From NCBI GenBank assembly GCA_018820315.1, contig JAHJOQ010000019.1:1-64000 (forward strand): a DNA stretch of 64,000 bases, given 5' to 3'. Made by a program: the position numbers and the translations under genes. The stretch is from Candidatus Zixiibacteriota bacterium (GTDB lineage Bacteria > Zixibacteria > MSB-5A5 > JAABVY01 > JAHJOQ01). Positions 1-64,000 of the stretch are shown one piece after another (positions within the stretch are counted from its first letter, which is position 1; each line of letters starts with the position of its first letter). Below the pieces are notes generated by a model. It had not been told where the DNA came from and searched no databases. It saw only the letters and a program-made list of their open reading frames with translations.

Positions 1-1092
1 TGTAGACAGATCAATGTCTCCATCTCCGTCGAGATCTGAAGCAAACACCGAGATTGGACCAAAGACAACATCATATTCCAATTGTGGCTCAAAGGTGCCG
101 TTTCCGTTGTTTCGAAGGATTGACACGCTGCCCGATACATCGTTTGCCGTCGCCAGATCGACATCACCATCGTTGTCAAAATCACCTGCGCAGATAGAGT
201 ACGGCTCATCTCCGACCGCATACATCAGATTCGAGGGGAAAGTACCGCTTCCGCTATTTAGCAGCACGGAGATGTTGTCTGAAGAGTTGTTGACAACTGC
301 CAGGTCCCTATCGCCGTCCGAGTCGAGATCGGCTGATGTAATGGAATGCGGTGAGTTGCCGACCTGCATGGAAGAGCCGGTTGTGAACTGCGCGTTGCCG
401 TTATTCGTGAGAGTGATCACGCTATCAGTGAATGATGCCGCATATGCCAAATCGATTGTCCCGTTACCGTCGAAATCTGCAGCGTTAATCGCCAGCGGCA
501 GACCTCCGGCGGTGATGTCAGCTGCGGATGCCAGCGTGCCATCTCCGTTATTCAAGTGGATCGAAACATTGTTGGTTGACGAGTTGGCCGTGACCAAATC
601 GATATCACCATCGCTGTCCAGATCGGCGGCGAAGATCGAAAAAGGAGTGCTGCTGACCATGTAGCTGGAATCGCGAATAAACGTACCGTTACCACCGTCT
701 GCGGCAACCGTAAATGCCCAACTGAACCCACCTGAGAACGGGGCACCGCCCGCAGATTCGATCTCGTCGGTGAGTACAATTTCCACATACTCACCCGGAA
801 CGAAAGGAATGTCAGGTTCAAATAGTGCAGTTCTTGAAAGGCTGTTGTAGCTGATTGTTCCAAGTCGCCTACCGGTGCATCGAGCATTCACAACAAATGT
901 GAGCGCGTTGATTGTAGCCCCGTTCAGATCAGCGTCGAAAGTCGCCGTGATGATGATCGAACTGGCAATACCGAGTTCGTTCTGCGCTGGAGCAACTGAG
1001 ACGATTGCCGGCGACTGTGCAAGAAGCAGCCTTGGGAACATCAGCATACTCAGGAAGACTGCAATGCACACAAACCGGAAATTCCTGTGCAT
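1..1092 (-). CDS. Secreted FG-GAP/VCBS repeat protein, 3' end outside window
   Basis: The reading frame opens at ATG 1092 and stays open for 364 codons to the window edge, so the C-terminus is missing. The start has GAGG about 8 nt upstream. Residues 1-25 form a signal peptide (MHRNFRFVCIAVFLSMLMF followed by a LLLA-Q cleavage region). About residues 27-135 resemble a bacterial Ig-like domain of the SbsA/Big_5 type (VSVAPAQNELG near the start, SGGFSWAFTV at the end). Then come at least four FG-GAP/VCBS-type repeats with calcium-binding-like cores (DLDSDGDIDL, DFDGNGTIDL, DLDSDGDRDL, DFDNDGDVDL), each followed by LATAN or LAVVN and N-N-G/S-x-G-T. Such repeats fold as a beta-propeller. The protein is probably exported and surface-exposed; no enzymatic function is evident and the ligand is unknown. 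Confidence 0.8.
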   Translation of the reverse strand, partial: MHRNFRFVCIAVFLSMLMFPRLLLAQSPAIVSVAPAQNELGIASSIIITATFDADLNGATINALTFVVNARCTGRRLGTISYNSLSRTALFEPDIPFVPGEYVEIVLTDEIESAGGAPFSGGFSWAFTVAADGGNGTFIRDSSYMVSSTPFSIFAADLDSDGDIDLVTANSSTNNVSIHLNNGDGTLASAADITAGGLPLAINAADFDGNGTIDLAYAASFTDSVITLTNNGNAQFTTGSSMQVGNSPHSITSADLDSDGDRDLAVVNNSSDNISVLLNSGSGTFPSNLMYAVGDEPYSICAGDFDNDGDVDLATANDVSGSVSILRNNGNGTFEPQLEYDVVFGPISVFASDLDGDGDIDLST

Positions 1093-1190
1093 ATTCGATC
1101 CTCGGATATCGGAAATTAGGTTCGACCGGATCGGGCTATCGAGTGTCAGTCATAGGCCTTCTCAGTCGACAGTCGTTAGTAACTGTGGTC

Positions 1191-1218
1191 AATCTAAGTG
1201 ATTCAGTCTGTTTGTCAA
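1191..1218 (-). promoter_or_regulatory. Predicted sigma-70-type promoter for the FG-GAP protein
   Basis: On the minus strand TTGACA (1213-1218) is followed after 16 nt by TAGATT (1191-1196). It lies about 100 nt upstream of the ATG at 1092. The -35 box is perfect and the -10 box matches 4 of 6. A second TTGACA lies further upstream near 1229-1234. Predicted by eye only. Confidence 0.45.
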
Positions 1219-1270
1219 TGTGATAAAAGTGCAGTGATGTCAATATGTCGACGAGTCTGCGCCCTTGAGT

Positions 1271-2929
1271 TCATTCACATTTACCGGAGCCCACAGCGCC
1301 CTTATCAGAATCTGTTTCTTCCGACATGCCGTTTGCAGGCGTCCATTCACCGTAATATTCCACTACGATCTTGCATCTGCCCTGGGATGTCCACTCTTCG
1401 TTGGCATTGTATCCCCATCCCAGGAACTCGGAGCCGCCACCGCCGATAGTCGTGATGAGGTATCTGTTGTTGAGAAATCCGAAGGCATTTGCGCGACTGG
1501 AGGGTAATGCAGAATCGCCTCCCGATGGATCGACAGGCAGCCAGCCGTAATTCGGTAAATATATCTCTACCCATCGATGGAATACATTGTCGTATGATGC
1601 ATCGTCACCACGTACTACAATTGAGCCGACATATCGAGCGGGAAGCCCGGCGGCCCTGCACATGGCTATATAGACAAAACTGTACTCGGAGCAGGATCCG
1701 TTACCACGATCCAGAACGGTCGGTGCGATATTCCACCCGCCTGCAAGTTCGTATTCCATGTGCTCAATGACATAATTGAATATCTTTCTACCCATCCAGT
1801 ACGGGTTTGTTTCATCTCCGACCGCGGCTCTCACTGCACTCTGAATAATCTCGCTCTCCATAGAGAACTTGGCATCATCGACCAGATAAGTGCTCCTGAT
1901 CTCTTCAGGGATATCATCAAGCAGGCCAACTTTGTTCGGGAAGACGAAGTATCTGTTCTGATACAGTCTGGCTGAGGCGTGCATGCTGACAGTATTGAAT
2001 AGCATCGGGCCAATATTCTCTACATGATAGTGGGCGACCTTCTGGTTCCACTGGTCTGCGATGATCTCTGTCGGCTCCGGTGAAAAAGTCACTTCACCGA
2101 TCAATTCCTGATTGTTCAGATCGTGTGGTATCGCAAGGTAAACATCGAGCGTCTTGACCGTATCGGGACCGTAGTTTCTGACCTGATGGATGAATTCCAC
2201 CCGGAGAGTCTTCTCTTCGAGACGCGCGAAAGGTGTGCCGTCACTAATTACAAGCTTGCTGATCAGGTCTGTTTGATAGTCCGCATTCCAGAGGTGCTTC
2301 CCGTCCCAGGCAAGTCCCCATGGATGAGGCCCGTGTGATTTGAAGCAGAGAATCACATCCCCATTGTCAGGGGCGACCATATAGATCATATCTGCCATTC
2401 TGTCCGCCACCCAAAGGTATTCGCCATCGTAGGCCAGTCCGGTTGGTGCTCCCGATGGTGCCGGTATGGTGACGATAGTAGTGCCATCCTCGCTGCTGAT
2501 CTGATGGAGGTCGTTGGCGCCATCGTCCCCGATCCAGAGATATTTGCCATCCCATGCAAGCCCGGAGGGATTGGTGACCGGGCAGTCGATCGTTTTTTCG
2601 ACAATTCGGGTGGCAGGATTGATGGCATAAATCAGTTGTTCCTCGGCATCGACACACCACAACCGCCCGCCATCCCATGTCAGGCCACGTGGCACATAAG
2701 CTGGAGACGGAATCGAATCAATCACCGCGCCGGTTTTGGGATCGATTTTATAGATCATGTCCGTCATTCTGTCGACATTCCAAAGACTGCTCCCATCAAA
2801 TGTCAATCCCTGCGGGCAGTTGTATGGCGCAGAGAATGTCTGCAATGTGTCGCCCGGAGTGGCAAATGCCATCTGGGATAACAACAATACGAGCAATGAA
2901 GTCAGCCCGATAAGTGTGCATCTGGACAT
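1271..2929 (-). CDS. Exported beta-propeller/transglutaminase-like protein
   Basis: A protein of 552 aa with a perfect AGGAGG 6 nt before the start and a signal peptide (residues 1-23, ending MAFATPG). Residues about 25-230 contain five repeats of the form GLTWDG-LW-VD....I-x-IDP/NP, as in Vgb/SMP-30-like propellers. Residues about 370-500 are a transglutaminase-like domain with the catalytic triad visible: Cys in GNGSCSEYS, His in VFHRWVEIY and Asp in WLPVDPSGG. Such exported domains hydrolyse or crosslink peptides or act on peptidoglycan; the substrate here is unknown. It stands between secreted proteins on the same strand but with separate signals, so an operon is not certain. The propeller plus transglutaminase fusion is the noteworthy part. 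Confidence 0.8.
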   Translation of the reverse strand: MSRCTLIGLTSLLVLLLSQMAFATPGDTLQTFSAPYNCPQGLTFDGSSLWNVDRMTDMIYKIDPKTGAVIDSIPSPAYVPRGLTWDGGRLWCVDAEEQLIYAINPATRIVEKTIDCPVTNPSGLAWDGKYLWIGDDGANDLHQISSEDGTTIVTIPAPSGAPTGLAYDGEYLWVADRMADMIYMVAPDNGDVILCFKSHGPHPWGLAWDGKHLWNADYQTDLISKLVISDGTPFARLEEKTLRVEFIHQVRNYGPDTVKTLDVYLAIPHDLNNQELIGEVTFSPEPTEIIADQWNQKVAHYHVENIGPMLFNTVSMHASARLYQNRYFVFPNKVGLLDDIPEEIRSTYLVDDAKFSMESEIIQSAVRAAVGDETNPYWMGRKIFNYVIEHMEYELAGGWNIAPTVLDRGNGSCSEYSFVYIAMCRAAGLPARYVGSIVVRGDDASYDNVFHRWVEIYLPNYGWLPVDPSGGDSALPSSRANAFGFLNNRYLITTIGGGGSEFLGWGYNANEEWTSQGRCKIVVEYYGEWTPANGMSEETDSDKGAVGSGKCE

Positions 2930-3092
2930 GCTAATCCTCCTGTGGAAGTATACAGTTATTGCTCTCTGGTCTGGAGCTGATTCTGCTATTGTGTCTCTTC
3001 ACGATTCACGATCCGAATGGCGGAATGCACTCGTGTAATTTACCGCAACATAGCAGAATGTCCGGATGGGGTCAAGAAGAAGTGGCACAGCT

Positions 3093-5003
3093 TCAGGGAT
3101 GCGCTGGTTCACCCAACTTCTCTGAAACCTTCTGCATGAAGTGCTCGTACCTCGGATCCGCCGGCTCACCCTCGATTTGCATCAGACAGTCTCGTGCCTT
3201 CTGATACTCTCGTATGTTGTAGTATACCGCTGCGAGATTGATCAGAGTCTCTTCGAAGTTCGGGATTATCTCCATTGCTTTATTATAGTACTCTATTGCC
3301 GAATCATGATCCCCCAAAGTCTCATAACAGGCTGCAAGATTGTTCAGCACGTGTACATGATATGGATGCTGCCGATACGCTTTCTGAAAATCCTTCCGCG
3401 CGGCTTCGATGTTGTTCAGGTTGAAGTTCGCTACGCCACGATGCCAGGCAAGCGGTGTCGAAGTGGCATCGAAAACCGAAAATGCTAACTCTGCTTTGTC
3501 GATCTCCACGACAACCCTCTTCCAATCGCTCACAGATTTGGCTTCCATTGCATTCCTTGTGTGCATCTCGGAATTGTATCTGGAAGCGCCTACAACAATG
3601 CATAGAGCCAGACAGATCATGGCTGTCATGAGTACTGCAGCAATATTGGTTTTCGAAAATGCCCGCATTGGCGGACGCAGTCTGTGATAGACAGATGTAG
3701 ATACTGCAATCATCAGCGCAAGCAACACAGTGTGTGCAATGCGCTCTTTGGGAAAGCTGAAACACGATATGACGAGAAATCCAACGAGGCCGAAAATCGT
3801 CAGAAGGCACAATTGCACATCATCTCGTGATGTGGCTGCTCTAAGGCTTCTCAGACAATAGGAGAAGGCGATCAGAAAAATCGAAATGTAGAACAGCAGT
3901 CCGAGGGGGCCGGTCTCAGCCAACACCCAGAGAAAGTCATTGTGCGGGCGTTGAAAAAACACCTGCCCTGTGCTGGACGGGAGGCCGTCGGTGCCATATT
4001 TGGCTATTTCGATCTTCCAGTCGCCCACGCCGGTTCCAAGTATGGGATTATCAGCAAACATGCTTAAAGACTTCTCCCACAAAGCAATTCTCTGCCTGAG
4101 CGAGGCGTCACTGAGATTGATGGGCAACGGGGAATCGCCCTCAATGCGCTCAGACTGATGAAGCCCGATCGTCGCGAACGATGCGACGACTGCAATAAGC
4201 ACTGCAACTGTAAACGCAGTGAGACTGTGACGCCGGCGAAATGCGCAAATTGCTCGCCGTTTGTCCGACGTTTTCAGAACCAGTGCGGGGATCATCGTCA
4301 TTAGCGTCGCGACTGCAAGCGCAAGCCAGACCGTTCGTGTCTGACTGATTACGAGGACGTACAAACACAATGTGACAGTCGCAATCGAGCCTGCCCTCCA
4401 GTATCGGTCAGACTTCAGCCAATTGTAGATGACAAACGGAAGCGACAGGAAGAGAAAAGAGGCGAGCAGATTCTTATTTGCCATCGTGCCATACGGAATC
4501 ACATTGCCCGGTATCCACCTGAATCCGATACCCAAATATTGAAGGATAGCAATTAGAGAGAGACCTGCGGCGACAATCGTAATCGTCCCCGCGAGCTTAC
4601 TGAGGTAGGCTTTGGATGCTGCCAGCAACTTCGTCATGATCAGCACCAGCACTATGAACAGTGTGAACTTGAGAATGTCGAACATGCTATCTGCAGCGTT
4701 CCGGGCCTGCATTAGGGATATTGCGCTGATGAACAGGTATCCAATCAATATAGGGAAGATAGCTCTGCGAAGAAACGACAGCTCACTTCCCGTCGATTGC
4801 CTCAGCGCTGACATCAGCATGGAGGCGACTATTGCAAAGAGTAGGATCGATAATAACAGGAATCTCGGAGTGAGAACCGGATCGAGCGTATATCCGATAT
4901 AGAGAAACGGTACGATAAGCACCGCGCACTGAATCAGTATCTCCGGCAGACGATTCAATCTGACTCCGTAGTTTTCACGGCGACACGTGTCAGAGTCGGT
5001 CAT
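3093..5003 (-). CDS. O-antigen ligase/polymerase-like membrane protein with C-terminal TPRs
   Basis: The protein is 636 aa. Residues about 18-440 carry roughly a dozen hydrophobic segments. A Wzy_C/WaaL-type region around residues 300-370 includes GTGVGDW and, after a periplasmic-like loop, RPHNDFLWVLAETGPLGLL, the diagnostic pattern of this superfamily. After a last membrane segment (about 445-465) the C-terminal 150 residues hold three TPR-like units (AWHRGVANFNLNNIEAARKD, LNNLAACYETLGDHDSAIEY, LINLAAVYYNIREYQKARD). This layout is common in proteins that ligate or polymerise surface glycans; the TPRs probably face the periplasm. No other glycan genes adjoin it, so the substrate is unknown. 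No strong ribosome-binding site precedes the ATG. Confidence 0.8.
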   Translation of the reverse strand: MTDSDTCRRENYGVRLNRLPEILIQCAVLIVPFLYIGYTLDPVLTPRFLLLSILLFAIVASMLMSALRQSTGSELSFLRRAIFPILIGYLFISAISLMQARNAADSMFDILKFTLFIVLVLIMTKLLAASKAYLSKLAGTITIVAAGLSLIAILQYLGIGFRWIPGNVIPYGTMANKNLLASFLFLSLPFVIYNWLKSDRYWRAGSIATVTLCLYVLVISQTRTVWLALAVATLMTMIPALVLKTSDKRRAICAFRRRHSLTAFTVAVLIAVVASFATIGLHQSERIEGDSPLPINLSDASLRQRIALWEKSLSMFADNPILGTGVGDWKIEIAKYGTDGLPSSTGQVFFQRPHNDFLWVLAETGPLGLLFYISIFLIAFSYCLRSLRAATSRDDVQLCLLTIFGLVGFLVISCFSFPKERIAHTVLLALMIAVSTSVYHRLRPPMRAFSKTNIAAVLMTAMICLALCIVVGASRYNSEMHTRNAMEAKSVSDWKRVVVEIDKAELAFSVFDATSTPLAWHRGVANFNLNNIEAARKDFQKAYRQHPYHVHVLNNLAACYETLGDHDSAIEYYNKAMEIIPNFEETLINLAAVYYNIREYQKARDCLMQIEGEPADPRYEHFMQKVSEKLGEPAHP

Positions 5004-5134
5004 AGTTGCGCGATGTCGCTACACATGTTTCTGTCGCCGCCCGAAATGCACGCCCACGCCAGCATAGTGCACACTATGGACAAATCAAGCAAAAAGAGAA
5101 TTAATAATGTCGGAAGACTGCGATTGCATTCGAC

Positions 5135-7237
5135 CTACGGACAAGCGGCGCATGGTTCGGCCCCGCCTGTGAAGATGTAGCCGACCAGATATACGACATC
5201 ATCGATGTCTGTCTCTCCGCTGCAATCAACATCGCTCGATTCGATTGGGTCCGGGGCTGGTCCACCCGTGAATATGTATGCAACGGTAAAGACGACATCA
5301 TCAATGTCGATCCCTCTACTGCCGTCTGCATTGCCGCAATCAGAGCTTGCTTCACTGACAGTGATCATGACTGCAACCGTGTCATACTTGGGAGGGCTAT
5401 CTGAATCACGGAGTTGAACCTGGATGTAGGACTGCCCTGCCCACGACGGCGTGCCGCTAATAGTACCGATCTCGCCACCGCTAAATGCGCAACCGTATGG
5501 AGGCTGGCCGGAGAGTTTTGTCCAGTAGTATGGCTCGACGCCACCACATGCCCAGAAATGATAGTAGTACGGTACGCTGAGATAACCAGTCGGAAGTTCA
5601 TAGCTTTGAATATGCATCTCCCCGTCGCATGCGTCTCCCACGCCATCGCCATTTTCATCGTACTGATACGGATTCTGAACTTCAAAGCAGTTGTCACAGG
5701 CATCTCCGACGTTGTCGCCGTCAAAGTCCTCCTGCGAAATGTTCACGACAAGCGGGCAGTTGTCAGATACATTCGGAATCTGATCATCGTCGGCATCGGG
5801 ATCGCACGGATCACCCATGCCATCTTCATCGACGTCGGATTGGTTCGAATTCGCTGTCAATTGGCAGTTGTCGCATGCATCACCGACGCCATCATTGTCT
5901 GTATCGATCTGGTCAGGGTTGTATACCACGGGACAGTTATCCTCTGAGTTCGAAAGACCGTCTGCATCGGGATCAGGCTCCGGCATGATATTCTTGATAA
6001 GCGCTTCGATCATGTAGTTGCAGCCTTCCCAGTTGCAATGCAGATTGTCGAGCGCGTACCAGGCCGTGTGGCTGTCCGCCCAGCCATAGTTGAAATGATA
6101 CGACTTGGCATCACCGACGACTCTCCAACCGTCACAGACGATCGCGTGCCTGCTGATAGTGTAGTACATCGGGCGACCTTCATTAATTTCCTGTTGAATT
6201 AAAGAAAACCATCCATCAGCCGTGTGGTTTGATCTGTACTTACTTGTGATCGATGCGTCATAACGAAAATGTGTCGGCATGGTCTCTTCGACATACCATG
6301 AGTATGTTCCGGAGGCACATTTGCCGTACATCATCTCAAACGATATCCCCGCCTCTAAGTTGAGTTCTGCCAGAGCACCCTTCTGTGCCTGAGTGCAGCC
6401 GGAATAGCATGCGTCCGGCATGTTGTCCCAATCGTAAATATCGGAGTAGTTTGCTGTAAGAGTCTGTCCCGGAGTGTTTCCGCCACATGAGTTATCGCCC
6501 TGCCAGTAGTAGTTCGAGCTGCCATTGCCTGCCGACGGCCAATTCCAGTACTTCATTATCTGCGCGACAGCGGTCGCGACACATCCGACGATGCACGTGC
6601 CTCCGTCCCCCATGGGGCAGTCCTGATTATACGGAGAGCCCTGATGCCAGCCGGTGGTTAGAAGCGGTCCGAACTCATCGAGTGGCGAATCGAAGTCTTT
6701 GCCGAGACTCAACATGAATTGATCGTTCGGCACTGAGTATTTCGACCATTCCGATTGATTGACCTCACCGAACAACTGGATATCGTTCTCCGACTGCTTT
6801 TCGTCAAGACTGCCATATGTTTCCCGGAAGATTCTGAAACGATCGGCGAGTACTTCGCGAATCAGCGCGGCGAAACCGTCTTCATCACTGGGCCTATAGA
6901 TCGATTCCTCGGAATATGCCTTCACCGGAGGAAGCTCTTTAAGTGTCGGGACGATGATGTACCCGGCAGGCGAGATTGAGTAGACTCTTGCGAGGAGAGT
7001 CCCATCAACCACAATCTCCTCACTGACTTTGATTTCGGGCGAGAGCGATCCTGACCAACCACCATTGGAATATGTGATCTTCGACAACCAGTTCTGACAA
7101 ACCAGACCCATCTCGGCCTCGGAGGCGAGCTCAGCGGTGGCTGTCTGGAATGGCAATGCCCAGATCAGAAGACTCACTAAAATTGTAATATATAGCGTTG
7201 GGATTTCTGAATTTATGCCCGTTCTGATGTCTAACAT
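5135..7237 (-). CDS. Secreted C10-family (streptopain-like) cysteine protease with TSP3 and dockerin-like domains
   Basis: I start at ATG 7237 because GGAGGAT lies just upstream, giving 700 aa; an in-frame extension to 7282 lacks such a site. Order: hydrophobic signal segment (about 15-32); inhibitory Spi-type prodomain (to about 185); C10 peptidase core with catalytic Cys219 in [17 protein letters not shown] and His364 in [10 protein letters not shown] followed by HFNYGW; four thrombospondin type 3 calcium repeats (about 420-535; [14 protein letters not shown]-like); a putative Ig-like domain (about 545-625); and a C-terminal 66-aa double dockerin-like tag ([16 protein letters not shown] and [16 protein letters not shown]) ending CAACP. 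C10 enzymes are extracellular endopeptidases made as zymogens. The tag matches that on the subtilase at the far end of this window, suggesting shared surface anchoring. Confidence 0.88.
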
Positions 7238-7297
7238 GGAAGATCCTCCGATAATTATTCTCGGTGCCGACGGCAAATACATTTACCCTATTGTGAT

Positions 7298-7325
7298 AAT
7301 GTAGGGCAAAAGACCGATTTGTCAA
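7298..7325 (-). promoter_or_regulatory. Predicted promoter of the C10 protease gene
   Basis: On the minus strand TTGACA (7320-7325) is separated by 16 nt from TACATT (7298-7303). This puts the transcript start about 55 nt upstream of the ATG at 7237. The 15-bp direct repeat at 7330-7360 directly abuts its upstream side. Confidence 0.5.
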
Positions 7326-7329
7326 CAGT

Positions 7330-7360
7330 TATACGTCAAAGTCCATATACGTCAAAGTCC
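7330..7360. repeat. Tandem 15-bp direct repeat, putative regulator-binding site
   Basis: TATACGTCAAAGTCC occurs twice without mismatch, at 7330-7344 and 7346-7360, a 16-bp period. It lies immediately upstream of the predicted -35 box of the protease gene, where activators usually bind. No function has been shown; the regulator is unknown. Confidence 0.55.
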
Positions 7361-7470
7361 TATCTTTAGAGTGCTTTATGTCGACCTGAACATAATAACC
7401 CAAGTCCACTATCGCCAACAGTTTGTATACGCGGCAAAGATGTGGCAGAATGATCCTAAATCAGAGCGAT

Positions 7471-8904
7471 TTAATTGTCGGATACTCCGCTTCCATGGCC
7501 GTGATGCTTGATCTTCTCAGCATAGGTCATGTGTTTGCGGGAATAGTACTCGTCCGAGATCCTGCGAGTAATACCCGAGAGAGCGATGATTGCTATGAGA
7601 TTCGGTATGGTCATCAACCCGAGAGCTATTTCTCCGAAATGCCAGACAGTTTCGAGTTGCAGGATGGCTCCCAGGAAAAGAACGATGCAATACACGAATC
7701 GATACGGCATGACCCATGAATTGCCGAAAAGGTACTGGACCGACCTGTCTCCATAGTACGACCAGCTGATCATCGTCGAAAGAGCGAACAAGAACACTGA
7801 CCCCGTAACAATATACCCGCCATAACCTTTCAGGAATGTCAATCCATGTTCGAATGCATAAGCCGTCATCGGGGAACTATTGAGCAATTCGCCGTTGACC
7901 ATAGCCGTGTGGGCATCAGTCACAACGATGGCAAGTCCGGTGATCGAGCAGACAATGATGGTGTCGATATAGGGACCCATCATAGCGACAGTCCCCTCAC
8001 GCACCGGTTCGGTTGTCTTGGCTGCAGCATGCGCGATCGGTGCAGACCCCTGCCCCGCTTCATTGGAGAATAGCCCGCGCTTGATCCCTTGAACCATTGT
8101 CATGATGAAAGCAGAACCAGCAAAACCGCCAGCGGTACCGGAGAATGTAAACGCGCCCTGGAATATTGATGCGAACGCCCCCGGGATCTTGTCGGCATTC
8201 AGGATTAGAATCAGGATTCCCCCAATCAAGTATACTACTGTCATGAACGGCGTCAGCTTGCTGGCAACCTGACCGATTCTCTTGATGCCACCGATTATGA
8301 CCAAACCCACGATTACAGCAAGAGAAACCCCGGTCACCCAGCTCGGTATAGCGAAATCGGAATTCAACTGGTCAGCGACCGTGAATGCCTGGATCGAGTT
8401 TCCTGTGCAGAACGAACAGATGGCAGCGGCAGCTGCGAAGACGATCGCCAGCCATTTCCAGCCAAGTCCCTGCTCGATATAGTACATGGGACCACCCGAC
8501 GCAGAACCGTCGGGATTGATCATCCTATATTTCATCGACAGCGTACATTCAGCATACTTGAGAGATGTCCCGAAGATAGCGGTAACCCACATCCAGAATA
8601 ACGCCCCCGGACCGCCATAGTGAATAGCCAACGCGACACCAGCGATATTGCCGATTCCGATCGTGGCCGAGAGAGCGGCGGAAAGAGCCTGAAAGTGCGA
8701 AATGTCACCGGCATCCTTGGGGTCATCGTACTTGCCTCTGGTAATATTAATGGCGTGCCCGATCCTCTTCAGTTGAGGCCAGCCGAGTTTGAATGTGATG
8801 AATATGCCCGTTCCGACCAGGAGTAAAACCATACCGGGGAATGACTCGGGGGTCTCCCAGACAAACTTGTTTACTGCATCAATAACGCTCGTGATGAATC
8901 CCAT
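7471..8904 (-). CDS. Alanine/glycine:sodium symporter (AGCS family)
   Basis: A 477-aa inner-membrane transporter of typical AGCS length with about ten membrane segments. Diagnostic stretches include GDISHFQALSAALSATIG and GNIAGVALAIHYGGPGALFWMW near residues 67-110, KRGLFSNEAGQGSAPIAHAAA near 272-290, and WSYYGDRSVQYLFG near 385. Members take up alanine or glycine with Na+. The start is supported by GGGAGGT 4 nt upstream. It is transcribed alone on the minus strand. In a window rich in secreted peptidases, amino acid uptake is a logical partner activity, but no direct link is visible. Exact substrate preference cannot be read from sequence. Confidence 0.92.
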   Translation of the reverse strand: MGFITSVIDAVNKFVWETPESFPGMVLLLVGTGIFITFKLGWPQLKRIGHAINITRGKYDDPKDAGDISHFQALSAALSATIGIGNIAGVALAIHYGGPGALFWMWVTAIFGTSLKYAECTLSMKYRMINPDGSASGGPMYYIEQGLGWKWLAIVFAAAAAICSFCTGNSIQAFTVADQLNSDFAIPSWVTGVSLAVIVGLVIIGGIKRIGQVASKLTPFMTVVYLIGGILILILNADKIPGAFASIFQGAFTFSGTAGGFAGSAFIMTMVQGIKRGLFSNEAGQGSAPIAHAAAKTTEPVREGTVAMMGPYIDTIIVCSITGLAIVVTDAHTAMVNGELLNSSPMTAYAFEHGLTFLKGYGGYIVTGSVFLFALSTMISWSYYGDRSVQYLFGNSWVMPYRFVYCIVLFLGAILQLETVWHFGEIALGLMTIPNLIAIIALSGITRRISDEYYSRKHMTYAEKIKHHGHGSGVSDN

Positions 8905-9064
8905 GTTACCTCCCGGCGTGAACTTGATGGGCGCAGTCCATTACTTCGCTGGCGCGACGGAATTGATGTTCAATGCTCACAATTTTCGATAAATGTACAT
9001 CCTGAGTCAGCATTGGCAAGAAAAAACTCCCAGGCAACCCCAAAGACGCTGACCCAGTCTGAAG

Positions 9065-9136
9065 GGCTTGTTGAAAAAGTCAATGTAGCGCTAAACTCCG
9101 TCATCGCAAGGAACGGAGCGACGTGGCGATCTCCGA
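9065..9136. repeat. Truncated copy of the 154-bp MITE-like element
   Basis: The stretch begins GGCTTGTTGAAAAAG, matching the left terminus of the element at 51861-52014, and continues with a CGTCATCGCAAG...GCGACGTGGCGATCTCC arm similar to that element's inner arm. The right terminus is missing, so it is a partial or decayed copy. Confidence 0.5.
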
Positions 9137-9142
9137 CCCTGC

Positions 9143-9201
9143 GCTGTCAGGAATCCCTTCCTGACAGCTTGATAATACGGGCAGGAAAGGATTCCTGCCC
9201 G
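9143..9201. repeat. Two REP-like hairpins
   Basis: Two perfect palindromes sit 9 bp apart: 9143-9168 (11-bp arms GCTGTCAGGAA, loop TCCC) and 9178-9201 (10-bp arms CGGGCAGGAA, loop AGGA). The CAGGAA/TTCCTG core recurs at 17374-17460. The surrounding gap (8905-9595) holds no intact gene apart from the small frame at 9333; it contains the symporter upstream region, these repeats and the pckA leader. Confidence 0.65.
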
Positions 9202-9332
9202 CGCGGAAGTTCGTTGTGAGAAGCCGAGACGGCCAGGGTTCGCTCGCAGTGATATTATGAGAGCGCGCCTCCGGGGTATAAGCTATCTTAGTTTATGCCT
9301 TGGAAAAACAGCTAACGAAGGAGGCGCACAGG

Positions 9333-9479
9333 ATGAATATATCATTTGACGGTCACAAAGGCTACACTCTTTGTTCGATGACGATTGACGGACTTTATCA
9401 ACAGGCCCTGAAGAATGGAGTGCCTTCGGCTGTTACTGGAATTTATGTTGAAACTGATGTCGGAATCCAGTTCAAATGA
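9333..9479 (+). pseudogene. 48-codon frame, possible remnant of an IS110-type transposase
   Basis: A short frame starts at ATG 9333 with a strong AAGGAGG 8 nt upstream and ends at TGA 9477-9479. Its first residues (MNISFDGHKGYTLCSMTIDG) recall the opening of IS110-family transposases, where GIDVHK-type sequence carries the first catalytic Asp; the rest of a 300-400 aa transposase is absent. An inverted repeat GCGCCTCC (about 9263) / GGAGGCGC (about 9320) surrounds the leader and would pair with the ribosome-binding site. The resemblance is short, so this could also be a small unrelated protein or chance. Confidence 0.3.
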
Positions 9480-9595
9480 ACAAGCAGATAACCGATGTGT
9501 TATAAGAAGGCGACAAGAGTATGAGCGTCAATCGACTCGATCTGCAACTACGTGAAATAGTGATCCTCGAATGTCACATATGATAGGAGGCGGCG

Positions 9596-11215
9596 ATGAT
9601 TGAAAGAACAGAGAAACTGATGGCTGATTTCAAGAAACTCGGACTAGTGAACACCGGGGATATTCGCTGGAATCTTAATACACCATCGCTCTACGAACAG
9701 GCTATCCGCAGGCGTGAGGGAATTCTCGCCCATCTCGGTCCGCTTGTGGTGAGAACTGGACACCACACAGCCCGAGCGGCGCAGGACAAGTACATTGTGG
9801 ATGAACCGTCATCGACAAAAAACATCTGGTGGGGAAAAGTCAACAAGCCCATCAGCGAAGAGAGGTTCAGTAGCATACATGACAGAGTGAGAGCATATCT
9901 GCAGGGCCGGGAATTGTATGTTGAAGATGTGTATGTCGGTGCCGATCCGGCTTACAGGCGGTCAATTCGAGTAATCACCGAAAATGCCTGGCATTGCCTT
10001 TTTGCACGCAACATGTTCATCAGAATTCCCGACAAATCGGAGCGGCTCGCCTTCGATCCTGAGTTCACCGTCCTGCACGTTCCGCATTTCCATGCTCTCC
10101 CAGAGATGGACGGTACTAGAAGTGAGACATTCATCATTGTACACTTCGGGAAAAAACTTGTGATAATCGGAGGAACCAGCTATGCGGGGGAAATCAAGAA
10201 ATCAGCATTTACTATAATGAATTACCTTCTCCCGCAGGAGAATGTGCTCTCGATGCACTGCTCGGCAAACATCGGCAAAAATGATGATGTCGCGCTCTTT
10301 TTCGGACTGTCCGGCACCGGCAAGACAACACTCTCCGCTGACCCGGAACGGCGACTGATTGGAGACGATGAGCATGGATGGAGTGAGCAGGGAGTATTCA
10401 ACTTTGAAGGCGGGTGTTACGCAAAAGTCATCAAGCTCTCGAACGAGGCGGAGCCGGAAATCTACGAGACCACCAGGAAGTTCGGGACGATTCTTGAGAA
10501 TGTAGCTATCGATCCCGACACCAGGATGATCGACCTTGACGACGGTACCCTGACGGAAAATACCAGAGCTGCATATCCGATAACTCACATTGAATCGGCG
10601 GTCAGAGATGGTCTGGGTGGAATTCCGAAAAATGTCATCATGCTAACCTACGATGCGTTCGGAGTCGTCCCTCCAATTTCAAAGTTGACTCCTCAGCAGG
10701 CAATGTACCATTTCATATCCGGATATACAGCCAAGGTAGGCGGAACCGAAAAGGGCCTCGGCAAGGAGCCGCAAGCGGTCTTTTCGGCTTGTTTCGGCGC
10801 ACCATTCATGGCGCTGCATCCGACTGCATACGCAGAACTGCTTCAGAAAAGAATCAAAAACCACGGAGTGAACTGCTGGTTGATCAACACCGGGCTGATC
10901 GGCGGTCAGTTCGGAATCGGCCGGAGGATCAAGATTGCTCATACTCGAGCGATAGTGAAAGCGGCATTGACAGGCGCGTTGAACAGTGTTTCATTCACGA
11001 CAGAACCGGTATTCAACCTTGCGATTCCGACTGAATGTCCAGGCGTTCCGTCGGATATCCTGAATCCGCGCAATACGTGGTCGAATCAGGAAGAATATGA
11101 CAAGGTTGCTCAGAAACTCGCGGAGAACTTCCGTAAGAACTTCGTAGAGTACAAAGACGCAGTCTCCGCGGAAGTCGTGGAATCCGGTCCCGGGAGGATG
11201 AAAGTCTCGATCTAG
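9596..11215 (+). CDS. pckA: Phosphoenolpyruvate carboxykinase (ATP)
   Basis: The product is 539 aa, the usual length for ATP-dependent PEPCK, with AGGAGG 5 nt before the ATG. It interconverts oxaloacetate + ATP with phosphoenolpyruvate + CO2 + ADP, the entry step of gluconeogenesis. Visible motifs: the substrate-binding RKFGTILENV (about 297-306), kinase-1a P-loop GLSGTGKTTLS (about 239-249), kinase-2 metal-binding LIGDDEHGW (about 256-264), FNFEGGCYAK and the C-terminal NTGLIGG. The C-terminal lid region (KIAHTRAIVKAALTGAL) is also typical. It is followed at 63 bp by pfkA and then glgP, an arrangement that places gluconeogenic, glycolytic and glycogen-degrading enzymes together, possibly co-transcribed. 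Confidence 0.97.
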   Translation: MIERTEKLMADFKKLGLVNTGDIRWNLNTPSLYEQAIRRREGILAHLGPLVVRTGHHTARAAQDKYIVDEPSSTKNIWWGKVNKPISEERFSSIHDRVRAYLQGRELYVEDVYVGADPAYRRSIRVITENAWHCLFARNMFIRIPDKSERLAFDPEFTVLHVPHFHALPEMDGTRSETFIIVHFGKKLVIIGGTSYAGEIKKSAFTIMNYLLPQENVLSMHCSANIGKNDDVALFFGLSGTGKTTLSADPERRLIGDDEHGWSEQGVFNFEGGCYAKVIKLSNEAEPEIYETTRKFGTILENVAIDPDTRMIDLDDGTLTENTRAAYPITHIESAVRDGLGGIPKNVIMLTYDAFGVVPPISKLTPQQAMYHFISGYTAKVGGTEKGLGKEPQAVFSACFGAPFMALHPTAYAELLQKRIKNHGVNCWLINTGLIGGQFGIGRRIKIAHTRAIVKAALTGALNSVSFTTEPVFNLAIPTECPGVPSDILNPRNTWSNQEEYDKVAQKLAENFRKNFVEYKDAVSAEVVESGPGRMKVSI

Positions 11216-11278
11216 CTCACTCAGATTCACTGTTTGAATAACGGACAGACGCAAACCAGGGATAGGTCAGGAAGGTAC

Positions 11279-12250
11279 ATGTCAGTAGATAGGATCGGTA
11301 TCATCACAAGTGGAGGCGATGCGCCGGGCATGAATGCCTGCATACGCGCAGTCGTGCGCACTGCACTCAAGAAGGGGATGGAAGTCTACGGATATAGGCG
11401 AGGCTATCAGGGACTCATCGCCGATGATTTCATTCCGCTGAGAAGATTCGCAGTGTCGAACATTATTCAGACCGGGGGCAGTATTCTCATTTCATCGAGA
11501 AGTGAAGAGTTCATGACACCTGAGGGCAGGAAGAAAGCCTGCGACAACCTCAACAAACGCGGCGTCAAAGGACTGATTGTCATCGGGGGCAATGGAAGTC
11601 TCACCGGTGCCCACCTGCTGAACCAGGAGAGCGATATCAAGGTCATCGGTATTCCGGGAACCATCGATAGAGACATCTATGGAACTGAGCAGACAATCGG
11701 CTTCGACACAGCGGTCAACACCGCGCTCGATGCTATCGACAGGATTCGTGACACTGCATCGGCAATGGAGAGGGTTTTCCTGATTGAGGTCATGGGCCGG
11801 CACTGCGGCGATATTGCACTTCTGTCCGGTGTGGCAGGAGGCGCCGATGCCGTGCTGGTGCCGGAAATCAAGACGGATATCGATCAATTGATACAGGATA
11901 TCAAGTCGGGCCTTGAGGTTGGAAAGAAGACGAATCTGCTGGTCGTGGCCGAGGGAGACGATTCCGGAGGAGCGCTTGAGCTATCCCGGATACTTCAGGA
12001 AAAAGGCGGTATCAAATCATGGGTATCTATCCTGGGGCACATTCAGCGTGGCGGCAGACCTACAGCAAGAGACAGGTATTTCGCTACATTGTTCGGGATA
12101 GCGGCCACCGACGCACTCGCGGACGGCATCTCAGGAGTCATGATCGGCTATGATGGACGGCAGGTCAAACATGTTCCGCTGAAGGAGACTTATTCGAACA
12201 AGAAAGTATACAATGAGGAAACCAGAAGATTGCTGCAAGCTGTGGTATAG
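11279..12250 (+). CDS. pfkA: 6-phosphofructokinase
   Basis: The start is ATG 11279, preceded by AGGAAGG; an in-frame extension to 11234 has no such site. The 323-aa product has the standard bacterial PfkA length. It phosphorylates fructose 6-phosphate to the 1,6-bisphosphate in the cytoplasm. Motifs: N-terminal GIITSGGDAPGMN, catalytic PGTIDRDI and TIGFDTA, sugar-phosphate-binding VMGRHCGD, and GHIQRGG. The ATP-loop is GGNGS where E. coli PfkA has GGDGS; the change removes a metal-binding Asp, but it is not the GGDD pattern of PPi-dependent enzymes, so I infer an ATP enzyme with some uncertainty about the phosphoryl donor. Confidence 0.93.
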   Translation: MSVDRIGIITSGGDAPGMNACIRAVVRTALKKGMEVYGYRRGYQGLIADDFIPLRRFAVSNIIQTGGSILISSRSEEFMTPEGRKKACDNLNKRGVKGLIVIGGNGSLTGAHLLNQESDIKVIGIPGTIDRDIYGTEQTIGFDTAVNTALDAIDRIRDTASAMERVFLIEVMGRHCGDIALLSGVAGGADAVLVPEIKTDIDQLIQDIKSGLEVGKKTNLLVVAEGDDSGGALELSRILQEKGGIKSWVSILGHIQRGGRPTARDRYFATLFGIAATDALADGISGVMIGYDGRQVKHVPLKETYSNKKVYNEETRRLLQAVV

Positions 12251-12369
12251 AAATCGGACTAGTCCGGGGACCGGGAAGAACGGATTCTCCAGTACGAAAC
12301 AAAGCAGCTTGGGAAATGGCAGCTTACGGCCGATAGCAGATAAGATGACCATTACACGCGGGTAAGAAT

Positions 12370-14955
12370 ATGAGTGACAGTTTCATCAGAGCAATAAAGA
12401 CATTCCAGGTACATCCGACGCTTCCCGATACGTTGCAGGATCTAAAGAAAATCGCTTTCAACGTCTGGTGGAGTTGGAATCATGACGCAATAGGCCTTTT
12501 TCGTCGTCTCGACCGAAACCTGTGGGAGAGCACAGGCCACAATCCTGTGTTGTTGCTGGGATCAATAGAGCAAGCCAAGCTCCAACAGGCGGCGGCCGAC
12601 GAGGGTTTCATAGCGCACCTCGAACGAGTCTCTCAGGATCTGGATAAATATGTTTCAGGTGCGGGATGGTTCGGCAAGACACAGTTCATGAGCGATCAGC
12701 CGGTCATTGCGTACTTCTCGGCAGAATTCGGGTTGACAGAATGCCTTCAGAGCTATTCGGGCGGACTCGGCATACTTGCAGGCGATCACATCAAATCTGC
12801 CAGCGACCTCGGAGTCCCTCTGGTCGGTGTCGGGCTGCTATATCAACAGGGGTACTTCCAACAATATCTGAATAACGACGGATGGCAACAGGAATTCTAT
12901 CCCGAAAACGACTTTTACAACCTGCCTTTGACGCGCATTGACGATGATAAGGGCAAGCCTGTAACCTTATCGATCGCGTTTCCCGGCCGCAACGTTCTTG
13001 CGTATATCTGGAGAGTCCAGGTTGGCAGGATTAGCGTCTATCTTCTGGACACCGACGTGCCACAGAATTCGCCTGAAGACCGCGCGATTGCAAGCCAGTT
13101 GTACGGAGGCGATGTTGAAACGCGGATCAAGCAGGAAATCGTGCTGGGAATCGGCGGCATGTTGGCTCTGGATGCGCTCGGGATCAATCCAACAGTCTGC
13201 CATATGAACGAAGGTCATTCCGCATTCCTGGCGCTTGAGAGAATGCGCCGCTGGATTCAGGTGGACAATATCTCCACCTTTGAAGCCATCATGCTATCGA
13301 GACAGAGCACCGTGTTCACTTCGCACACTCCCGTTCCGGCAGGTATCGACGAATTCCCGGAACTGTTGATGCAGCGTTATTTCAAACAGTACTATCCACA
13401 GTTGAAGATGTCCTGGCCCGAATTTCTCGCACTCGGACAGTCAGCGGATTCAGGCACCACTCCTCAGCCTTTTAACATGGCCTATCTTGCGCTGAGACTT
13501 TCATCGTATATCAACGGTGTCTCAAAGCTTCACGGTGAAGTAACGAGGAAGATGTGGCAGAAATTCTGGCAGAAGGTCCCCATGGACGAGATACCGATTG
13601 GGCACGTTACCAACGGCATCCATACTAATTCGTGGATTTCCGCGGAAATCTCCGTGCTCTTTGACAGATATTTGGGACCGTCATGGAATATTGGCACCGC
13701 CGATCACAGTGTCTGGGCCAGAATCTCTGAGATCCCTGACGAGGAGCTCTGGCGAGTACACGAGAGAAGGCGTGAGAGACTGGTCGCATTCACCCGGAGA
13801 AGACTGCGCGAGCAGGTGAAACGTCGTGGAGGACTCAGTTGGGAGATGAAGGCTGCTCAGGAAGCGCTCAATTCGGAGACCTTGACTATAGGATTTGCAA
13901 GACGATTTGCGACATACAAGAGAGGCACTCTGCTTTTCAAGGATCTCGACCGGCTCATCAAGATATTGACCGACTCGGATCGCCCCGTTCAGCTCATCTT
14001 CGCAGGCAAGGCTCACCCACGTGACAACGACGGTAAAGACCTCATCAAAGAAATTATACACATGGCAAGACGGGAAGAGCTGCGGCACCGGATTGTGTTC
14101 CTTGAGAACTACGATATCGCCCTGGCGCGCTATCTTGTTCAGGGTACCGATATCTGGCTCAACACGCCACGCCGTCCGATGGAGGCATCAGGGACATCCG
14201 GAATGAAAGTCGTCTTTAATGGCGGCATCAATCTGAGCATACCGGATGGATGGTGGGCAGAAGCATACACTCCCGATGTCGGATGGGCGATAGGACGCGG
14301 CGAAGAGTATGCGGACCTCAGGTATCAGGACTGGGTTGAAGCGAACGCGCTGTACGATGTGCTCGAAAAGGAAGTCGTCCCACTGTATTATGATCGGGGA
14401 CCCGACAGTCTGCCGCGCGGATGGATTGCCAAGATGAAGGAATCGATGCGCCAACTCTGCCCCGTTTACAATACGGGCAGGATGGTGCAGAATTATGCCG
14501 AATCGTTCTATCTGCCGGCCTACCGCCAGTCCAATATCCTGAATAAGGACGATCGAAAAGAGCTCAAAGCGCTCTCCTTATGGCGATCGAATCTGAAAGA
14601 GAAATGGAAAGACGTAAAGATCCTTGAAGTAAACCCCAAAATTCCGGACAAGACTGAAGTTGGATCAGAATTGGAAGTGGAGGTTGGAGTGCATCTCGGC
14701 GATCTGCTGCCATCTGACGTTCTGGTCGAAATGTATTTTGGGCGTGCCGGCTATGGTGAAGCAATGAGTGACGCTGAGGCAATACAACTCGACTTCACCG
14801 GAGATGAGCGCGAAGGGATTTATGTATTCCGAGGCAAAGTGCGCTTTGCCAAATCGGGCAAACACGGTTTTTCTGTTCGGATAATCCCTTTCCACAGAAG
14901 CCTTGTCAATCGTTTTGAGCTCGGCATTGTCTCCTGGGCTGACAACCCGGTATAG
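12370..14955 (+). CDS. glgP: Alpha-glucan (glycogen) phosphorylase, DUF3417 type
   Basis: At 861 aa the protein has the N-terminal DUF3417 region (about 15-110, FNVWWSWNHDAIGLFRRLD) typical of the AgP/Thermus-like alpha-glucan phosphorylases. The phosphorylase core follows (SAEFGLTECLQSYSGGLGILAGDH near 120; HMNEGHSAFLALER near 278). The pyridoxal-phosphate lysine lies in EASGTSGMKVVFNGG, about residue 613, followed by DGWW. It releases glucose 1-phosphate from glycogen or maltodextrin. About 100 residues at the C-terminus (from about 755) resemble the beta-sandwich extension found in this subgroup. It lies downstream of pckA and pfkA on the same strand with a 119-bp gap. No strong ribosome-binding site is seen beyond GGGTAAG. 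Confidence 0.95.
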   Translation: MSDSFIRAIKTFQVHPTLPDTLQDLKKIAFNVWWSWNHDAIGLFRRLDRNLWESTGHNPVLLLGSIEQAKLQQAAADEGFIAHLERVSQDLDKYVSGAGWFGKTQFMSDQPVIAYFSAEFGLTECLQSYSGGLGILAGDHIKSASDLGVPLVGVGLLYQQGYFQQYLNNDGWQQEFYPENDFYNLPLTRIDDDKGKPVTLSIAFPGRNVLAYIWRVQVGRISVYLLDTDVPQNSPEDRAIASQLYGGDVETRIKQEIVLGIGGMLALDALGINPTVCHMNEGHSAFLALERMRRWIQVDNISTFEAIMLSRQSTVFTSHTPVPAGIDEFPELLMQRYFKQYYPQLKMSWPEFLALGQSADSGTTPQPFNMAYLALRLSSYINGVSKLHGEVTRKMWQKFWQKVPMDEIPIGHVTNGIHTNSWISAEISVLFDRYLGPSWNIGTADHSVWARISEIPDEELWRVHERRRERLVAFTRRRLREQVKRRGGLSWEMKAAQEALNSETLTIGFARRFATYKRGTLLFKDLDRLIKILTDSDRPVQLIFAGKAHPRDNDGKDLIKEIIHMARREELRHRIVFLENYDIALARYLVQGTDIWLNTPRRPMEASGTSGMKVVFNGGINLSIPDGWWAEAYTPDVGWAIGRGEEYADLRYQDWVEANALYDVLEKEVVPLYYDRGPDSLPRGWIAKMKESMRQLCPVYNTGRMVQNYAESFYLPAYRQSNILNKDDRKELKALSLWRSNLKEKWKDVKILEVNPKIPDKTEVGSELEVEVGVHLGDLLPSDVLVEMYFGRAGYGEAMSDAEAIQLDFTGDEREGIYVFRGKVRFAKSGKHGFSVRIIPFHRSLVNRFELGIVSWADNPV

Positions 14956-14977
14956 AGCTGTTCTGTCACATTTCTCA

Positions 14978-15001
14978 GCCCGTGACTTTGCTTTCGCGGG
15001 C
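14978..15001 (+). terminator. Possible terminator after glgP
   Basis: Arms GCCCGTGA and TCGCGGGC pair with one G-T wobble around an 8-nt loop, 23 nt past the glgP stop. The following sequence is T-rich but not a clean U-run, so efficiency is doubtful. Confidence 0.4.
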
Positions 15002-15108
15002 CGTTCCGTTTGATTGCTGACGCATTAATGCTTTCGGTTCCTCCTCGATCACCTTATATTCTTCAAATTGATTAACGTAACCACACTCCAGCGTCGGGAG
15101 ATTTCGCG

Positions 15109-17262
15109 ATGAAAACACTCGGTATGTCGACCAGGCTAACCCTGCTACTTCTCACCTCTCTGATCTACCTTTCCTGTGGCGGGGAGTCAAATCCAAAGGA
15201 TCGTGCAGTCGCTGAAGCGAAATATCCACCCACGCAGATGAAGGACGCTGTCGATACACTTCACGGCACCGTCATTACAGATCCCTACCGCTGGCTGGAA
15301 GATGGAGAATCAGAACAAGTCATCAAGTGGACGATAGCGCAAAACAACTACACGCGTGATGTTCTGAATGCAATCCCGATCAGAGATCAACTCCAATTCG
15401 AGCTGAAAGAGGCAATGATGATCGGCGATGTGTCCGCGCCCCGCATATATGGCAGCAGATACTTCTATACCAAGCGCAGCGAGACACAGGATCAGGCGGT
15501 ACTATACATGAAGATCGGGAAGAACGGCGACCCTGTCGCGCTCATCGATCCGAATGCCATGAGTGCGCACGCGATTGTGTCTCTCGACTGGTTTTTCCCA
15601 TCGCACGATGGCAAGTTGGTTGCCTATGGGCTCTCCTCCGGCGGTGACGAGCAAAGCACGCTTGCAGTTCTCAACACTGATGACCTCAAGCATACATCCG
15701 ACACAATACCGCGAACATCGGCCGCAAGTCTTGCCTGGTTGCCCGACAACTCTGGGTTCTACTATACTCGCTATCCGACGAAGGGTGAAGTCCCCGAGGG
15801 CGAGGAAGTATACCACCGCCACGTGTTCCTCCACATGCTCGGAGAGGATCCCGCAGACGACAATAAGATATTCGGCGATGGGTTCGATATGCAGGATTGG
15901 ACTGATGTACTGCTTTCCGAGTCTGGTCGTTACCTGATCGTGTATGTTTTCAAGGGCTGGAGCAAATCGGAATTATATCTAAGAGACCTCAGCACTGATC
16001 GTGGCTTCGTTCCGCTGGCGAAAGGCGTGGAAGCTCACTTCAGGCCTTCGTTTCTCGGCGATGATCTGTATGTTCGAACGAATCTCAACGCCTCCAATTT
16101 CCGCGTGTTGAAAGCGGACTTCGGCGGTGACGATGTGACGAGTTGGAAGGAAATCGTGCCGGAGCAGGAGAATTCGATGCTGGAATCATTCGGAGTGGCC
16201 GCTGATCGTCTGGTTCTCAGCTACCTGCATGATGTTTCTTCGCAACTGAGACTCTACAACCCTCGGGACAATTCGACTGCCGAGATTGAACTTCCCGGCA
16301 TTGGATCGGTCAGTCAGACTTATGGAGAGATCCATGGCAGGGAAATATTCTTCGATTATGAGTCGTTCTTTGTTCCGACTACGATCTTCGCATGCGATGT
16401 CACATCGGGCGAGATAGCAGTGTACGACAGTGTCGAAGCCGAGGCAAACCCCGAACTCTTCACCACGAAATTCGTCAAATACCGCTCCAAGGACAGTACT
16501 GAAATCTCTATGTTTGTGGTTCACAAGAAGGACCTCAAACTCGATGGCACCAATCCAACTCTGCTGACCGGCTACGGCGGGTTCAGTCATTCCGAAACAC
16601 CCTATTTCTCGGCCACACGGCTAATCTGGCTCAATAGCGGCGGAGTATATGCGCTGCCACATCTGAGGGGCGGTGCGGAGTACGGAGAAGAATGGCACAA
16701 AGGCGGGATGCTTGACAAGAAGCAGAACACTTTTGATGACTTCATCGCAGCTGCTGAGTACTTGATAGAGCAGAGTTACACAAGCAACAGCAAGCTCGCA
16801 ATCTGGGGTGGATCGAACGGTGGCCTGCTTGTCGGCGCCGTTGAAACACAGCGTCCCGACCTGTTCAAAGTTGTCATCTGCAGCAATCCGCTGCTCGATA
16901 TGGTCAGATATCACCAATTCCTGATAGCGCGGCTATGGATTCCGGAATACGGTTCGGCTGATGATCCGGACCAGTTCGATTTTATATATGCCTATTCGCC
17001 GTATCACCATGTGGTGGATGGAACTGCCTATCCGGCGACTCTGGTACTTACGTCAGACTCGGATTCGCGCGTCGATCCACTGCACGCTCGAAAGATGGTC
17101 GCAAGGCTGCAGGCGGCCAATGCCTCCGAACATCCGCAGCTTCTCAGATTCGAATTCGAAGCGGGGCATGGGCAGGGAATGCCGATGTGGAAACGAACTG
17201 AGCAATACACCGACATCTACTCATTCATCTTCTGGCAGCTCGGAATGAAGCTGGCGGAGTGA
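15109..17262 (+). CDS. Prolyl oligopeptidase (S9A), exported
   Basis: The protein is 717 aa with GGGAG 8 nt before the ATG. The N-terminus has a hydrophobic stretch ending YLSCGG, a non-ideal lipobox, so it is either a lipoprotein or a cleaved periplasmic protein. Next comes DPYRWLEDGESEQVIKW (about 55-72), the hallmark of S9A enzymes, a beta-propeller (about 85-430), and an alpha/beta hydrolase domain with Ser in GGSNGGLLVGA (about 568), Asp in DSRVDPLHARKM (about 650) and His in EAGHGQGM (about 686). It cleaves short proline-containing peptides. A second S9 peptidase follows after a repeat-rich gap but has its own promoter. Confidence 0.93.
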   Translation: MKTLGMSTRLTLLLLTSLIYLSCGGESNPKDRAVAEAKYPPTQMKDAVDTLHGTVITDPYRWLEDGESEQVIKWTIAQNNYTRDVLNAIPIRDQLQFELKEAMMIGDVSAPRIYGSRYFYTKRSETQDQAVLYMKIGKNGDPVALIDPNAMSAHAIVSLDWFFPSHDGKLVAYGLSSGGDEQSTLAVLNTDDLKHTSDTIPRTSAASLAWLPDNSGFYYTRYPTKGEVPEGEEVYHRHVFLHMLGEDPADDNKIFGDGFDMQDWTDVLLSESGRYLIVYVFKGWSKSELYLRDLSTDRGFVPLAKGVEAHFRPSFLGDDLYVRTNLNASNFRVLKADFGGDDVTSWKEIVPEQENSMLESFGVAADRLVLSYLHDVSSQLRLYNPRDNSTAEIELPGIGSVSQTYGEIHGREIFFDYESFFVPTTIFACDVTSGEIAVYDSVEAEANPELFTTKFVKYRSKDSTEISMFVVHKKDLKLDGTNPTLLTGYGGFSHSETPYFSATRLIWLNSGGVYALPHLRGGAEYGEEWHKGGMLDKKQNTFDDFIAAAEYLIEQSYTSNSKLAIWGGSNGGLLVGAVETQRPDLFKVVICSNPLLDMVRYHQFLIARLWIPEYGSADDPDQFDFIYAYSPYHHVVDGTAYPATLVLTSDSDSRVDPLHARKMVARLQAANASEHPQLLRFEFEAGHGQGMPMWKRTEQYTDIYSFIFWQLGMKLAE

Positions 17263-17335
17263 TATGTCCGGGCGTCAGGAAGTGATTCCAAATGGTGCAA
17301 GCAAAGGCTGCGCCTCAGCGCATCCTGACAGGATA

Positions 17336-17354
17336 GCAGGAGCATAGCTCCTGC
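17336..17354. repeat. Perfect short hairpin in a repeat-rich gap
   Basis: GCAGGAGC-ATA-GCTCCTGC is a perfect 8-bp stem with a 3-nt loop. It is one of several palindromes in the 384-bp gap (17263-17646) between the two S9 peptidase genes; apart from repeats and a promoter I see no gene there. Confidence 0.55.
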
Positions 17355-17367
17355 GAGCACTTCCATA

Positions 17368-17460
17368 GCGCTGCAGGAATTCTCTCATCCCGCGGGCAGG
17401 AATCCTTTCATCCCGCGGGCAGGAATTCTTTCATCCCGCGGGCAGGAATCCTTTCCTGCA
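17368..17460. repeat. About four tandem copies of a 23-bp repeat
   Basis: Four units of 22-24 bp follow head to tail; the later three begin GCGGGCAGGAAT and mostly end TTTCATCCC. The last unit ends TTTCCTGC and forms a palindrome GCAGGAA-TCCT-TTCCTGC. Its exact reverse complement lies at 9181-9202. There are no spacers, so it is not a CRISPR. It resembles a REP-type unit that has expanded locally. Confidence 0.7.
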
Positions 17461-17579
17461 CGATTTATTCACATGTCGTATCACAGAGCCGTCGGGATAG
17501 GAATGCTAACGGCGTACGGAATGAGCATCAAAAGATGGGCCGCACACCTTCAATGATTACGCACGACTTAACTTTTTGG

Positions 17580-17608
17580 TTGTCAAAAGGTCAGTTCTTC
17601 CCTACAAT
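17580..17608 (+). promoter_or_regulatory. Predicted promoter of the second S9 peptidase
   Basis: TTGTCA (17580-17585) and TACAAT (17603-17608) are separated by the optimal 17 nt, 38 nt before the ATG at 17647. Both boxes match the sigma-70 consensus at 5 of 6 positions. Confidence 0.6.
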
Positions 17609-17646
17609 TTCCGTGTACTCTGATATCGATAACGAAAGGATAGATC

Positions 17647-19674
17647 ATGCATAGGATCATCTATTACTGGTTCATTTTCTCTCTCGTAGCAGGATCCACA
17701 GCTCCGGGTGCGAAGATCACTTTCGATGATCTCTACAGTGTACCCTCAATTGGGGATTTGCAGATATCCCCCGATGGCGAGCGCATTGCGTTCACATTGA
17801 CCGAGAATGATTTGCAGACAGATGAGTCTCAGCAGCATATATGGGTCATGGGCAGTGACGGTTCTAATCTCAGACAGTTGACAAGCTCTATTGACGGCGA
17901 ATCTCACCCTCGTTGGTCGCCCGATGGAAAGTCCCTGGCATTCCATGCAGACAGTGGAGATGGAAGCCAGGTGTGGTTTCTCACTCTTGAAGACCGTAAA
18001 ACAAAGAAGATTACTTCCATCTCGACTGGAGCTGAGAATCTGGTATGGTCGCCGGATGGGCAGAAGATTGCGTTCAGCTCGCTCGTGTTTCCTGAGTGCC
18101 GTGACGATGACTGCAATCGTTCAAGGCTTGAAGAGAAAGATAACAATCCGGTCAAAGCAAGGCTCTACGATCATTTGATGTTCCGTCACTACAATTACTG
18201 GTTCGACGGTATGGTCGACCGGATATTTGTACATGACACAAAGGCCGATCAGACACGACAACTAACATTCACTCACGACAACGCACCGATATCGCCAATC
18301 GGAGGTCATTACGGTTTTGCTTTCTCTCCCGACGGTACTGAACTCTGTTATGAAGCCAATACTGATTCGATTCCTGCGCTCTCGACCAACAGCGATCTTT
18401 TCACGATACCTGTGATTGGCGGTGAACCGGTCAGGATCACGACCGGCAAGGGATCAGACTTCGCAGCGCAGTATTCCCCCGATGCCAAGTATATCGCTTA
18501 CCTCTCGATGGCGCGTGCAGGCTATGAGTCGGACCAGTCTGACCTCGTTCTCTATGACCGGCAAACGGGCTCGCATACGAATCTCACCGAGGATTTCGAC
18601 CAATCCGTACGAGGTCAGCGCTGGCACCCTAATATGAGACACATCTATTTCGTCGCTATCGAGCATGGATTCCAGTGTGTTTGGCGAATAGATGTCAAAT
18701 CGCGTAAGGTCGAAAAGTTACTTGACGATGCCGTGTACGGCGGATTCGTAATTTCGCCCGATGGCCGCTATCTTGTGGTCACGCGCTCACTGTCGAATCA
18801 GCCCTATGAAATTCATCGCTATGAAATTGCGTCAAGAAAACTGACTCGCCTGACGCATTTCAATGACGAGATGGTCAGCAGGCTCGACATGAACCGTGCG
18901 GAAGATTTCTGGTTCGAGGGCTTCAACGGCGATTCCGTGCATGGATTCCTCACCCTGCCGCCTGACTTCGATCCAAACACCAGCTACCCGCTCGCGCTAT
19001 TGATTCACGGTGGTCCGCAATGGTGCTGGCTCGGCGATTTCAACTACTACGGCTGGAACACGCAACTTGTCGCTGCACAGGGTTACATTGTGGCACAGAT
19101 CGACCCGCACGGCAGCGCTGGCTATGGCCTTAGATTCAAAGAGCATGTTTCCGGCAATTGGGGCAGAGGAGACTATGAGGATTTGATGCTCGGTGTTGAC
19201 TATCTGATTGCGACTCACTCCTACATCGACTCCACAAGAATGGCAGCTCTCGGCAGATCGTTCGGCGGTTTCATGGTCAACTGGATTTGTGGACACACAG
19301 ATCGATTCAAATGCCTGATCTGCATTGATGGGACATTCAACCACATCGCCGGTTACGGCTCAACCGATGAGCTGTGGTTCCCTGAATGGGATTTCAAGGG
19401 AACTCCCTGGACAAATCGCAAGGAGTATATAAGGTCATCACCGGCGACATATGTCGAGAATTTCAAAACACCGACCATGGTGATTCACGGAGAAAGAGAC
19501 TATCGTGTCGATCCGAGCGAGGCGTTTCAGATGTTCACATCGCTACAGAGGATGGGTGTGCCATCGCAGCTTCTGTTCTATCCCGACGAAGGCCACTCGA
19601 TCGGAAAGCTGAAGAACCTTCGGCACGTCTACGAGAAGCAGTTCGAGTGGCTGGCGAGGTGGCTGAATGACTGA
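17647..19674 (+). CDS. S9-family serine peptidase (acylaminoacyl/dipeptidyl peptidase type), exported
   Basis: The 675-aa product has AAAGGA 7 nt before the ATG and a signal peptide (about 1-21). A PD40/WD40-like propeller follows (about 25-390) with repeats such as ISPDGERIAFT, WSPDGKSLAFH, WSPDGQKIAFSS and FSPDGTELCYE. The C-terminal alpha/beta hydrolase has HGGPQWCW near 460, Ser in LGRSFGGFM (about 537), Asp in HGERDYRVDPSEAF (about 617) and His in DEGHSIG (about 648). Such enzymes remove dipeptides or blocked residues from peptides imported to or formed in the periplasm. It is distinct from the S9A neighbour, which suggests complementary specificities. Confidence 0.92.
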   Translation: MHRIIYYWFIFSLVAGSTAPGAKITFDDLYSVPSIGDLQISPDGERIAFTLTENDLQTDESQQHIWVMGSDGSNLRQLTSSIDGESHPRWSPDGKSLAFHADSGDGSQVWFLTLEDRKTKKITSISTGAENLVWSPDGQKIAFSSLVFPECRDDDCNRSRLEEKDNNPVKARLYDHLMFRHYNYWFDGMVDRIFVHDTKADQTRQLTFTHDNAPISPIGGHYGFAFSPDGTELCYEANTDSIPALSTNSDLFTIPVIGGEPVRITTGKGSDFAAQYSPDAKYIAYLSMARAGYESDQSDLVLYDRQTGSHTNLTEDFDQSVRGQRWHPNMRHIYFVAIEHGFQCVWRIDVKSRKVEKLLDDAVYGGFVISPDGRYLVVTRSLSNQPYEIHRYEIASRKLTRLTHFNDEMVSRLDMNRAEDFWFEGFNGDSVHGFLTLPPDFDPNTSYPLALLIHGGPQWCWLGDFNYYGWNTQLVAAQGYIVAQIDPHGSAGYGLRFKEHVSGNWGRGDYEDLMLGVDYLIATHSYIDSTRMAALGRSFGGFMVNWICGHTDRFKCLICIDGTFNHIAGYGSTDELWFPEWDFKGTPWTNRKEYIRSSPATYVENFKTPTMVIHGERDYRVDPSEAFQMFTSLQRMGVPSQLLFYPDEGHSIGKLKNLRHVYEKQFEWLARWLND

Positions 19675-19920
19675 CAGTTCTCTGACGTGACTTGAGCAGA
19701 TCGTTATGATCAATCAGTCCTTTCTGTCCCCCTCTCCGCCCGGCGTTTGTCCGTGAGCCTTCAGCAGCGCAAGGCTGGAGTCGATCCATTGGAATATCGA
19801 ATCGCGCTCGCTGTCAGATGGCGCGTTACGATCGCTAACTGCTTGCTTCGCATCATTAGCTCCCCCTTATCGACTGGGGAATTCAAGCAACTGATAGTCC
19901 CTGTGATTTGAATTCGAATT
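19675..19920. other. Intergenic stretch without a supportable gene
   Basis: This gap lies between the convergent S9 peptidase gene and the LolA-like gene. On the minus strand there is a GGGGGAG ribosome-site-like motif before a 31-codon frame, and a 46-codon open stretch without a start codon overlapping it. Neither has recognisable homology, so I call no gene. Confidence 0.4.
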
Positions 19921-19950
19921 AGAAAACCGGCCCCATATCGGAGCCGGTTC
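19921..19950 (-). terminator. Rho-independent terminator of the LolA-like gene
   Basis: Read on the minus strand, arms AACCGGC and GCCGGTT close an 11-nt loop and run into TTTTCT. It lies about 25-55 nt beyond the stop of the gene at 19975-20748. Confidence 0.65.
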
Positions 19951-19974
19951 ATATATCAAACAAGAATTCACATT

Positions 19975-20748
19975 CTAATTGCCTGGCTTCTTGAGAGGCT
20001 GACCCTTCAAAGAATCCGGAACAGGCATCATCCTCGTCGGCACCGAAGCGGAGTCAGGCATCACAAAGAGAGACTCGTCAACTTTCTGGTTAACCGAAAT
20101 TGAGTCGAACGTGACCATCATACGGCCCTGGGCGGACACTGTCCTCAGCTTGAAAGGATAAACATAGCCATCGATTGTCTTGAAGTCCTCGAAGAACTGC
20201 TCCACCGGACCCTCGGGAGTGTCCACTTCTGTCTTCACCATGTAATATGTATCTTTGTCATAGTAGGAATAATTCGAATCACCGGTGGACTGCATAAAGA
20301 GCATTTTGTAGCAGTCGACACCCTTTACAGGCTCTTCAGCGACGAATTCATACTTGCCGCCGCGTTCAGTGAATCCTACCAGCGGCTCAATGCGAGTCTG
20401 TTCGAGCCGTTTTTGGAGCTCTTCTCCATCATACGTCTTGAAGCCCATCGGGCTGGTCGACCATACGTGCTTGCCGTCGCAGCCTTCATTAACTTCAAAC
20501 ATCGGGGATGTAATTTGAAGCAGGTGAAAATTCGGGGCTTTCTTGGTGATTACGATATCACCGGTCATTCCGCCCATGTTGATCTTGCCGGACATCCTTA
20601 GAGACTGCAGAGCCTCCAGGTTCTTCATGCCACCCATCGCCGCGATATGCTTGTTGTATATCTCATCCGCATCGGCAGCTATGAGGATTACGCTGAACGC
20701 CAGTGTCAACAATAACACAATTGCCGTAACAGCCGTCGCTTTCTTCAT
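19975..20748 (-). CDS. Exported LolA-like outer-membrane lipoprotein carrier-type protein
   Basis: The 257-aa protein begins with a signal peptide (about 1-24, ending LIAADA) and has AAAGGAG 6 nt before the ATG. DEIYNKHIAAMGGMKNLEALQSLRMSGKI is the typical N-terminal helix of LolA/LppX-like (DUF4292-type) proteins, followed by predicted beta strands (ITKKAPNFHLLQI, FFEDFKTIDGYVYPFKL, VTFDSISVNQKVDESLF). This fold binds lipid or lipoprotein acyl chains in the periplasm. It is monocistronic with its own terminator and a TGGACA-N16-TATATT promoter at 20790-20817. It diverges from the aromatic operon. A precise ligand cannot be assigned. Confidence 0.7.
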   Translation of the reverse strand: MKKATAVTAIVLLLTLAFSVILIAADADEIYNKHIAAMGGMKNLEALQSLRMSGKINMGGMTGDIVITKKAPNFHLLQITSPMFEVNEGCDGKHVWSTSPMGFKTYDGEELQKRLEQTRIEPLVGFTERGGKYEFVAEEPVKGVDCYKMLFMQSTGDSNYSYYDKDTYYMVKTEVDTPEGPVEQFFEDFKTIDGYVYPFKLRTVSAQGRMMVTFDSISVNQKVDESLFVMPDSASVPTRMMPVPDSLKGQPLKKPGN

Positions 20749-20789
20749 TGTGACTCCTTTCTACGGTTTTTAGTTGTTACAATCCGCCA

Positions 20790-20817
20790 AATATATGGTT
20801 TCAGCCCCGATTGTCCA
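20790..20817 (-). promoter_or_regulatory. Predicted promoter of the LolA-like gene
   Basis: On the minus strand TGGACA (20812-20817) lies 16 nt before TATATT (20790-20795), about 42 nt upstream of the ATG at 20748. Confidence 0.5.
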
Positions 20818-20949
20818 TGAATTTCTTGTGGACCCATGCAAGTCTCTGTGTCGGGGAGCACATCCGCATTTCCAGCGCTCATTGCCTCTGCACCCGCTGC
20901 CAGGATGGCCATTCACTCCAACGGGACCTCACGGCACTCAGAATAACCT

Positions 20950-20977
20950 TGACAGTTTGACTCTTGTTATTATATTT
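20950..20977 (+). promoter_or_regulatory. Promoter of the aromatic amino acid supraoperon
   Basis: A perfect TTGACA (20950-20955) lies 16 nt from TATATT (20972-20977, 5 of 6). With the -10 box at its standard -12 to -7 position the transcript would start at 20984, exactly the A of the leader-peptide ATG. This implies a leaderless leader-peptide mRNA; no ribosome-binding site is found before that ATG, which agrees. Confidence 0.75.
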
Positions 20978-20983
20978 ACTGCA

Positions 20984-21085
20984 TGACAAGAGATATCTCA
21001 TTCGGACCGCTATTCACCGAGCCTGCCCACAAGTTACAGTACTATTACTGGCGCTGGTGCATGCTCCCGACTATGATCGGATAGT
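20984..21085 (+). CDS. trpL: Attenuator leader peptide with Tyr3-Trp-Arg-Trp run
   Basis: A 33-codon frame opens at ATG 20984 and stops at TAG 21083. Codons 20-22 are Tyr (TAC TAT TAC), codon 23 and codon 25 are Trp (TGG), giving LQYYYWRWC. Trp is otherwise rare, so the cluster is the classic signature of a trp leader peptide. The stop codon lies inside the 5' arm of the antiterminator (21077-21087), so a ribosome that finishes translation masks that arm. A ribosome stalled at codons 20-25 ends about 20-35 nt before it and leaves it free. The three Tyr codons suggest that tyrosyl-tRNA charging may be sensed as well as tryptophanyl-tRNA; the operon makes both amino acids. The name is by function, not by homology. 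Confidence 0.8.
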
Positions 21086-21159
21086 GGCTGTTTGAGAACG
21101 TAAGTCAAAAGAAGATAAAGTTTTAAGCTCACTATCCGATGAAGATAGTGAGCTTTTTT
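21077..21159 (+). terminator. trp attenuator: antiterminator/terminator switch
   Basis: Three segments compete. Segment A, ATCGGATAGTG (21077-21087), is perfectly complementary over 11 bp to segment B, CACTATCCGAT (21130-21140). Segment B also belongs to the terminator: arms AAGCTCACTATC (21125-21136) and GATAGTGAGCTT (21144-21155) form a perfect 12-bp stem with a 7-nt loop, with six T ending at 21159. A:B and the terminator cannot coexist. With high charged tRNA the ribosome reaches the stop in A and the terminator forms before trpE; with low charging it stalls upstream, A pairs with B and transcription proceeds. This is what the sequence predicts; no obvious protector pairing upstream of A was found. 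Confidence 0.88.
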
Positions 21160-21173
21160 CATAGGTGATATCG

Positions 21174-22640
21174 ATGAATCTACTCGAAATTTTGAAAGAA
21201 CCGGAATCAGGAAAGCCGATAGAGCTGGATCCAACAGTTCTGGAGCTGCCGGGCGATTTGGAAACGCCTGTCTCAGCCTATCTGAAGCTGGAGTCAGTTG
21301 GTGCGAAATTCCTCCTCGAGAGCGCGGAGAGTCCCAAATCGGTCGGTCGGTATACATTCATCGGGATTTCCCCCACTCACAGGATCGACATCCTTCGTGA
21401 TTGCTGTCGAATCGAAGGGCGTGACGGCAAGCTGGATATCCCTCATGCATCGGATGATGCGCCTTTCACGGCGCTACGGCAAATTCTGGCGAGGATATCG
21501 ATTTCCCGGGATGTGCCGGAGATGCGGCTTCTAGGCGGACTGGTCGGATATGCAGGCTACAACTGCGTCAGCTTCTTCGAACCGAGAATACCATTTCCTG
21601 ACAACCGTGATGAGGTGCTCGGATCGTTCTATCTGGTCGACACTCTGCTGGTCTTCGATCATTTCAGCCGCAGAATCAAAGTGATTTCTCTCACCGAGAG
21701 CGGGAATGAAGATTCTCTGAGGCGCTCGAAAGAGCTGATCGACAAAATCAGTGCAGCCCTTCACGGTCCGGTGCGCATTCCTCAGACAATGGCTATGGCC
21801 GCTAATTCCGAATTTGTGCCGAACATGAAGCGGGATGAATTCGAAAATATGGTCGAGGAAGCGCGGAAGAACATCTTTGCAGGCAATGTCTTTCAGATCG
21901 TAACGTCTCAGGTTTTCTCGGGTGAAACGGGAGCCGACAGTTTCCAAATATACCGCGCCCTGCGAATGCTGAATCCGTCGCCCTACATGTTCTATCTGAA
22001 ATTTGATGATCTTGACTTGATAGGGTCCTCTCCAGAAGCGCTGGTGAAGCTCGAGGATGGACGTGCAATCCTGAGACCGATAGCAGGAACTCGCCGTCGT
22101 GGCCACACCGAAGAAGAGGACGCAATGATGTCCGAAGAGCTCGCCAAAGATGAGAAAGAACTGGCTGAGCACGTTATGCTGGTCGACCTCGGGAGAAACG
22201 ACCTCGGTAGAATCTGCAAATACGGCTCGGTCACAGTACCTGAATTCAAGAAGCTGGAATACTACTCGCATGTCATCCACCTGACATCGACTGTAACGGG
22301 TAAGCTCAGGGACGACGCCGATCAATTCGATCTCTTTCGCGCGGCGTTTCCCGCAGGCACTGTCACCGGTGCGCCAAAAGTGCGCGCAATGGAGCTAATC
22401 AATGAATTCGAGCCAACAAAGAGAGGCCCCTACGCCGGAAGTGTCGGCTACTTCTCACTGTCGGGCAATCTCGATATGTGCATTGCCATTCGTACAATTA
22501 TCAAACGAGGCCGTCAGGTCAGCCTTCAGGCTGGAGCCGGCATAGTCGCGGACTCGGTGCCAAACCTGGAATACAAGGAGACCCTGAATAAAATAGCAGC
22601 GATCAAGGAAGCTATCAGAATCGCAGAGGAGGGTTTCTGA
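21174..22640 (+). CDS. trpE: Anthranilate synthase component I
   Basis: I start at ATG 21174, which has AGGTGA 5 nt upstream; an in-frame GTG at 21165 overlaps that site. The 488-aa product converts chorismate to anthranilate with ammonia supplied by TrpG. The N-terminal regulatory motif LLESAE (about residue 44) is the tryptophan feedback-inhibition site. The chorismate-binding core has FQIVTSQVF, SPEALVKLEDGRAILRPIAG, HVMLVDLGRNDLGRI and FPAGTVTGAPKVRAMELI. It is the first structural gene after the attenuator and shares the TGATG stop/start with trpG. Regulation therefore appears to be double: attenuation of mRNA and feedback of enzyme. Confidence 0.97.
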   Translation: MNLLEILKEPESGKPIELDPTVLELPGDLETPVSAYLKLESVGAKFLLESAESPKSVGRYTFIGISPTHRIDILRDCCRIEGRDGKLDIPHASDDAPFTALRQILARISISRDVPEMRLLGGLVGYAGYNCVSFFEPRIPFPDNRDEVLGSFYLVDTLLVFDHFSRRIKVISLTESGNEDSLRRSKELIDKISAALHGPVRIPQTMAMAANSEFVPNMKRDEFENMVEEARKNIFAGNVFQIVTSQVFSGETGADSFQIYRALRMLNPSPYMFYLKFDDLDLIGSSPEALVKLEDGRAILRPIAGTRRRGHTEEEDAMMSEELAKDEKELAEHVMLVDLGRNDLGRICKYGSVTVPEFKKLEYYSHVIHLTSTVTGKLRDDADQFDLFRAAFPAGTVTGAPKVRAMELINEFEPTKRGPYAGSVGYFSLSGNLDMCIAIRTIIKRGRQVSLQAGAGIVADSVPNLEYKETLNKIAAIKEAIRIAEEGF

Positions 22641-23206
22641 TGATCCTCTTCATCGACAATTACGATTCATTCGTATATAATCTTGTGCAGTATGTCGGTG
22701 CCGTAACTCCCGACCTGCAAATCGCCCGAAACGACCAGATCACTATTGAAGAAATCGAGAATCTCAAGCCCGACAAGATCGTCATATCGCCCGGACCGGG
22801 TCATCCGAGTGAAGCCGGAATTTCCAACGATGTTATCAAGAGGTTCTACAAAGAAATCCCAATTCTCGGCATCTGCCTTGGGCATCAGGCAATCGGGCAC
22901 AGTTTCGGCGCAAAGGTCGATCTCGCTGAGCGACTCCTGCATGGAAAAACATCGCCCATATACCACCGCGAAACCGGTATCCTGCGTGGCCTCCCAAATC
23001 CGTTCCTCGCCACGCGATATCATTCGCTGGCGGTAATCGAGGAGACTCTGCCGAAAGAACTCGAATCTATGGCATACACCTCCGACGGTGAGATTATGGG
23101 ACTGCGGCACGTAGAATATCCATTGTTTGGATTGCAGTTCCATCCGGAGTCGATTCTCACAACCGATGGAAAACAGATTATCGCAAACTTCCTGAACTGG
23201 GTATGA
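22640..23206 (+). CDS. trpG: Anthranilate synthase component II (glutamine amidotransferase)
   Basis: The 188-aa class I amidotransferase overlaps trpE by one base (TGATG). It hydrolyses glutamine and channels ammonia to TrpE. Triad: Cys in GICLGHQAIGH (about residue 80), His and Glu in LQFHPESIL (about 168-172); oxyanion region SPGPGHP near 51. Since no separate pabA is present here, it may also serve 4-amino-4-deoxychorismate synthase, as in Bacillus, but this is inference. The start overlaps are consistent with translational coupling and equal subunit amounts. Confidence 0.97.
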   Translation: MILFIDNYDSFVYNLVQYVGAVTPDLQIARNDQITIEEIENLKPDKIVISPGPGHPSEAGISNDVIKRFYKEIPILGICLGHQAIGHSFGAKVDLAERLLHGKTSPIYHRETGILRGLPNPFLATRYHSLAVIEETLPKELESMAYTSDGEIMGLRHVEYPLFGLQFHPESILTTDGKQIIANFLNWV

Positions 23207-23209
23207 TAT

Positions 23210-24229
23210 ATGGCCGACGAGTACCTTAAGAAAATTGTGAATGGCGAAGACCTGAGCCAGGGAGAATCTCGCGAGATGATGCTGGCCGTAGGAAGAGGCG
23301 AGTACACTCCTGTTCATGTCGCCGCAATATTGACCGCCCTGAAGGTTAAGGGTGAGACCGTAGCCGAGATCGCCGGATGCGCAGCGGCGTTTCGAGAGCT
23401 TGCAGTGCGCGTTCCGCACGGAATCGCGAAGGAAGTCTTCGACTGCTGCGGCACTGGCGGCGACTGCGCCGGTACATTCAACATTTCCACGGCGGCGGCA
23501 TTGGTAACAGCTGCGATGGGTGTTGCTACCGCGAAGCACGGAAATCGCGCGGTATCCTCTAAATCGGGGAGTGCGGATGTAATCGAAGCACTCGGCATTG
23601 GAATCGACATGAGCGCTGAAGATGCGGCGCGATGCCTCGAGCAAACAGACTTCTGCTTTCTCTTTGCACCGAATTTCCATCCCGCCATGAAGCATGTCGC
23701 CCCGGTTCGACGTGAACTGGGGATCCCAACTCTGTTCAATCTGCTTGGGCCACTCTTGAATCCAGCGGGATGCACGCATCAGATAATCGGCACACCCGAC
23801 TGCAGCAGAGCGGGAATAATCGCCGAGGCTGCACATCTGATGGGACTGAAAAACGTGATGTCCTTCCATAACGATTTAGGCATCGATGAGATGATAGATG
23901 GTTCTGAGTGCTGTATACACAGAACGAGACGAGATGGAGTCGACATGCGAACGCTGCAAATCAGCAACGGAAGCAGATCCAATATCAAAGGGCTGAAAGG
24001 CGGCGGACCGGAGGAAAACGCGGCAATAATCATGAGCATATTAGAAGGTGAAAACTCGATTCGCAGCAACACTGTCGCACTGAATGCAGCCATCGGACTA
24101 GTCGAAATCGGCAGATTCGCTAATCTCGATGATGCAAGGGAAGCTTGCGCAGAAGCATTGAAATCGGGTAAAGTCCTGCAGAAGCTCAACGAGATCAGAG
24201 AATTCACCGGGGGAGCAAGTAATGCTTAG
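23210..24229 (+). CDS. trpD: Anthranilate phosphoribosyltransferase
   Basis: The 339-aa product transfers phosphoribose from PRPP to anthranilate. Signatures: PRPP-binding CCGTGGDCAGTFNIST (about 78-93), KHGNRAVSSKSGSADVIEALG (about 107-127), FAPNFHPAMKHVAPVRRELG (about 152-171) and FNLLGPLLNPA. It begins 4 nt after trpG with only a weak ribosome-binding site, so it is probably translated by coupling. It overlaps trpC by 8 nt. It is not fused to trpG, unlike E. coli. Confidence 0.97.
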   Translation: MADEYLKKIVNGEDLSQGESREMMLAVGRGEYTPVHVAAILTALKVKGETVAEIAGCAAAFRELAVRVPHGIAKEVFDCCGTGGDCAGTFNISTAAALVTAAMGVATAKHGNRAVSSKSGSADVIEALGIGIDMSAEDAARCLEQTDFCFLFAPNFHPAMKHVAPVRRELGIPTLFNLLGPLLNPAGCTHQIIGTPDCSRAGIIAEAAHLMGLKNVMSFHNDLGIDEMIDGSECCIHRTRRDGVDMRTLQISNGSRSNIKGLKGGGPEENAAIIMSILEGENSIRSNTVALNAAIGLVEIGRFANLDDAREACAEALKSGKVLQKLNEIREFTGGASNA

Positions 24230-25001
24230 TGAACTTGCACAACACACAAGAGAACGGTGGCAGAGTGTCGACAGGAAGGCGCTGACCGAAAAATACACCC
24301 GAATGATAGAATCAGTACGCGCTCCACGATCATTGATACAGGAGATTCAGAAGGATCAGATGCTATCGTTTCTGTTCGAAATAAAACGAAAGTCGCCTTC
24401 GAAAGGGGAAATGAACTCCACGATCAATCCGGTCCGGCAGGCGCTTCTATATCAAGAGTATCACGCGGCTGGCGTATCGGTTATCACCGAAGAGAAGCAC
24501 TTTGGTGGTTCGCTTGATGATCTGAGTGAAGTATCCGCTACGGTGGACATCCCGGTTCTGAGAAAAGATTTTGTAATTGACAAACTTCAGGTTCTTGAGG
24601 CACGCGCCCATGGTGCAGACGTGATTTTGCTGATAGTGAAACTGCTGGCTGAGGAGACGGCGGACTACCTGCGTCTCTGCGCTGAATATGGTCTGGAAGC
24701 GATAGTGGAGATACATTCTGAAGATGAGCTGCAGATTGCCCGTACCGCCGGAGCAAAGATCATCGGCATCAACAATCGCAATCTGGATACACTTGAAATC
24801 GATCTGGACACGACCGCGAAGCTTCTTCCGAAAATTCCCGCAGGCCACATCGTGATATCGGAATCCGGAATCACCGACAGGAAATCAGTCGACAGCATGA
24901 GAGTGCTCGGTGTTGATGCTGTCCTCATCGGATCTGTGCTTTCACTCGCCGAATCTGTCGAAGCGAAACTCGAGGAATTGACTGAATGTCGACGCAGATA
25001 A
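24222..25001 (+). CDS. trpC: Indole-3-glycerol-phosphate synthase
   Basis: A 259-aa TIM-barrel enzyme that cyclises carboxyphenylamino-deoxyribulose phosphate to indole-3-glycerol phosphate. Catalytic and binding motifs: FEIKRKSPSKGE (about 52-63, catalytic Lys), VITEEKHFGGSLDDL, LRKDFVIDKLQV (second catalytic Lys), EIHSEDEL, GINNRNLDTLEIDL and ISESGITDRKSV. GGGGGAG precedes the ATG inside the end of trpD. It overlaps trpF by 16 nt but is a separate protein, not the TrpC-TrpF fusion of enterobacteria. Confidence 0.97.
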   Translation: MLSELAQHTRERWQSVDRKALTEKYTRMIESVRAPRSLIQEIQKDQMLSFLFEIKRKSPSKGEMNSTINPVRQALLYQEYHAAGVSVITEEKHFGGSLDDLSEVSATVDIPVLRKDFVIDKLQVLEARAHGADVILLIVKLLAEETADYLRLCAEYGLEAIVEIHSEDELQIARTAGAKIIGINNRNLDTLEIDLDTTAKLLPKIPAGHIVISESGITDRKSVDSMRVLGVDAVLIGSVLSLAESVEAKLEELTECRRR

Positions 25002-25585
25002 AAATATGCGGCATCACGAAGTCGATCGATGCAGAGAAATGTCTCGAATGCGGAGTCGATTTCATCGGCATGGTTTTCGCAGAATCCCCGCGTCAGGTCT
25101 CTATCGAGAATGCTCTTACGATATCGAAAAAGATGTATGGCAAGATCCCGATTGTCGGCGTATTCGATCACTATGATCCGAACACCGTAAACAGTGTAAC
25201 GTCCAGAGTGAAGCTTGACTATCTGCAAGTTTACTATCATCCTGACAACGGACGGCTGCCGACGCCTCCCATCCCGCTCATCTCGTCCATCTGGATGGAT
25301 CAGAGCGAACTCAAGCTGCCGCCATATCCGTGCAGATATCTCTTACTCGATTTCAAAAAGCTCGGAAGCATCGATGGTCTGTCTGACGAGGACTGGACTC
25401 GAGTGAATGAGAAATATGACGTATTCCTCGCGGGAGGCATCGCTCCGGATAATGTTGCAGGCATAACAGAATACTATAAACCTTACGGAATCGACTCGGC
25501 ACGCGGCACTGAATCAGCGCCCGGGGTGAAGGATCATGCGAAGATCGAACAGCTTGTAGAAAGAGTCAGGGAATGTTCAAAGTAG
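24986..25585 (+). CDS. trpF: Phosphoribosylanthranilate isomerase
   Basis: A 199-aa TIM-barrel isomerase with [18 protein letters not shown] at the N-terminus (catalytic Cys in KICG, about residue 7), [14 protein letters not shown], and [14 protein letters not shown] and [19 protein letters not shown] at the C-terminus; the usual catalytic Asp region (about 125) reads [10 protein letters not shown]. It converts N-(5-phosphoribosyl)anthranilate to the ribulose form. GAGGA lies 8 nt before the ATG, within trpC. It overlaps trpB by 13 nt. Confidence 0.95.
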
Positions 25586-26763
25586 ATAAGCGTGGGTACT
25601 ACGGTGAATTTGGCGGCCGTTTTGTTCCGGAGACGCTTATGCCCGCCCTCCACGAGCTGGAGACAGCTTTCCAGAAGTACTGGAAAAACAGAGAGTTCAA
25701 AGCTGAATTCAGGATGCTGCTGCGCGATTTCTCCGGACGCCCGACGCCGCTCTATCATGCGAGAAACCTCTCCGCGAAGTGGGGAGCGACCATCTTTCTG
25801 AAGAGGGAAGATCTCAACCACACAGGCGCGCACAAGATCAACAACACAATAGGTCAGGCTTTGCTGGCAAGGCACCTCGGCAAAAAGCGTATCATAGCAG
25901 AGACCGGTGCCGGTCAGCACGGAACAGCTACGGCTGCAACATGTGCCCTGATGGGACTGAAATGCACCGTATATATGGGTCGACATGATGCCGAGAGACA
26001 GCATCCCAATCTTCTCAGAATGCGAATGCTCGGCGCAGAGGTGATTGAGGTCAATGAGGGTACGGCTACACTTAAGGATGCAACCACTGCCGCCATACAG
26101 GACTGGGTGACTAACGTGCGCACGACTCACTATATCATAGGCTCCACTGTTGGACCGCACCCGTTTCCGGATATTGTCCGGAAATTTCAGTCGGTCATCG
26201 GTGACGAGACCAAGAAGCAAATAATCGCGAAATCGGGGCGCCTGCCTGACCATATAGTAGCATGTGTCGGAGGTGGATCGAACGCAATTGGCATCTTCAA
26301 CGCATTTCTGGATGATGCGAATGTGTCGCTTACCGGTGTGGAATCGGCGGGATGTGGACTGTCGTCGGGCAGGCATGCGGCTACCCTGCTGAGGGGAAGC
26401 CCGGGCGTGCTGCACGGATCGTACAGCTATTTGCTTCAGGATCGGGAAGGCCAGGTTCTCTTGACCGAGACACTATCAGCCGGTCTCGACTATCCGGGCG
26501 TGGGGCCCGTGCACAGCTATCTCAAAGATCAGAAACGTGTTGACTACAAGACTGTCACGGACAAAGAGGCGGTAGCCGCATTCGGTGAGCTCAGCCGTCT
26601 CGAAGGCATAATTCCAGCACTTGAATCGAGCTTCGCGCTCGCATACGCTAAGAAGATGAGCAGGAAGCTGGAAAAGAACGATATCGTGATCGTGAATCTC
26701 TCCGGTCGCGGCGACAAAGACCTGGAAAGCATAAGTGCGTATGAGCAGAAGCATCACAAGTAG
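25573..26763 (+). CDS. trpB: Tryptophan synthase beta chain
   Basis: The 396-aa PLP enzyme joins indole and serine. [18 protein letters not shown] at the N-terminus is typical of TrpB1. The PLP lysine lies in [20 protein letters not shown] (about residue 88), followed by [12 protein letters not shown], and the phosphate-binding [12 protein letters not shown] lies near 230-241. GCGLSSGRH near 258 and LSGRGDKD at the end complete the signature. It overlaps trpF upstream and trpA downstream, and forms the alpha2beta2 complex with TrpA that channels indole. Confidence 0.97.
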
Positions 26764-27541
26764 TCTTACTGAGCTGCAGTCGAACGGCAAGAAGGCGCTG
26801 ATTCCGTACCTCACGTGCGGTTACCCGTCATCCGACGATTTCATCGAATACGCCGCTCTACTCGAAGCCACCGGTGCAGATATGCTCGAAATCGGTTTCC
26901 CACATTCCGATCCGATGGCGGATGGTCCGACGATCAAGTACACATCCCACCAGGCACTCTCAAACGGAATGAATGGGAAAAAGATGTTCTCAGCAATCGA
27001 AAAGGTTGCTTCTCGAACGTCAATACCCCTGATTGCAATGAGCTATATCAACACGATCATGAAGCCGGGAATAGAGAGCTTTGTTGGGCGTTGCAAAGAC
27101 GCAGGAATCACCGGCATCATCATCCCCGATCTGACACTGGAAGAGAAAAACCGAGTAGTAGGCGCATTCAGGAAGAGTGGGATTCAGACGATATTTCTCG
27201 TGGCACCGACAACATCGTCTGAAAGGATCAAACAGATAGCCAGTGCATCATCTGGCTTTCTATACCTCGTCTCAGTCACCGGGATCACCGGCGCAAGGAG
27301 AGTGCTTCCTAAAGAGACGGAACTGTTCATATCCAGAGCGCGTGCACTCTGCCCTATCCCCGTCTGTGTAGGATTCGGAATATCGAACGGAAGGATTGCG
27401 CGGAGAATGAGCCGGGCATCAGATGGTGTAATCGTAGGCAGCGCTCTTCTGGATTGTATCAGATACGCGACTGGAAAGCGCAATGCAAGAAGAGATCTTT
27501 CGTCGCTCATGACCGATCTTAGAAAAGGACTGGATTTATGA
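26735..27541 (+). CDS. trpA: Tryptophan synthase alpha chain
   Basis: A TIM barrel of 268 aa (GTG 26735) or 266 aa (ATG 26741); both starts lie inside trpB, and GGAAAG is at better spacing for the GTG. It cleaves indole-3-glycerol phosphate. Catalytic Glu is in [20 protein letters not shown] (about 47-66) and the catalytic Asp in IIPDLTLEE (about residue 130). [13 protein letters not shown] and GFGISNGR are phosphate-binding loops. It overlaps aroH by 4 nt (ATGA). Confidence 0.95.
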
Positions 27542-27909
27542 AAGTCCGAGGAATACGCGGGGCAAACGTCGCAAAAGCTAACACCCGTGAGGCAATATAC
27601 GAAGCAACCAGCGAACTCATTCAGGCAATAATCGAGGCAAACGAGATTGAACCGGAGGAGATCGCGTCCATCTTTCTGACTGCGACGAGAGATTTGGATG
27701 CAGATTTCCCGGCTTACGCTGTGCGCGATCTTGGATACAGCTCCATACCTCTGCTCTGCGCAAGTGAGATAGATGTCAAAGGAGCAATGAAATCTCTAAT
27801 CAGGATTCTTATACATGCTAACACCAACAAGAATCAGAATGAGATCAGGCATGTTTATCTTGGGGGGTCCGATAAGCTGCGACCCGATCTTTTTGGGAGT
27901 GACGGATGA
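27538..27909 (+). CDS. aroH: Chorismate mutase, monofunctional AroH type
   Basis: The 123-aa protein belongs to the trimeric AroH fold known from Bacillus subtilis, not the helical AroQ type. Motifs: VRGIRGANVAKANTREAIYEAT at the N-terminus, TATRDLDADFPAYAVRDLG (about 46-64) and PLLCASEIDVKGAM (about 70-83); the Arg and Glu residues of these stretches line the AroH active site. It converts chorismate to prephenate, the branch toward tyrosine and phenylalanine. Its position just after trpA and before aroF marks the switch from Trp to common and Tyr genes. Confidence 0.93.
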   Translation: MKVRGIRGANVAKANTREAIYEATSELIQAIIEANEIEPEEIASIFLTATRDLDADFPAYAVRDLGYSSIPLLCASEIDVKGAMKSLIRILIHANTNKNQNEIRHVYLGGSDKLRPDLFGSDG

Positions 27910-28922
27910 TGATTGTTGTCATGAGAAAGGACGCCACCCTCAAACAGATCGGTAGCGTCATAAAGACGATCGAGGAACTTGGTTTCAGGCCGCATATGTC
28001 TGAGGGTGAGGAAAAGACTATCATCGGCGTGATCGGTGATGAGAGGAAAGTATCCAAAGATGCACTTGCAGTTCTGCCCGGCGTAGAAAGCGTCGTTCCG
28101 ATTCTCAAACCGTTCAAGCTGGCATCGCGCGAATTCAAACCGGACAAGACAGTCGTCAAGCTCAACGGCGCTGAAATCGGCGGCGAGCGCATATCCGTCA
28201 TTGCGGGACCCTGTGCAATCGAGACTTACGATCAGGTACTGGAGGCTGCGAAGTCGGCCAAACGGGCGGGTGCGCAGATATTGCGCGGAGGAGCTTTCAA
28301 ACCGAGAACATCGCCATACAGCTTCCAGGGGCTCGGAGAAGAAGGGCTCAAAATACTCAAGTCAGTCGGTGAGAAAGTCGGCCTTCCCGTTATAACCGAG
28401 GTCATGACGCCGGAATTGGCGGACCTGATAGCAGACTATGTCGACATTCTGCAGGTCGGCGCGAGGAACATGCAGAATTTCGCGTTGCTCGAAAAAGTAG
28501 GCAAGATATCGAAGCCGATTCTTTTGAAGCGAGGTATGATGTCGACTATCGAGGAGCTCCTGATGTCGGCGGAATACATCATGGCCAATGGGAATCGTAA
28601 TGTGATACTCTGTGAGCGTGGAATCAGGACTTTCGAGAAGTACACGAGAAATACTCTCGATATGTCGGCTGTTCCCGTAATTCAGAAGCTCTCGCATTTG
28701 CCTGTGATCGTCGATCCATCGCACGCCACCGGTGAAAGGTATATGATAGCGCCCCTTTCGTTCGGAGCGATTGCCTCTGGCGCTGACGGCCTCATGATCG
28801 AGATTCATCCCGACCCGGACAAAGCCCTCTGCGACGGATACCAGAGTTTGCCCCTCCCACAGTTTGAAGAAATGATGGCTCAGCTGGCAGCAGTTGCGGC
28901 TTCGGTTAACAGGAAGATTTGA
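27906..28922 (+). CDS. aroF: DAHP synthase, type I-beta with N-terminal regulatory domain
   Basis: The 338-aa product catalyses the first step of the shikimate pathway, joining phosphoenolpyruvate and erythrose 4-phosphate. Residues about 1-68 form the ferredoxin-like (ACT-like) regulatory domain known from Thermotoga (IVVMRKDATLKQIGSVIK at the start); in that family it mediates Tyr/Phe inhibition. The barrel has SVIAGPCAIETYDQ, LRGGAFKPRTSPYSFQGLGE, QVGARNMQNFALL, LLKRGM, CERGIRTFEKYTRNTLDM and DPSHATG, all typical. It overlaps aroH (ATGA-like overlap) with GGGAG upstream. So the pathway's entry enzyme is under the trp/tyr attenuator. Confidence 0.95.
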   Translation: MMIVVMRKDATLKQIGSVIKTIEELGFRPHMSEGEEKTIIGVIGDERKVSKDALAVLPGVESVVPILKPFKLASREFKPDKTVVKLNGAEIGGERISVIAGPCAIETYDQVLEAAKSAKRAGAQILRGGAFKPRTSPYSFQGLGEEGLKILKSVGEKVGLPVITEVMTPELADLIADYVDILQVGARNMQNFALLEKVGKISKPILLKRGMMSTIEELLMSAEYIMANGNRNVILCERGIRTFEKYTRNTLDMSAVPVIQKLSHLPVIVDPSHATGERYMIAPLSFGAIASGADGLMIEIHPDPDKALCDGYQSLPLPQFEEMMAQLAAVAASVNRKI

Positions 28923-29806
28923 TGGGAAGTCGATTTTCTCGTGTGGGAATAGCCGGGCTGGGCCAGATAGGCGGTTCAATGGCGCTGGCCTTCAGATTGA
29001 ACCAAGCTCCATACTCTGTTTCGGGCTTCGACATCGATGATCGACTGATACTGGCAGCCAAACGCAGGCGGATGATCTCAGACGGTTTCGATTCCGCTGT
29101 TGATTTAATAGAAAATGTTGATATACTTATTGTGGCTTTGCCGATGTTCGCTATTCATCAGTTGCTCAGAGAGAACCGCAAGGCTCTCGACTCAAAGATT
29201 CTGGTGATGGACACCGGCAGCACAATGCAGGACGTGATCAAGACAGCGGAAAACTTGAAGATGACGAATTTTGTCGGAGGACATCCATACGCAGGGACGG
29301 AGATGATCGCTCCAGCGGCCTGGAACGGAAAGATGTTCGACAACCAGGCTTTTTTTCTGTCGAAGCCTGCGAAGTGTGGCAAGAAGGCGTACGATAGGGC
29401 GCTTTCGTTAGTGCGCAATATTGGCGCCATCCCACAAGATATCGACCGGGAAGATCATGACCGCATGTTTGCATTCGCATCCGGCCTGCCGCATATAATC
29501 GCGTATGCGCTTGTGGCCTCACAGGCTGACGCAAGGCGCAGGAAGAAGATCGATTGGGATTTCCTGGCACATAGCTTTGCATCCACAACCAGAGTCGCTA
29601 AATCATCTCCTCAGCCTGTAGCACAATTCTTGTGGCAAAACCGCAAGCATCTGAAAAGAGAAATTGCTATATTCAAGCGTAAGCTTGAGGAGTTCTCCGA
29701 GCATCTGTCACAGGACACCATTGAAGAGTTCCTGTCGGAGATATCTTATTTGAAACAAATGAAGGACAATCTGGAGCGAACAGATGGCCCAATTACTTCG
29801 CGGTAG
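28922..29806 (+). CDS. tyrA: Prephenate dehydrogenase
   Basis: I choose ATG 28922, which shares TGATG with the aroF stop and has AGGAAG 5 nt upstream. The 294-aa product has an NAD-binding Rossmann start (VGIAGLGQIGGSMALAFR), DTGSTMQDVI (about 98-107) and GGHPYAGTE (about 119-127), the catalytic-His region of TyrA, and the helical dimerisation domain. It oxidatively decarboxylates prephenate to 4-hydroxyphenylpyruvate. No ACT domain is attached, and no chorismate mutase fusion, since aroH is separate. It overlaps aroA by 23 nt. Confidence 0.92.
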   Translation: MGSRFSRVGIAGLGQIGGSMALAFRLNQAPYSVSGFDIDDRLILAAKRRRMISDGFDSAVDLIENVDILIVALPMFAIHQLLRENRKALDSKILVMDTGSTMQDVIKTAENLKMTNFVGGHPYAGTEMIAPAAWNGKMFDNQAFFLSKPAKCGKKAYDRALSLVRNIGAIPQDIDREDHDRMFAFASGLPHIIAYALVASQADARRRKKIDWDFLAHSFASTTRVAKSSPQPVAQFLWQNRKHLKREIAIFKRKLEEFSEHLSQDTIEEFLSEISYLKQMKDNLERTDGPITSR

Positions 29807-31049
29807 AGTTAACCTGCCAGGCGATAAGTCGATTTCGCATCGCGCAGTGCTGCTCTCTTCGATTTCGGAAGGTAACTGCACAATTCGCAATCTTGCGACC
29901 GGAAAGGACCTGGGATCGACGGTAGACGCTGTCAGACAGCTTGGCGTAGAGATTTCGGAGTCAGAACCGTCGGTGCTCCAGATATCCGGCGTCGGTATGA
30001 ACAATTTCGTGAAGCCGGAAGGGAAACTTAATTGTGGTAATGCCGGCACTTCACTCAGGCTGCTTCTGGGATTGCTTGCCGGATCAAACATATCCGCGAA
30101 GCTCGACGGCGACAGTTCACTAAGGAAACGACCGGTTAATCGCGTCGCTATTCCACTCCGACATATGGGTGCGGATATTGAGACAACGGACCGCGGCACA
30201 TGTCCGGTCACGGTAATCGGTAAGCGGCTCTCAGGGATAGGATATGCGCTGCCTGTGGCGTCGGCTCAGGTCAAATCGGCTATTTTGCTGGCGGCGCTTT
30301 CCGCTTCAGGCGAAACTGAGATCGTAGAACCGACCCCCACTCGGGATCACACGGAAAGAATGCTGATATCTCTCGGTGTACCGCTGACCACTTCGGACTG
30401 CACCGTATCTACCGGACCAGCTTCGCGGATTCCTGCTTTCGATATAGACATCCCCGGTGATATATCATCCGCTGCGTTCGTTGTCTTGCCGGCACTTCTG
30501 CTTCCCAACTCGGAAATCGTCCTTGAAAACGTATGCCTCAATCCGACAAGATGCGGTTATCTGCAGATACTCCGCCGGATGGGGGCTGACATTGCTACCG
30601 ACGAGATTGCGATCAAGCGCGGCGAGCCGGTTGGAAAGCTGTTCGTGCGGGCATCGAGGATGCACTCATCTCGATGTGACGATATACCGGTGGCTACGTT
30701 TATTGATGAAGTTCCGATTCTGGCACTCGCCGCAACACAAGCCGACGGCGTCACACGAATATCAAGACTCGGTGAACTGAGAGTGAAGGAATCTGACAGG
30801 CTTTCCGGAATTGTCACGGTGCTCGGCTCAGCCGGTGCGAAAATACAGGTTGAAGAAGACGACCTTGTGATTTGCGGCCCCACTAAGCTCTTCCCGCCGG
30901 ATGTAGGTCCGCAGCACGATCACAGGATGGCGATGCTCGTCGAGACTATTAATCTGATCTCAGAGGGTCAACTCACTGATAGCTATGCCGATGCTATCTC
31001 GATATCCTTTCCGGAGTATTACGAGGTCATGAAGAGCCTGCTTGACTGA
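29784..31049 (+). CDS. aroA: 5-enolpyruvylshikimate-3-phosphate synthase
   Basis: A 421-aa two-domain inside-out barrel enzyme. Motifs: LPGDKSISHRAVLLSSISEG (about 12-31), LNCGNAGTSLRLLLGLLAG (about 79-97; contains the LxxGNAGTxxR consensus), DGDSSLRKRPVNRV, and RVKESDRLSG (about 331-340). GGAG lies 8 nt before the ATG. It adds enolpyruvate to shikimate 3-phosphate. In the second motif Gly-Asn-Ala-Gly-Thr-Ser is intact; whether it is glyphosate-sensitive class I or class II cannot be decided by eye. It shares TGATG with aroE. Confidence 0.96.
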   Translation: MAQLLRGRVNLPGDKSISHRAVLLSSISEGNCTIRNLATGKDLGSTVDAVRQLGVEISESEPSVLQISGVGMNNFVKPEGKLNCGNAGTSLRLLLGLLAGSNISAKLDGDSSLRKRPVNRVAIPLRHMGADIETTDRGTCPVTVIGKRLSGIGYALPVASAQVKSAILLAALSASGETEIVEPTPTRDHTERMLISLGVPLTTSDCTVSTGPASRIPAFDIDIPGDISSAAFVVLPALLLPNSEIVLENVCLNPTRCGYLQILRRMGADIATDEIAIKRGEPVGKLFVRASRMHSSRCDDIPVATFIDEVPILALAATQADGVTRISRLGELRVKESDRLSGIVTVLGSAGAKIQVEEDDLVICGPTKLFPPDVGPQHDHRMAMLVETINLISEGQLTDSYADAISISFPEYYEVMKSLLD

Positions 31050-31879
31050 TGACTAGGCAAGAAGCAAAGATTTTCGGAATTCTCGGAGGCGGTATCTCTT
31101 ACTCACTATCTCCGCAGATATTCAGGATTCTATTTGACAAGTTCGGACTGCCTCATGGCTACTACCTATTCGACATTGCAGAAAAGAACCCAGGGAAATT
31201 CATCGAGTCTGCGAAACTGCTCGGTGTCTCCGGATTCAATGTCACAGTGCCGTTCAAATGCAGCATCATGTCGCATCTGGACACACTCCACAGAACGGCC
31301 TCGGACAGCCACTCAGTCAATCTTGTCAAAGCCCACAATGGCTCTCTGACAGGCTACAACACTGACATATTCGGGATCCGTGAGGTCTTTCGGGAGATGG
31401 GGCTTTCGGCATGTGCAAACAAGCGCATTCTGATAATAGGTGCCGGCGGCACAGGCCGAACCGCACTCAGGTTTTTTCAATCCAAGCGGGCCAGGAACAT
31501 CACAATCGTTAATCGTAGCAGGAGACGACTGGGCAGTTTGCTGCAGGCCTTTGGATTTGATGGTTCTTCCGGGACGGTTCGTGCATACGAATCCTCGCGC
31601 CTGAAGACGAAGCTAGGCGACGCTGAGTGGGACATCGTGTTCAACGCAACACCCGTTCCGACCGAACAGATCATCCCGTCATCCTCATTCAGCCCGGACT
31701 CGGTGATATTTGAGGCGGCATATCGGAGTAATCGAAGATCGTCGCTCGCAGATAGAACAGTTGGCGGAATTGACATGTTAATATATCAAGCCCTGAGAGG
31801 GTTCGAAATATTTACAGCTTCGAAAATCAAAGATTACGACGCTTTGAAGACGGAGATCAAACGCAGCGTCGCTAAATGA
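31049..31879 (+). CDS. aroE: Shikimate dehydrogenase
   Basis: The 276-aa enzyme reduces 3-dehydroshikimate with NADPH. The substrate-binding SYSLSPQIF (about 18-26) and GVSGFNVTVPFKCSIM (about 58-73, with the catalytic Lys in VPFK) are present, followed by GYNTDIFGI and the Rossmann loop IIGAGGTGRTA. NRSRRR after the second strand is the usual NADP-preferring pattern. It starts at the TGATG shared with aroA and is followed by aroK after 28 nt. Confidence 0.95.
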   Translation: MTRQEAKIFGILGGGISYSLSPQIFRILFDKFGLPHGYYLFDIAEKNPGKFIESAKLLGVSGFNVTVPFKCSIMSHLDTLHRTASDSHSVNLVKAHNGSLTGYNTDIFGIREVFREMGLSACANKRILIIGAGGTGRTALRFFQSKRARNITIVNRSRRRLGSLLQAFGFDGSSGTVRAYESSRLKTKLGDAEWDIVFNATPVPTEQIIPSSSFSPDSVIFEAAYRSNRRSSLADRTVGGIDMLIYQALRGFEIFTASKIKDYDALKTEIKRSVAK

Positions 31880-31907
31880 ACTGAGACTATCGCATGGATA
31901 GCGAAGA

Positions 31908-32435
31908 ATGTTGCCAAATGTCAACATAGTCCTTGCTGGACCGATGGGTTCCGGAAAGACATCTGTCGGTGAAGTAGTAGCCTCGAAACTCGGCAGAGAG
32001 TTTCGTGACACGGACAGAATGATTGAAGAAATCACCGGGTTGTCAATCGTGCGAATCTTCTCCGAGAGAAGTGAAACATATTTCCGATCTATGGAGCGCG
32101 AAGTCGCGAAAGTAATAGCCCATCACAAGAATCTTGTAGTGGCTGTCGGCGGGGGGATGACCGTTCCCGAGGAGAACTTCCTGACTCTGTCGGCAAGTGG
32201 GTTGATCATCTGTCTGACAGCTTCGCAGAAGGTGCTGGCAAACCGCCTCAGTGACCATTCAGGGCGACCGATGCTGGAGGGTCACGATCTCAAAACCAGA
32301 CTCCCGGAAATACTGAGAGAGCGTCGGAAGGCATACAATAGGATTCCATTCCTGATTGAGACTGACGGCATCGAGATAGAATCCGTTGCAGAGAGAGTAA
32401 TCATCCTCTATCAGGAGCAGACAGCAGGTGTTTGA
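31908..32435 (+). CDS. aroK: Shikimate kinase
   Basis: A 175-aa P-loop kinase with Walker A GPMGSGKTS (about 11-19), FRDTDRMIEE (about 32-41, shikimate-binding Asp), FRSMEREV (Arg of the shikimate site) and GGGMTVPEEN. The lid Arg is in LSDHSGRPMLEG. It phosphorylates shikimate at the 3-OH. The start has only a weak ribosome-binding site and follows aroE after 28 nt, the largest gap within the operon. It overlaps aroB by 8 nt. Confidence 0.93.
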   Translation: MLPNVNIVLAGPMGSGKTSVGEVVASKLGREFRDTDRMIEEITGLSIVRIFSERSETYFRSMEREVAKVIAHHKNLVVAVGGGMTVPEENFLTLSASGLIICLTASQKVLANRLSDHSGRPMLEGHDLKTRLPEILRERRKAYNRIPFLIETDGIEIESVAERVIILYQEQTAGV

Positions 32436-33528
32436 CACAGATGCAAAATTCTCATTCCCGCATTTAACATGCAGGGTAATGGCCGGAAGCGGCGCACCGG
32501 AAACCATTGCAGCCTTTGTCAACAAAATCGACTGTTCATCAGCGTTTATTGTAACCGACAAGAATGTGTACAGACATCACGGTCATCTCTTCAGATCATT
32601 GTTGCAGAATATAGAATGCCCATCCGCAATGCATGTCATCCCCGCTGGCGAGATGACAAAGAGCTACCGCTATCAAATCGAAATCCACAAGTGGCTTCTT
32701 GATAGCGGAGCCGACAGGAATTCCGTACTGCTGGGCGCCGGCGGTGGTGTCGTATGCGACCTCGTGGGATTCGCGGCTGCAACCTTCATGCGCGGCATCT
32801 CACACATCCTGATTCCGACAACGCTTGTTGCTCAGATTGATGCTGCAATCGGCGGCAAGAACGGTATAAACCTGCCGAATGCAAAGAATATGATTGGTAC
32901 GGTGAAGCAACCGCTGTCGATAATTGCCGATCCACTCTTTCTATCGACTTTGAAGCGAGAACATGTTCGAGAAGGCATGTCAGAGCTTGTAAAGATGGCT
33001 CTGGTAAGATCACGAAAACTGGCAGGCCTGCTTGATTCTTTCCGCGAAGCGGGCACCGGTGGCGGTGACTCCTTCTTACCGCGGATAATCGAGGTTGGGA
33101 TAAGACTGAAGCTTGAAATCGTAAAGAGAGACCCATTCGAAAGCGGATTGCGTAAGACTTTGAATTTCGGCCACACTACGGCGCATGCGCTTGAGGTGAT
33201 CGGCAGCTATCGACGCCAAATGCCTCATGGAAAGGCGGTTGCGTTCGGTATGCTTGTCGCGCTGGAGATGTCGCAGAAGCTCTGTTCGCTCTCCGACGAG
33301 ACAAGAATATGGGGGCATGACCAGATACGCAGTCTCTATAAGTCGTTTCCGATTGCAGATTCGAGTCTTGAGGCAGTTTGGGAAGTGATCAGTCGCGACA
33401 AGAAACGAGTAGGGCGTGATATACAATTCGTTCTTCTCGAGTCATTTGCCAAGCCTGTTCTGCGGACGGTCAATCGAAGAGAGTTCAGCCGGGCATTTAT
33501 GAAAGTATCGAAATCATGGAGTAAGTAG
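32428..33528 (+). CDS. aroB: 3-dehydroquinate synthase
   Basis: The 366-aa product begins with a GTG inside aroK, with AGGAG about 9 nt upstream. It converts DAHP to 3-dehydroquinate using NAD and a metal. Motifs: GAGGGVVCDLVGFAAATFMRG (about 107-127), IPTTLVAQIDAAIGGKNGINLP (about 130-151), KREHVREGMSELVKMA (metal ligand Glu) and LNFGHTTAHALE (metal-ligand His, about 247-258). Followed by aroQ after a single base. Unlike in many bacteria, it is not adjacent to aroC, which is absent. Confidence 0.95.
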   Translation: MFDTDAKFSFPHLTCRVMAGSGAPETIAAFVNKIDCSSAFIVTDKNVYRHHGHLFRSLLQNIECPSAMHVIPAGEMTKSYRYQIEIHKWLLDSGADRNSVLLGAGGGVVCDLVGFAAATFMRGISHILIPTTLVAQIDAAIGGKNGINLPNAKNMIGTVKQPLSIIADPLFLSTLKREHVREGMSELVKMALVRSRKLAGLLDSFREAGTGGGDSFLPRIIEVGIRLKLEIVKRDPFESGLRKTLNFGHTTAHALEVIGSYRRQMPHGKAVAFGMLVALEMSQKLCSLSDETRIWGHDQIRSLYKSFPIADSSLEAVWEVISRDKKRVGRDIQFVLLESFAKPVLRTVNRREFSRAFMKVSKSWSK

Positions 33529-33529
33529 T

Positions 33530-33970
33530 ATGGATAATATCACTATCATAAACGGGCCGAATCTCAATCTGCTTGGAAAACGCGAGCCGGAGATATACGG
33601 CAACCAGACACTCGAGCAGATAAACAAATCGCTGACGATCACCGCTTCCAAGCTCGAACTCAACCTGTCGTTCTTCGAGTGCAACTCCGAGGGTGAGATA
33701 ATCGACATCATCCAGGCAACCGGAAGCAAGTCCGTCGGACTTATAATCAATCCCGGCGGATACTCGCACACGTCGGTAGCCATATTGGATGCACTGAAAA
33801 TGCTTTCGATTCCCGTAATAGAAGTTCACCTCTCGAACTTGTACAAGCGTGAAGAATTCCGCCACAAATCTATTACAGCTTCAGCTGCCTGGGGAGTTAT
33901 CTCCGGATTCGGGAGTCACGGTTATCACCTCGCACTGCATGCTCTCAGGAGACGGCTCGATGAAGAATAG
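33530..33970 (+). CDS. aroQ: 3-dehydroquinate dehydratase, type II
   Basis: A 146-aa dodecameric type II dehydroquinase. NGPNLNLLGKREPEIYG (about 6-22) contains the catalytic Arg and Tyr, followed by NSEGEIIDIIQ and INPGGYSHTSVAILDAL (about 71-87), VEVHLSNLYKREEFRHKS here reading IEVHLSNLYKREEFRHKS with the catalytic His, and GFGSHGYHLAL. GGAG precedes the ATG. It overlaps the following aminotransferase gene by 11 nt. Confidence 0.95.
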   Translation: MDNITIINGPNLNLLGKREPEIYGNQTLEQINKSLTITASKLELNLSFFECNSEGEIIDIIQATGSKSVGLIINPGGYSHTSVAILDALKMLSIPVIEVHLSNLYKREEFRHKSITASAAWGVISGFGSHGYHLALHALRRRLDEE

Positions 33971-34874
33971 GATGCTCGCATATTTCGAAGGCCGGATAGT
34001 CCCAGAAGAACGGGCACAAATTTCCATCAAGACTCACGCCTTCAATTACGGTACCTGCGCTTTCGAAGGCATGAAGGCATTTCATCTCGGCGATCAGAAG
34101 TGGAATTTGTTTCGAATCGACGATCATGTGCGGCGGCTTCTTCGCACATGCGGAATCATGCACATCGAACCGCCCGCCACTTACGATGAGATCACAGACA
34201 GCATCAAGGAACTTGTCCTGAAGAACGGACTCGATAGCGACATTTATATACGCCCAATGATATACTGCTCACTTCAGGGTGTCGGACTTGGCAAGCTGTC
34301 GCCAACAGAGCTCGCGATTTTCTGCCTGCCAGTTGACAGAGTCAGGCACAAGGTTTTCCGTACAAGGTTCTCCAAAACCGTTCGAATACCTCCGGAGGCG
34401 ATTCCATCCCACGGCAAGATCACCGGCATGTACGTCAACTCGTTCATCGCACAGCGAGAAGTCGCCGAGCAGGGGGACGAGATTGCCCTTATGAAGAGCA
34501 TCGATGGATATGTCACAGAAGCTTTCGGGATGAACCTGTTCGTTGTCAAGAAAAATCGCTGCATCACATCGCCGGTTTCTATTGGTGTGCTCGATGGAAT
34601 CACGCGCAGATCGATTATGAAGTTCTGTGTCGAAGACCTCGGAATGACTGTAGAAGAGCGCTTGTACACACCGCGATTTCTCCATAATGCTGATGAGATA
34701 TTCATATGCGGAACTGGTGCGGGAGTAAACTCTGTGATTTCGGTCGACGGTCGAAACATCGGGAATGGAAATCGTGGGGAAGTAACGCGGAAGCTCTTCA
34801 AATTATACTGGTCGGTCATTCATGCTGACAATTCTGACTACAACTCCTGGTACAATGTCATCTCGAGAAGATGA
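33960..34874 (+). CDS. Class IV (branched-chain type) aminotransferase, last gene of aromatic operon
   Basis: The real start is ATG 33960 inside aroQ (AGGAGA 7 nt upstream), not the longer frame from 33849 that runs through aroQ; this gives 304 aa. It is a PLP fold-IV transaminase: FNYGTCAFEGMKAF (about 25-38), catalytic Lys in HGKITGMYVNSF (about 155-166), EAFGMNLFVVKK and GTGAGVNSVISVDGR. The family's best-known member is IlvE. Here it lacks ilv neighbours and is last in a Trp/Tyr operon, so I infer that it transaminates 4-hydroxyphenylpyruvate (and perhaps phenylpyruvate). IlvE enzymes can do this at low rate. Substrate is not provable from sequence. A palindrome ATGATGGTCCCATCAT spans both convergent stop codons. 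Confidence 0.85.
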   Translation: MKNRMLAYFEGRIVPEERAQISIKTHAFNYGTCAFEGMKAFHLGDQKWNLFRIDDHVRRLLRTCGIMHIEPPATYDEITDSIKELVLKNGLDSDIYIRPMIYCSLQGVGLGKLSPTELAIFCLPVDRVRHKVFRTRFSKTVRIPPEAIPSHGKITGMYVNSFIAQREVAEQGDEIALMKSIDGYVTEAFGMNLFVVKKNRCITSPVSIGVLDGITRRSIMKFCVEDLGMTVEERLYTPRFLHNADEIFICGTGAGVNSVISVDGRNIGNGNRGEVTRKLFKLYWSVIHADNSDYNSWYNVISRR

Positions 34875-34882
34875 TGGTCCCA

Positions 34883-35251
34883 TCATGGCACTCTGCGTTC
34901 CACCTCATGAAAGAACGCTTCGAATGTTCCGTCCTGTAACCTGAATTCCTTCTCGAAAATGACCTTGATCCTGTCGGGATTGATTTCGGAAGAATTGTAG
35001 ACGAAGATCGCTCTGTGATTCGCCGCATAGGTCGTTATGCTCTCGATGCCGGGAGTGTCCTGGAACATCTCTGTGAAGAAACCCGCCGTTCCTCGGCACT
35101 TGATTCCGTCGACAATGAATTCGACGGTGGAATCACCCTGTGCAGAGAATGCGACCTCAGTCGTTGGAAAGAAGAAGACCGACTGGAAAACATATCCGCC
35201 CACTATGAAGAGGAGCACCAGAATCGGTATAATGATCTTAGGAATTCGCAT
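34883..35251 (-). CDS. Membrane-anchored HMA-like small protein
   Basis: The 122-aa product has one N-terminal membrane helix (about 4-26) and then about 85 residues with predicted beta-alpha-beta-beta-alpha-beta order (VEFIVDGIKCRGTAGFF, IESITTYAANHRAIFVYN, INPDRIKVIFEKEF). This resembles a heavy-metal-associated (HMA) domain, but the GxxCxxC metal loop is reduced to GIKCRGTA with one Cys. GGAGAG precedes the ATG. It lies 9 nt after the polyferredoxin gene, so the two are an operon; it may present a metal or thiol to that redox protein. Function unknown. Confidence 0.6.
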   Translation of the reverse strand: MRIPKIIIPILVLLFIVGGYVFQSVFFFPTTEVAFSAQGDSTVEFIVDGIKCRGTAGFFTEMFQDTPGIESITTYAANHRAIFVYNSSEINPDRIKVIFEKEFRLQDGTFEAFFHEVERRVP

Positions 35252-35260
35252 GTCTCTCTC

Positions 35261-36022
35261 CTAAAACGCTTTCACTTCGAGGCAGTTGTCCACCGGGCAC
35301 GCCTCGACACATTCCAGACAATTGACGCAATCTCGATGTGTCACCTTGTTTGCGACCATCGGCTCCAGACCAAAATGACACTTCTGATTGCAGATCGTGC
35401 AGTCGATGCAGGTCTCTTTGTTGCGGCTGACACGCATCAGACCGATCTTGGAGAATGGATCAAGCGCTGCCGCTAGCGGGCAGAAATATCGACAGAAAAA
35501 CATCGGCTGGAAAAACGCTCCGATGACGAAAGCTCCCATCACGGCATAGCTGACATAACCGAGAGTACCGTGGCCGAGACCTGAAAATATGATATAGAAC
35601 GGATCATATCCCCTGAAAACAAGATCACCGATTCGATACGTGAAGTATAGCACCACCGCGAGAACCGGGTATCGTAGGAGCCTCAGGTAACGATCTGCTG
35701 ATGCAGGAATGCGCGGACGCTTCGGCCACACTTTGTCGCCGAGTCGGCTGATCCATTCGTTTATGGTACCGATCGGGCAGACCCAACCGCAGAAACTCCG
35801 TTTTGTAATTATTGTCAGCCCTATCACACCGAGAAATATCGATAAGTTCAGCGGTGCCAATGCGCATGTGAAATTGCTCGTCGTGAACAAACCGTAGAGC
35901 GCTTCAACTCCACCGAATGGACAGAATGCCTCGAAACCATTGGAGCCGAAGCCGAGTGCGACATATGTGATCGCTCCGAGAAAGAATATCTGTATGGCAT
36001 ATCTGAGATATCGAATGCTCAT
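35261..36022 (-). CDS. NapH/CcoG-like membrane 4Fe-4S polyferredoxin
   Basis: The 253-aa inner-membrane protein has about five hydrophobic segments and GGAGGATAA before its ATG. Cys motifs: FCPFGGVEALYG (about 32-43), FCGWVCPIGTINEW (about 80-93) and FFCRYFCPLAAALDP (about 176-190), then a soluble tail with two 4Fe-4S sets, CIDCTICNQKCHFG and CVNCLECVEACPVDNC. The CxxxCP pairs next to membrane helices are typical of NapH/NosR/RdxA-like quinol-linked electron carriers. The following small HMA-like gene is co-transcribed. Partner enzyme is not encoded nearby. Confidence 0.82.
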   Translation of the reverse strand: MSIRYLRYAIQIFFLGAITYVALGFGSNGFEAFCPFGGVEALYGLFTTSNFTCALAPLNLSIFLGVIGLTIITKRSFCGWVCPIGTINEWISRLGDKVWPKRPRIPASADRYLRLLRYPVLAVVLYFTYRIGDLVFRGYDPFYIIFSGLGHGTLGYVSYAVMGAFVIGAFFQPMFFCRYFCPLAAALDPFSKIGLMRVSRNKETCIDCTICNQKCHFGLEPMVANKVTHRDCVNCLECVEACPVDNCLEVKAF

Positions 36023-36115
36023 TTATCCTCCACGTTGCTGTCATCCAGAAGTCTGGTGAAAAGCAAGTCAGTCCTCAAGTCGGAAATATAGTCCTATCAT
36101 CGGGATTTCCAAGTG

Positions 36116-37003
36116 CTATCTCTGCGCGGAATCGGCTTCAAGATATCCAATCAACTTGTATATCAGCTTAGCTGCGGCAAATTGCGACACCAGACTCCCG
36201 GGAATCGGCATCAGCTCGACGACGTCGAATCCGACTACCCTTTTCATGGTGCAGAGCCTATTAAGTAATTCGAGAGTCTCATACCAACCGAGACCACCCG
36301 GTTCGGGAGTTCCGACACCCGGAATCACCGACGGATCGAAACCGTCAAGATCGATCGTTACATAGACATCATCGGTCAGCATCTCTATGACTTCGTCCTG
36401 CCAGTGATCTCTTCCAGTGATATCTTTGGCGAAGAGTAGCGGAATTTTTTCGGATGAAACCAGCTCAGCCTCTTCCCTGCTCAGATTCCTGATACCAACG
36501 CCAACCGTTGTCTTTACATGTTCGCGAATCCGGCGCACGGCGCAGGCATGCGAGTAAATGCTACCTTGATATTCCTGTCGCAGATCCGCGTGGGCGTCAA
36601 TCTGCAGAACGGAGAGCTGTGGGAACTTCTCAGCATATGATTTCACCGGCGCGACCGAAACAGTGTGTTCTCCGCCAAGCGTGACTACGATCTTGCCGTC
36701 TCCGATAGCATCCGAAACCGCTTTCGATACACTATCGATCATAGTCCGCGGATCGGTCAGAGAATCCAGCGCCGGCAGCGTGTGAACGCCCGCTGTGTAC
36801 GGCTCACTGGCAGACTCTTCATCATACAACTCGACTTCCTGCGAAGCTTCGAGGATCGCATTCGGTCCAGCGGCGGTTCCGTGACCGTATGTCGTGGCCT
36901 GCTCATAGCCGACCGGCAGCACAACATACCGCGATATGCCGTAGCTACAATCATCCCCGGTCAGACCGAGGAAATTCAACTTGTTAGCATTCTTAGTCTT
37001 CAT
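36116..37003 (-). CDS. speB: Agmatinase/ureohydrolase family
   Basis: I start at ATG 37003; the upstream TTG extension to 37036 lacks a ribosome-binding site. The 295-aa product contains all manganese-ligand motifs of the arginase superfamily: GGEHTVS (about residue 108), QIDAHADLRQEY (about 130-141), and DLDGFDPSVIPGVGTPEPGG (about 215-234). The NxxSHA-like SHACAVRRI suits agmatinase better than arginase. It would hydrolyse agmatine to putrescine and urea. No arginine decarboxylase is near, so proclavaminate- or guanidino-type substrates cannot be excluded. Confidence 0.85.
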   Translation of the reverse strand: MKTKNANKLNFLGLTGDDCSYGISRYVVLPVGYEQATTYGHGTAAGPNAILEASQEVELYDEESASEPYTAGVHTLPALDSLTDPRTMIDSVSKAVSDAIGDGKIVVTLGGEHTVSVAPVKSYAEKFPQLSVLQIDAHADLRQEYQGSIYSHACAVRRIREHVKTTVGVGIRNLSREEAELVSSEKIPLLFAKDITGRDHWQDEVIEMLTDDVYVTIDLDGFDPSVIPGVGTPEPGGLGWYETLELLNRLCTMKRVVGFDVVELMPIPGSLVSQFAAAKLIYKLIGYLEADSAQR

Positions 37004-37089
37004 CCCGCTCCCGTATCCGTATCTTTCGGCAGGCAATATAAACCGGATTCGTCTGAATGGAAAGGCAGAATCCAGACAGCCCAGTCACG

Positions 37090-37578
37090 TCAAATCAGAC
37101 CTATCGATTTCAGCTTATCCAGCATTGCCGTCACATGAGTTGCCGGCCAGAAAATCCGGCCGCACTCAGTACAAATAGTGAATTCACTCTGGGTTTCATA
37201 GACGTATGGCCAAACCTTCCCTTTAACTTCATCTTTCGAAGCCCTCCGCAAGGGCCGGTTATCCTCCATACAGCGAGTCAAGACAGCCGACTCATCAATT
37301 GCCAGGTCGCATTTATCGAGAACAGCTTTGATCTGTTTCCAGGGATCATCATCGGTCAACAGCACAACATCCCGCGCAAGTTTCATTGAGGCCAGCACAC
37401 TGTTTCTCGTCAGAATGGTCCTCCCCTGTTCCAGGGCAATCGCCAGAACTTGTTTAACAACATGGGTTTGCGACAGATCAGTATCGAAGCCTATCATCCG
37501 CATGTAACGGCATAGCTTGCCGACTGTCGGATCGCAAAGGAACTTGCGTCCGGTCTTACTGTTTGACATAGGTGTCAT
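37090..37578 (-). CDS. Mut7-C RNase-like PIN-fold protein with degenerate zinc ribbon
   Basis: The 162-aa product matches the Mut7-C (DUF82) family: KFLCDPTVGKLCRYMRMIGFDT at the start, ILTRNSVLA (about 55), and a second acidic pattern LTDDDPWKQI. These carry the conserved acidic residues of the PIN-like nuclease fold. The C-terminal zinc ribbon normally has RCxxCN...CxxCGRxxW; here the first pair reads RCMEDN and the second CTECGRIFWPATH, so one of four Cys is missing. It is presumably a toxin-like or RNA-processing nuclease; function untested in bacteria. It is divergent from the ABC exporter operon and lacks a clear ribosome-binding site. Confidence 0.8.
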   Translation of the reverse strand: MTPMSNSKTGRKFLCDPTVGKLCRYMRMIGFDTDLSQTHVVKQVLAIALEQGRTILTRNSVLASMKLARDVVLLTDDDPWKQIKAVLDKCDLAIDESAVLTRCMEDNRPLRRASKDEVKGKVWPYVYETQSEFTICTECGRIFWPATHVTAMLDKLKSIGLI

Positions 37579-37670
37579 GTTACTATATACTGTTTAACTC
37601 AATGTAACGCAACTTCTTGATTGGTTGCACATTCAGAGGGCCTAGTCGCCGACAAGACTCACATTCAAGC

Positions 37671-39437
37671 ATGTCCGACAAGAACGAAAACAAGAGGAAT
37701 CTAACCAGGGTCTTTGCGTATCTGAAAAGGTATCGCCGATATTTTATAGCCGGTGGTGTAGCAATCATCCTGACGAGCGCATTCGGTCTGGTTGCGCCAT
37801 GGCTGATTAAGGACGCGATAGAAACCCTCGAGAATGAAACCGCGACCAGACATAGCCTGCTTCTATATGGTCTGGGGGTCTTCGGAGTAGCGCTGGCGAG
37901 CGGTTTCTTCCTCTTCTTTCTGAGAAGGACCATCATCTGGGCTTCTCGCATCATAGAATACGACCTCAAGAACGAGTTGACACAGCATTTGCTGAAACTC
38001 CCCCAGTCGTTCTTCAACGCCACACGTACCGGCGATATCATAGCACGACTCTCCAACGATGTCGAGGCAGTCAGGATGATGATTGGCCCCGGCATCATGC
38101 ACTTCGCGAACACGGTCGTTGCCGGTTCGATAGCGCTGGTGCTGATGCTCATACTCAGTCCGAAACTGACGTTGTATGCGCTTGCGCCATTTCCGGTACT
38201 GGCGATCACATTCAAGAAGATCGCATCAATCGTGTATTCGTTGTCATACAAGATTCAAACTCACTTCTCGGTTCTCTCGGCATTTGTACAAGAGAATGCG
38301 TCCGGCGTAAGAGTAGTGAAAGCCTACAATCAAGAGCAGAGTCAGATCGAGGAGTTCGACGGCCTCAACAAAGAATATGTCAAGTTGAACTTGAAGCTTG
38401 CCAGATTCATGGGACTGTTCCAGCCGATTGTCGCTCTCGAAGTTGGTGTGATACTCGTGATAGTGCTCTATTTCGGCGGGAGGCTTGTGATTGACGAGTC
38501 TCTCAGTCTCGGTGTGCTGGTAGCTTTCATGCTCTACCTGATGATGCTGGTCTGGCCTGTGATGGCGATTGGATGGACGATAACTCTTTATCAGCGCGGG
38601 CTCGCGTCACTCGAGCGTATCGAGAAGATTCTCAATGTCGTACCGGAAATTTGTGATACGGAGAAGACGACACAAGCAGACAAGCTCGAACCGGAGATTC
38701 GCTTCCACAATCTGTCGTTTGCATATCCCGGTACAGAACGAACAGTATTGCACAATATCGATGTACACATTCCGGCGGCGAAAGTGACCGCATTTGTCGG
38801 ACGCACCGGATGCGGTAAATCAACTCTTATCGAGCTCATGGTGCGTGGTTATCAGGTTGATGACGGCAAGATCGAGATCGGCGGTAGAGACATAAACAGC
38901 ATTCCGCTTGCACAGCTCCGCAGCATGATAGGTTATGTACCGCAGGAGTCGTTCCTGTTCTCCGACTCTTTATATGAGAATATCTCATTCGGCCTGCCGG
39001 TGATAGACCGCAAAGCGTCTGAGAATGCAGCAAGATTGTCACATCTCGACGCAGATATCGATAGCTTCCCGAATGGTTTCCGAACTGTAATCGGTGAAAG
39101 GGGAGTGACTCTTTCCGGAGGTCAGAAACAGCGAACTGCGCTTGCCAGGGCAATAGCATGTAATCCGGAGATACTGATACTCGATGATGCGTTTTCGGCT
39201 GTAGACACTGGCACCGAAGAACAGATTCTCACTGGGCTGGAGTCTGTGATGACATCACGTACGACGATTCTTGTGTCGCACCGAATATCGACGATTCGCA
39301 GGGCTGACTTGATATATGTTCTCGAGGGGGGCAGAGTTGTTGACTCTGGTAGTCATGTGCAACTACTGTCGACGTGTCCCCTCTACGCTGACATCGTGTC
39401 AAAGCAGGAACTCGAAGAGCAACTGGAGCGTCTGTAG
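37671..39437 (+). CDS. ABC exporter half-transporter, degenerate-site subunit
   Basis: From ATG 37671 (an upstream TTG frame is unlikely) the product is 588 aa: six-helix membrane domain (about 15-310) and nucleotide-binding domain. Walker A GRTGCGKSTL, Q-loop YVPQESFLFSD, signature TLSGGQKQR and Walker B ILILDDAFSAVD. The residue after the Walker B Asp is Asp rather than catalytic Glu, as in TM287-type subunits of heterodimeric exporters. It pairs with the next gene, whose start overlaps its stop (TAGTG). The pair should expel lipids, peptides or drugs. Substrate unknown. Confidence 0.92.
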   Translation: MSDKNENKRNLTRVFAYLKRYRRYFIAGGVAIILTSAFGLVAPWLIKDAIETLENETATRHSLLLYGLGVFGVALASGFFLFFLRRTIIWASRIIEYDLKNELTQHLLKLPQSFFNATRTGDIIARLSNDVEAVRMMIGPGIMHFANTVVAGSIALVLMLILSPKLTLYALAPFPVLAITFKKIASIVYSLSYKIQTHFSVLSAFVQENASGVRVVKAYNQEQSQIEEFDGLNKEYVKLNLKLARFMGLFQPIVALEVGVILVIVLYFGGRLVIDESLSLGVLVAFMLYLMMLVWPVMAIGWTITLYQRGLASLERIEKILNVVPEICDTEKTTQADKLEPEIRFHNLSFAYPGTERTVLHNIDVHIPAAKVTAFVGRTGCGKSTLIELMVRGYQVDDGKIEIGGRDINSIPLAQLRSMIGYVPQESFLFSDSLYENISFGLPVIDRKASENAARLSHLDADIDSFPNGFRTVIGERGVTLSGGQKQRTALARAIACNPEILILDDAFSAVDTGTEEQILTGLESVMTSRTTILVSHRISTIRRADLIYVLEGGRVVDSGSHVQLLSTCPLYADIVSKQELEEQLERL

Positions 39438-41239
39438 TGCCTGAGTTTTTCCACGATGACGAGTTGAGTGGCAAAGCGTACGATTCTCGCTTGATGAAGC
39501 GCCTGCTCATTTACCTGAAGCCATACAGGAAGTACGTAATCCTTGCGGCGATCCTGCTTCTTGTTGGGTCAGCACTGCAGTTGCTCGGACCGGTTCTTAT
39601 CAAGTATGCAATCGACAACTACATCGCTACGAAAGATGTCCAGGGTCTTGGCAAAATCTGCGCTGGCTATTTTGTGCTGCTTGTCCTGAGCTTCCTGTTA
39701 ACATGGGCTCAGATTTATGCCATGGAATGGGTCGGTCAGATGACAGTGTACAACATGCGAATGCAGCTTTTCTCTCATTTGCAAACGCTAAACCTGAAAT
39801 TCTATGACAGAAATCCTGTCGGGAGAATTCTGACACGAGTAACCAGCGACATAAATGCGCTCAATGATTTGCTCTCCTCCGGCGTGGTCACAATAATCGG
39901 CGATGTGGTGGTTCTGGTAGGAATCGTCGGATTTATGCTCGCGATTGACTTCAAACTTGCCCTGGTAACATTGACCGTACTGCCTCTGCTGATTTTTGCG
40001 GCCTTTATGTTCCGTGCCAAGGTGCGCGAGACATACCGCGAAGTGCGGCGGTATATAGCACAACTGAACGCATTCATTCAGGAGCACATCTCGGGAATGA
40101 CTGTGGTGCAGTATTTCGTGCAGGAAGCCAAAGTCCTTCGCAAATTCAAGGATATAAACCACAAGCTAATGAAACAGAACCACAGATCGGTGCTCTACTA
40201 TGCCGTCTTCTTCCCGCTGGTGAGAGTCTTGAGCGCGGTGTCGCTTGCTCTGATTATCTGGTACGGCGGGGGCGAAGTGATCCAGGGTGCGCTGACATTC
40301 GGAACATTGGTCGCGTTTACACAATATGTTGAACGATTCTACCGGCCTATCATGGACCTCTCCGAAAAATACAACATTCTTCAGTCTGCGATGGCCTCTG
40401 CCGAACGAGTTTTCAGGTTGCTCGACACCAAGCCTGACTTCACCGATTCGATTTCGCCGGTGGACTGGAATGATTGCGAGGGCTCAGTCAGATTCGAAAA
40501 CGTTTCGTTCGCGTACAACGATTCCGAATGGGTTCTCAAGGATATCTCATTTGACATTAAGCCGGGTGAAAAAGTCGCCATAGTCGGCGCGACCGGGGCG
40601 GGCAAAACTACGATATCAGGACTTCTGATGAGGTTCTACGACAACCAGAAAGGGACGATCCTGCTGGACAACACGGATATTAGAAAATACTCGATGGAGC
40701 GTGTCCGCAAGCAGATCGGACTGGTTCTGCAGGATGTATTTCTCTTTTCCGGTGAAATAGAGAAAAATATCAGACTTGGCGACAAAAGCATCACCGATGA
40801 TAAATTGAAGCAGGCAGCCAGCGACGTGAACCTCGATCGATTCGTGAAGAGCCTGCCGGACGGTTACAAGTTCAAGATTGGCGAACGTGGTGTTTCCCTG
40901 TCCGTAGGTCAGAAGCAATTGCTATCATTCGCGCGCGCGCTGGCACACGATCCCAGAATTCTAATCCTCGACGAAGCGACATCGTCAGTCGACACCGAGA
41001 CAGAAATGCTAATTCAGCAGGCGCTCGACAGACTGATGGAGAATCGTACTTCGATCATAATCGCACACAGGCTATCGACAATCAAGAAAGTCGACAGAAT
41101 TCTTGTCCTGCACAAGGGCTGCCTGAGGGAGTCGGGCACGCACGCTGAGTTGCTGGAGAATCGCGGCATATACTGGAAATTGTACCAATTGCAATACCAA
41201 TTGCAAAACGGCATAGTCCCGACGGGCAGAGAAGCATGA
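39437..41239 (+). CDS. ABC exporter half-transporter, catalytic subunit
   Basis: The 600-aa partner begins with GTG overlapping the previous stop. Six membrane helices (about 30-320) precede an ATPase with Walker A GATGAGKTTIS, Q-loop GLVLQDVFLFSG, and Walker B LILDEATSSVD with the catalytic Glu. Its signature is SLSVGQKQLL, with Val in place of the first Gly of LSGGQ. In a heterodimer the imperfect signature faces the Asp-bearing Walker B of the partner, leaving one competent site (this Glu with the partner's LSGGQ), exactly as in TM287/288. It overlaps the next gene by 4 nt. Confidence 0.92.
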   Translation: MPEFFHDDELSGKAYDSRLMKRLLIYLKPYRKYVILAAILLLVGSALQLLGPVLIKYAIDNYIATKDVQGLGKICAGYFVLLVLSFLLTWAQIYAMEWVGQMTVYNMRMQLFSHLQTLNLKFYDRNPVGRILTRVTSDINALNDLLSSGVVTIIGDVVVLVGIVGFMLAIDFKLALVTLTVLPLLIFAAFMFRAKVRETYREVRRYIAQLNAFIQEHISGMTVVQYFVQEAKVLRKFKDINHKLMKQNHRSVLYYAVFFPLVRVLSAVSLALIIWYGGGEVIQGALTFGTLVAFTQYVERFYRPIMDLSEKYNILQSAMASAERVFRLLDTKPDFTDSISPVDWNDCEGSVRFENVSFAYNDSEWVLKDISFDIKPGEKVAIVGATGAGKTTISGLLMRFYDNQKGTILLDNTDIRKYSMERVRKQIGLVLQDVFLFSGEIEKNIRLGDKSITDDKLKQAASDVNLDRFVKSLPDGYKFKIGERGVSLSVGQKQLLSFARALAHDPRILILDEATSSVDTETEMLIQQALDRLMENRTSIIIAHRLSTIKKVDRILVLHKGCLRESGTHAELLENRGIYWKLYQLQYQLQNGIVPTGREA

Positions 41240-42006
41240 ACAAGCGCACCACTATCGCCAAAACGATCGCCTATGATGCAGGGCAAGTGCTGCTGCGAGG
41301 ATTTCGCAAGACTCTCACAATCCAACACAAGGGCGCGGTCGACCTGGTCACCAACATGGATCTGAAGTCAGAGAAGATGATCCACACGGCGATCAGGAAG
41401 CACTTCCCTGATGATTCGATCCTCGCAGAAGAGAGTGGTTCCGAGGAAACCGGCTCTCGATATAGGTGGATTGTCGATCCTCTTGACGGCACTACGAATT
41501 ACGCCCACGGTTATCCAGTCTGGTGTGTGTCTATCGCAATTGAGTTGGATCGAGAGATTGTCGGTGGCGTGATTTACAATCCGAATCTCGATGAGATGTT
41601 CTACGCGCAACGTGGGAGAGGAGCGTTCAGAAATCAACGGCGCATTCATGTAAGCATGCAGTCGAAGCTCGCAGATTCGCTGCTTGCAACCGGCTTCCCG
41701 TATGACATCGGGACGTCCAAAGTCGACAACCTGAAGCATTTCGGCCGGTTGTACAAGCTGTCGCGCGGCGTGCGGCGTGGCGGGTCGGCTGCGATGGATA
41801 TCGCCTACACAGCGGCGGGGATATTCGATGGATTCTGGGAATTGAAGCTCTCTCCCTGGGATACAGCCGCGGGGAAGATCATCGCTGAGGAAGCTGGCGC
41901 AAAGATCACCGATTTCGCAGGCAATGCGTACGATATTTTCGAGAAAGAAATCGTCTGTGCGAACAGGAAGTTGCTGAAGCAGATACTCAGAATCCTGCAA
42001 TTGTAG
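41236..42006 (+). CDS. suhB: Inositol monophosphatase family phosphatase
   Basis: The 256-aa product overlaps the exporter gene (ATGA). Lithium-sensitive metal phosphatase motifs: VDLVTNMDLKSE (about 35-46), ILAEESG (Glu metal ligands), WIVDPLDGTTNYAHGYPVWCVSIA (about 79-102) and ELKLSPWDTAAGKIIAEEAGAKITD (about 207-231). Members act on inositol phosphate, fructose-1,6-bisphosphate or PAP; which one is used is not resolvable. Next to transporters and phosphomannomutase it may belong to sugar-phosphate metabolism. Its 3' end overlaps the convergent response-regulator gene by 20 nt. The symbol is by family. Confidence 0.85.
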   Translation: MNKRTTIAKTIAYDAGQVLLRGFRKTLTIQHKGAVDLVTNMDLKSEKMIHTAIRKHFPDDSILAEESGSEETGSRYRWIVDPLDGTTNYAHGYPVWCVSIAIELDREIVGGVIYNPNLDEMFYAQRGRGAFRNQRRIHVSMQSKLADSLLATGFPYDIGTSKVDNLKHFGRLYKLSRGVRRGGSAAMDIAYTAAGIFDGFWELKLSPWDTAAGKIIAEEAGAKITDFAGNAYDIFEKEIVCANRKLLKQILRILQL

Positions 42007-42757
42007 ATTGGATAGACTCTCGCTTGGTCTTGAATCTTGCGAGAATCTCAGTGACCTGTTCGAATCTAAAGGGCTTAGCCAGAAATGCGTCGGCAGCGGC
42101 AGCAATCTCCGACTTCTCTCTTTTATTCGGTGAAAATCCGGTATAGATAACAACATTAGTAGTCGGAGAGAATTCTTTGATGCAGTGAGCAAGTTCAATT
42201 CCGCTCATACCAGGCATGATGAAGTCTGTCAGAACAATGCTGACATGGCCGTCGCGAAGTTTGAGAAGAGCTTCGGTTCCGCTAGCCGCAGTGCTGACAT
42301 CGTAACCCTGCTCCCGGAGGTGAGACTGCAAGAGCTCACGTGATTCCTCGTCGTCGTCAATGACCATGACCGCCGAACTCTCGGGACTCAAATGCCCAAG
42401 AAGCTCCTGAATCATTTTTTCGATTACAGCAATCCTGAACGGCTTATCCAGGAACCCATCGGCGCCGGCGCTGAAGGCACGCGAGACGATGCCTTTCATG
42501 TTGACGCCGGTAATTAGAATGACGGGTGTAGTGGGAGATATCCTCTTTATTCGTCTCATCGCCTCAATTCCATCGATACCGGGCAGATTGATGTCCGCCA
42601 CGATTATATCGACGTCGGTTGAGCCAACCATCTCAACAGCAGTCTCTCCGGAGTCGACCGAAAGCGTTTCATACCCGATCGATTCGAGAGTGTCGGAAAG
42701 GAGTGATGTCAACAAAGGGTCGTCGTCGACCACGAGAATCCTGGTTCTTCTGCCCAT
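41987..42757 (-). CDS. Response regulator with two receiver domains and no output domain
   Basis: The 256-aa product holds two REC domains: residues about 6-120 (acidic pair VVDDD, phospho-Asp in VADINLPGIDG, Lys in LDKPF) and about 130-245 (VIDDDEES, phospho-Asp in LTDFIMPGMSG, Lys in LAKPF). No DNA-binding or enzymatic domain follows, so it likely works by protein contact, like CheY- or SpoIIR-type phosphate relays. No histidine kinase is nearby. The leader is a run of three purine-rich, Shine-Dalgarno-like tracts (42764-42816). Confidence 0.88.
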   Translation of the reverse strand: MGRRTRILVVDDDPLLTSLLSDTLESIGYETLSVDSGETAVEMVGSTDVDIIVADINLPGIDGIEAMRRIKRISPTTPVILITGVNMKGIVSRAFSAGADGFLDKPFRIAVIEKMIQELLGHLSPESSAVMVIDDDEESRELLQSHLREQGYDVSTAASGTEALLKLRDGHVSIVLTDFIMPGMSGIELAHCIKEFSPTTNVVIYTGFSPNKREKSEIAAAADAFLAKPFRFEQVTEILARFKTKRESIQSTIAGF

Positions 42758-42763
42758 AATAAA

Positions 42764-42816
42764 TTTCCTACCCCCTCAGTATTTTCCTCCCCCTTTATTC
42801 CTATCCCCTTAGTATT
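42764..42816 (-). repeat. Triple purine-rich (SD-like) tandem tract before the receiver gene
   Basis: Read on the minus strand, the 5' leader contains three near-copies of an AAGGGG/GAGGGGG-AGGA motif: AAGGGGATAGGA, AAGGGGGAGGA and GAGGGGGTAGGA, the first and third followed or preceded by AATACT. The last lies about 9 nt before the ATG and is the probable ribosome site. The first two are extra. Confidence 0.6.
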
Positions 42817-42840
42817 GTTTCGAACAAAAGCGCAGAATCT

Positions 42841-44184
42841 TTAGCCCTCACGAATGAGTCGCAGAACTTCCGGCAGCTTTCTGCCCAGAAGATCATGGGA
42901 GTTGGCCTCCATGTTCAGGCGCAGCAGTGGCTCCGTATTGGAGGGACGAACGTTGAACCACCAATCGCCGTAATCGATTGTGATCCCATCAAGGGTATCG
43001 CATTTGCCGTCCGAATAGCGCTCCTGCAGCAATTTGAGGCGGGATGGTATGTCCTTGACCGTCGAATTGACCTCGCCAGATCGGAAATATGGGTCAATAT
43101 CTGAGACGATAGCAGAAAGCGGCTTATTTTCGACTGAGATGAGTTCCAGACAAACCAGAAGCGCTATTAGCCCGGAGTCGGCAAACCAGTTATTTCTGAA
43201 GTAGAAATGTCCCGAATGCTCACCACCAAAGAGCGCATTGTGCTCTTTCATCAGCGGTTTAATCAGTGCATGGCCGACCCGTGTTCTGATAGCCGTTCCG
43301 CCGAATCGTGTGATAGTCTCAGGGACGGTCTTCGAACAAATGAGGTTATACAGAATTGTCGCACCCGGCTCCTTTTCAAGAAGGCTCTTCGACACCATCG
43401 CTGTCACAATGTCACCACCGAGCGGTTTTGCGTGCTCGTCGACAAGGAATACTCTGTCAGCATCTCCGTCGAACGCGGCTCCAAGATCTGCGCCGACTTC
43501 TTTCACTTTCCGCTGCAAATCGACAATATTCTCCGGTTCAATCGGGGAAGCAAGGTGATTCGGAAATGTACCGTCCAACTCAAAATAAAGCGGAGTGACA
43601 TCACACGGCAGCTTCGCAAATACAGGCGGTAACGTCTTGCCGGCCATACCGTTACCGGCATCAATCACAATCTTCAGCGGCTTGACATGCTCTTTCTTGA
43701 CGAACGACAAAACATGCTCTCTGTACGCTTCCGAGTAGTCCCTCTTGACTATCCTGCCACCACCAGCCGCAGCCCCCAGATCGCCCTTTATCATGTCTCT
43801 TATATCGCGCAGGCCCTCGTCGCCAGAAAGGGGCACCGCTTGCGATTTGCACACCTTGAAGCCATTGTATTCGGGCGGGTTGTGCGACGCTGTTATCATC
43901 ACACCACAATCATGGCCAAACTTGCCCACGGCGAAGTATAAGCCATCTGTTGATGTATGGCCGATATCAGTGACATCGCAGCCCTCGTCAACAATGCCCT
44001 TGATCATTGCAGCCGCCAATTGCGGCGATGATACCCGCATATCGCGGCCGACAACAGCGTCCTTGCAGCTCAAATACCGAGCCAGCCCGCGCCCAAATCG
44101 ATATGCTATATCTTCGTTTAGATCCTTGCCGTATATACCTCTCACATCGTATGCTTTGAAGATCGAGTCAGAAATAGTAGTCAT
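42841..44184 (-). CDS. Phosphomannomutase/phosphoglucomutase
   Basis: From ATG 44184 (GGAGAG upstream; the longer frame from 44244 has no site) the product is 447 aa. Alpha-D-phosphohexomutase motifs: phosphoserine loop MITASHNPPEYNG (about 95-107), metal loop DGDADR (about 240-245), sugar-specificity loop GGEHSGH (about 320) and phosphate-binding RPSNTEP (about 417-423). GGEHSGH is the form used by PMM/PGM (AlgC-like). It interconverts mannose or glucose 6- and 1-phosphates, feeding GDP-mannose or UDP-glucose for surface polysaccharides and glycogen. Confidence 0.92.
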   Translation of the reverse strand: MTTISDSIFKAYDVRGIYGKDLNEDIAYRFGRGLARYLSCKDAVVGRDMRVSSPQLAAAMIKGIVDEGCDVTDIGHTSTDGLYFAVGKFGHDCGVMITASHNPPEYNGFKVCKSQAVPLSGDEGLRDIRDMIKGDLGAAAGGGRIVKRDYSEAYREHVLSFVKKEHVKPLKIVIDAGNGMAGKTLPPVFAKLPCDVTPLYFELDGTFPNHLASPIEPENIVDLQRKVKEVGADLGAAFDGDADRVFLVDEHAKPLGGDIVTAMVSKSLLEKEPGATILYNLICSKTVPETITRFGGTAIRTRVGHALIKPLMKEHNALFGGEHSGHFYFRNNWFADSGLIALLVCLELISVENKPLSAIVSDIDPYFRSGEVNSTVKDIPSRLKLLQERYSDGKCDTLDGITIDYGDWWFNVRPSNTEPLLRLNMEANSHDLLGRKLPEVLRLIREG

Positions 44185-44295
44185 GTCACTCTCCGGGTTT
44201 GCTCTGCTAATGCACAAATATACTGCCCCTGCCTGCTCGTTCAAGGTTTAAATGCTTGCAGTAGCCGGTTTAGTTTGATATTTTCGGTTTTGAAA

Positions 44296-45372
44296 ATGGC
44301 AAGACTCATAATCAACAACTTATGCAAATCCTTTGATGGTCAGCAGATAATCGAAGACTTCAGTCTGAACGTCTCAGACGGCGAATTCCTGGTTCTGCTC
44401 GGTCCATCGGGATGCGGAAAATCGACGTTGCTGCGGATGATAGCCGGACTCGAGTCTGCCGACAGCGGTGAAATTATCGTCGGAGGGCACAACATCACAC
44501 ATCTCCCCCCTCGCAACCGGGATATTGCGATGGTGTTTCAGAATTACGCCCTCTACCCTCACATGACAATATACGACAACATTGCTTTCCCACTGAAAAT
44601 GCGCAAAGTCCCGAAAGATGAGATCGACCGTCAGGTAAAGAGTACCGCCGAGCTGCTCGGTCTGTCCGAAATGCTCTATCGAAAACCAGGAACGCTTTCC
44701 GGTGGTCAGCGGCAGCGCGTGGCAGTCGGGCGGGCGATTGTCCGAAATCCGAAGCTCTTTCTCTTTGACGAACCTCTCTCCAATCTCGATGCCAAACTAC
44801 GTGTATCGATGCGTACCGAGATACTGAGGTTGATGCACCGATTGAGTGCAACGGTTGTGTATGTTACCCATGATCAGGAGGAAGCTTTGACGATGGGTGA
44901 CAGAATCGCTGTCCTATACGAAAGCGTCGTGCAGCAGGTCGGAACACCACAGCAGATATATGAGCGACCTGCCAATACGTATGTGGCACGATTTGTCGGC
45001 TCACCGCGCATGAATATTCTGAATGTGCAAGCCACCGAGCATGGGAAGTTGACACTGACAGATGGGACTTTCGTTGCAGCACTACCTCGAATGCAGAGAG
45101 CGCGCGCTCCAAAGCTCTCTCTCGGCTTCAGAGCAGAAATGTGTGACTTGGTGCAGGATTCAGGAATACCGGTAACTGTAGCTTCGACAGAATATGTCGG
45201 CAGTGACCGTTACCTGCACGGCAAATTCGACAGCGAAGATGTGATTGTACGCATCGATCCGGCTATGACACTCGCGGCTGACTCGGTTGTCAGAATCCAG
45301 CCTCGAACAGATGCGCTTGTTCTCTTTGACTCCGATGGCAATCGCATTGACCTCTTGATATCTGCTCCGTGA
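44296..45372 (+). CDS. Carbohydrate-type ABC transporter ATPase (MalK/UgpC-like)
   Basis: The start is ATG 44296, giving 358 aa; an in-frame TTG at 44275 is possible. No clear ribosome-binding site is seen. ATPase motifs: GPSGCGKSTLLRMIAGLE, Q-loop MVFQNYALYPHMTIYDNIAFPL, signature TLSGGQRQRVAVGRAI, Walker B LFLFDEPLSNLDAKLR. The C-terminal about 120 residues form the TOBE/MalK regulatory beta-domain. Such subunits energise sugar importers and often serve several systems; no permease or binding protein adjoins, so it may work in trans. A formyltransferase remnant follows in frame right after the stop. Confidence 0.9.
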   Translation: MARLIINNLCKSFDGQQIIEDFSLNVSDGEFLVLLGPSGCGKSTLLRMIAGLESADSGEIIVGGHNITHLPPRNRDIAMVFQNYALYPHMTIYDNIAFPLKMRKVPKDEIDRQVKSTAELLGLSEMLYRKPGTLSGGQRQRVAVGRAIVRNPKLFLFDEPLSNLDAKLRVSMRTEILRLMHRLSATVVYVTHDQEEALTMGDRIAVLYESVVQQVGTPQQIYERPANTYVARFVGSPRMNILNVQATEHGKLTLTDGTFVAALPRMQRARAPKLSLGFRAEMCDLVQDSGIPVTVASTEYVGSDRYLHGKFDSEDVIVRIDPAMTLAADSVVRIQPRTDALVLFDSDGNRIDLLISAP

Positions 45373-45669
45373 CTGCGCAGCAGGCTAAAGCGCCACCCAT
45401 CCTTCATCGACACCGGCGACATACTCTTCTTCAAAGAGATCAAATTGTGCATGACCGATACTATCGATTCGCTTCGGGCAAAGGCGCTGCCGGTAAGCGT
45501 CGAAGCTGTCACGGAGGGCATCTCCGGACTGGTCGACGGCAGATTGCGGGCAGTCAGCCAAAGCCCTCAGGATGGAAAACAGTACTATGTCATGCATGAG
45601 AGATTAAAGAGAGTGGCAGAAAAGAATATCGCAACAATGGTCGAATCCCCGGTCACTCAGTCCTCATAG
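45373..45669 (+). pseudogene. C-terminal remnant of a formyltransferase family protein
   Basis: Directly after the TGA of the ABC ATPase, in the same frame, 98 codons remain open to TAG 45669. The sequence HPSFIDTGDILFFKEIKL...DTIDSLRAKAL matches the pattern HxIDxGxDTGDILxQxEI...DTIxSLRxK of formyl_trans_N proteins (Fmt, PurN-like), and the tail DGKQYYVMHERLKRVAEKN resembles related proteins. The 5' half of the enzyme, including the folate-binding and catalytic regions, is missing and there is no start codon with a ribosome site before ATG 45451. I judge it a decayed gene; chance similarity is possible. Confidence 0.5.
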
Positions 45670-45766
45670 TACATTTATTTGGCCTATCCCACTTGACAGA
45701 TCGGCGAATTTGTACATCTTTACTACTCAGAATGTACATTTGGATTTAATGGAGAGGCTGGGTTAC

Positions 45767-47134
45767 ATGATGAGTCGTACAAGAATCGGTCAGATCTCTT
45801 TCGCAGCAGTTTCAATATGCATGTTGCTTCTTGCCTGCTCCAGTGATGACAATCCTGTTCAGCCACCGTCAACAATAGTTCGCGTTCCGGGAGACCATGC
45901 GACTATCCAGGCAGCTATCGACGCGATAGACTCGGCGACGACAGGATGGACAGTGCTGGTGGCAGATGGCGAATATACAGGCGAAGGCAATCGAGACATC
46001 AGCTTCAAAGGCAAGCAAATAACGGTTAGGTCAGTGAATGGAGCTGGATCGACAATCATCAATTGCGAAGCGGACAGCGCCAACCCGCACCGTGCATTCA
46101 TATTCGACGGCGGAGAAGACTCGACGTTCAGACTTGAGGGTTTCACGATCAAAAATGGGTATGCCGATTTGGGTGGAGCGATCTACTGTGCCGCTGCTCC
46201 CTTGATTCAAAGTTGTGTCTTCTCTGACAATATGGCATCCCAGACAGGTGGCGCAATCTACATGATCGGCTCCTGGGCAGATGTTGAATCATGTTCATTC
46301 GTAGCGAATCAAGCTGACATCAGATTCTCATCATCAGCTGGTGGTGCAGTTTATTGCGCATCATCGATTGTGGCCTTCAAGAACTGCGAATTCAACGGGA
46401 ACAGTGCTACACAAGGAGGCGCTCTGGTCTCTGTAATGGCAACCGTGACTCTTGACAATTGTGATTTCGCCGACAACTCGGCCAGTTCGATAGGGGGTGC
46501 AATCACGGGCTCCGATTTCGATCTGGATATGTCAGATTGCAATTTTGCTGGAAACACCGCATCCAAAGGCGGCGGCGCATTATTCTACGGATGTCGGGTT
46601 ACTGCTTCTTCGACCGGATTCGTTAATAACAGTGCATCCATAAACGGAGGTGCGATCAGCAGCGATCGAGATCAAGTTCTCGACATTTCATTCTGCCATT
46701 TCGATGGAAACAACTCTCCACGCGGCGGCGCTATTGACCTGACCGGAACTGACCCCAGCATCAGCAAGTCAACATTCACTGGCAATGAAGCGACACATGG
46801 ATCGGCCCTCTTCTGCCTCTCGTCAAGCAAACCGACTCTCGAGTACTGCATCATCGCGTTCGGGAATGGAATTCCGGTGGTTGCCAATGATCTCACAAGA
46901 CCAGAAGTTGTCTGCTGTGACGTGTATGGGAATATTGGCGGTGACTATGCCGGCAGCCTGATCGGTCAGGAAACCCTCAACGGCAATTTTTCGCTCGACC
47001 CGCTTTTCTGCGACCCTGACGAGCACAATTTCAGGCTTGAATTTGAATCTCCATGCACAGAGGCAAACAGCGGTTGCGGAATACATGTCGGGGCATTCGA
47101 TGCCGGATGCGTTCAGATAGCAGACGACGAGTGA
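45767..47134 (+). CDS. Lipoprotein with PMP-type beta-helix repeats
   Basis: From ATG 45767 (the longer frame from 45710 is unlikely) the product is 455 aa, with lipobox CMLLLAC about residue 20 followed by SSDD. After VPGDHATIQAAIDAI (a typical start of pectate-lyase-like folds) come about eight repeats of FxxN...GGAI/L: FSDNMASQTGGAIYM, FNGNSATQGGALVS, FADNSASSIGGAITG, FAGNTASKGGGALFY, FVNNSASINGGAISS, FDGNNSPRGGAIDL. These are chlamydial polymorphic-membrane-protein repeats and build a right-handed beta-helix. It is probably anchored on the outer membrane; adhesion or polysaccharide binding are possibilities. No catalytic residues are recognised. Confidence 0.85.
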   Translation: MMSRTRIGQISFAAVSICMLLLACSSDDNPVQPPSTIVRVPGDHATIQAAIDAIDSATTGWTVLVADGEYTGEGNRDISFKGKQITVRSVNGAGSTIINCEADSANPHRAFIFDGGEDSTFRLEGFTIKNGYADLGGAIYCAAAPLIQSCVFSDNMASQTGGAIYMIGSWADVESCSFVANQADIRFSSSAGGAVYCASSIVAFKNCEFNGNSATQGGALVSVMATVTLDNCDFADNSASSIGGAITGSDFDLDMSDCNFAGNTASKGGGALFYGCRVTASSTGFVNNSASINGGAISSDRDQVLDISFCHFDGNNSPRGGAIDLTGTDPSISKSTFTGNEATHGSALFCLSSSKPTLEYCIIAFGNGIPVVANDLTRPEVVCCDVYGNIGGDYAGSLIGQETLNGNFSLDPLFCDPDEHNFRLEFESPCTEANSGCGIHVGAFDAGCVQIADDE

Positions 47135-47154
47135 GTCGGATTCTGCCGACCGAC

Positions 47155-47532
47155 CTACAGCTCGCTTACTTGCCAGTTTTCGTCCAGCCAGACACCGGCG
47201 ATCCTCACCGGCAGATTCCAAGACTTCACGACCCGGATCGATTCGACGAGTTGCTCTTCGTGGGCAACTTTCGATACAGGATTACCCGCGCAATCGTGGT
47301 GCGCAACAATTATGACGATCTCAGAGCCATGCTTCTCGACTGAAATCTCGACCCGTTTCTTGATAGACGCGATTGTCGCAGCATCACCCGCCGATATCTT
47401 ACCTTCGGGTCCCGGTTCCGTGACCATATCGACGTAATCAAGTCCGAAGTTCTCTTTCATCCATTCAATGACTGGTATTTGCACCCGTCCGTCCATGCAG
47501 TTTATTGCTGTCCCAAACTTGCCATCAGCCAT
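47155..47532 (-). CDS. Small beta-carbonic-anhydrase-like zinc protein
   Basis: The start is ATG 47532 (GGGAG upstream) rather than the GTG at 47541. The 125-aa product has the beta-class zinc pattern: CMDGR (about residue 12) and HHDCAG (about 77-82) for Cys...His-x-x-Cys, and also Asp and Arg in the C-x-D-x-R loop. It is shorter than canonical beta carbonic anhydrases (about 190-220 aa) and reads FGLDYVDMVTEPGPEG between the motifs. CO2 hydration is likely but not certain; small family members are often of unknown substrate. It is convergent with the beta-helix gene. Confidence 0.6.
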   Translation of the reverse strand: MADGKFGTAINCMDGRVQIPVIEWMKENFGLDYVDMVTEPGPEGKISAGDAATIASIKKRVEISVEKHGSEIVIIVAHHDCAGNPVSKVAHEEQLVESIRVVKSWNLPVRIAGVWLDENWQVSEL

Positions 47533-47648
47533 CTCAATCACTCCCGGTATGTTCTGGTTCTCTGATATCCGCCTGCCTTATCCAGATATGATGGAATTTA
47601 GAAATCCCGTCTCTTAGATGCAAGAGATATATGCTTGCGAGGACTCGA

Positions 47649-50243
47649 TCAGAGAATGATAACCAGCTTGCCGATCTGATTCCCCAGATCAGACTCTACT
47701 ACAAAGATGTATATTCCGCTTGTTACAAGTTCGTTATTGGTCGACCTCAGATTCCACATCAGCTTGGCGTCAGCCTGCGTGTATATCCCCGGATGGGTAA
47801 GAATGCGCACGAGATCGCCGTCGAGCGTGTAAATCCTGATCGTGCAACTCGGAGGGAGATTCAAGAAGTGCATTCTTCGTTCGTGATCGACAAAACCCGA
47901 CTTCCGAGGGTCCTCATATTCGGCTGCCAGATATCTGCCGTCTCCGTAGTATGGATTCGGATAGACTGTCACCTGCAATTTCCGGTCGAGAACGACTGCC
48001 GCTTCGTTGATCGGCCAGGCCTCCACAGTATTAGCGAGCGGCGATGTTTCAAGCGGATCAATCTCAAAGAACGCATCGCCAAAATCAAATGCTGTGACCG
48101 AAAAATACCACGGTACCGACGGCAAGAGGTTATCCAATACGCACTCGTATTCATAGTACTTGTGAAAATAAGCTGAATCGCCGGTCTGCGGATCGATGTC
48201 CCTGAGCCAGTTGTAACTTGTCAGAGTATCCTCAATGTCATTTTCAGATGTCACCAATCCCGAATTCATATCATCTATGAACCGCTTTGAGAAACCGACA
48301 TTCTCGATCGTACTTCTACCATCGTCCCAACCAGGTATCGACCGGTTCCAATCGACGGGATCGAAGCAGTATGTGTTTGAATCATCAGCGAGTCCCGAGC
48401 CTCCGGGATTTTGCGGATAATCCAGAGGATCGAAATCGTCGCCATAGATTTGCTTCAGTATGCCAAGCGAAAGAGGATTCTCCCTGCGCTGCCATCTCTC
48501 CGATTCATCGTCCCATTCAAGACGGTGATAATCCTCCAGATCATGTGACACTGTCAGCGCGAGCTTGTCGATTGTGTTCAGCCTGCCCATGTAAACGCGA
48601 TAGCCTTCAAAATCGCGCACTCGTGTGAACGGATCAATTGACGTCTCAGTGATCAAGCCGTTCCATCGCAGACGAACTGTCTCCTGACTTGTTGAAACTC
48701 ACAATGCGGGTGGCGGAGGAGCTGTCGCAGCCTTGAAATCGGGCGCGCCATCACCGGCATAGTAGAAGGTATCGATCACCACTTCCCCTGTCGGAAGCGT
48801 ATCTTCGATTTCCCAGAACGGTCCCGCATCGCCGTCTCCATCCGTGTCAACTCCGGGGTTATCATAAACCCAGCTTGCCCAGACGGCATTCTCAGCGACA
48901 TCGCTGAAATCAAGAGTAGAATAGAACATCTCCGGATTATACTGCTGCAGCATGTAGGTATCGAAGTTTCTGTGGTCACGATGAAATTCTTCACCTGCAA
49001 CGTACGCAATCGTGAACGGGAGGGACTTCCCGGATTGAAGATCGAACGGCCCCATTGACAGCACAAAACGGGTGTCGCCCCCGCGTGCGATGATCTCCGA
49101 GATGGCAGAGTTGGGTGGGAGCCAACCTTCATCGGCAAATGACCGACCCGAAAACATCTGGTCATAATCGTGCTCGCCGTTGTTCATCAGATAGTACTTG
49201 GTCGGATCTCCTTCGGGCGTCCCCTGTCCGCCTGTTCCGAAATTGCGTCTGTTGCTCTCCATCATCGGTCCCCAGTCGAATTGTGAGGCCGAGTTGGAAA
49301 TCCACCAGTTGAACGATACCCGCAAATCCTCGACTGGTGCGCGCATCACCCGGACGCCGGTCGCGCTCCGGACGCTCGCGAAATCATATTCGCCGCCGCT
49401 ACCCGGATCGCCGTTGTCATCCGCAATGTAGGCGAGAGCAATCGTATCGAGATACCCGTGCCCCGCACGAGAGGGATACGTTTCTCTGAAACCACAAAGA
49501 TCGTCAAGATGACAAAATGCGTAACGCGACAGATGCCCCGCTTCGGCGTCGACATAGATGCCGAGATAAACATCCTCCAGATCAGAGCTGCCCACATTCT
49601 CGATGCTATAGTCTATCAGCACGAAATCTCCGGCATAGTTCGCACTCCAACTGTAGCTCTTCTGAGTGATCCTTAGATTTAATGGATTGTGCCCGGCTTT
49701 GTTCCAGTCATTGCCGGTCCACTGTGGATCATCGAGCGTGTCGGTGTAGACAGCAGTGAAATCGAGATCGGATTTGGCATCTTCATCGTAATTTGGATCG
49801 GACGGTCTGTTTGATGTTTTGACCAAACCGCAAACATCTTCGGCGCACGGCCACATCTCGAAATTGCTGTGCCAGCCGTCGTGCGCGACAGATACAAGAG
49901 TATCGATTCCCGATCTCGCTCCTATCCAAAGGCCGCCGATCCAGAGGTAATTCTGATCCGTGCCGCCCGGTAATTCGCAAGATGGTGCAGCCTTGTTGGT
50001 TTCGCAATCATGATAATATCCGATCATGCTGCCGAAGCATCCGAAGTTCGTGACAGAAAAATACATGTTATTCGCGTTGTGGACGCAAACCTGTTGATTT
50101 GGCGGCCTGGTCGCTGTCGACTTGAAGAGTGGGATGCGTTCTGATGCGGAATTGTCATTGGGGTCGTGCAGACTGCGACCGTTCGAGGTTGATACTGAGA
50201 CTAATATTGCGGTCACTGCGACGAGAATTGTCAGTTTGCTCAT
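47649..50243 (-). pseudogene. Large surface protein interrupted by one in-frame TGA
   Basis: Two long frames on the minus strand, ending at 48699 and starting at 48656, share the same reading frame. Between them lie a TGA (48701-48699) and 14 sense codons VSTSQETVRLRWNG that join smoothly to LITETSIDPFTR...DFEGYRVYMGRL. Together they give about 863 aa: signal peptide from ATG 50243 (MSKLTILVAVTAILVSVST), a beta-rich body with WIGGLWIGA and VLIDYSIENVG, a PPPPAL linker, a fibronectin-like DFEGYRVY module and a C-terminal YPNPY...TIRIYTLDGDLVRIL module ending SGIYIFVVESD, as in many exported FCB-group proteins. A single nonsense change (for example CGA to TGA) or a sequencing error explains it. 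Confidence 0.8.
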
Positions 50244-50473
50244 GTCGGTGTACCCGGGAAGGTGGCAGACTTCAAGAATGTCGTCCAAGCGCTGTCAGCA
50301 CATGACAACTAAGTTCCGATCCACCCACATGTCAAACGCAATCTGCACAAGAACAGTCCTGTAGGTCAGAAGCCCTGTGCTTTTGACAATTCATGCGCAG
50401 CACGAATTCCGAGATGTCAAAACCACGCTCGTCGCCGGGCGCCTCGCTCAGGGGTTTTGATCTACATCTCTGC

Positions 50474-51040
50474 CTATCTCCCCACCTCTCTGTACCTGAA
50501 ACAACTCATCGCGTGGTCGTTTACCATGCCTGCAGCCTGCACGAATGCATAGCAGATGGTCGAACCGACAAACTTGAACCCGCGCTTCTTGAGGTCCATA
50601 CTCATTGCATCCGACTCTGCGGATGTTGGCGGCACTTCGCTGTTGGTTGTCCATTTATTCTTGATAGTCTTGCCGCCGGTGAAACTCCAGATATATTTGT
50701 CGAACGATCCGAATTCCTTTTGGATATCGAGAAAAGCCTTTGCGTTAGTTATCGACGCATTGATCTTAGCCTTATTGCGGATTATCCCGGCATCATTTCG
50801 GAGTTTCTCTACTTTCTTTGCAGTGTATTTCGCGATCTTGTTGCAATCGAAATTGTCGAACGCTTTGCGGAAATTCTCGCGCTTTCGCAGGACAATCTGC
50901 CACGAGAGTCCAGCCTGGAACGCATCGAGCACGAGAAATTCGAACAGCTTGCGGTCGTCATGCACCGGAACTCCCCATTCAGTGTCATGATACTCGAGCA
51001 TCAACTCATCCGCCCCCGGCCACTCACAACGTTTCTTCAT
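50474..51040 (-). CDS. tag: DNA-3-methyladenine glycosylase I
   Basis: I start at ATG 51040 (MKKRCEWPG), giving 188 aa, the normal length for Tag; an upstream frame from 51109 is not needed. Motifs: RCEWPG, EYHDTEWGVPVHDDRKLFEFL (about 17-37), GLSWQIVLRKRENFRKAF (about 44-61), and the zinc-snap residues ending NDHAMSCF (HxxxC). It removes N3-methyladenine from alkylated DNA. It is followed on the same strand by nothing close, and preceded by the methyltransferase gene with a 47-bp gap, so they may be co-transcribed. Confidence 0.95.
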   Translation of the reverse strand: MKKRCEWPGADELMLEYHDTEWGVPVHDDRKLFEFLVLDAFQAGLSWQIVLRKRENFRKAFDNFDCNKIAKYTAKKVEKLRNDAGIIRNKAKINASITNAKAFLDIQKEFGSFDKYIWSFTGGKTIKNKWTTNSEVPPTSAESDAMSMDLKKRGFKFVGSTICYAFVQAAGMVNDHAMSCFRYREVGR

Positions 51041-51087
51041 TGTCTGATCCCGTTTGTGTTTATGAGACAAAGTAGTTATCTGAATCA

Positions 51088-51846
51088 TCACTTCCGCGTT
51101 CCATACCAAATCTGACGCGGGACCGATGGTGTGAATGGGCTGCCATCATAGTCGCCGAGAACGCCGAGCGCGGTCAGGCCGGCTCGTTTGACAAGGCTGC
51201 CAAAATGCTCCGGAGGATAGAGCCGCACTCGCTCCTCGAAACAGCGTTTCCCGCTTGAGTCATTAATCTCGATCTTCTTGACTACCTGGCTGCCGGTTAT
51301 TCGCCGTTTCTCGATAACTTCCGCCGGCCCATTCGGACCGTCTAATTCTCTGCGGGATTTTGGCACAAGAGTCTTCGCAAGATGCGCCGGGTTCGGAATA
51401 TCAATCCACCACCAGCCGGTCTTGCGGAGTACGTCCCGGATCGTCTTCAGAACAAGTGCATCTTCTCTCACGGTCTCGAAATATCCAAACGATGTGAACC
51501 ACATGGTGACACCGTCAAACCGCTCAGAGAAGGGCAGATATCGCATATCAGCGCGCACCAGTTCAGCCGCGCGGCCGACCTCATCGAAACGACGGTGTGC
51601 CTCTTTGAGCAAGGTATCCGAAAGATCGACACCGGTCACTTTCGCACCATTATCGGAGAATGCCAGCATGTGACGCCCTGCTCCACAGGCAAGATCGAGA
51701 ACATGTTGGCCCGATTCAAATGGCAGATGCCGGATGGCAGAGGCTACTTCCTTCTCGGCATCCTCTTCGGAACGGTGAGAGTAGATCCAGAGATAATCGT
51801 CTGCAAACGCTCGCCTGTACCACTCTATCGATTCGGATCGGGGCAT
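51088..51846 (-). CDS. Class I SAM-dependent methyltransferase
   Basis: The start is probably ATG 51846, giving 252 aa; the frame continues upstream to 51912 only because it runs into a MITE-like repeat, and those codons are not protein-like. Motif I HVLDLACGAGRHMLAFSDNG (about 50-69), GVDLSDTLL, and motif VRADMRYLPFSERFDGVTMWFTSFGYF (about 97-123) are clear. The WWWIDIPNP stretch and the C-terminal RLYPPEHFGSLVKRAGL are typical of small-molecule methyltransferases. The substrate is unknown. The repeat element ends 14 bp before the start and has displaced or supplied the upstream region. Confidence 0.88.
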   Translation of the reverse strand: MPRSESIEWYRRAFADDYLWIYSHRSEEDAEKEVASAIRHLPFESGQHVLDLACGAGRHMLAFSDNGAKVTGVDLSDTLLKEAHRRFDEVGRAAELVRADMRYLPFSERFDGVTMWFTSFGYFETVREDALVLKTIRDVLRKTGWWWIDIPNPAHLAKTLVPKSRRELDGPNGPAEVIEKRRITGSQVVKKIEINDSSGKRCFEERVRLYPPEHFGSLVKRAGLTALGVLGDYDGSPFTPSVPRQIWYGTRK

Positions 51847-51854
51847 GCTCTTCT

Positions 51855-52020
51855 CATAAGGGCTTGTTGAAGAACCCGTGCAATCGTCATCATTGCGAGC
51901 GTAGCGTGGCAATCTCTACGTCTCATTATAGCATTGAGTGACATAGAGATCGCCACGTCGCTTCGCTCCTCGCGATGACATCTTTCGCCAATCCTGGCAC
52001 TTTTTCAACACACCCATAAG
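51855..52020. mobile_element. 154-bp MITE-like element flanked by CATAAG repeats
   Basis: The element spans 51861-52014. The left end reads GGCTTGTTGAAGAA and the right end, reversed, GGTGTGTTGAAAAA (11 of 14 identical). CATAAG flanks it on both sides (51855-51860 and 52015-52020), as a target-site duplication would. Inside, arms of about 35 bp (CGTCATCATTGCGAGCG... and its counterpart ending ...CGCGATGACA) pair with few mismatches. It has no coding capacity. A partial copy is at 9065. The associated transposase is not in the window. Confidence 0.7.
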
Positions 52021-52026
52021 CTGGTG

Positions 52027-52467
52027 TTACGGTTTCTGTTCAGTCAATGCTTCGGGAAGTTGCTCCACGAATGCTCTTATTTCATCACGTACGCGCCGGT
52101 AATGACCGAGAGCCTCTTCCTCGGATGATGTACTCTTCGCAAGTCGCGGCGGATCATCAAACCCTTTGTGAACGACCTTCGATTCGCCGGGAAACACGGG
52201 ACAATTCTCGCCTGCATCATCACAGACTGTGATTACATAGTCGAATGGGATGTGCAGGACCTCGTCCAGCCGCTTTGATCGGTGACCGGAGATATCAACA
52301 CCAGCCTCTTTCATGACACGGACCGCATTCGGATTGAGGCCGTGGGTTTCGATGCCGGCCGAGTACGCATCTATCAATTCGCCTTTGAGGCTTTTCGCCC
52401 ACCCCTCGGCCATCTGACTTCTGCAAGAATTTCCTGCACAGAGAAACAGTATCTTCAACGCCGACAT
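52027..52467 (-). CDS. arsC: Arsenate reductase, thioredoxin-coupled LMW-phosphatase type
   Basis: From ATG 52467 (AAAGG upstream; the longer frame from 52494 is less likely) the product is 146 aa. The phosphatase loop is CAGNSCRSQMAEG (about 10-22, CX5R), and the family-specific redox Cys pair is in VCDDAGENCPVFPG (about 83-96), followed by DDPPRLAKS with the general-acid Asp. This is the Bacillus-type ArsC that reduces arsenate to arsenite with thioredoxin. No arsR, arsB or arsA is nearby, so it acts with distant genes or is a stand-alone protein. It lies just beyond the MITE-like repeat. Confidence 0.93.
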   Translation of the reverse strand: MSALKILFLCAGNSCRSQMAEGWAKSLKGELIDAYSAGIETHGLNPNAVRVMKEAGVDISGHRSKRLDEVLHIPFDYVITVCDDAGENCPVFPGESKVVHKGFDDPPRLAKSTSSEEEALGHYRRVRDEIRAFVEQLPEALTEQKP

Positions 52468-52658
52468 ATGACCTTTCCCGCCAAAGACTTTCACGCTTTA
52501 TACCAATATACAGCCCAAACGGCAAGGAATTCCACAAACGCGGAAAAAGTTTCCATTGGGAGGCAGTACTCGCACACCTAACATATTGTCTATCAGGATA
52601 TTAGAAATGACTACTACTGGCATGCGGTTTGCGAAGTGATTCCCCGGAGGTATTATAC

Positions 52659-53747
52659 ATGGTAACACGAGCCAGATATGTTAGATCGGGAGAATCGAGA
52701 GATTCGTCACTTGTCAACGAGGTGATCGCCACCCTTCGAGCTCGAAGGAAGTTGATATACATCTTCATGGCGGCAGTCTTCGCACTCTCAACCGTCGTGC
52801 TGATATTGACACCGAACAAGTATGAAGCATCAGCGAGAATCATGCCTGCCATGGCGAGTCAGACGGGAGCCGCAGGTGCGTTTGCGCAGTCAATGGGTCA
52901 GGGATCGCAATCCCTATCGAGTCTCATGCTCTCCAAGGTTGGAAGCATGGCTACAATCATTGTTGAACTCTTGAAAGGCAGAACTGTGCTGGACAGCGTC
53001 CTGCTGCACAGATACACGGACGTTGGGGGAGGCCGGGAAGGCGATCTGTTCGAGCTATGGGACGTTGAGAACACCGACCTCGCACGGATGAAGCTGTTGT
53101 CGAAAGCATCATTCTCCGGCGATTCGAAGACAGGCATCGTAACGATTTCCGTCGAGACAGACTATCCGAACCTGAGCGCACAGGTATGCAATGAATTTGT
53201 CAGTCAACTTGACAAGTACAAGCGTTCTCTCGATGCGACTATGGCTGATGAAATGAGCCGCTACCTTGCTGAGCAAGTTATGCTGCAAAATAAGGCTGTG
53301 GAGGAGGCCGAAAGCAAGCAGGAGAATTTCTTCACTGCCAACAGGAACTATCTGCGGGCCGATGATCCTAAGCTTAGGCTGGAGGTTGAAAGACATGAAA
53401 GAAATGTCATGTTCCAGCGGCAGGTGCTTGCAAACCTCATGGAACTAAAAGTCCGAAGCGACATGGAGAGGGAGAAGGAAGTCCCGCGAATCTCAGTGCT
53501 TGAATTGGCCGCACCGCCAGTCCTGAAATCGGGTCCGCAAAGAGTGAAATCGATTCTGATGATGACGATGTTCGGATTCGTGTTCGCTGTCGGGCTTGTC
53601 GCGCTCAAACTGTCGTACGACACACATTTCTCGCAGGCGACGAAATCGGTGTTGGCAGATTCCTATCATTCGGTCGGGCAGGATTTGCGAGTCATCACCA
53701 GGAGAATCAAGTCTCCCCTGCATACCGTGCGAGAACCGGAGGCATAG
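52659..53747 (+). CDS. Wzz-type chain-length regulator
   Basis: The start is ATG 52659 with a GGAGGT 7 nt upstream, giving 362 aa. Two membrane helices bracket a periplasmic coiled-coil-rich domain: about 31-52 (LIYIFMAAVFALSTVVLIL) and about 300-322 (ILMMTMFGFVFAVGLVALKL), with NKYEASARIMPAMASQ after the first. FCNEFVSQLDKY-like and long helical AVEEAESKQENFF segments fit the polysaccharide copolymerase family (Wzz_1). It should set the length of exported glycans. It is 3 nt before the O-antigen-ligase-like gene, so the two form an operon; no glycosyltransferases are in the window. Confidence 0.88.
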   Translation: MVTRARYVRSGESRDSSLVNEVIATLRARRKLIYIFMAAVFALSTVVLILTPNKYEASARIMPAMASQTGAAGAFAQSMGQGSQSLSSLMLSKVGSMATIIVELLKGRTVLDSVLLHRYTDVGGGREGDLFELWDVENTDLARMKLLSKASFSGDSKTGIVTISVETDYPNLSAQVCNEFVSQLDKYKRSLDATMADEMSRYLAEQVMLQNKAVEEAESKQENFFTANRNYLRADDPKLRLEVERHERNVMFQRQVLANLMELKVRSDMEREKEVPRISVLELAAPPVLKSGPQRVKSILMMTMFGFVFAVGLVALKLSYDTHFSQATKSVLADSYHSVGQDLRVITRRIKSPLHTVREPEA

Positions 53748-53750
53748 CTG

Positions 53751-55178
53751 ATGATTCCGGCAATGCTGGTGGCTCTACTGCCTCTCGGGCTCGTACTTAC
53801 AATAGTCGTCGCCACCAGGACCACGTTTGATAATCTGAAGATATTCGCCGTTTTAATGCCTCTACAGGCCTTTGCCACCTTAGAGGCCGGTTTTTCGATT
53901 CCCCCAATTTATGTTTTCCTGGTATTGATATTGATAGGTGTTGCGATGAAAGGGGAACCCATTCTAACCGATTCTCCGGGGAGCAAGCCTTTGATGTGGT
54001 TCCTTGCGATCGCAGTGTTGTCGACTATTGCTGCCGCCATCTGGATAAAGCTACCCGCAGTACAGTTTGACAACTGGATGAGATTCAGGGCGAGCTCGGC
54101 ACGGAGCCCACTGCAGCTTGCGTTGACACTCTTCCACTTCCTGCCGTTTTTCCTAATCGTTGCAAGTGCTAAAACAGAGGACTCGGCCAATTCGCTCCTC
54201 AAGATACATCTCGGTGTCGGTGCCGTCATGATTTGCCTCGGGCTGTACCAGATTGCCGCGTTTGCACTGGACCTCCCATTCAAGGACTATACCTGGTCAA
54301 TCAACGCTGTCACTCAATCTTCGATAATAGACTATGGCAAGGTGCATGCATACGGCGCAGGAGTCACCGATTTCGCGGCCAGAACAACTTTTGTCGAAAC
54401 GCGCGATTTCGCCGACTACCTTCTGTCTGTCGTTCCTCTGGCAGCCGCCTTGTGGATATCCGGTTCCAAACAGATCAAGGAGCGGTTCGGTTTCCTGGCG
54501 TCGCCGCTCGTAGCTGCGCTTGGTGCAATTACCATATTCCTGACCATGTCGCGGTCGGCATGGGTTATACTCGTGATATCGCTGCTTGTACTGGCATTCT
54601 GGCTCGCACCTCGCTCGCTGCTCAAGCAAATACCGATCACATTTGTTCTCATAGCCGTTGCAGTCGTACTACTGGTCAAAGCAGGCTTTTTCAACGAATC
54701 GGGGATTTCATTCTTCTCGATCATTGCTGAACGACTAAGCATAGAAGGTATCATAACAGACCCGAGAGTTCTCTATCTGGTCGTGGCCTGGGATGTTTTT
54801 CTAACAAGCCCGGTTCTCGGTGTCGGCGCGGGGAATTTCTCGATTATCGGTGCGGATATGCTCGGATTCGACGTGCTTGCGAGCGCTCACGGTATCCCCT
54901 GGCAGGCGCTCTGCGAATTCGGATTCCTTGGATTCTGCGCGCTGATGGTGGTCTTCTTCAGCATCATGCGATCGCTCTCACGATCAATCAAAAGAAGCAA
55001 GATTCCCAATCAGCGGGCTATTTTGGTTGGGCTGTTCGCGTCGTTGCTGGCGCTCTTCCTCAATAGCTTTACCGGCCATGATCGGCCACCGTTCTACCTA
55101 ATCTTCATAATGGGACTGTCAGCAACTTACGCCTCTCTTGCCCGTAAGTCTGCATCCGCAGTTGAAGCGGAATCCTGA
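53751..55178 (+). CDS. O-antigen ligase-like (Wzy_C) membrane protein
   Basis: A 475-aa integral membrane protein with about twelve hydrophobic segments. GGAGG precedes the ATG. The Wzy_C region near 365-400 has VLGVGAGNFSIIG, followed by SAHGIPWQALCEFGFLGF, the second being the H..W-x-L-xE-G-x-x-G pattern of WaaL/Wzy proteins. Charged loops (KGEPILTDSPGS near 65; RSASSARSPLQ region near 105) lie between helices. With the adjacent Wzz it likely polymerises or ligates surface polysaccharide. It differs from the TPR-bearing relative at 3093-5003. Confidence 0.85.
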   Translation: MIPAMLVALLPLGLVLTIVVATRTTFDNLKIFAVLMPLQAFATLEAGFSIPPIYVFLVLILIGVAMKGEPILTDSPGSKPLMWFLAIAVLSTIAAAIWIKLPAVQFDNWMRFRASSARSPLQLALTLFHFLPFFLIVASAKTEDSANSLLKIHLGVGAVMICLGLYQIAAFALDLPFKDYTWSINAVTQSSIIDYGKVHAYGAGVTDFAARTTFVETRDFADYLLSVVPLAAALWISGSKQIKERFGFLASPLVAALGAITIFLTMSRSAWVILVISLLVLAFWLAPRSLLKQIPITFVLIAVAVVLLVKAGFFNESGISFFSIIAERLSIEGIITDPRVLYLVVAWDVFLTSPVLGVGAGNFSIIGADMLGFDVLASAHGIPWQALCEFGFLGFCALMVVFFSIMRSLSRSIKRSKIPNQRAILVGLFASLLALFLNSFTGHDRPPFYLIFIMGLSATYASLARKSASAVEAES

Positions 55179-55229
55179 TTACATTTGAAGCTGGAGCCGG
55201 CATCATCGGTCTGGGGTCAGATTTACGAA

Positions 55230-56417
55230 TCAATGAGTGTAGACGAATTCTACGAATGGCCCTTGATAGTACGGGGGATAGAAGGCCTCTCGTGAGTGAA
55301 ATTCAAGTCTGCGGACAGCCGTCTCAGGATATTCATCATCCCGAAATGCAAACCGAAGTCCATACGGTGTCTCTTCCGGATGCGCGTATATCTCCATCAC
55401 GTCCATGGCAAGAATTCCTTTTTCGGTTGATTTGACAACCGAGAAGGAATCAGCATCCACACGAGGTGCTGTATTCCCGGTAACTAAATCTTCGCTCCAC
55501 TCCTGAAGAATCCGTCGCACCATTATAGTCTGAGGCACCCAATTCGCATCAGCGGAGATGTCGGAATGATGGGTTTCCTTGAAAACCAGTGTCGCTGATT
55601 CCAGATCAGCCAGATCCACCACACTTGGCAGTCGCGGGAGAACAACCAGTAATCGGCGATTGACGGTAGAATCGATATCCTGCCAGTGAAACATCGCAAT
55701 CTCTGCCTGCGATCCGAAATTCATCGAGTTGTTCTCAGGGTATTTTGAATTCACCTCAACATAAGCATCTCTGGCTATGGGAATCGAATCGTGTACAGTT
55801 CGCACGAGCACTATGTTGAATTCATTGTCCGAACCTGCGATATAGATCGTCGCACTGAAATCATGATACCCGGCCTGCGTTTTGGAGCATGTCACTAACT
55901 GCTCGCCAACCGGAACATTTGGTATCATAAAGAAACCATCTGGATTCGTGAAAGTAGAATCGTTACTCACAACGATCTTGGCACTGCCGACGGAACCATA
56001 AGCGGGATGCGTGACATATCCGCGGAGATCACCCACATCAATGTCGATCCGCAGGCTGATATCGAGCCAGCCGGTATCGGAGACGCTAATCTCCTCTGAG
56101 TAATCTCTGTACTCGTCACGGGTAACCATTAGAGTGTAAGTTCCGTGCGGTATACTATCGATAAAGTATTTGCCACTACTCAGCGTAGTGTCTGTTCGAC
56201 CGGCAACCTCAACTACTGCATCGGACAGCGGAACCGGTGTACCGTGAAGAAACACAAAGCCGGTGATTGCACCGTAACGCACAGGTTCCGGCGCAGGACC
56301 GGATTCATTGCTGCTGCATCCAGCGACTAGAAAAACCAACAGGCTGATTGCACATCTGATTCTCAATTCAATGCCACTCAACACCGACACTCCATTTATA
56401 GCATATTCCCCTGTCAT
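55230..56417 (-). CDS. Lipoprotein with carboxypeptidase-regulatory-like domains
   Basis: From ATG 56417 (395 aa; the start is uncertain and later GTG/TTG codons are possible) a lipobox LLVFLVAGCSSNE lies about residue 33. Two carboxypeptidase-D regulatory-like beta-sandwich repeats follow: about 50-122 (GFVFLHGTPVPLSDAVVEV, HGTYTLMVTRDEYRDY) and about 124-205 (GYVTHPAYGSVGSAKIVV, GFFMIPNVPVGEQLVTCS). The remaining half (RDAYVEVNSKYPENN..., LRFAFRDDEYPETAVRRLEFHSREA) resembles a DNRLRE-type beta-sandwich found on secreted proteins. No catalytic residues are seen; surface binding or scaffold roles are possible. A palindrome lies in its upstream region. Confidence 0.72.
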   Translation of the reverse strand: MTGEYAINGVSVLSGIELRIRCAISLLVFLVAGCSSNESGPAPEPVRYGAITGFVFLHGTPVPLSDAVVEVAGRTDTTLSSGKYFIDSIPHGTYTLMVTRDEYRDYSEEISVSDTGWLDISLRIDIDVGDLRGYVTHPAYGSVGSAKIVVSNDSTFTNPDGFFMIPNVPVGEQLVTCSKTQAGYHDFSATIYIAGSDNEFNIVLVRTVHDSIPIARDAYVEVNSKYPENNSMNFGSQAEIAMFHWQDIDSTVNRRLLVVLPRLPSVVDLADLESATLVFKETHHSDISADANWVPQTIMVRRILQEWSEDLVTGNTAPRVDADSFSVVKSTEKGILAMDVMEIYAHPEETPYGLRFAFRDDEYPETAVRRLEFHSREAFYPPYYQGPFVEFVYTH

Positions 56418-56442
56418 TCTAATTAACGAATCCTGACAGCAT

Positions 56443-56464
56443 TCGTTCAACGAAAATTGAACGA
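56443..56464. promoter_or_regulatory. Perfect inverted repeat in a divergent intergenic region
   Basis: TCGTTCAA-N6-TTGAACGA is a perfect 8-bp inverted repeat with a 6-bp centre, 26 nt upstream of the lipoprotein ATG and about 210 nt upstream of the Tricorn-like gene. Such spacing suits a dimeric repressor. No regulator is linked. The rest of the 256-bp gap holds no gene. Confidence 0.4.
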
Positions 56465-56673
56465 TCTCAAACTAATTAAGACTTGTTCCGGCCACAAATC
56501 AAGAGCAAATGTGGCGGCTGGCGTATGATCCGCCGAGTTCGTCACCTTGCCTATTGCTATCCTGCCTGCAAACGAGTACATTTATCCAATTCTATGAAGA
56601 GTTTATTTGTTGAAGCTCATATTTCAGTCGCTCACTGCAAGCGCAGATGCATACTAAAGACAACGGAGGATTT

Positions 56674-59600
56674 ATGCGTAGGTTTCTCATTCCGATATCC
56701 GTAATCATCCTGCTCATGGCCGGTCAGGCCTTTTCCGAGGAAGCAAGATTGCTTCGCTTTCCTGATGTTCACGGTGATAGAGTCGCTTTCATGCACGCAG
56801 GAGATATCTATCTGGCTCCCCGAGCAGGCGGACATGCGACCCGTCTGACCAGCCACGAAGGTCTGGAGCTATTTCCGAAATTCTCTCCCGATGGAAGCAA
56901 AATTGCTTTCACGGGGCAATACGATGGCGATATGTCCGTGTATGTCATGCCAATCGACGGCGGCGAACCGACAAGGCTGACATTCCACCCCGGCATTCAA
57001 CGAACCAGCGAGCGTTTCGGCCCGGAGAATATCGTGCTGGGATGGCATCCAGATGGCGACCGCGTACTGTTCCGATCACGCAAGGAGCCCTCTGACTGGT
57101 GGGATGGTCGCGCATATCTCGTTTATCTCAACGGCGGCATGCCTGAAGCACTTCCGATGAGAGCAGCCGGATTCACAAGCTTCTCGCCGGATGCGCACAA
57201 AGTCGCCTACTGCCCGACATTCAGAGATTTCCGTACTTGGAAGCGCTACATGGGCGGCATGGCACAGGATGTTTGGATATTTGATCTCGACGCGATGACT
57301 TCTCAGAAGATCACTGACTGGGACGGTACCGACAACATGCCAATGTGGTATCAGGGCAAGATATATTTCAACAGCGACCGCACGGGCAAGCTGAATCTGT
57401 ATTGCTATGATACGGAGACTGCGGAGACAAGACAGGTGACGCAGTTTGCCGAATTCGATGTCCGCTGGCCGAGTCTTGGTCCGGATGGGATAGCCTTCGA
57501 AAACGCAGGTTACCTGTATGTGCTCGATCTGCCCTCCGAGAAGCTGAACAAGCTTGAGATCACGATAACAACGGATCAGCCGTCTATGCGGACCGAGTTT
57601 GTAGGTGTATCTGACAAAGTCGGAGATTTTCACATTTCGCCCGACGGCAACCGCGCTGTGTTTTCGGCCAGAGGTGAGATTATCACTGTCCCCAAAAAGG
57701 AAGGCAACACAAGGAACCTGACCAACAGCTCCGGCGCAAATGACAGGGACCCTAAATGGTCGCCAGACGGTAAGTGGATCTGCTATACCTCGGATGAGTC
57801 CGGTGAAGAGGAACTGTACTTGATTTCGCAGGATGGCAAATTGAAAACAAGAGTCACAACTGACGGCCGCTGCCACAAGTATGAATCAGCATGGTCGCCC
57901 GACAGCAGGAAGATCGTGTTCTCTGACAAGAATCTCGCCTTGTATTATGTTGATGTCGAGACAAGAACGTTGACTCAGATTGACAAGTCCGACCGCAACG
58001 AAATCCGCTCGTACTCATGGTCCCCCGACAGCAAGTATCTTGCATACGACAAGCGACTCGAAAACAGGATATCCGCTTTGTTCGTGTATTCATTCGAAGA
58101 TCATCAGATACATCAGATAACACCCGGCACATCCAACGACTTCTCGCCTGCTTTTGATCCGGATGGAAAGTACCTCTACTTCTTATCTGAGAGGAATTTC
58201 AATCCGCTTCTCGGATCGTATGAATTTGAATACGTAAACACCGCTATTACGGATATCTACCTGATACTCCTTTCATCTACTGATAAATCTCCCTTTGAAC
58301 CGGAGAGTGATGAAGTCAATGTGGGAGCTGCAAAGGATAAGGACACGACATCTGCAAAAGAGAAGAACGCAGAATCGGTCAAGGTGAAAATTGATTTTGA
58401 TGGCATTTATCATCGACAGGTCCAATTCGATCTTCCGTCTGGAAACTATGACGCGCTGGATGCCATATCGGGAGCAGTGTTCTACACTTCAGAACCATTC
58501 TATGGACTCGACGGCAAGATTGGTGAAGAAGAGCCGGTACTCCACAAGTACGATATAAAAGAGAAGAAAGATTACCGCTTTGCGGAGGGGCTCTCCGGTT
58601 ATACGTTCACATACGATGGCAAGCAGATGCTTGTCAGGAAGGGTTCCGACTATCACATCGTCACAACATCGGGAGAGAAGATTGACATCGAAAAGAATAA
58701 ACTCGATCTGTCGAAGATGGAAATGCGTCTTGATCGGCAGGCAGAATACAGGCAGATGTTTGACAATGTCTGGCGGATGGAGCGGGACTTCTTCTATGAT
58801 GCGGCTATGCACGGCGTCGATTGGCAAGCCGTCGGCGAGAGGTACAGGACTCTTCTTCCGTATGTTGCTCACAGATTCGATCTGACCTACCTGCTCGGCG
58901 AAATGGTCGGTGAGCTCTCATGCTCGCACACATATATCGGCGGCGGCGATATGCCGAAGATAGAACAAAGCCAGACAGGACTGCTTGGAGTCGAGTTCGC
59001 AGTCGACAAAGCAAGCAATCGAATCAAGATTGCGCGCATACTCCCCGGCGAGAACTGGGACAAGAAGCTGAGATCGCCTCTGCGCGATCCGGGAGTAGAT
59101 GTCGCCGATGGGAACTATCTTCTGGCCATCGATGGACACGAGATAACCGCAGACGACAATCCCTACGCATTCACTGTCAACTGCGTCGATCGGACTATCA
59201 CATTGACGGTCAACTCCAAACCGGAAATGAAGGGTGCAAGGAATGTGACTGTCAGACCTATTGAATCTGAAGAGGCGCTCAGATACTACACTGTGGTCGA
59301 AGACACTCGCAAATATATCGATTCGGTGTCGAACGGCAAGATCGGATACATTCATATCCCGGACATGGACAGTTATGGATTGATTCGATTCGCCAAGATG
59401 TTCTATTATCAACTACGCAAGCCGGGACTGATAATCGATGTCAGATACAATGGTGGTGGATTTGTGTCGGGGCTGATTCTCGAACGTTTGCGGCGCGTGG
59501 TGAAGGCGATGGGCAGTTCTCGCAACTTCGCGGTGGGACCGATGCCTGGTGATGGTGTCAACGGGCACATGATTACACTGATGAATCAATTCTCCTGTTC

Positions 59601-59937
59601 CGATGGCGACTACTTCCCGTACTTCTTCCGCGAGTACCATCTTGGCCCCCTTCTTGGGAAACGATCCTGGGGTGGTGTGATCGGCATTCGAGGCTACAGG
59701 CCATTGATCGACGGAGGGTATTACACCGCGCCGGAATTCGGAATCTATGGCCTCGGCGGTCAATGGATAATGGAGAACGTCGGTGTTGTGCCCGACATCG
59801 AAGTGGACAATCTTCCCGATAGACTTGCGCAGGGATATGACGATCAGCTTGACAAAGCGATAGAATATCTGTTGGATAAGATAAAGACGGAACCGAGAAC
59901 GCTTCCGGGCAGGCCTCAGCCACCTAACCCTCGATGA
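56674..59937 (+). CDS. Tricorn-like protease, exported
   Basis: The start is ATG 56674 (GGAGG 5 nt upstream), giving 1087 aa, near the 1071 aa of Tricorn. Signal peptide about 1-21; seven- and six-blade-type PD40 propellers (about 22-560; FSPDGSKIAFT, WSPDGKWICYTS, WSPDSRKIVFSD, WSPDSKYLAYD); helical domain from about 680; PDZ-like segment from about 745-850; and S41-type core with H in ELSCSHTYIGGGD (about 756) and catalytic Ser in FSCSDGDYFPYFF (about 977). Tricorn trims proteasome-derived oligopeptides in archaea; bacterial copies with signal peptides act in the periplasm. With the two S9 enzymes it would complete peptide breakdown. Confidence 0.93.
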   Translation: MRRFLIPISVIILLMAGQAFSEEARLLRFPDVHGDRVAFMHAGDIYLAPRAGGHATRLTSHEGLELFPKFSPDGSKIAFTGQYDGDMSVYVMPIDGGEPTRLTFHPGIQRTSERFGPENIVLGWHPDGDRVLFRSRKEPSDWWDGRAYLVYLNGGMPEALPMRAAGFTSFSPDAHKVAYCPTFRDFRTWKRYMGGMAQDVWIFDLDAMTSQKITDWDGTDNMPMWYQGKIYFNSDRTGKLNLYCYDTETAETRQVTQFAEFDVRWPSLGPDGIAFENAGYLYVLDLPSEKLNKLEITITTDQPSMRTEFVGVSDKVGDFHISPDGNRAVFSARGEIITVPKKEGNTRNLTNSSGANDRDPKWSPDGKWICYTSDESGEEELYLISQDGKLKTRVTTDGRCHKYESAWSPDSRKIVFSDKNLALYYVDVETRTLTQIDKSDRNEIRSYSWSPDSKYLAYDKRLENRISALFVYSFEDHQIHQITPGTSNDFSPAFDPDGKYLYFLSERNFNPLLGSYEFEYVNTAITDIYLILLSSTDKSPFEPESDEVNVGAAKDKDTTSAKEKNAESVKVKIDFDGIYHRQVQFDLPSGNYDALDAISGAVFYTSEPFYGLDGKIGEEEPVLHKYDIKEKKDYRFAEGLSGYTFTYDGKQMLVRKGSDYHIVTTSGEKIDIEKNKLDLSKMEMRLDRQAEYRQMFDNVWRMERDFFYDAAMHGVDWQAVGERYRTLLPYVAHRFDLTYLLGEMVGELSCSHTYIGGGDMPKIEQSQTGLLGVEFAVDKASNRIKIARILPGENWDKKLRSPLRDPGVDVADGNYLLAIDGHEITADDNPYAFTVNCVDRTITLTVNSKPEMKGARNVTVRPIESEEALRYYTVVEDTRKYIDSVSNGKIGYIHIPDMDSYGLIRFAKMFYYQLRKPGLIIDVRYNGGGFVSGLILERLRRVVKAMGSSRNFAVGPMPGDGVNGHMITLMNQFSCSDGDYFPYFFREYHLGPLLGKRSWGGVIGIRGYRPLIDGGYYTAPEFGIYGLGGQWIMENVGVVPDIEVDNLPDRLAQGYDDQLDKAIEYLLDKIKTEPRTLPGRPQPPNPR

Positions 59938-59957
59938 TTAGACCCTGAGTGATATTA

Positions 59958-59988
59958 GAAAAAACCCCGCCGACAAATCGGCGGGGTT
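59958..59988. terminator. Bidirectional terminator between convergent genes
   Basis: Arms AACCCCGCCGA and TCGGCGGGGTT pair perfectly over 11 bp with loop CAAA (59963-59988). The minus strand runs into TTTTTT, so it is a strong terminator for the subtilase gene; the plus strand runs into TTCTTGTTTT for the Tricorn-like gene. Confidence 0.88.
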
Positions 59989-60009
59989 CTTGTTTTCGTG
60001 TATTGTCCT

Positions 60010-63000
60010 TTACAGGCAGGCTGCACACGGTACCGGACCGCCTGCGAAGATGTAGGCTATCAAATAGACAGCGTCATCGATATCAATTGCAGCGCTGCAA
60101 TCAGGATCTCCAGCCTCGAGCGGGTCTGGTGCAGGACCACCGGAAAATATGTAGACAACGATGAATACCGCATCGTCGATATCCACTGACTCGCTGCCAT
60201 CAGCATCACCGCACACATATGTAGGTGCACTGCTGACGGTCAAATTAACCGGAACCGGCCAGATCGCCTCAGATGGATCTGGGTCATTGGATGTGACCTG
60301 AATCTCGGACTGATAATAACCCTCGCCGAGATCGGCTGTCGAGATTGAGACGACAACAGTATCCTCACCTCCGGGCAGGACAATACCGCTGATCGGAGCA
60401 ATACTGATCCACTGGGCCGGAGCATAGTACTTCACAGCAAGCGCATCATGCAGGTAGTCGGCGTTGAACACTACCGTCATACCATCCAAACCATCCGCGT
60501 CCTCGATACCGACACTGCAGCCGAGAATGTCGAATCCACCTTCGATAGTCGAATACTGATACGTTATCATCCCGTTGGATTCCAGAATGATCTCAGCATT
60601 TATCACAGCGCCCGCAACGGCTTGATACTCCGGATAGTCAACAAACTGGATTATCAAGCTGTCATTTCTCGTCTCGTAAAGCACCTTCGCCCCAGGATTA
60701 TTGGCATTCGTCGGGTCGAGATCATCCCAGCACCAAGCGAGTATGTTATTCGGAACCGCAGTCGCGGGCATTGTGGTGTTGGAACGTGTGTTGTAACCTT
60801 CAGTCGGCCCAAATCCGATGAAGCCATTAGAGGCGATGTAGAATTCAGAGCAGTCGATACCATAGTAGTTGAATGTGAAGCCTATCGTAAGTGGACCGAC
60901 ATTGTTGTCATCACCGAGTCCGGAAACTTCGGTGCCTGTCGCCTGAATGTCTACCCAGTCAAACACAGGACCGCTCGGCTCATCCGAATCGACCCAGAAG
61001 TAACCCCAGGCGTCAGGGCCACCGGCATCAAATACGACATCATGACCGGGTGGTTCATTATCGACTCCCTTGATGTCGGCGTAATTCAAGTATCCTTCCG
61101 GATATGACTGTTTCGCAGGTGCCGCAAGCCCGGCAAGTTGCATGCTTTCGAACACCGACGCCTCTTTGCTGACAATCGGGACAATGGCAGCATTATATGT
61201 CAATGATCCGAGTCCTGAGTTGGATATTACTATGTCAGCCTTGGTTGAATCACCCTTCTGCAGGGAAAAATCAAGATAATTTGGAGCAACAGCGATCTCC
61301 GGCGCATAATCGAGTCTTATGTCATCAACATACCAATCATCGAAATCGATGCCTGAGCCGAAGTTGGATACTCGTATCTGGAAAGCGTTATAAAGAGCAT
61401 CCTCCGTAAGCGGGACAGAAACAGCTTCGAAGCTCGTCATGTCACCCGCGGCCCCGAGTTGCCTGCTGATCTCGATCCAGTTTCCATATCGATTCCTGTA
61501 TTCGAATACAAGATCATCGTCCACATCCGGTGATTCACCCGGTCCCCGACGTTGATAATAGTACGACATCACCGCCCCGGTCTGTTCTGACAGATCAATC
61601 AATTGTGAAACCAGCGTGTCGACTCCCCCATCCAAATGCAGCGAATATGGTGGTGATGGAGGCGAGTATGCATCGCCGGCTATTTCGCCACCCGCATTGA
61701 ACATCCAGCGCTCTGTGTCGACGAACGGATCAGGGAATGGCTCATACCACGGGAATGAAGCAGCCGTCCCGGCAGATATCACCTCGAACGTCGCATAGGC
61801 AGAAACATCTGGATCTGCAGTCGATGAGGCCTTTATCCACGAACTGCTGCTGACATTGAGCGGCGTACCCGCAGGAATTTCGATTTTCACCAATATGCCA
61901 AGCGATTCGGTAGGCTGGATTGTCCCGGTAGAAGTGATCTGCATGCTGTTTGCAGCATCCCAGAAAGAGACATCCCATGCCGAGGCTGAATCAGTCAGAT
62001 CGTAGTCATCGGCATAAAGACCGCTATTGGTTATACTGATCAGGAACAACGCACTATCTCCGGCAGGACCAAACTGACTCGCCGAATTCGGCGCAATCTG
62101 GACTTTGTAATCGGATGGTTTCCCGACAAAGACGTCATCCACAAACCAGTCATCGTATGCTCCGACCGTGCCGGTCGCCGAAAATCTCAGCTTCAATCCC
62201 GAATGAAACGCATCGATTGGGAGCGATATTTCGACCATCTCGTATTCGGTCATATCCGCGTCGCCACCTGAGTGAGTCTGAATGGTCGTCCACGAGCTCG
62301 ACTGATTGAGATACTCAACCACGAGATCATCTCCAGTCTCGGGGCTGTCACCGCCACCGGTACGCTCATAGTAATACCTGAGAATGACGTTAAATTCATT
62401 CGACAAATCGATGGCCTGAGACTCGACAAAATCGCTCCCGGAAGGATCGCCGTTGAGTCCCAGGGAATATACGGGAGACGGTTCATCGATGCCGACTTCG
62501 CTGACAGAGGCGCCACTGTGCAGCACCCATTTGCCGACATTGATGCTGCTTGTCGGGAAATCATCACTGAACGGTATCGCGAATGGCTGCCCATCCGAGA
62601 TAGTCGTCACCATCGCCTCTGCTGTCACAGAGGGGTCGCCACCGGATGACACCACGATCGTGGCAACATCCTGATCGCCGTAAAGGCTCGAAGGAACTTC
62701 GACAGCAACAGAAAATGTAAAGCTATCGTCAGATGCGACCGATGGCGTCTGCGTAATCTGAACCAATCCCAGTTGATCCCAAAAAGATGTCGACCAGGTC
62801 ACGCCTGCTGCTGATAGATCGTATACATCTGAGTAGATGCCGTCGTTGGTGATCTGCAGGGTATGCCACACTGTGTCACCCACAGCTCCTGTGCCAGACT
62901 GGTTTTCCGGAGCCAGACTCAGGGCGTAATCGATAACCCTGAACGTATACAGGTCCGTAGTGTCTGCCTCACCTCTCGCATTCATGGCGTACAGATAGTA

Positions 63001-64000
63001 GTTAACGGTTGTGCCGGGTGATTGAGCCGGGATGAATGCATTGTACTCGTTCACGCCGCCCGTCCACTGCAGAGTCTCCTCGTACCAAATCGAAGAGGTT
63101 TCATAGCGCAGCAACAGAGAATCGGCAAGAAGCAGCGTGTCGGAAAACACGGTACAAAGCGTCTCATAGCTATTGAGGCTGTCTTTAGTGTCCTCGAGAG
63201 GAGTGTGTGTAATGGTGATACCGCCGAGCAGCGAGACGGCGTTGTAGACATTGATCCTGCCCCACCCGAATTGATTATCGAAACCGGTTGGCCCAAGATC
63301 CTCCGATGTATTAATCATAATCTGACGAACCGAATCTGGAGTAATCGATGGTCCCAGGCTGAGAATCAGTGCGGCAAACCCCGCTACATGAGGTGTCGCC
63401 ATTGACGTGCCCGCCAGAGGAGCGTAGTTCTGAGGCAGGCCCAGATCGACATTTAGCTGAACCTGGTAATTCGGAAATGTCGAATACACATCGTTTGCAT
63501 CGTACGGGCTGCCATATCCTCCCGGCGCTGATATAGTCACCGACGGACCGATACTCGAGAATGGCGAAGAGCCGTCGTTATGATCGGTAGATGAAACACA
63601 GATTACATTTGAGTACGAAGTCGAGTATGCGCCCGGCCATGAGACAGAACCCTGCCAGTTGTTACCGGCTGCAGCACATACGACAACTCCGTGACTATCG
63701 GCATAGGCGACACCATGCTCCTTGGCTTCCCCTGCCGACCCGCCGCCGGAATAGTTGATAACTTTGCAGCCGTTATCAGTGGCATAAATGCATCCGTCGC
63801 GGAAATTCTCATGCGATCCCGAACCGTATTGATCGAACACCTTGATCGCCATGATCTCCGCGTTCCAGCAGACACCGGCAACACCGATGCCGTTGTCAGA
63901 CTCCGCAGCAATTGTACCGGATACGTGAGTGCCGTGACCGTTGTCATCCGCAGGATCATTGTCGCCGTAGGCGAAATCGTATCCAAAGAAGTACCGCGTT
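60010..64000 (-). CDS. S8 subtilisin-like protease with MAM-like modules and dockerin-like tail, 5' end outside
   Basis: The frame is open past the window edge, so the N-terminus, signal peptide and catalytic Asp are missing; an internal ATG at 63852 is not the start. In the window the catalytic His is in DDNGHGTHVSGTIAA and the catalytic Ser in GTSMATPHVAG. After the S8 domain come two tandem modules, each an NPCBM/NEW3-like Ig part (WSTSFWDQLG; WDVSFWDAAN) and a jelly-roll MAM-like part (DLSNEFNVILRYYYER; DLSEQTGAVMSYYYQR; YDDWFVDDVF; FDDWYVDDIR), then a nidogen-like domain (FTFNYYGIDCSEFYIASNGFIGFG), a beta-sandwich, and the 66-aa double dockerin-like tag ending CAACL. A large extracellular endopeptidase with binding modules is the best reading. 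Confidence 0.9.
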   Translation of the reverse strand, partial: TRYFFGYDFAYGDNDPADDNGHGTHVSGTIAAESDNGIGVAGVCWNAEIMAIKVFDQYGSGSHENFRDGCIYATDNGCKVINYSGGGSAGEAKEHGVAYADSHGVVVCAAAGNNWQGSVSWPGAYSTSYSNVICVSSTDHNDGSSPFSSIGPSVTISAPGGYGSPYDANDVYSTFPNYQVQLNVDLGLPQNYAPLAGTSMATPHVAGFAALILSLGPSITPDSVRQIMINTSEDLGPTGFDNQFGWGRINVYNAVSLLGGITITHTPLEDTKDSLNSYETLCTVFSDTLLLADSLLLRYETSSIWYEETLQWTGGVNEYNAFIPAQSPGTTVNYYLYAMNARGEADTTDLYTFRVIDYALSLAPENQSGTGAVGDTVWHTLQITNDGIYSDVYDLSAAGVTWSTSFWDQLGLVQITQTPSVASDDSFTFSVAVEVPSSLYGDQDVATIVVSSGGDPSVTAEAMVTTISDGQPFAIPFSDDFPTSSINVGKWVLHSGASVSEVGIDEPSPVYSLGLNGDPSGSDFVESQAIDLSNEFNVILRYYYERTGGGDSPETGDDLVVEYLNQSSSWTTIQTHSGGDADMTEYEMVEISLPIDAFHSGLKLRFSATGTVGAYDDWFVDDVFVGKPSDYKVQIAPNSASQFGPAGDSALFLISITNSGLYADDYDLTDSASAWDVSFWDAANSMQITSTGTIQPTESLGILVKIEIPAGTPLNVSSSSWIKASSTADPDVSAYATFEVISAGTAASFPWYEPFPDPFVDTERWMFNAGGEIAGDAYSPPSPPYSLHLDGGVDTLVSQLIDLSEQTGAVMSYYYQRRGPGESPDVDDDLVFEYRNRYGNWIEISRQLGAAGDMTSFEAVSVPLTEDALYNAFQIRVSNFGSGIDFDDWYVDDIRLDYAPEIAVAPNYLDFSLQKGDSTKADIVISNSGLGSLTYNAAIVPIVSKEASVFESMQLAGLAAPAKQSYPEGYLNYADIKGVDNEPPGHDVVFDAGGPDAWGYFWVDSDEPSGPVFDWVDIQATGTEVSGLGDDNNVGPLTIGFTFNYYGIDCSEFYIASNGFIGFGPTEGYNTRSNTTMPATAVPNNILAWCWDDLDPTNANNPGAKVLYETRNDSLIIQFVDYPEYQAVAGAVINAEIILESNGMITYQYSTIEGGFDILGCSVGIEDADGLDGMTVVFNADYLHDALAVKYYAPAQWISIAPISGIVLPGGEDTVVVSISTADLGEGYYQSEIQVTSNDPDPSEAIWPVPVNLTVSSAPTYVCGDADGSESVDIDDAVFIVVYIFSGGPAPDPLEAGDPDCSAAIDIDDAVYLIAYIFAGGPVPCAACL

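Follow-up and report, generated by a model that had tools for sequence, protein, structure and literature searches.

A probable ribosome-mediated attenuator reading tyrosine and tryptophan codons ahead of a combined aromatic amino acid operon in Zixibacteria

What controls an operon that encodes the synthesis of both tryptophan and tyrosine, when the short reading frame ahead of it carries three adjacent Tyr codons followed by Trp-Arg-Trp? A locus in a metagenome-assembled genome (MAG) of Zixibacteria raises this question. The genome (G000) comprises 3.78 Mb in 173 contigs, and we analyzed a stretch of 64,000 nucleotides of its contig C19, referred to here as the window. A sequence-only reading of the same DNA had proposed a leaderless attenuator in which one switch may sense tyrosyl- and tryptophanyl-tRNA together. 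Here, we compare the leader of the window with its counterparts in a sample of the class that contained 133 searchable genomes, 23 of which carry a close TrpE, and ask whether its Tyr codons are part of the device.

The leader region and the operon behind it

The genes downstream of the leader lie on one strand in the order trpEGDCFBA-aroH-aroF-tyrA-aroA-aroE-aroK-aroB-aroQ, with short gaps or none between them (Table 1). As had been stated for the operon, it would make both amino acids, tyrA being located inside the trp operon, and the spacing leads us to infer that tyrA and the shikimate trunk are cotranscribed with the Trp branch. The gene upstream of the leader is on the opposite strand, and pheA is apart from the operon, on contig C136. 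At the end of the cluster, 3′ of aroQ, lies an open reading frame (ORF) resembling branched-chain aminotransferases (33849-34874; named from its translation only), which might supply the last transamination to Tyr.

The elements that the sequence-only reading had described upstream of trpE are present, with small corrections of position. The promoter precedes the leader ATG, which is at 20983 and not at 20984; the 33-codon frame has Tyr at codons 20 to 22 and Trp at codons 23 and 25; and the 12-bp terminator with its U-run lies just 5′ of trpE. The antiterminator of 11 bp, with the leader stop codon inside its arm, was also recovered, but arm A had been placed one position off: 21076-21086 is perfectly complementary to 21130-21140, and one added G-U pair extends the helix to 12 bp.

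The leader combines features expected of a leader-peptide attenuator. Codons for amino acids that the operon produces are clustered in a short ORF as YYYWRW, and three adjacent Tyr with at least two Trp would occur in a random 33-mer of the operon's composition with a probability of ∼1.5e-6. The antiterminator and the terminator share arm B and are therefore mutually exclusive. Furthermore, the leader RNA folds with z = −4.5, and A:B pairing in the window exceeds that of dinucleotide shuffles (p = 0.002). An Rfam scan of the window returned no family at its gathering score; the Trp_leader model (RF00513) reached 15.8 bits at 21076-21161 against a gathering threshold of 41, and no T-box model matched the leader up to E = 5. 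By eye, 20983 is the sole ATG, GTG, or TTG in the leader frame from the in-frame TGA at 20950 to the Tyr codons. Translation of the Tyr and Trp codons from any other usual start is thereby excluded, and either the transcript includes 20983 or these codons are untranslated.

Table 1. Features of the leader and operon, in coordinates of the window
Feature	Position	Strand	Basis or detail
Sigma-70-type promoter TTGACA-N16-TATATT	20949..20976	+	11/12 consensus matches; TTGACA 20949-20954, spacer 16, TATATT 20971-20976, ATG 6 nt further on
Leader peptide ORF, 33 codons, MTRDISFGPLFTEPAHKLQYYYWRWCMLPTMIG, predicted leaderless start 20983	20983..21084	+	No Shine-Dalgarno; stop TAG 21082-21084
Putative Tyr control codons 20-22, TAC TAT TAC	21040..21048	+	Sequence; Tyr content tracks tyrA linkage
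Putative Trp-Arg-Trp control codons, TGG CGC TGG	21049..21057	+	Sequence; Trp run conserved in class; Trp23 21049-21051, Trp25 21055-21057
Antiterminator arm A, containing leader stop codon	21076..21087	+	Pairs with 21129-21140; covaries
Arm B (terminator 5′ side 21125-21136, antiterminator 3′ side 21129-21140)	21125..21140	+	
Arm C of terminator (21144-21155) and U-run (21154-21159)	21144..21159	+	12-bp terminator-like hairpin 21125-21136/21144-21155; six T
trpE, first structural gene	21174..22640	+	TIGR00564 above cutoff
trpG, trpD, trpC, trpF, trpB, trpA	22640..27541	+	NCBIfam for trpG, D, B, A; trpC and trpF from translations
aroH (chorismate mutase), aroF (DAHP synthase)	27538..28922	+	TIGR01796, PRK08673/TIGR01361
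tyrA, prephenate dehydrogenase	28925..29806	+	PF02153 over cutoff; NF006307 and other models below cutoffs
aroA, aroE, aroK, aroB, aroQ, common shikimate pathway	29784..33970	+	NCBIfam for aroA, aroB; aroE, aroK, aroQ from translations

Related units, antiterminator pairing, and ribosome position

Searching contigs with a single TrpE protein yielded one partial locus. Across Zixibacteria, 26 further complete units were recovered, 19 of them 5′ of trpE and 7 5′ of stand-alone aroH-aroF-tyrA operons, all with the same plan of promoter, short aromatic leader, and terminator; TTGACA-16-TATATT or -TATACT stands 5′ of nearly all of them. A leader of this plan precedes trpE wherever TrpE is of the close type and the upstream region is on the contig. 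The exceptions are G015 and G029, which have the lowest-scoring of the 23 close TrpE and in which trpE lies behind a dapF-like gene. No such leader was found where trpE is 3′ of dapF (L014-L030 and similar loci) or before the more distant trpE genes of the class genomes, and a phylum-wide search gained no units outside the class.

A Trp run is kept in every trp leader of the class, within cores that include YYWWWY (G026, G020), CYYWWYSY (G067), VYFWWY (G021), RYWWWY (G050, G043, G104), SYSYYWWWY (G111), NWWWW (G105), and SWWWW (G103). Relatives bear out the main checks proposed with the sequence-only reading: the frame, the kind of control codon, and A:B pairing with compensatory changes are conserved in them, and the exact codons 20 to 25 are not. 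The position of the stop codon inside the antiterminator arm, also among the features proposed for checking in related genomes, holds for the window and fails in most relatives.

In G111 (L053) and G109 (L058), trpE is preceded by two complete units in tandem, each with its leader and terminator; both units contain Tyr and Trp in G111, and both contain Trp without a Tyr run in G109. The effects of such tandem units would multiply if both work. In G110 (L141), a stretch of ∼240 nt between the leader terminator and trpE contains another open frame (MAQNLNKNSLNADWNDNRPKPCFEYN...), which may be the remnant of a second unit. The trpE match of G050 (L009) contains one in-frame TAG, either an assembly error or a real lesion.

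For each unit, the terminator was located by rule, and the stretch from the last control codon to the terminator was paired with arm B and compared with its own dinucleotide shuffles. Pairing beat the shuffles at p < 0.05 in 24 of 26 units (combined p ∼5e-31). Own A with own B averaged −21.7 kcal/mol, versus −15.8 kcal/mol with the B of other units (permutation p = 1e-5), a preference that persists when near-duplicates are dropped. In a 9-bp core that places 22 units in one register, 97% of pairs are standard, double changes affect five of the nine pairs (21 cells), and none of 500 shuffles reached the observed covariation score; sliding the partner by 1 to 3 columns lowers pairing to 27 to 74%. 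Because this core was extracted by hand in the best-pairing register, the cross-unit permutation provides the cleaner test. The sister genus (G001) has G-C in place of A-U at the first position of the helix and three G-U pairs at other positions of the 11 bp.

The median distance from the last control codon to the start of arm A is ∼12 nt, and the usual range is about 8 to 19 nt; a ribosome stalled at that codon would have its downstream edge roughly at the start of arm A. In masked folding of the window with a 30-nt ribosome footprint, at the stage when arm C has yet to emerge, the expected number of A:B pairs was 18.7 with a ribosome at Trp25 or at the first Tyr and 3.2 with a ribosome at the stop codon. 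The stop-state part of this behavior fits 15 of 26 units. In the other 11, which do not include the window, most of arm A is on the 5′ side of a ribosome at the stop codon and A:B is still able to form; a simple step in which the ribosome covers A does not fit these units, and another account of their nonstalled state is needed. When the complete RNA is folded to equilibrium, most units favor the terminator even with a stalled ribosome present, and the antiterminator must therefore act kinetically, during transcription.

The distance from promoter to start codon divides the 27 units. The −10 box lies ≤10 nt from the first possible ATG in 10 of them, all without a Shine-Dalgarno sequence, and a predicted 5′ untranslated region (UTR) of 14 to 21 nt occurs in 10, all with one; the remainder are downstream tandem units or have longer 5′ UTRs. 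Leaderless initiation predicts such a split. The predicted leaderless start of the window, as proposed earlier, draws its support from comparative geometry; leaderless trp leaders as such were already known.

Tyrosine codons, tyrA position, and other readings of the leader

The Tyr content of trp leaders follows the position of tyrA. Where tyrA is within the trp operon (the window, G067, G021, G050, G036, G111, G120, G110), 2 to 5 Tyr codons surround the Trp run, compared with 0 to 2 where it is not (G013, G103, G077, G043, G104, G105, G106, G109). Over these 16 genomes, the Mann-Whitney test gives p = 0.0017 with a counting window that was chosen after the sequences had been seen; permutation within families f8 and f18 gives p = 0.014, and counts over whole leaders give p = 0.003. 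Four genomes were left out (G026, G020, G001, G037): the trp operon of G020 runs off its contig, and tyrA is at or across contig breaks in G026 and G001. On the TrpE tree, the tyrA-linkage label needs at least three changes.

Composition gives the same picture. The trp leaders with linked tyrA are 10.6% Tyr and 7.5% Trp, those with tyrA elsewhere or absent are 4.0% Tyr and 10.1% Trp, and the window operon's own proteins are 2.3% Tyr and 0.4% Trp. The seven stand-alone aroH-aroF-tyrA leaders are 18.6% Tyr and 0.4% Trp, with 5 to 9 Tyr each. Two of the seven are in G077 and G105, where a separate aroH-aroF-tyrA operon has its own promoter, leader (MNNPVYMAALTFLLSYVLYYYSYRRTRESGLVPV and MNMYAHHIGFQPGYGSRYYRYYYYYNRQNDGGLAEFSSMR), and terminator; these leaders have 6 or 9 Tyr and no Trp, and the trp leaders of the same genomes have no Tyr. 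A class-wide aroH search added the other five (G055, G087, G102, G068, G025), with tyrA just 3′ of aroH on the same contig in all but G068, whose operon is cut by contig ends; no leader was found before aroH in family f3 or G106.

There are counterexamples: G043, G104, and G106 keep two Tyr by the Trp run with tyrA outside their trp operon, and tyrA was not found at all in G043 and G104. The prephenate dehydrogenase family PF02153 had no match in G013, G103, G043, G104, or G020, four of which are MAGs estimated at 92 to 100% completeness; they may therefore be without Tyr synthesis or rely on a divergent enzyme. Phe is also more frequent in linked leaders (5.9% versus 1.7%). Among 27 genomes, no clear Phe leader was found before pheA, so Phe is apparently not sensed in such a way, and we do not claim Phe sensing.

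As expected of a bivalent leader, Tyr codons are present where the operon makes Tyr. Their link to the position of tyrA, together with the Tyr-only leaders of stand-alone tyrA operons, supports a function for these codons and lends weight to the earlier suggestion that one switch senses Tyr and Trp. We consider it likely that Zixibacteria control Tyr synthesis by ribosome attenuation at Tyr codons and that leader codons are rewritten as operons fuse or split, with composite Tyr and Trp leaders in some cases, separate Trp-only and Tyr-only leaders in others, and tandem units in some lineages.

Might the two Trp codons of the window do all of the sensing, with the Tyr codons incidental or a relic? 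The Tyr-Trp-Trp-Trp-Tyr core is common in the class, even in the two genomes in which no tyrA was found, and Trp is the sole residue clustered in every trp leader, both of which would suit a Trp-only attenuator. That reading nevertheless appears unlikely, since it leaves Tyr content following tyrA through at least three changes of linkage, and since the stand-alone tyrA operons use a like device with Tyr replacing Trp, an indication that Tyr codons can serve as control codons by themselves.

We regard two further readings as highly improbable. A nascent-peptide arrest switch of the TnaC kind, in which the peptide senses a free amino acid in the ribosome, could be read into the D-S-G that many leaders share a few residues past the Trp run. 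We rejected this reading of the motif because D-S-G is the translation of conserved arm A nucleotides; the window reads the same nucleotides in another frame and loses it. The peptide is, moreover, poorly conserved outside the control codons, and the response that a biosynthetic operon requires is of the opposite sign. Slightly less credible still is a plain terminator of an upstream transcript accompanied by a chance ORF, with no regulation. Intrinsic terminators between genes are ordinary, but here the neighboring gene upstream is encoded on the other strand, the terminator is downstream of trpE's own promoter, and conservation, with covariation, extends over the ORF, its codons, and the antiterminator.

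Proposed mechanism and relation to known attenuators

We conclude that the element in the window is almost certainly a ribosome attenuator. It is very probably bivalent for Tyr and Trp: there is a good probability that Tyr is one of its signals, with the response to each amino acid predicted, and, judging from sequence, we are fairly confident in a transcription attenuator through which the ribosome reads the charging of both tyrosyl- and tryptophanyl-tRNA. In the mechanism that we propose, RNA polymerase would start at or beside the A of AUG 20983, and a ribosome would load on the leaderless 5′ end. Scarcity of charged tRNA-Tyr or tRNA-Trp would stall it at codons 20 to 25, leaving arm A, just past the ribosome, free to pair with arm B as it emerges; the terminator would then not form, and the Trp branch, the Tyr branch, and the shikimate trunk would be transcribed. 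With both tRNAs charged, the ribosome would reach the stop codon inside arm A and cover that arm, B would pair with C, and transcription would end 5′ of trpE.

If this is true, leader-peptide attenuators sense tyrosine in addition to the amino acids already known for them, and ribosome attenuation, in part with leaderless starts, extends to a phylum in which experimental genetics is almost absent. The class would also serve as a natural experiment on the evolution of a regulatory readout alongside operon content, in that the device exchanges its control codons as the downstream genes change, and the origin of multivalent leaders becomes directly testable by sequence comparison and a simple reporter. 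In the literature searched, the coverage of which is incomplete, we found no description of a Tyr-sensing or combined Tyr/Trp ribosome attenuator. The leaderless trp leader is already known, and Tyr sensing by a leader-peptide attenuator is apparently the new part.

In Escherichia coli, ilvGMEDA and thrABC are controlled by multivalent leaders, each of which reads two or more tRNAs cognate to products of the pathway; their codons are branched-chain or Thr/Ile, whereas those of the window are Tyr and Trp. Like the window, the trpL leader of E. coli (RF00513) has Trp codons in a short ORF, an antiterminator and a terminator that exclude each other, and a U-run before the trp operon. The window belongs to a different phylum and adds adjacent Tyr codons, and its A:B helix is itself the antiterminator, with no conserved pause hairpin established. 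Closer in their start are the leaderless trp leaders of Sinorhizobium meliloti (peTrpL; PMC7298713) and Streptomyces lividans (TrpL1; PMC8079986), whose ORFs begin at the first base of the transcript and contain tandem Trp codons. Leaderlessness is experimental there and predicted here; no Tyr codons are reported for either, and they control trpE(G) or trpE rather than an operon for Trp, Tyr, and the shikimate trunk.

With regard to tyrosine, the aroR leader of Corynebacterium glutamicum (Phe-Tyr-Phe) likewise encodes an aromatic peptide that includes Tyr and precedes a DAHP synthase operon (aroF), but it is reported to respond to Phe and not to Tyr (reviewed in PMC11802643) and has one Tyr, compared with 5 to 9 in the stand-alone tyrA leaders of Zixibacteria. 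In a survey of Actinobacteria (PMC1262725), the RNA control named for tyrosine is the T-box and not an attenuator. The tyrosine T-boxes of Gram-positive bacteria also respond at the RNA level to tRNA-Tyr charging, but by direct tRNA binding and without a leader peptide, and the window has no T-box match. Finally, tandem attenuators with two short leader ORFs in one leader are known from mgtCBR of Salmonella (PMC3641672); the signals there are different, whereas both units of G109 and of G111 are amino acid leader peptides of the same class.
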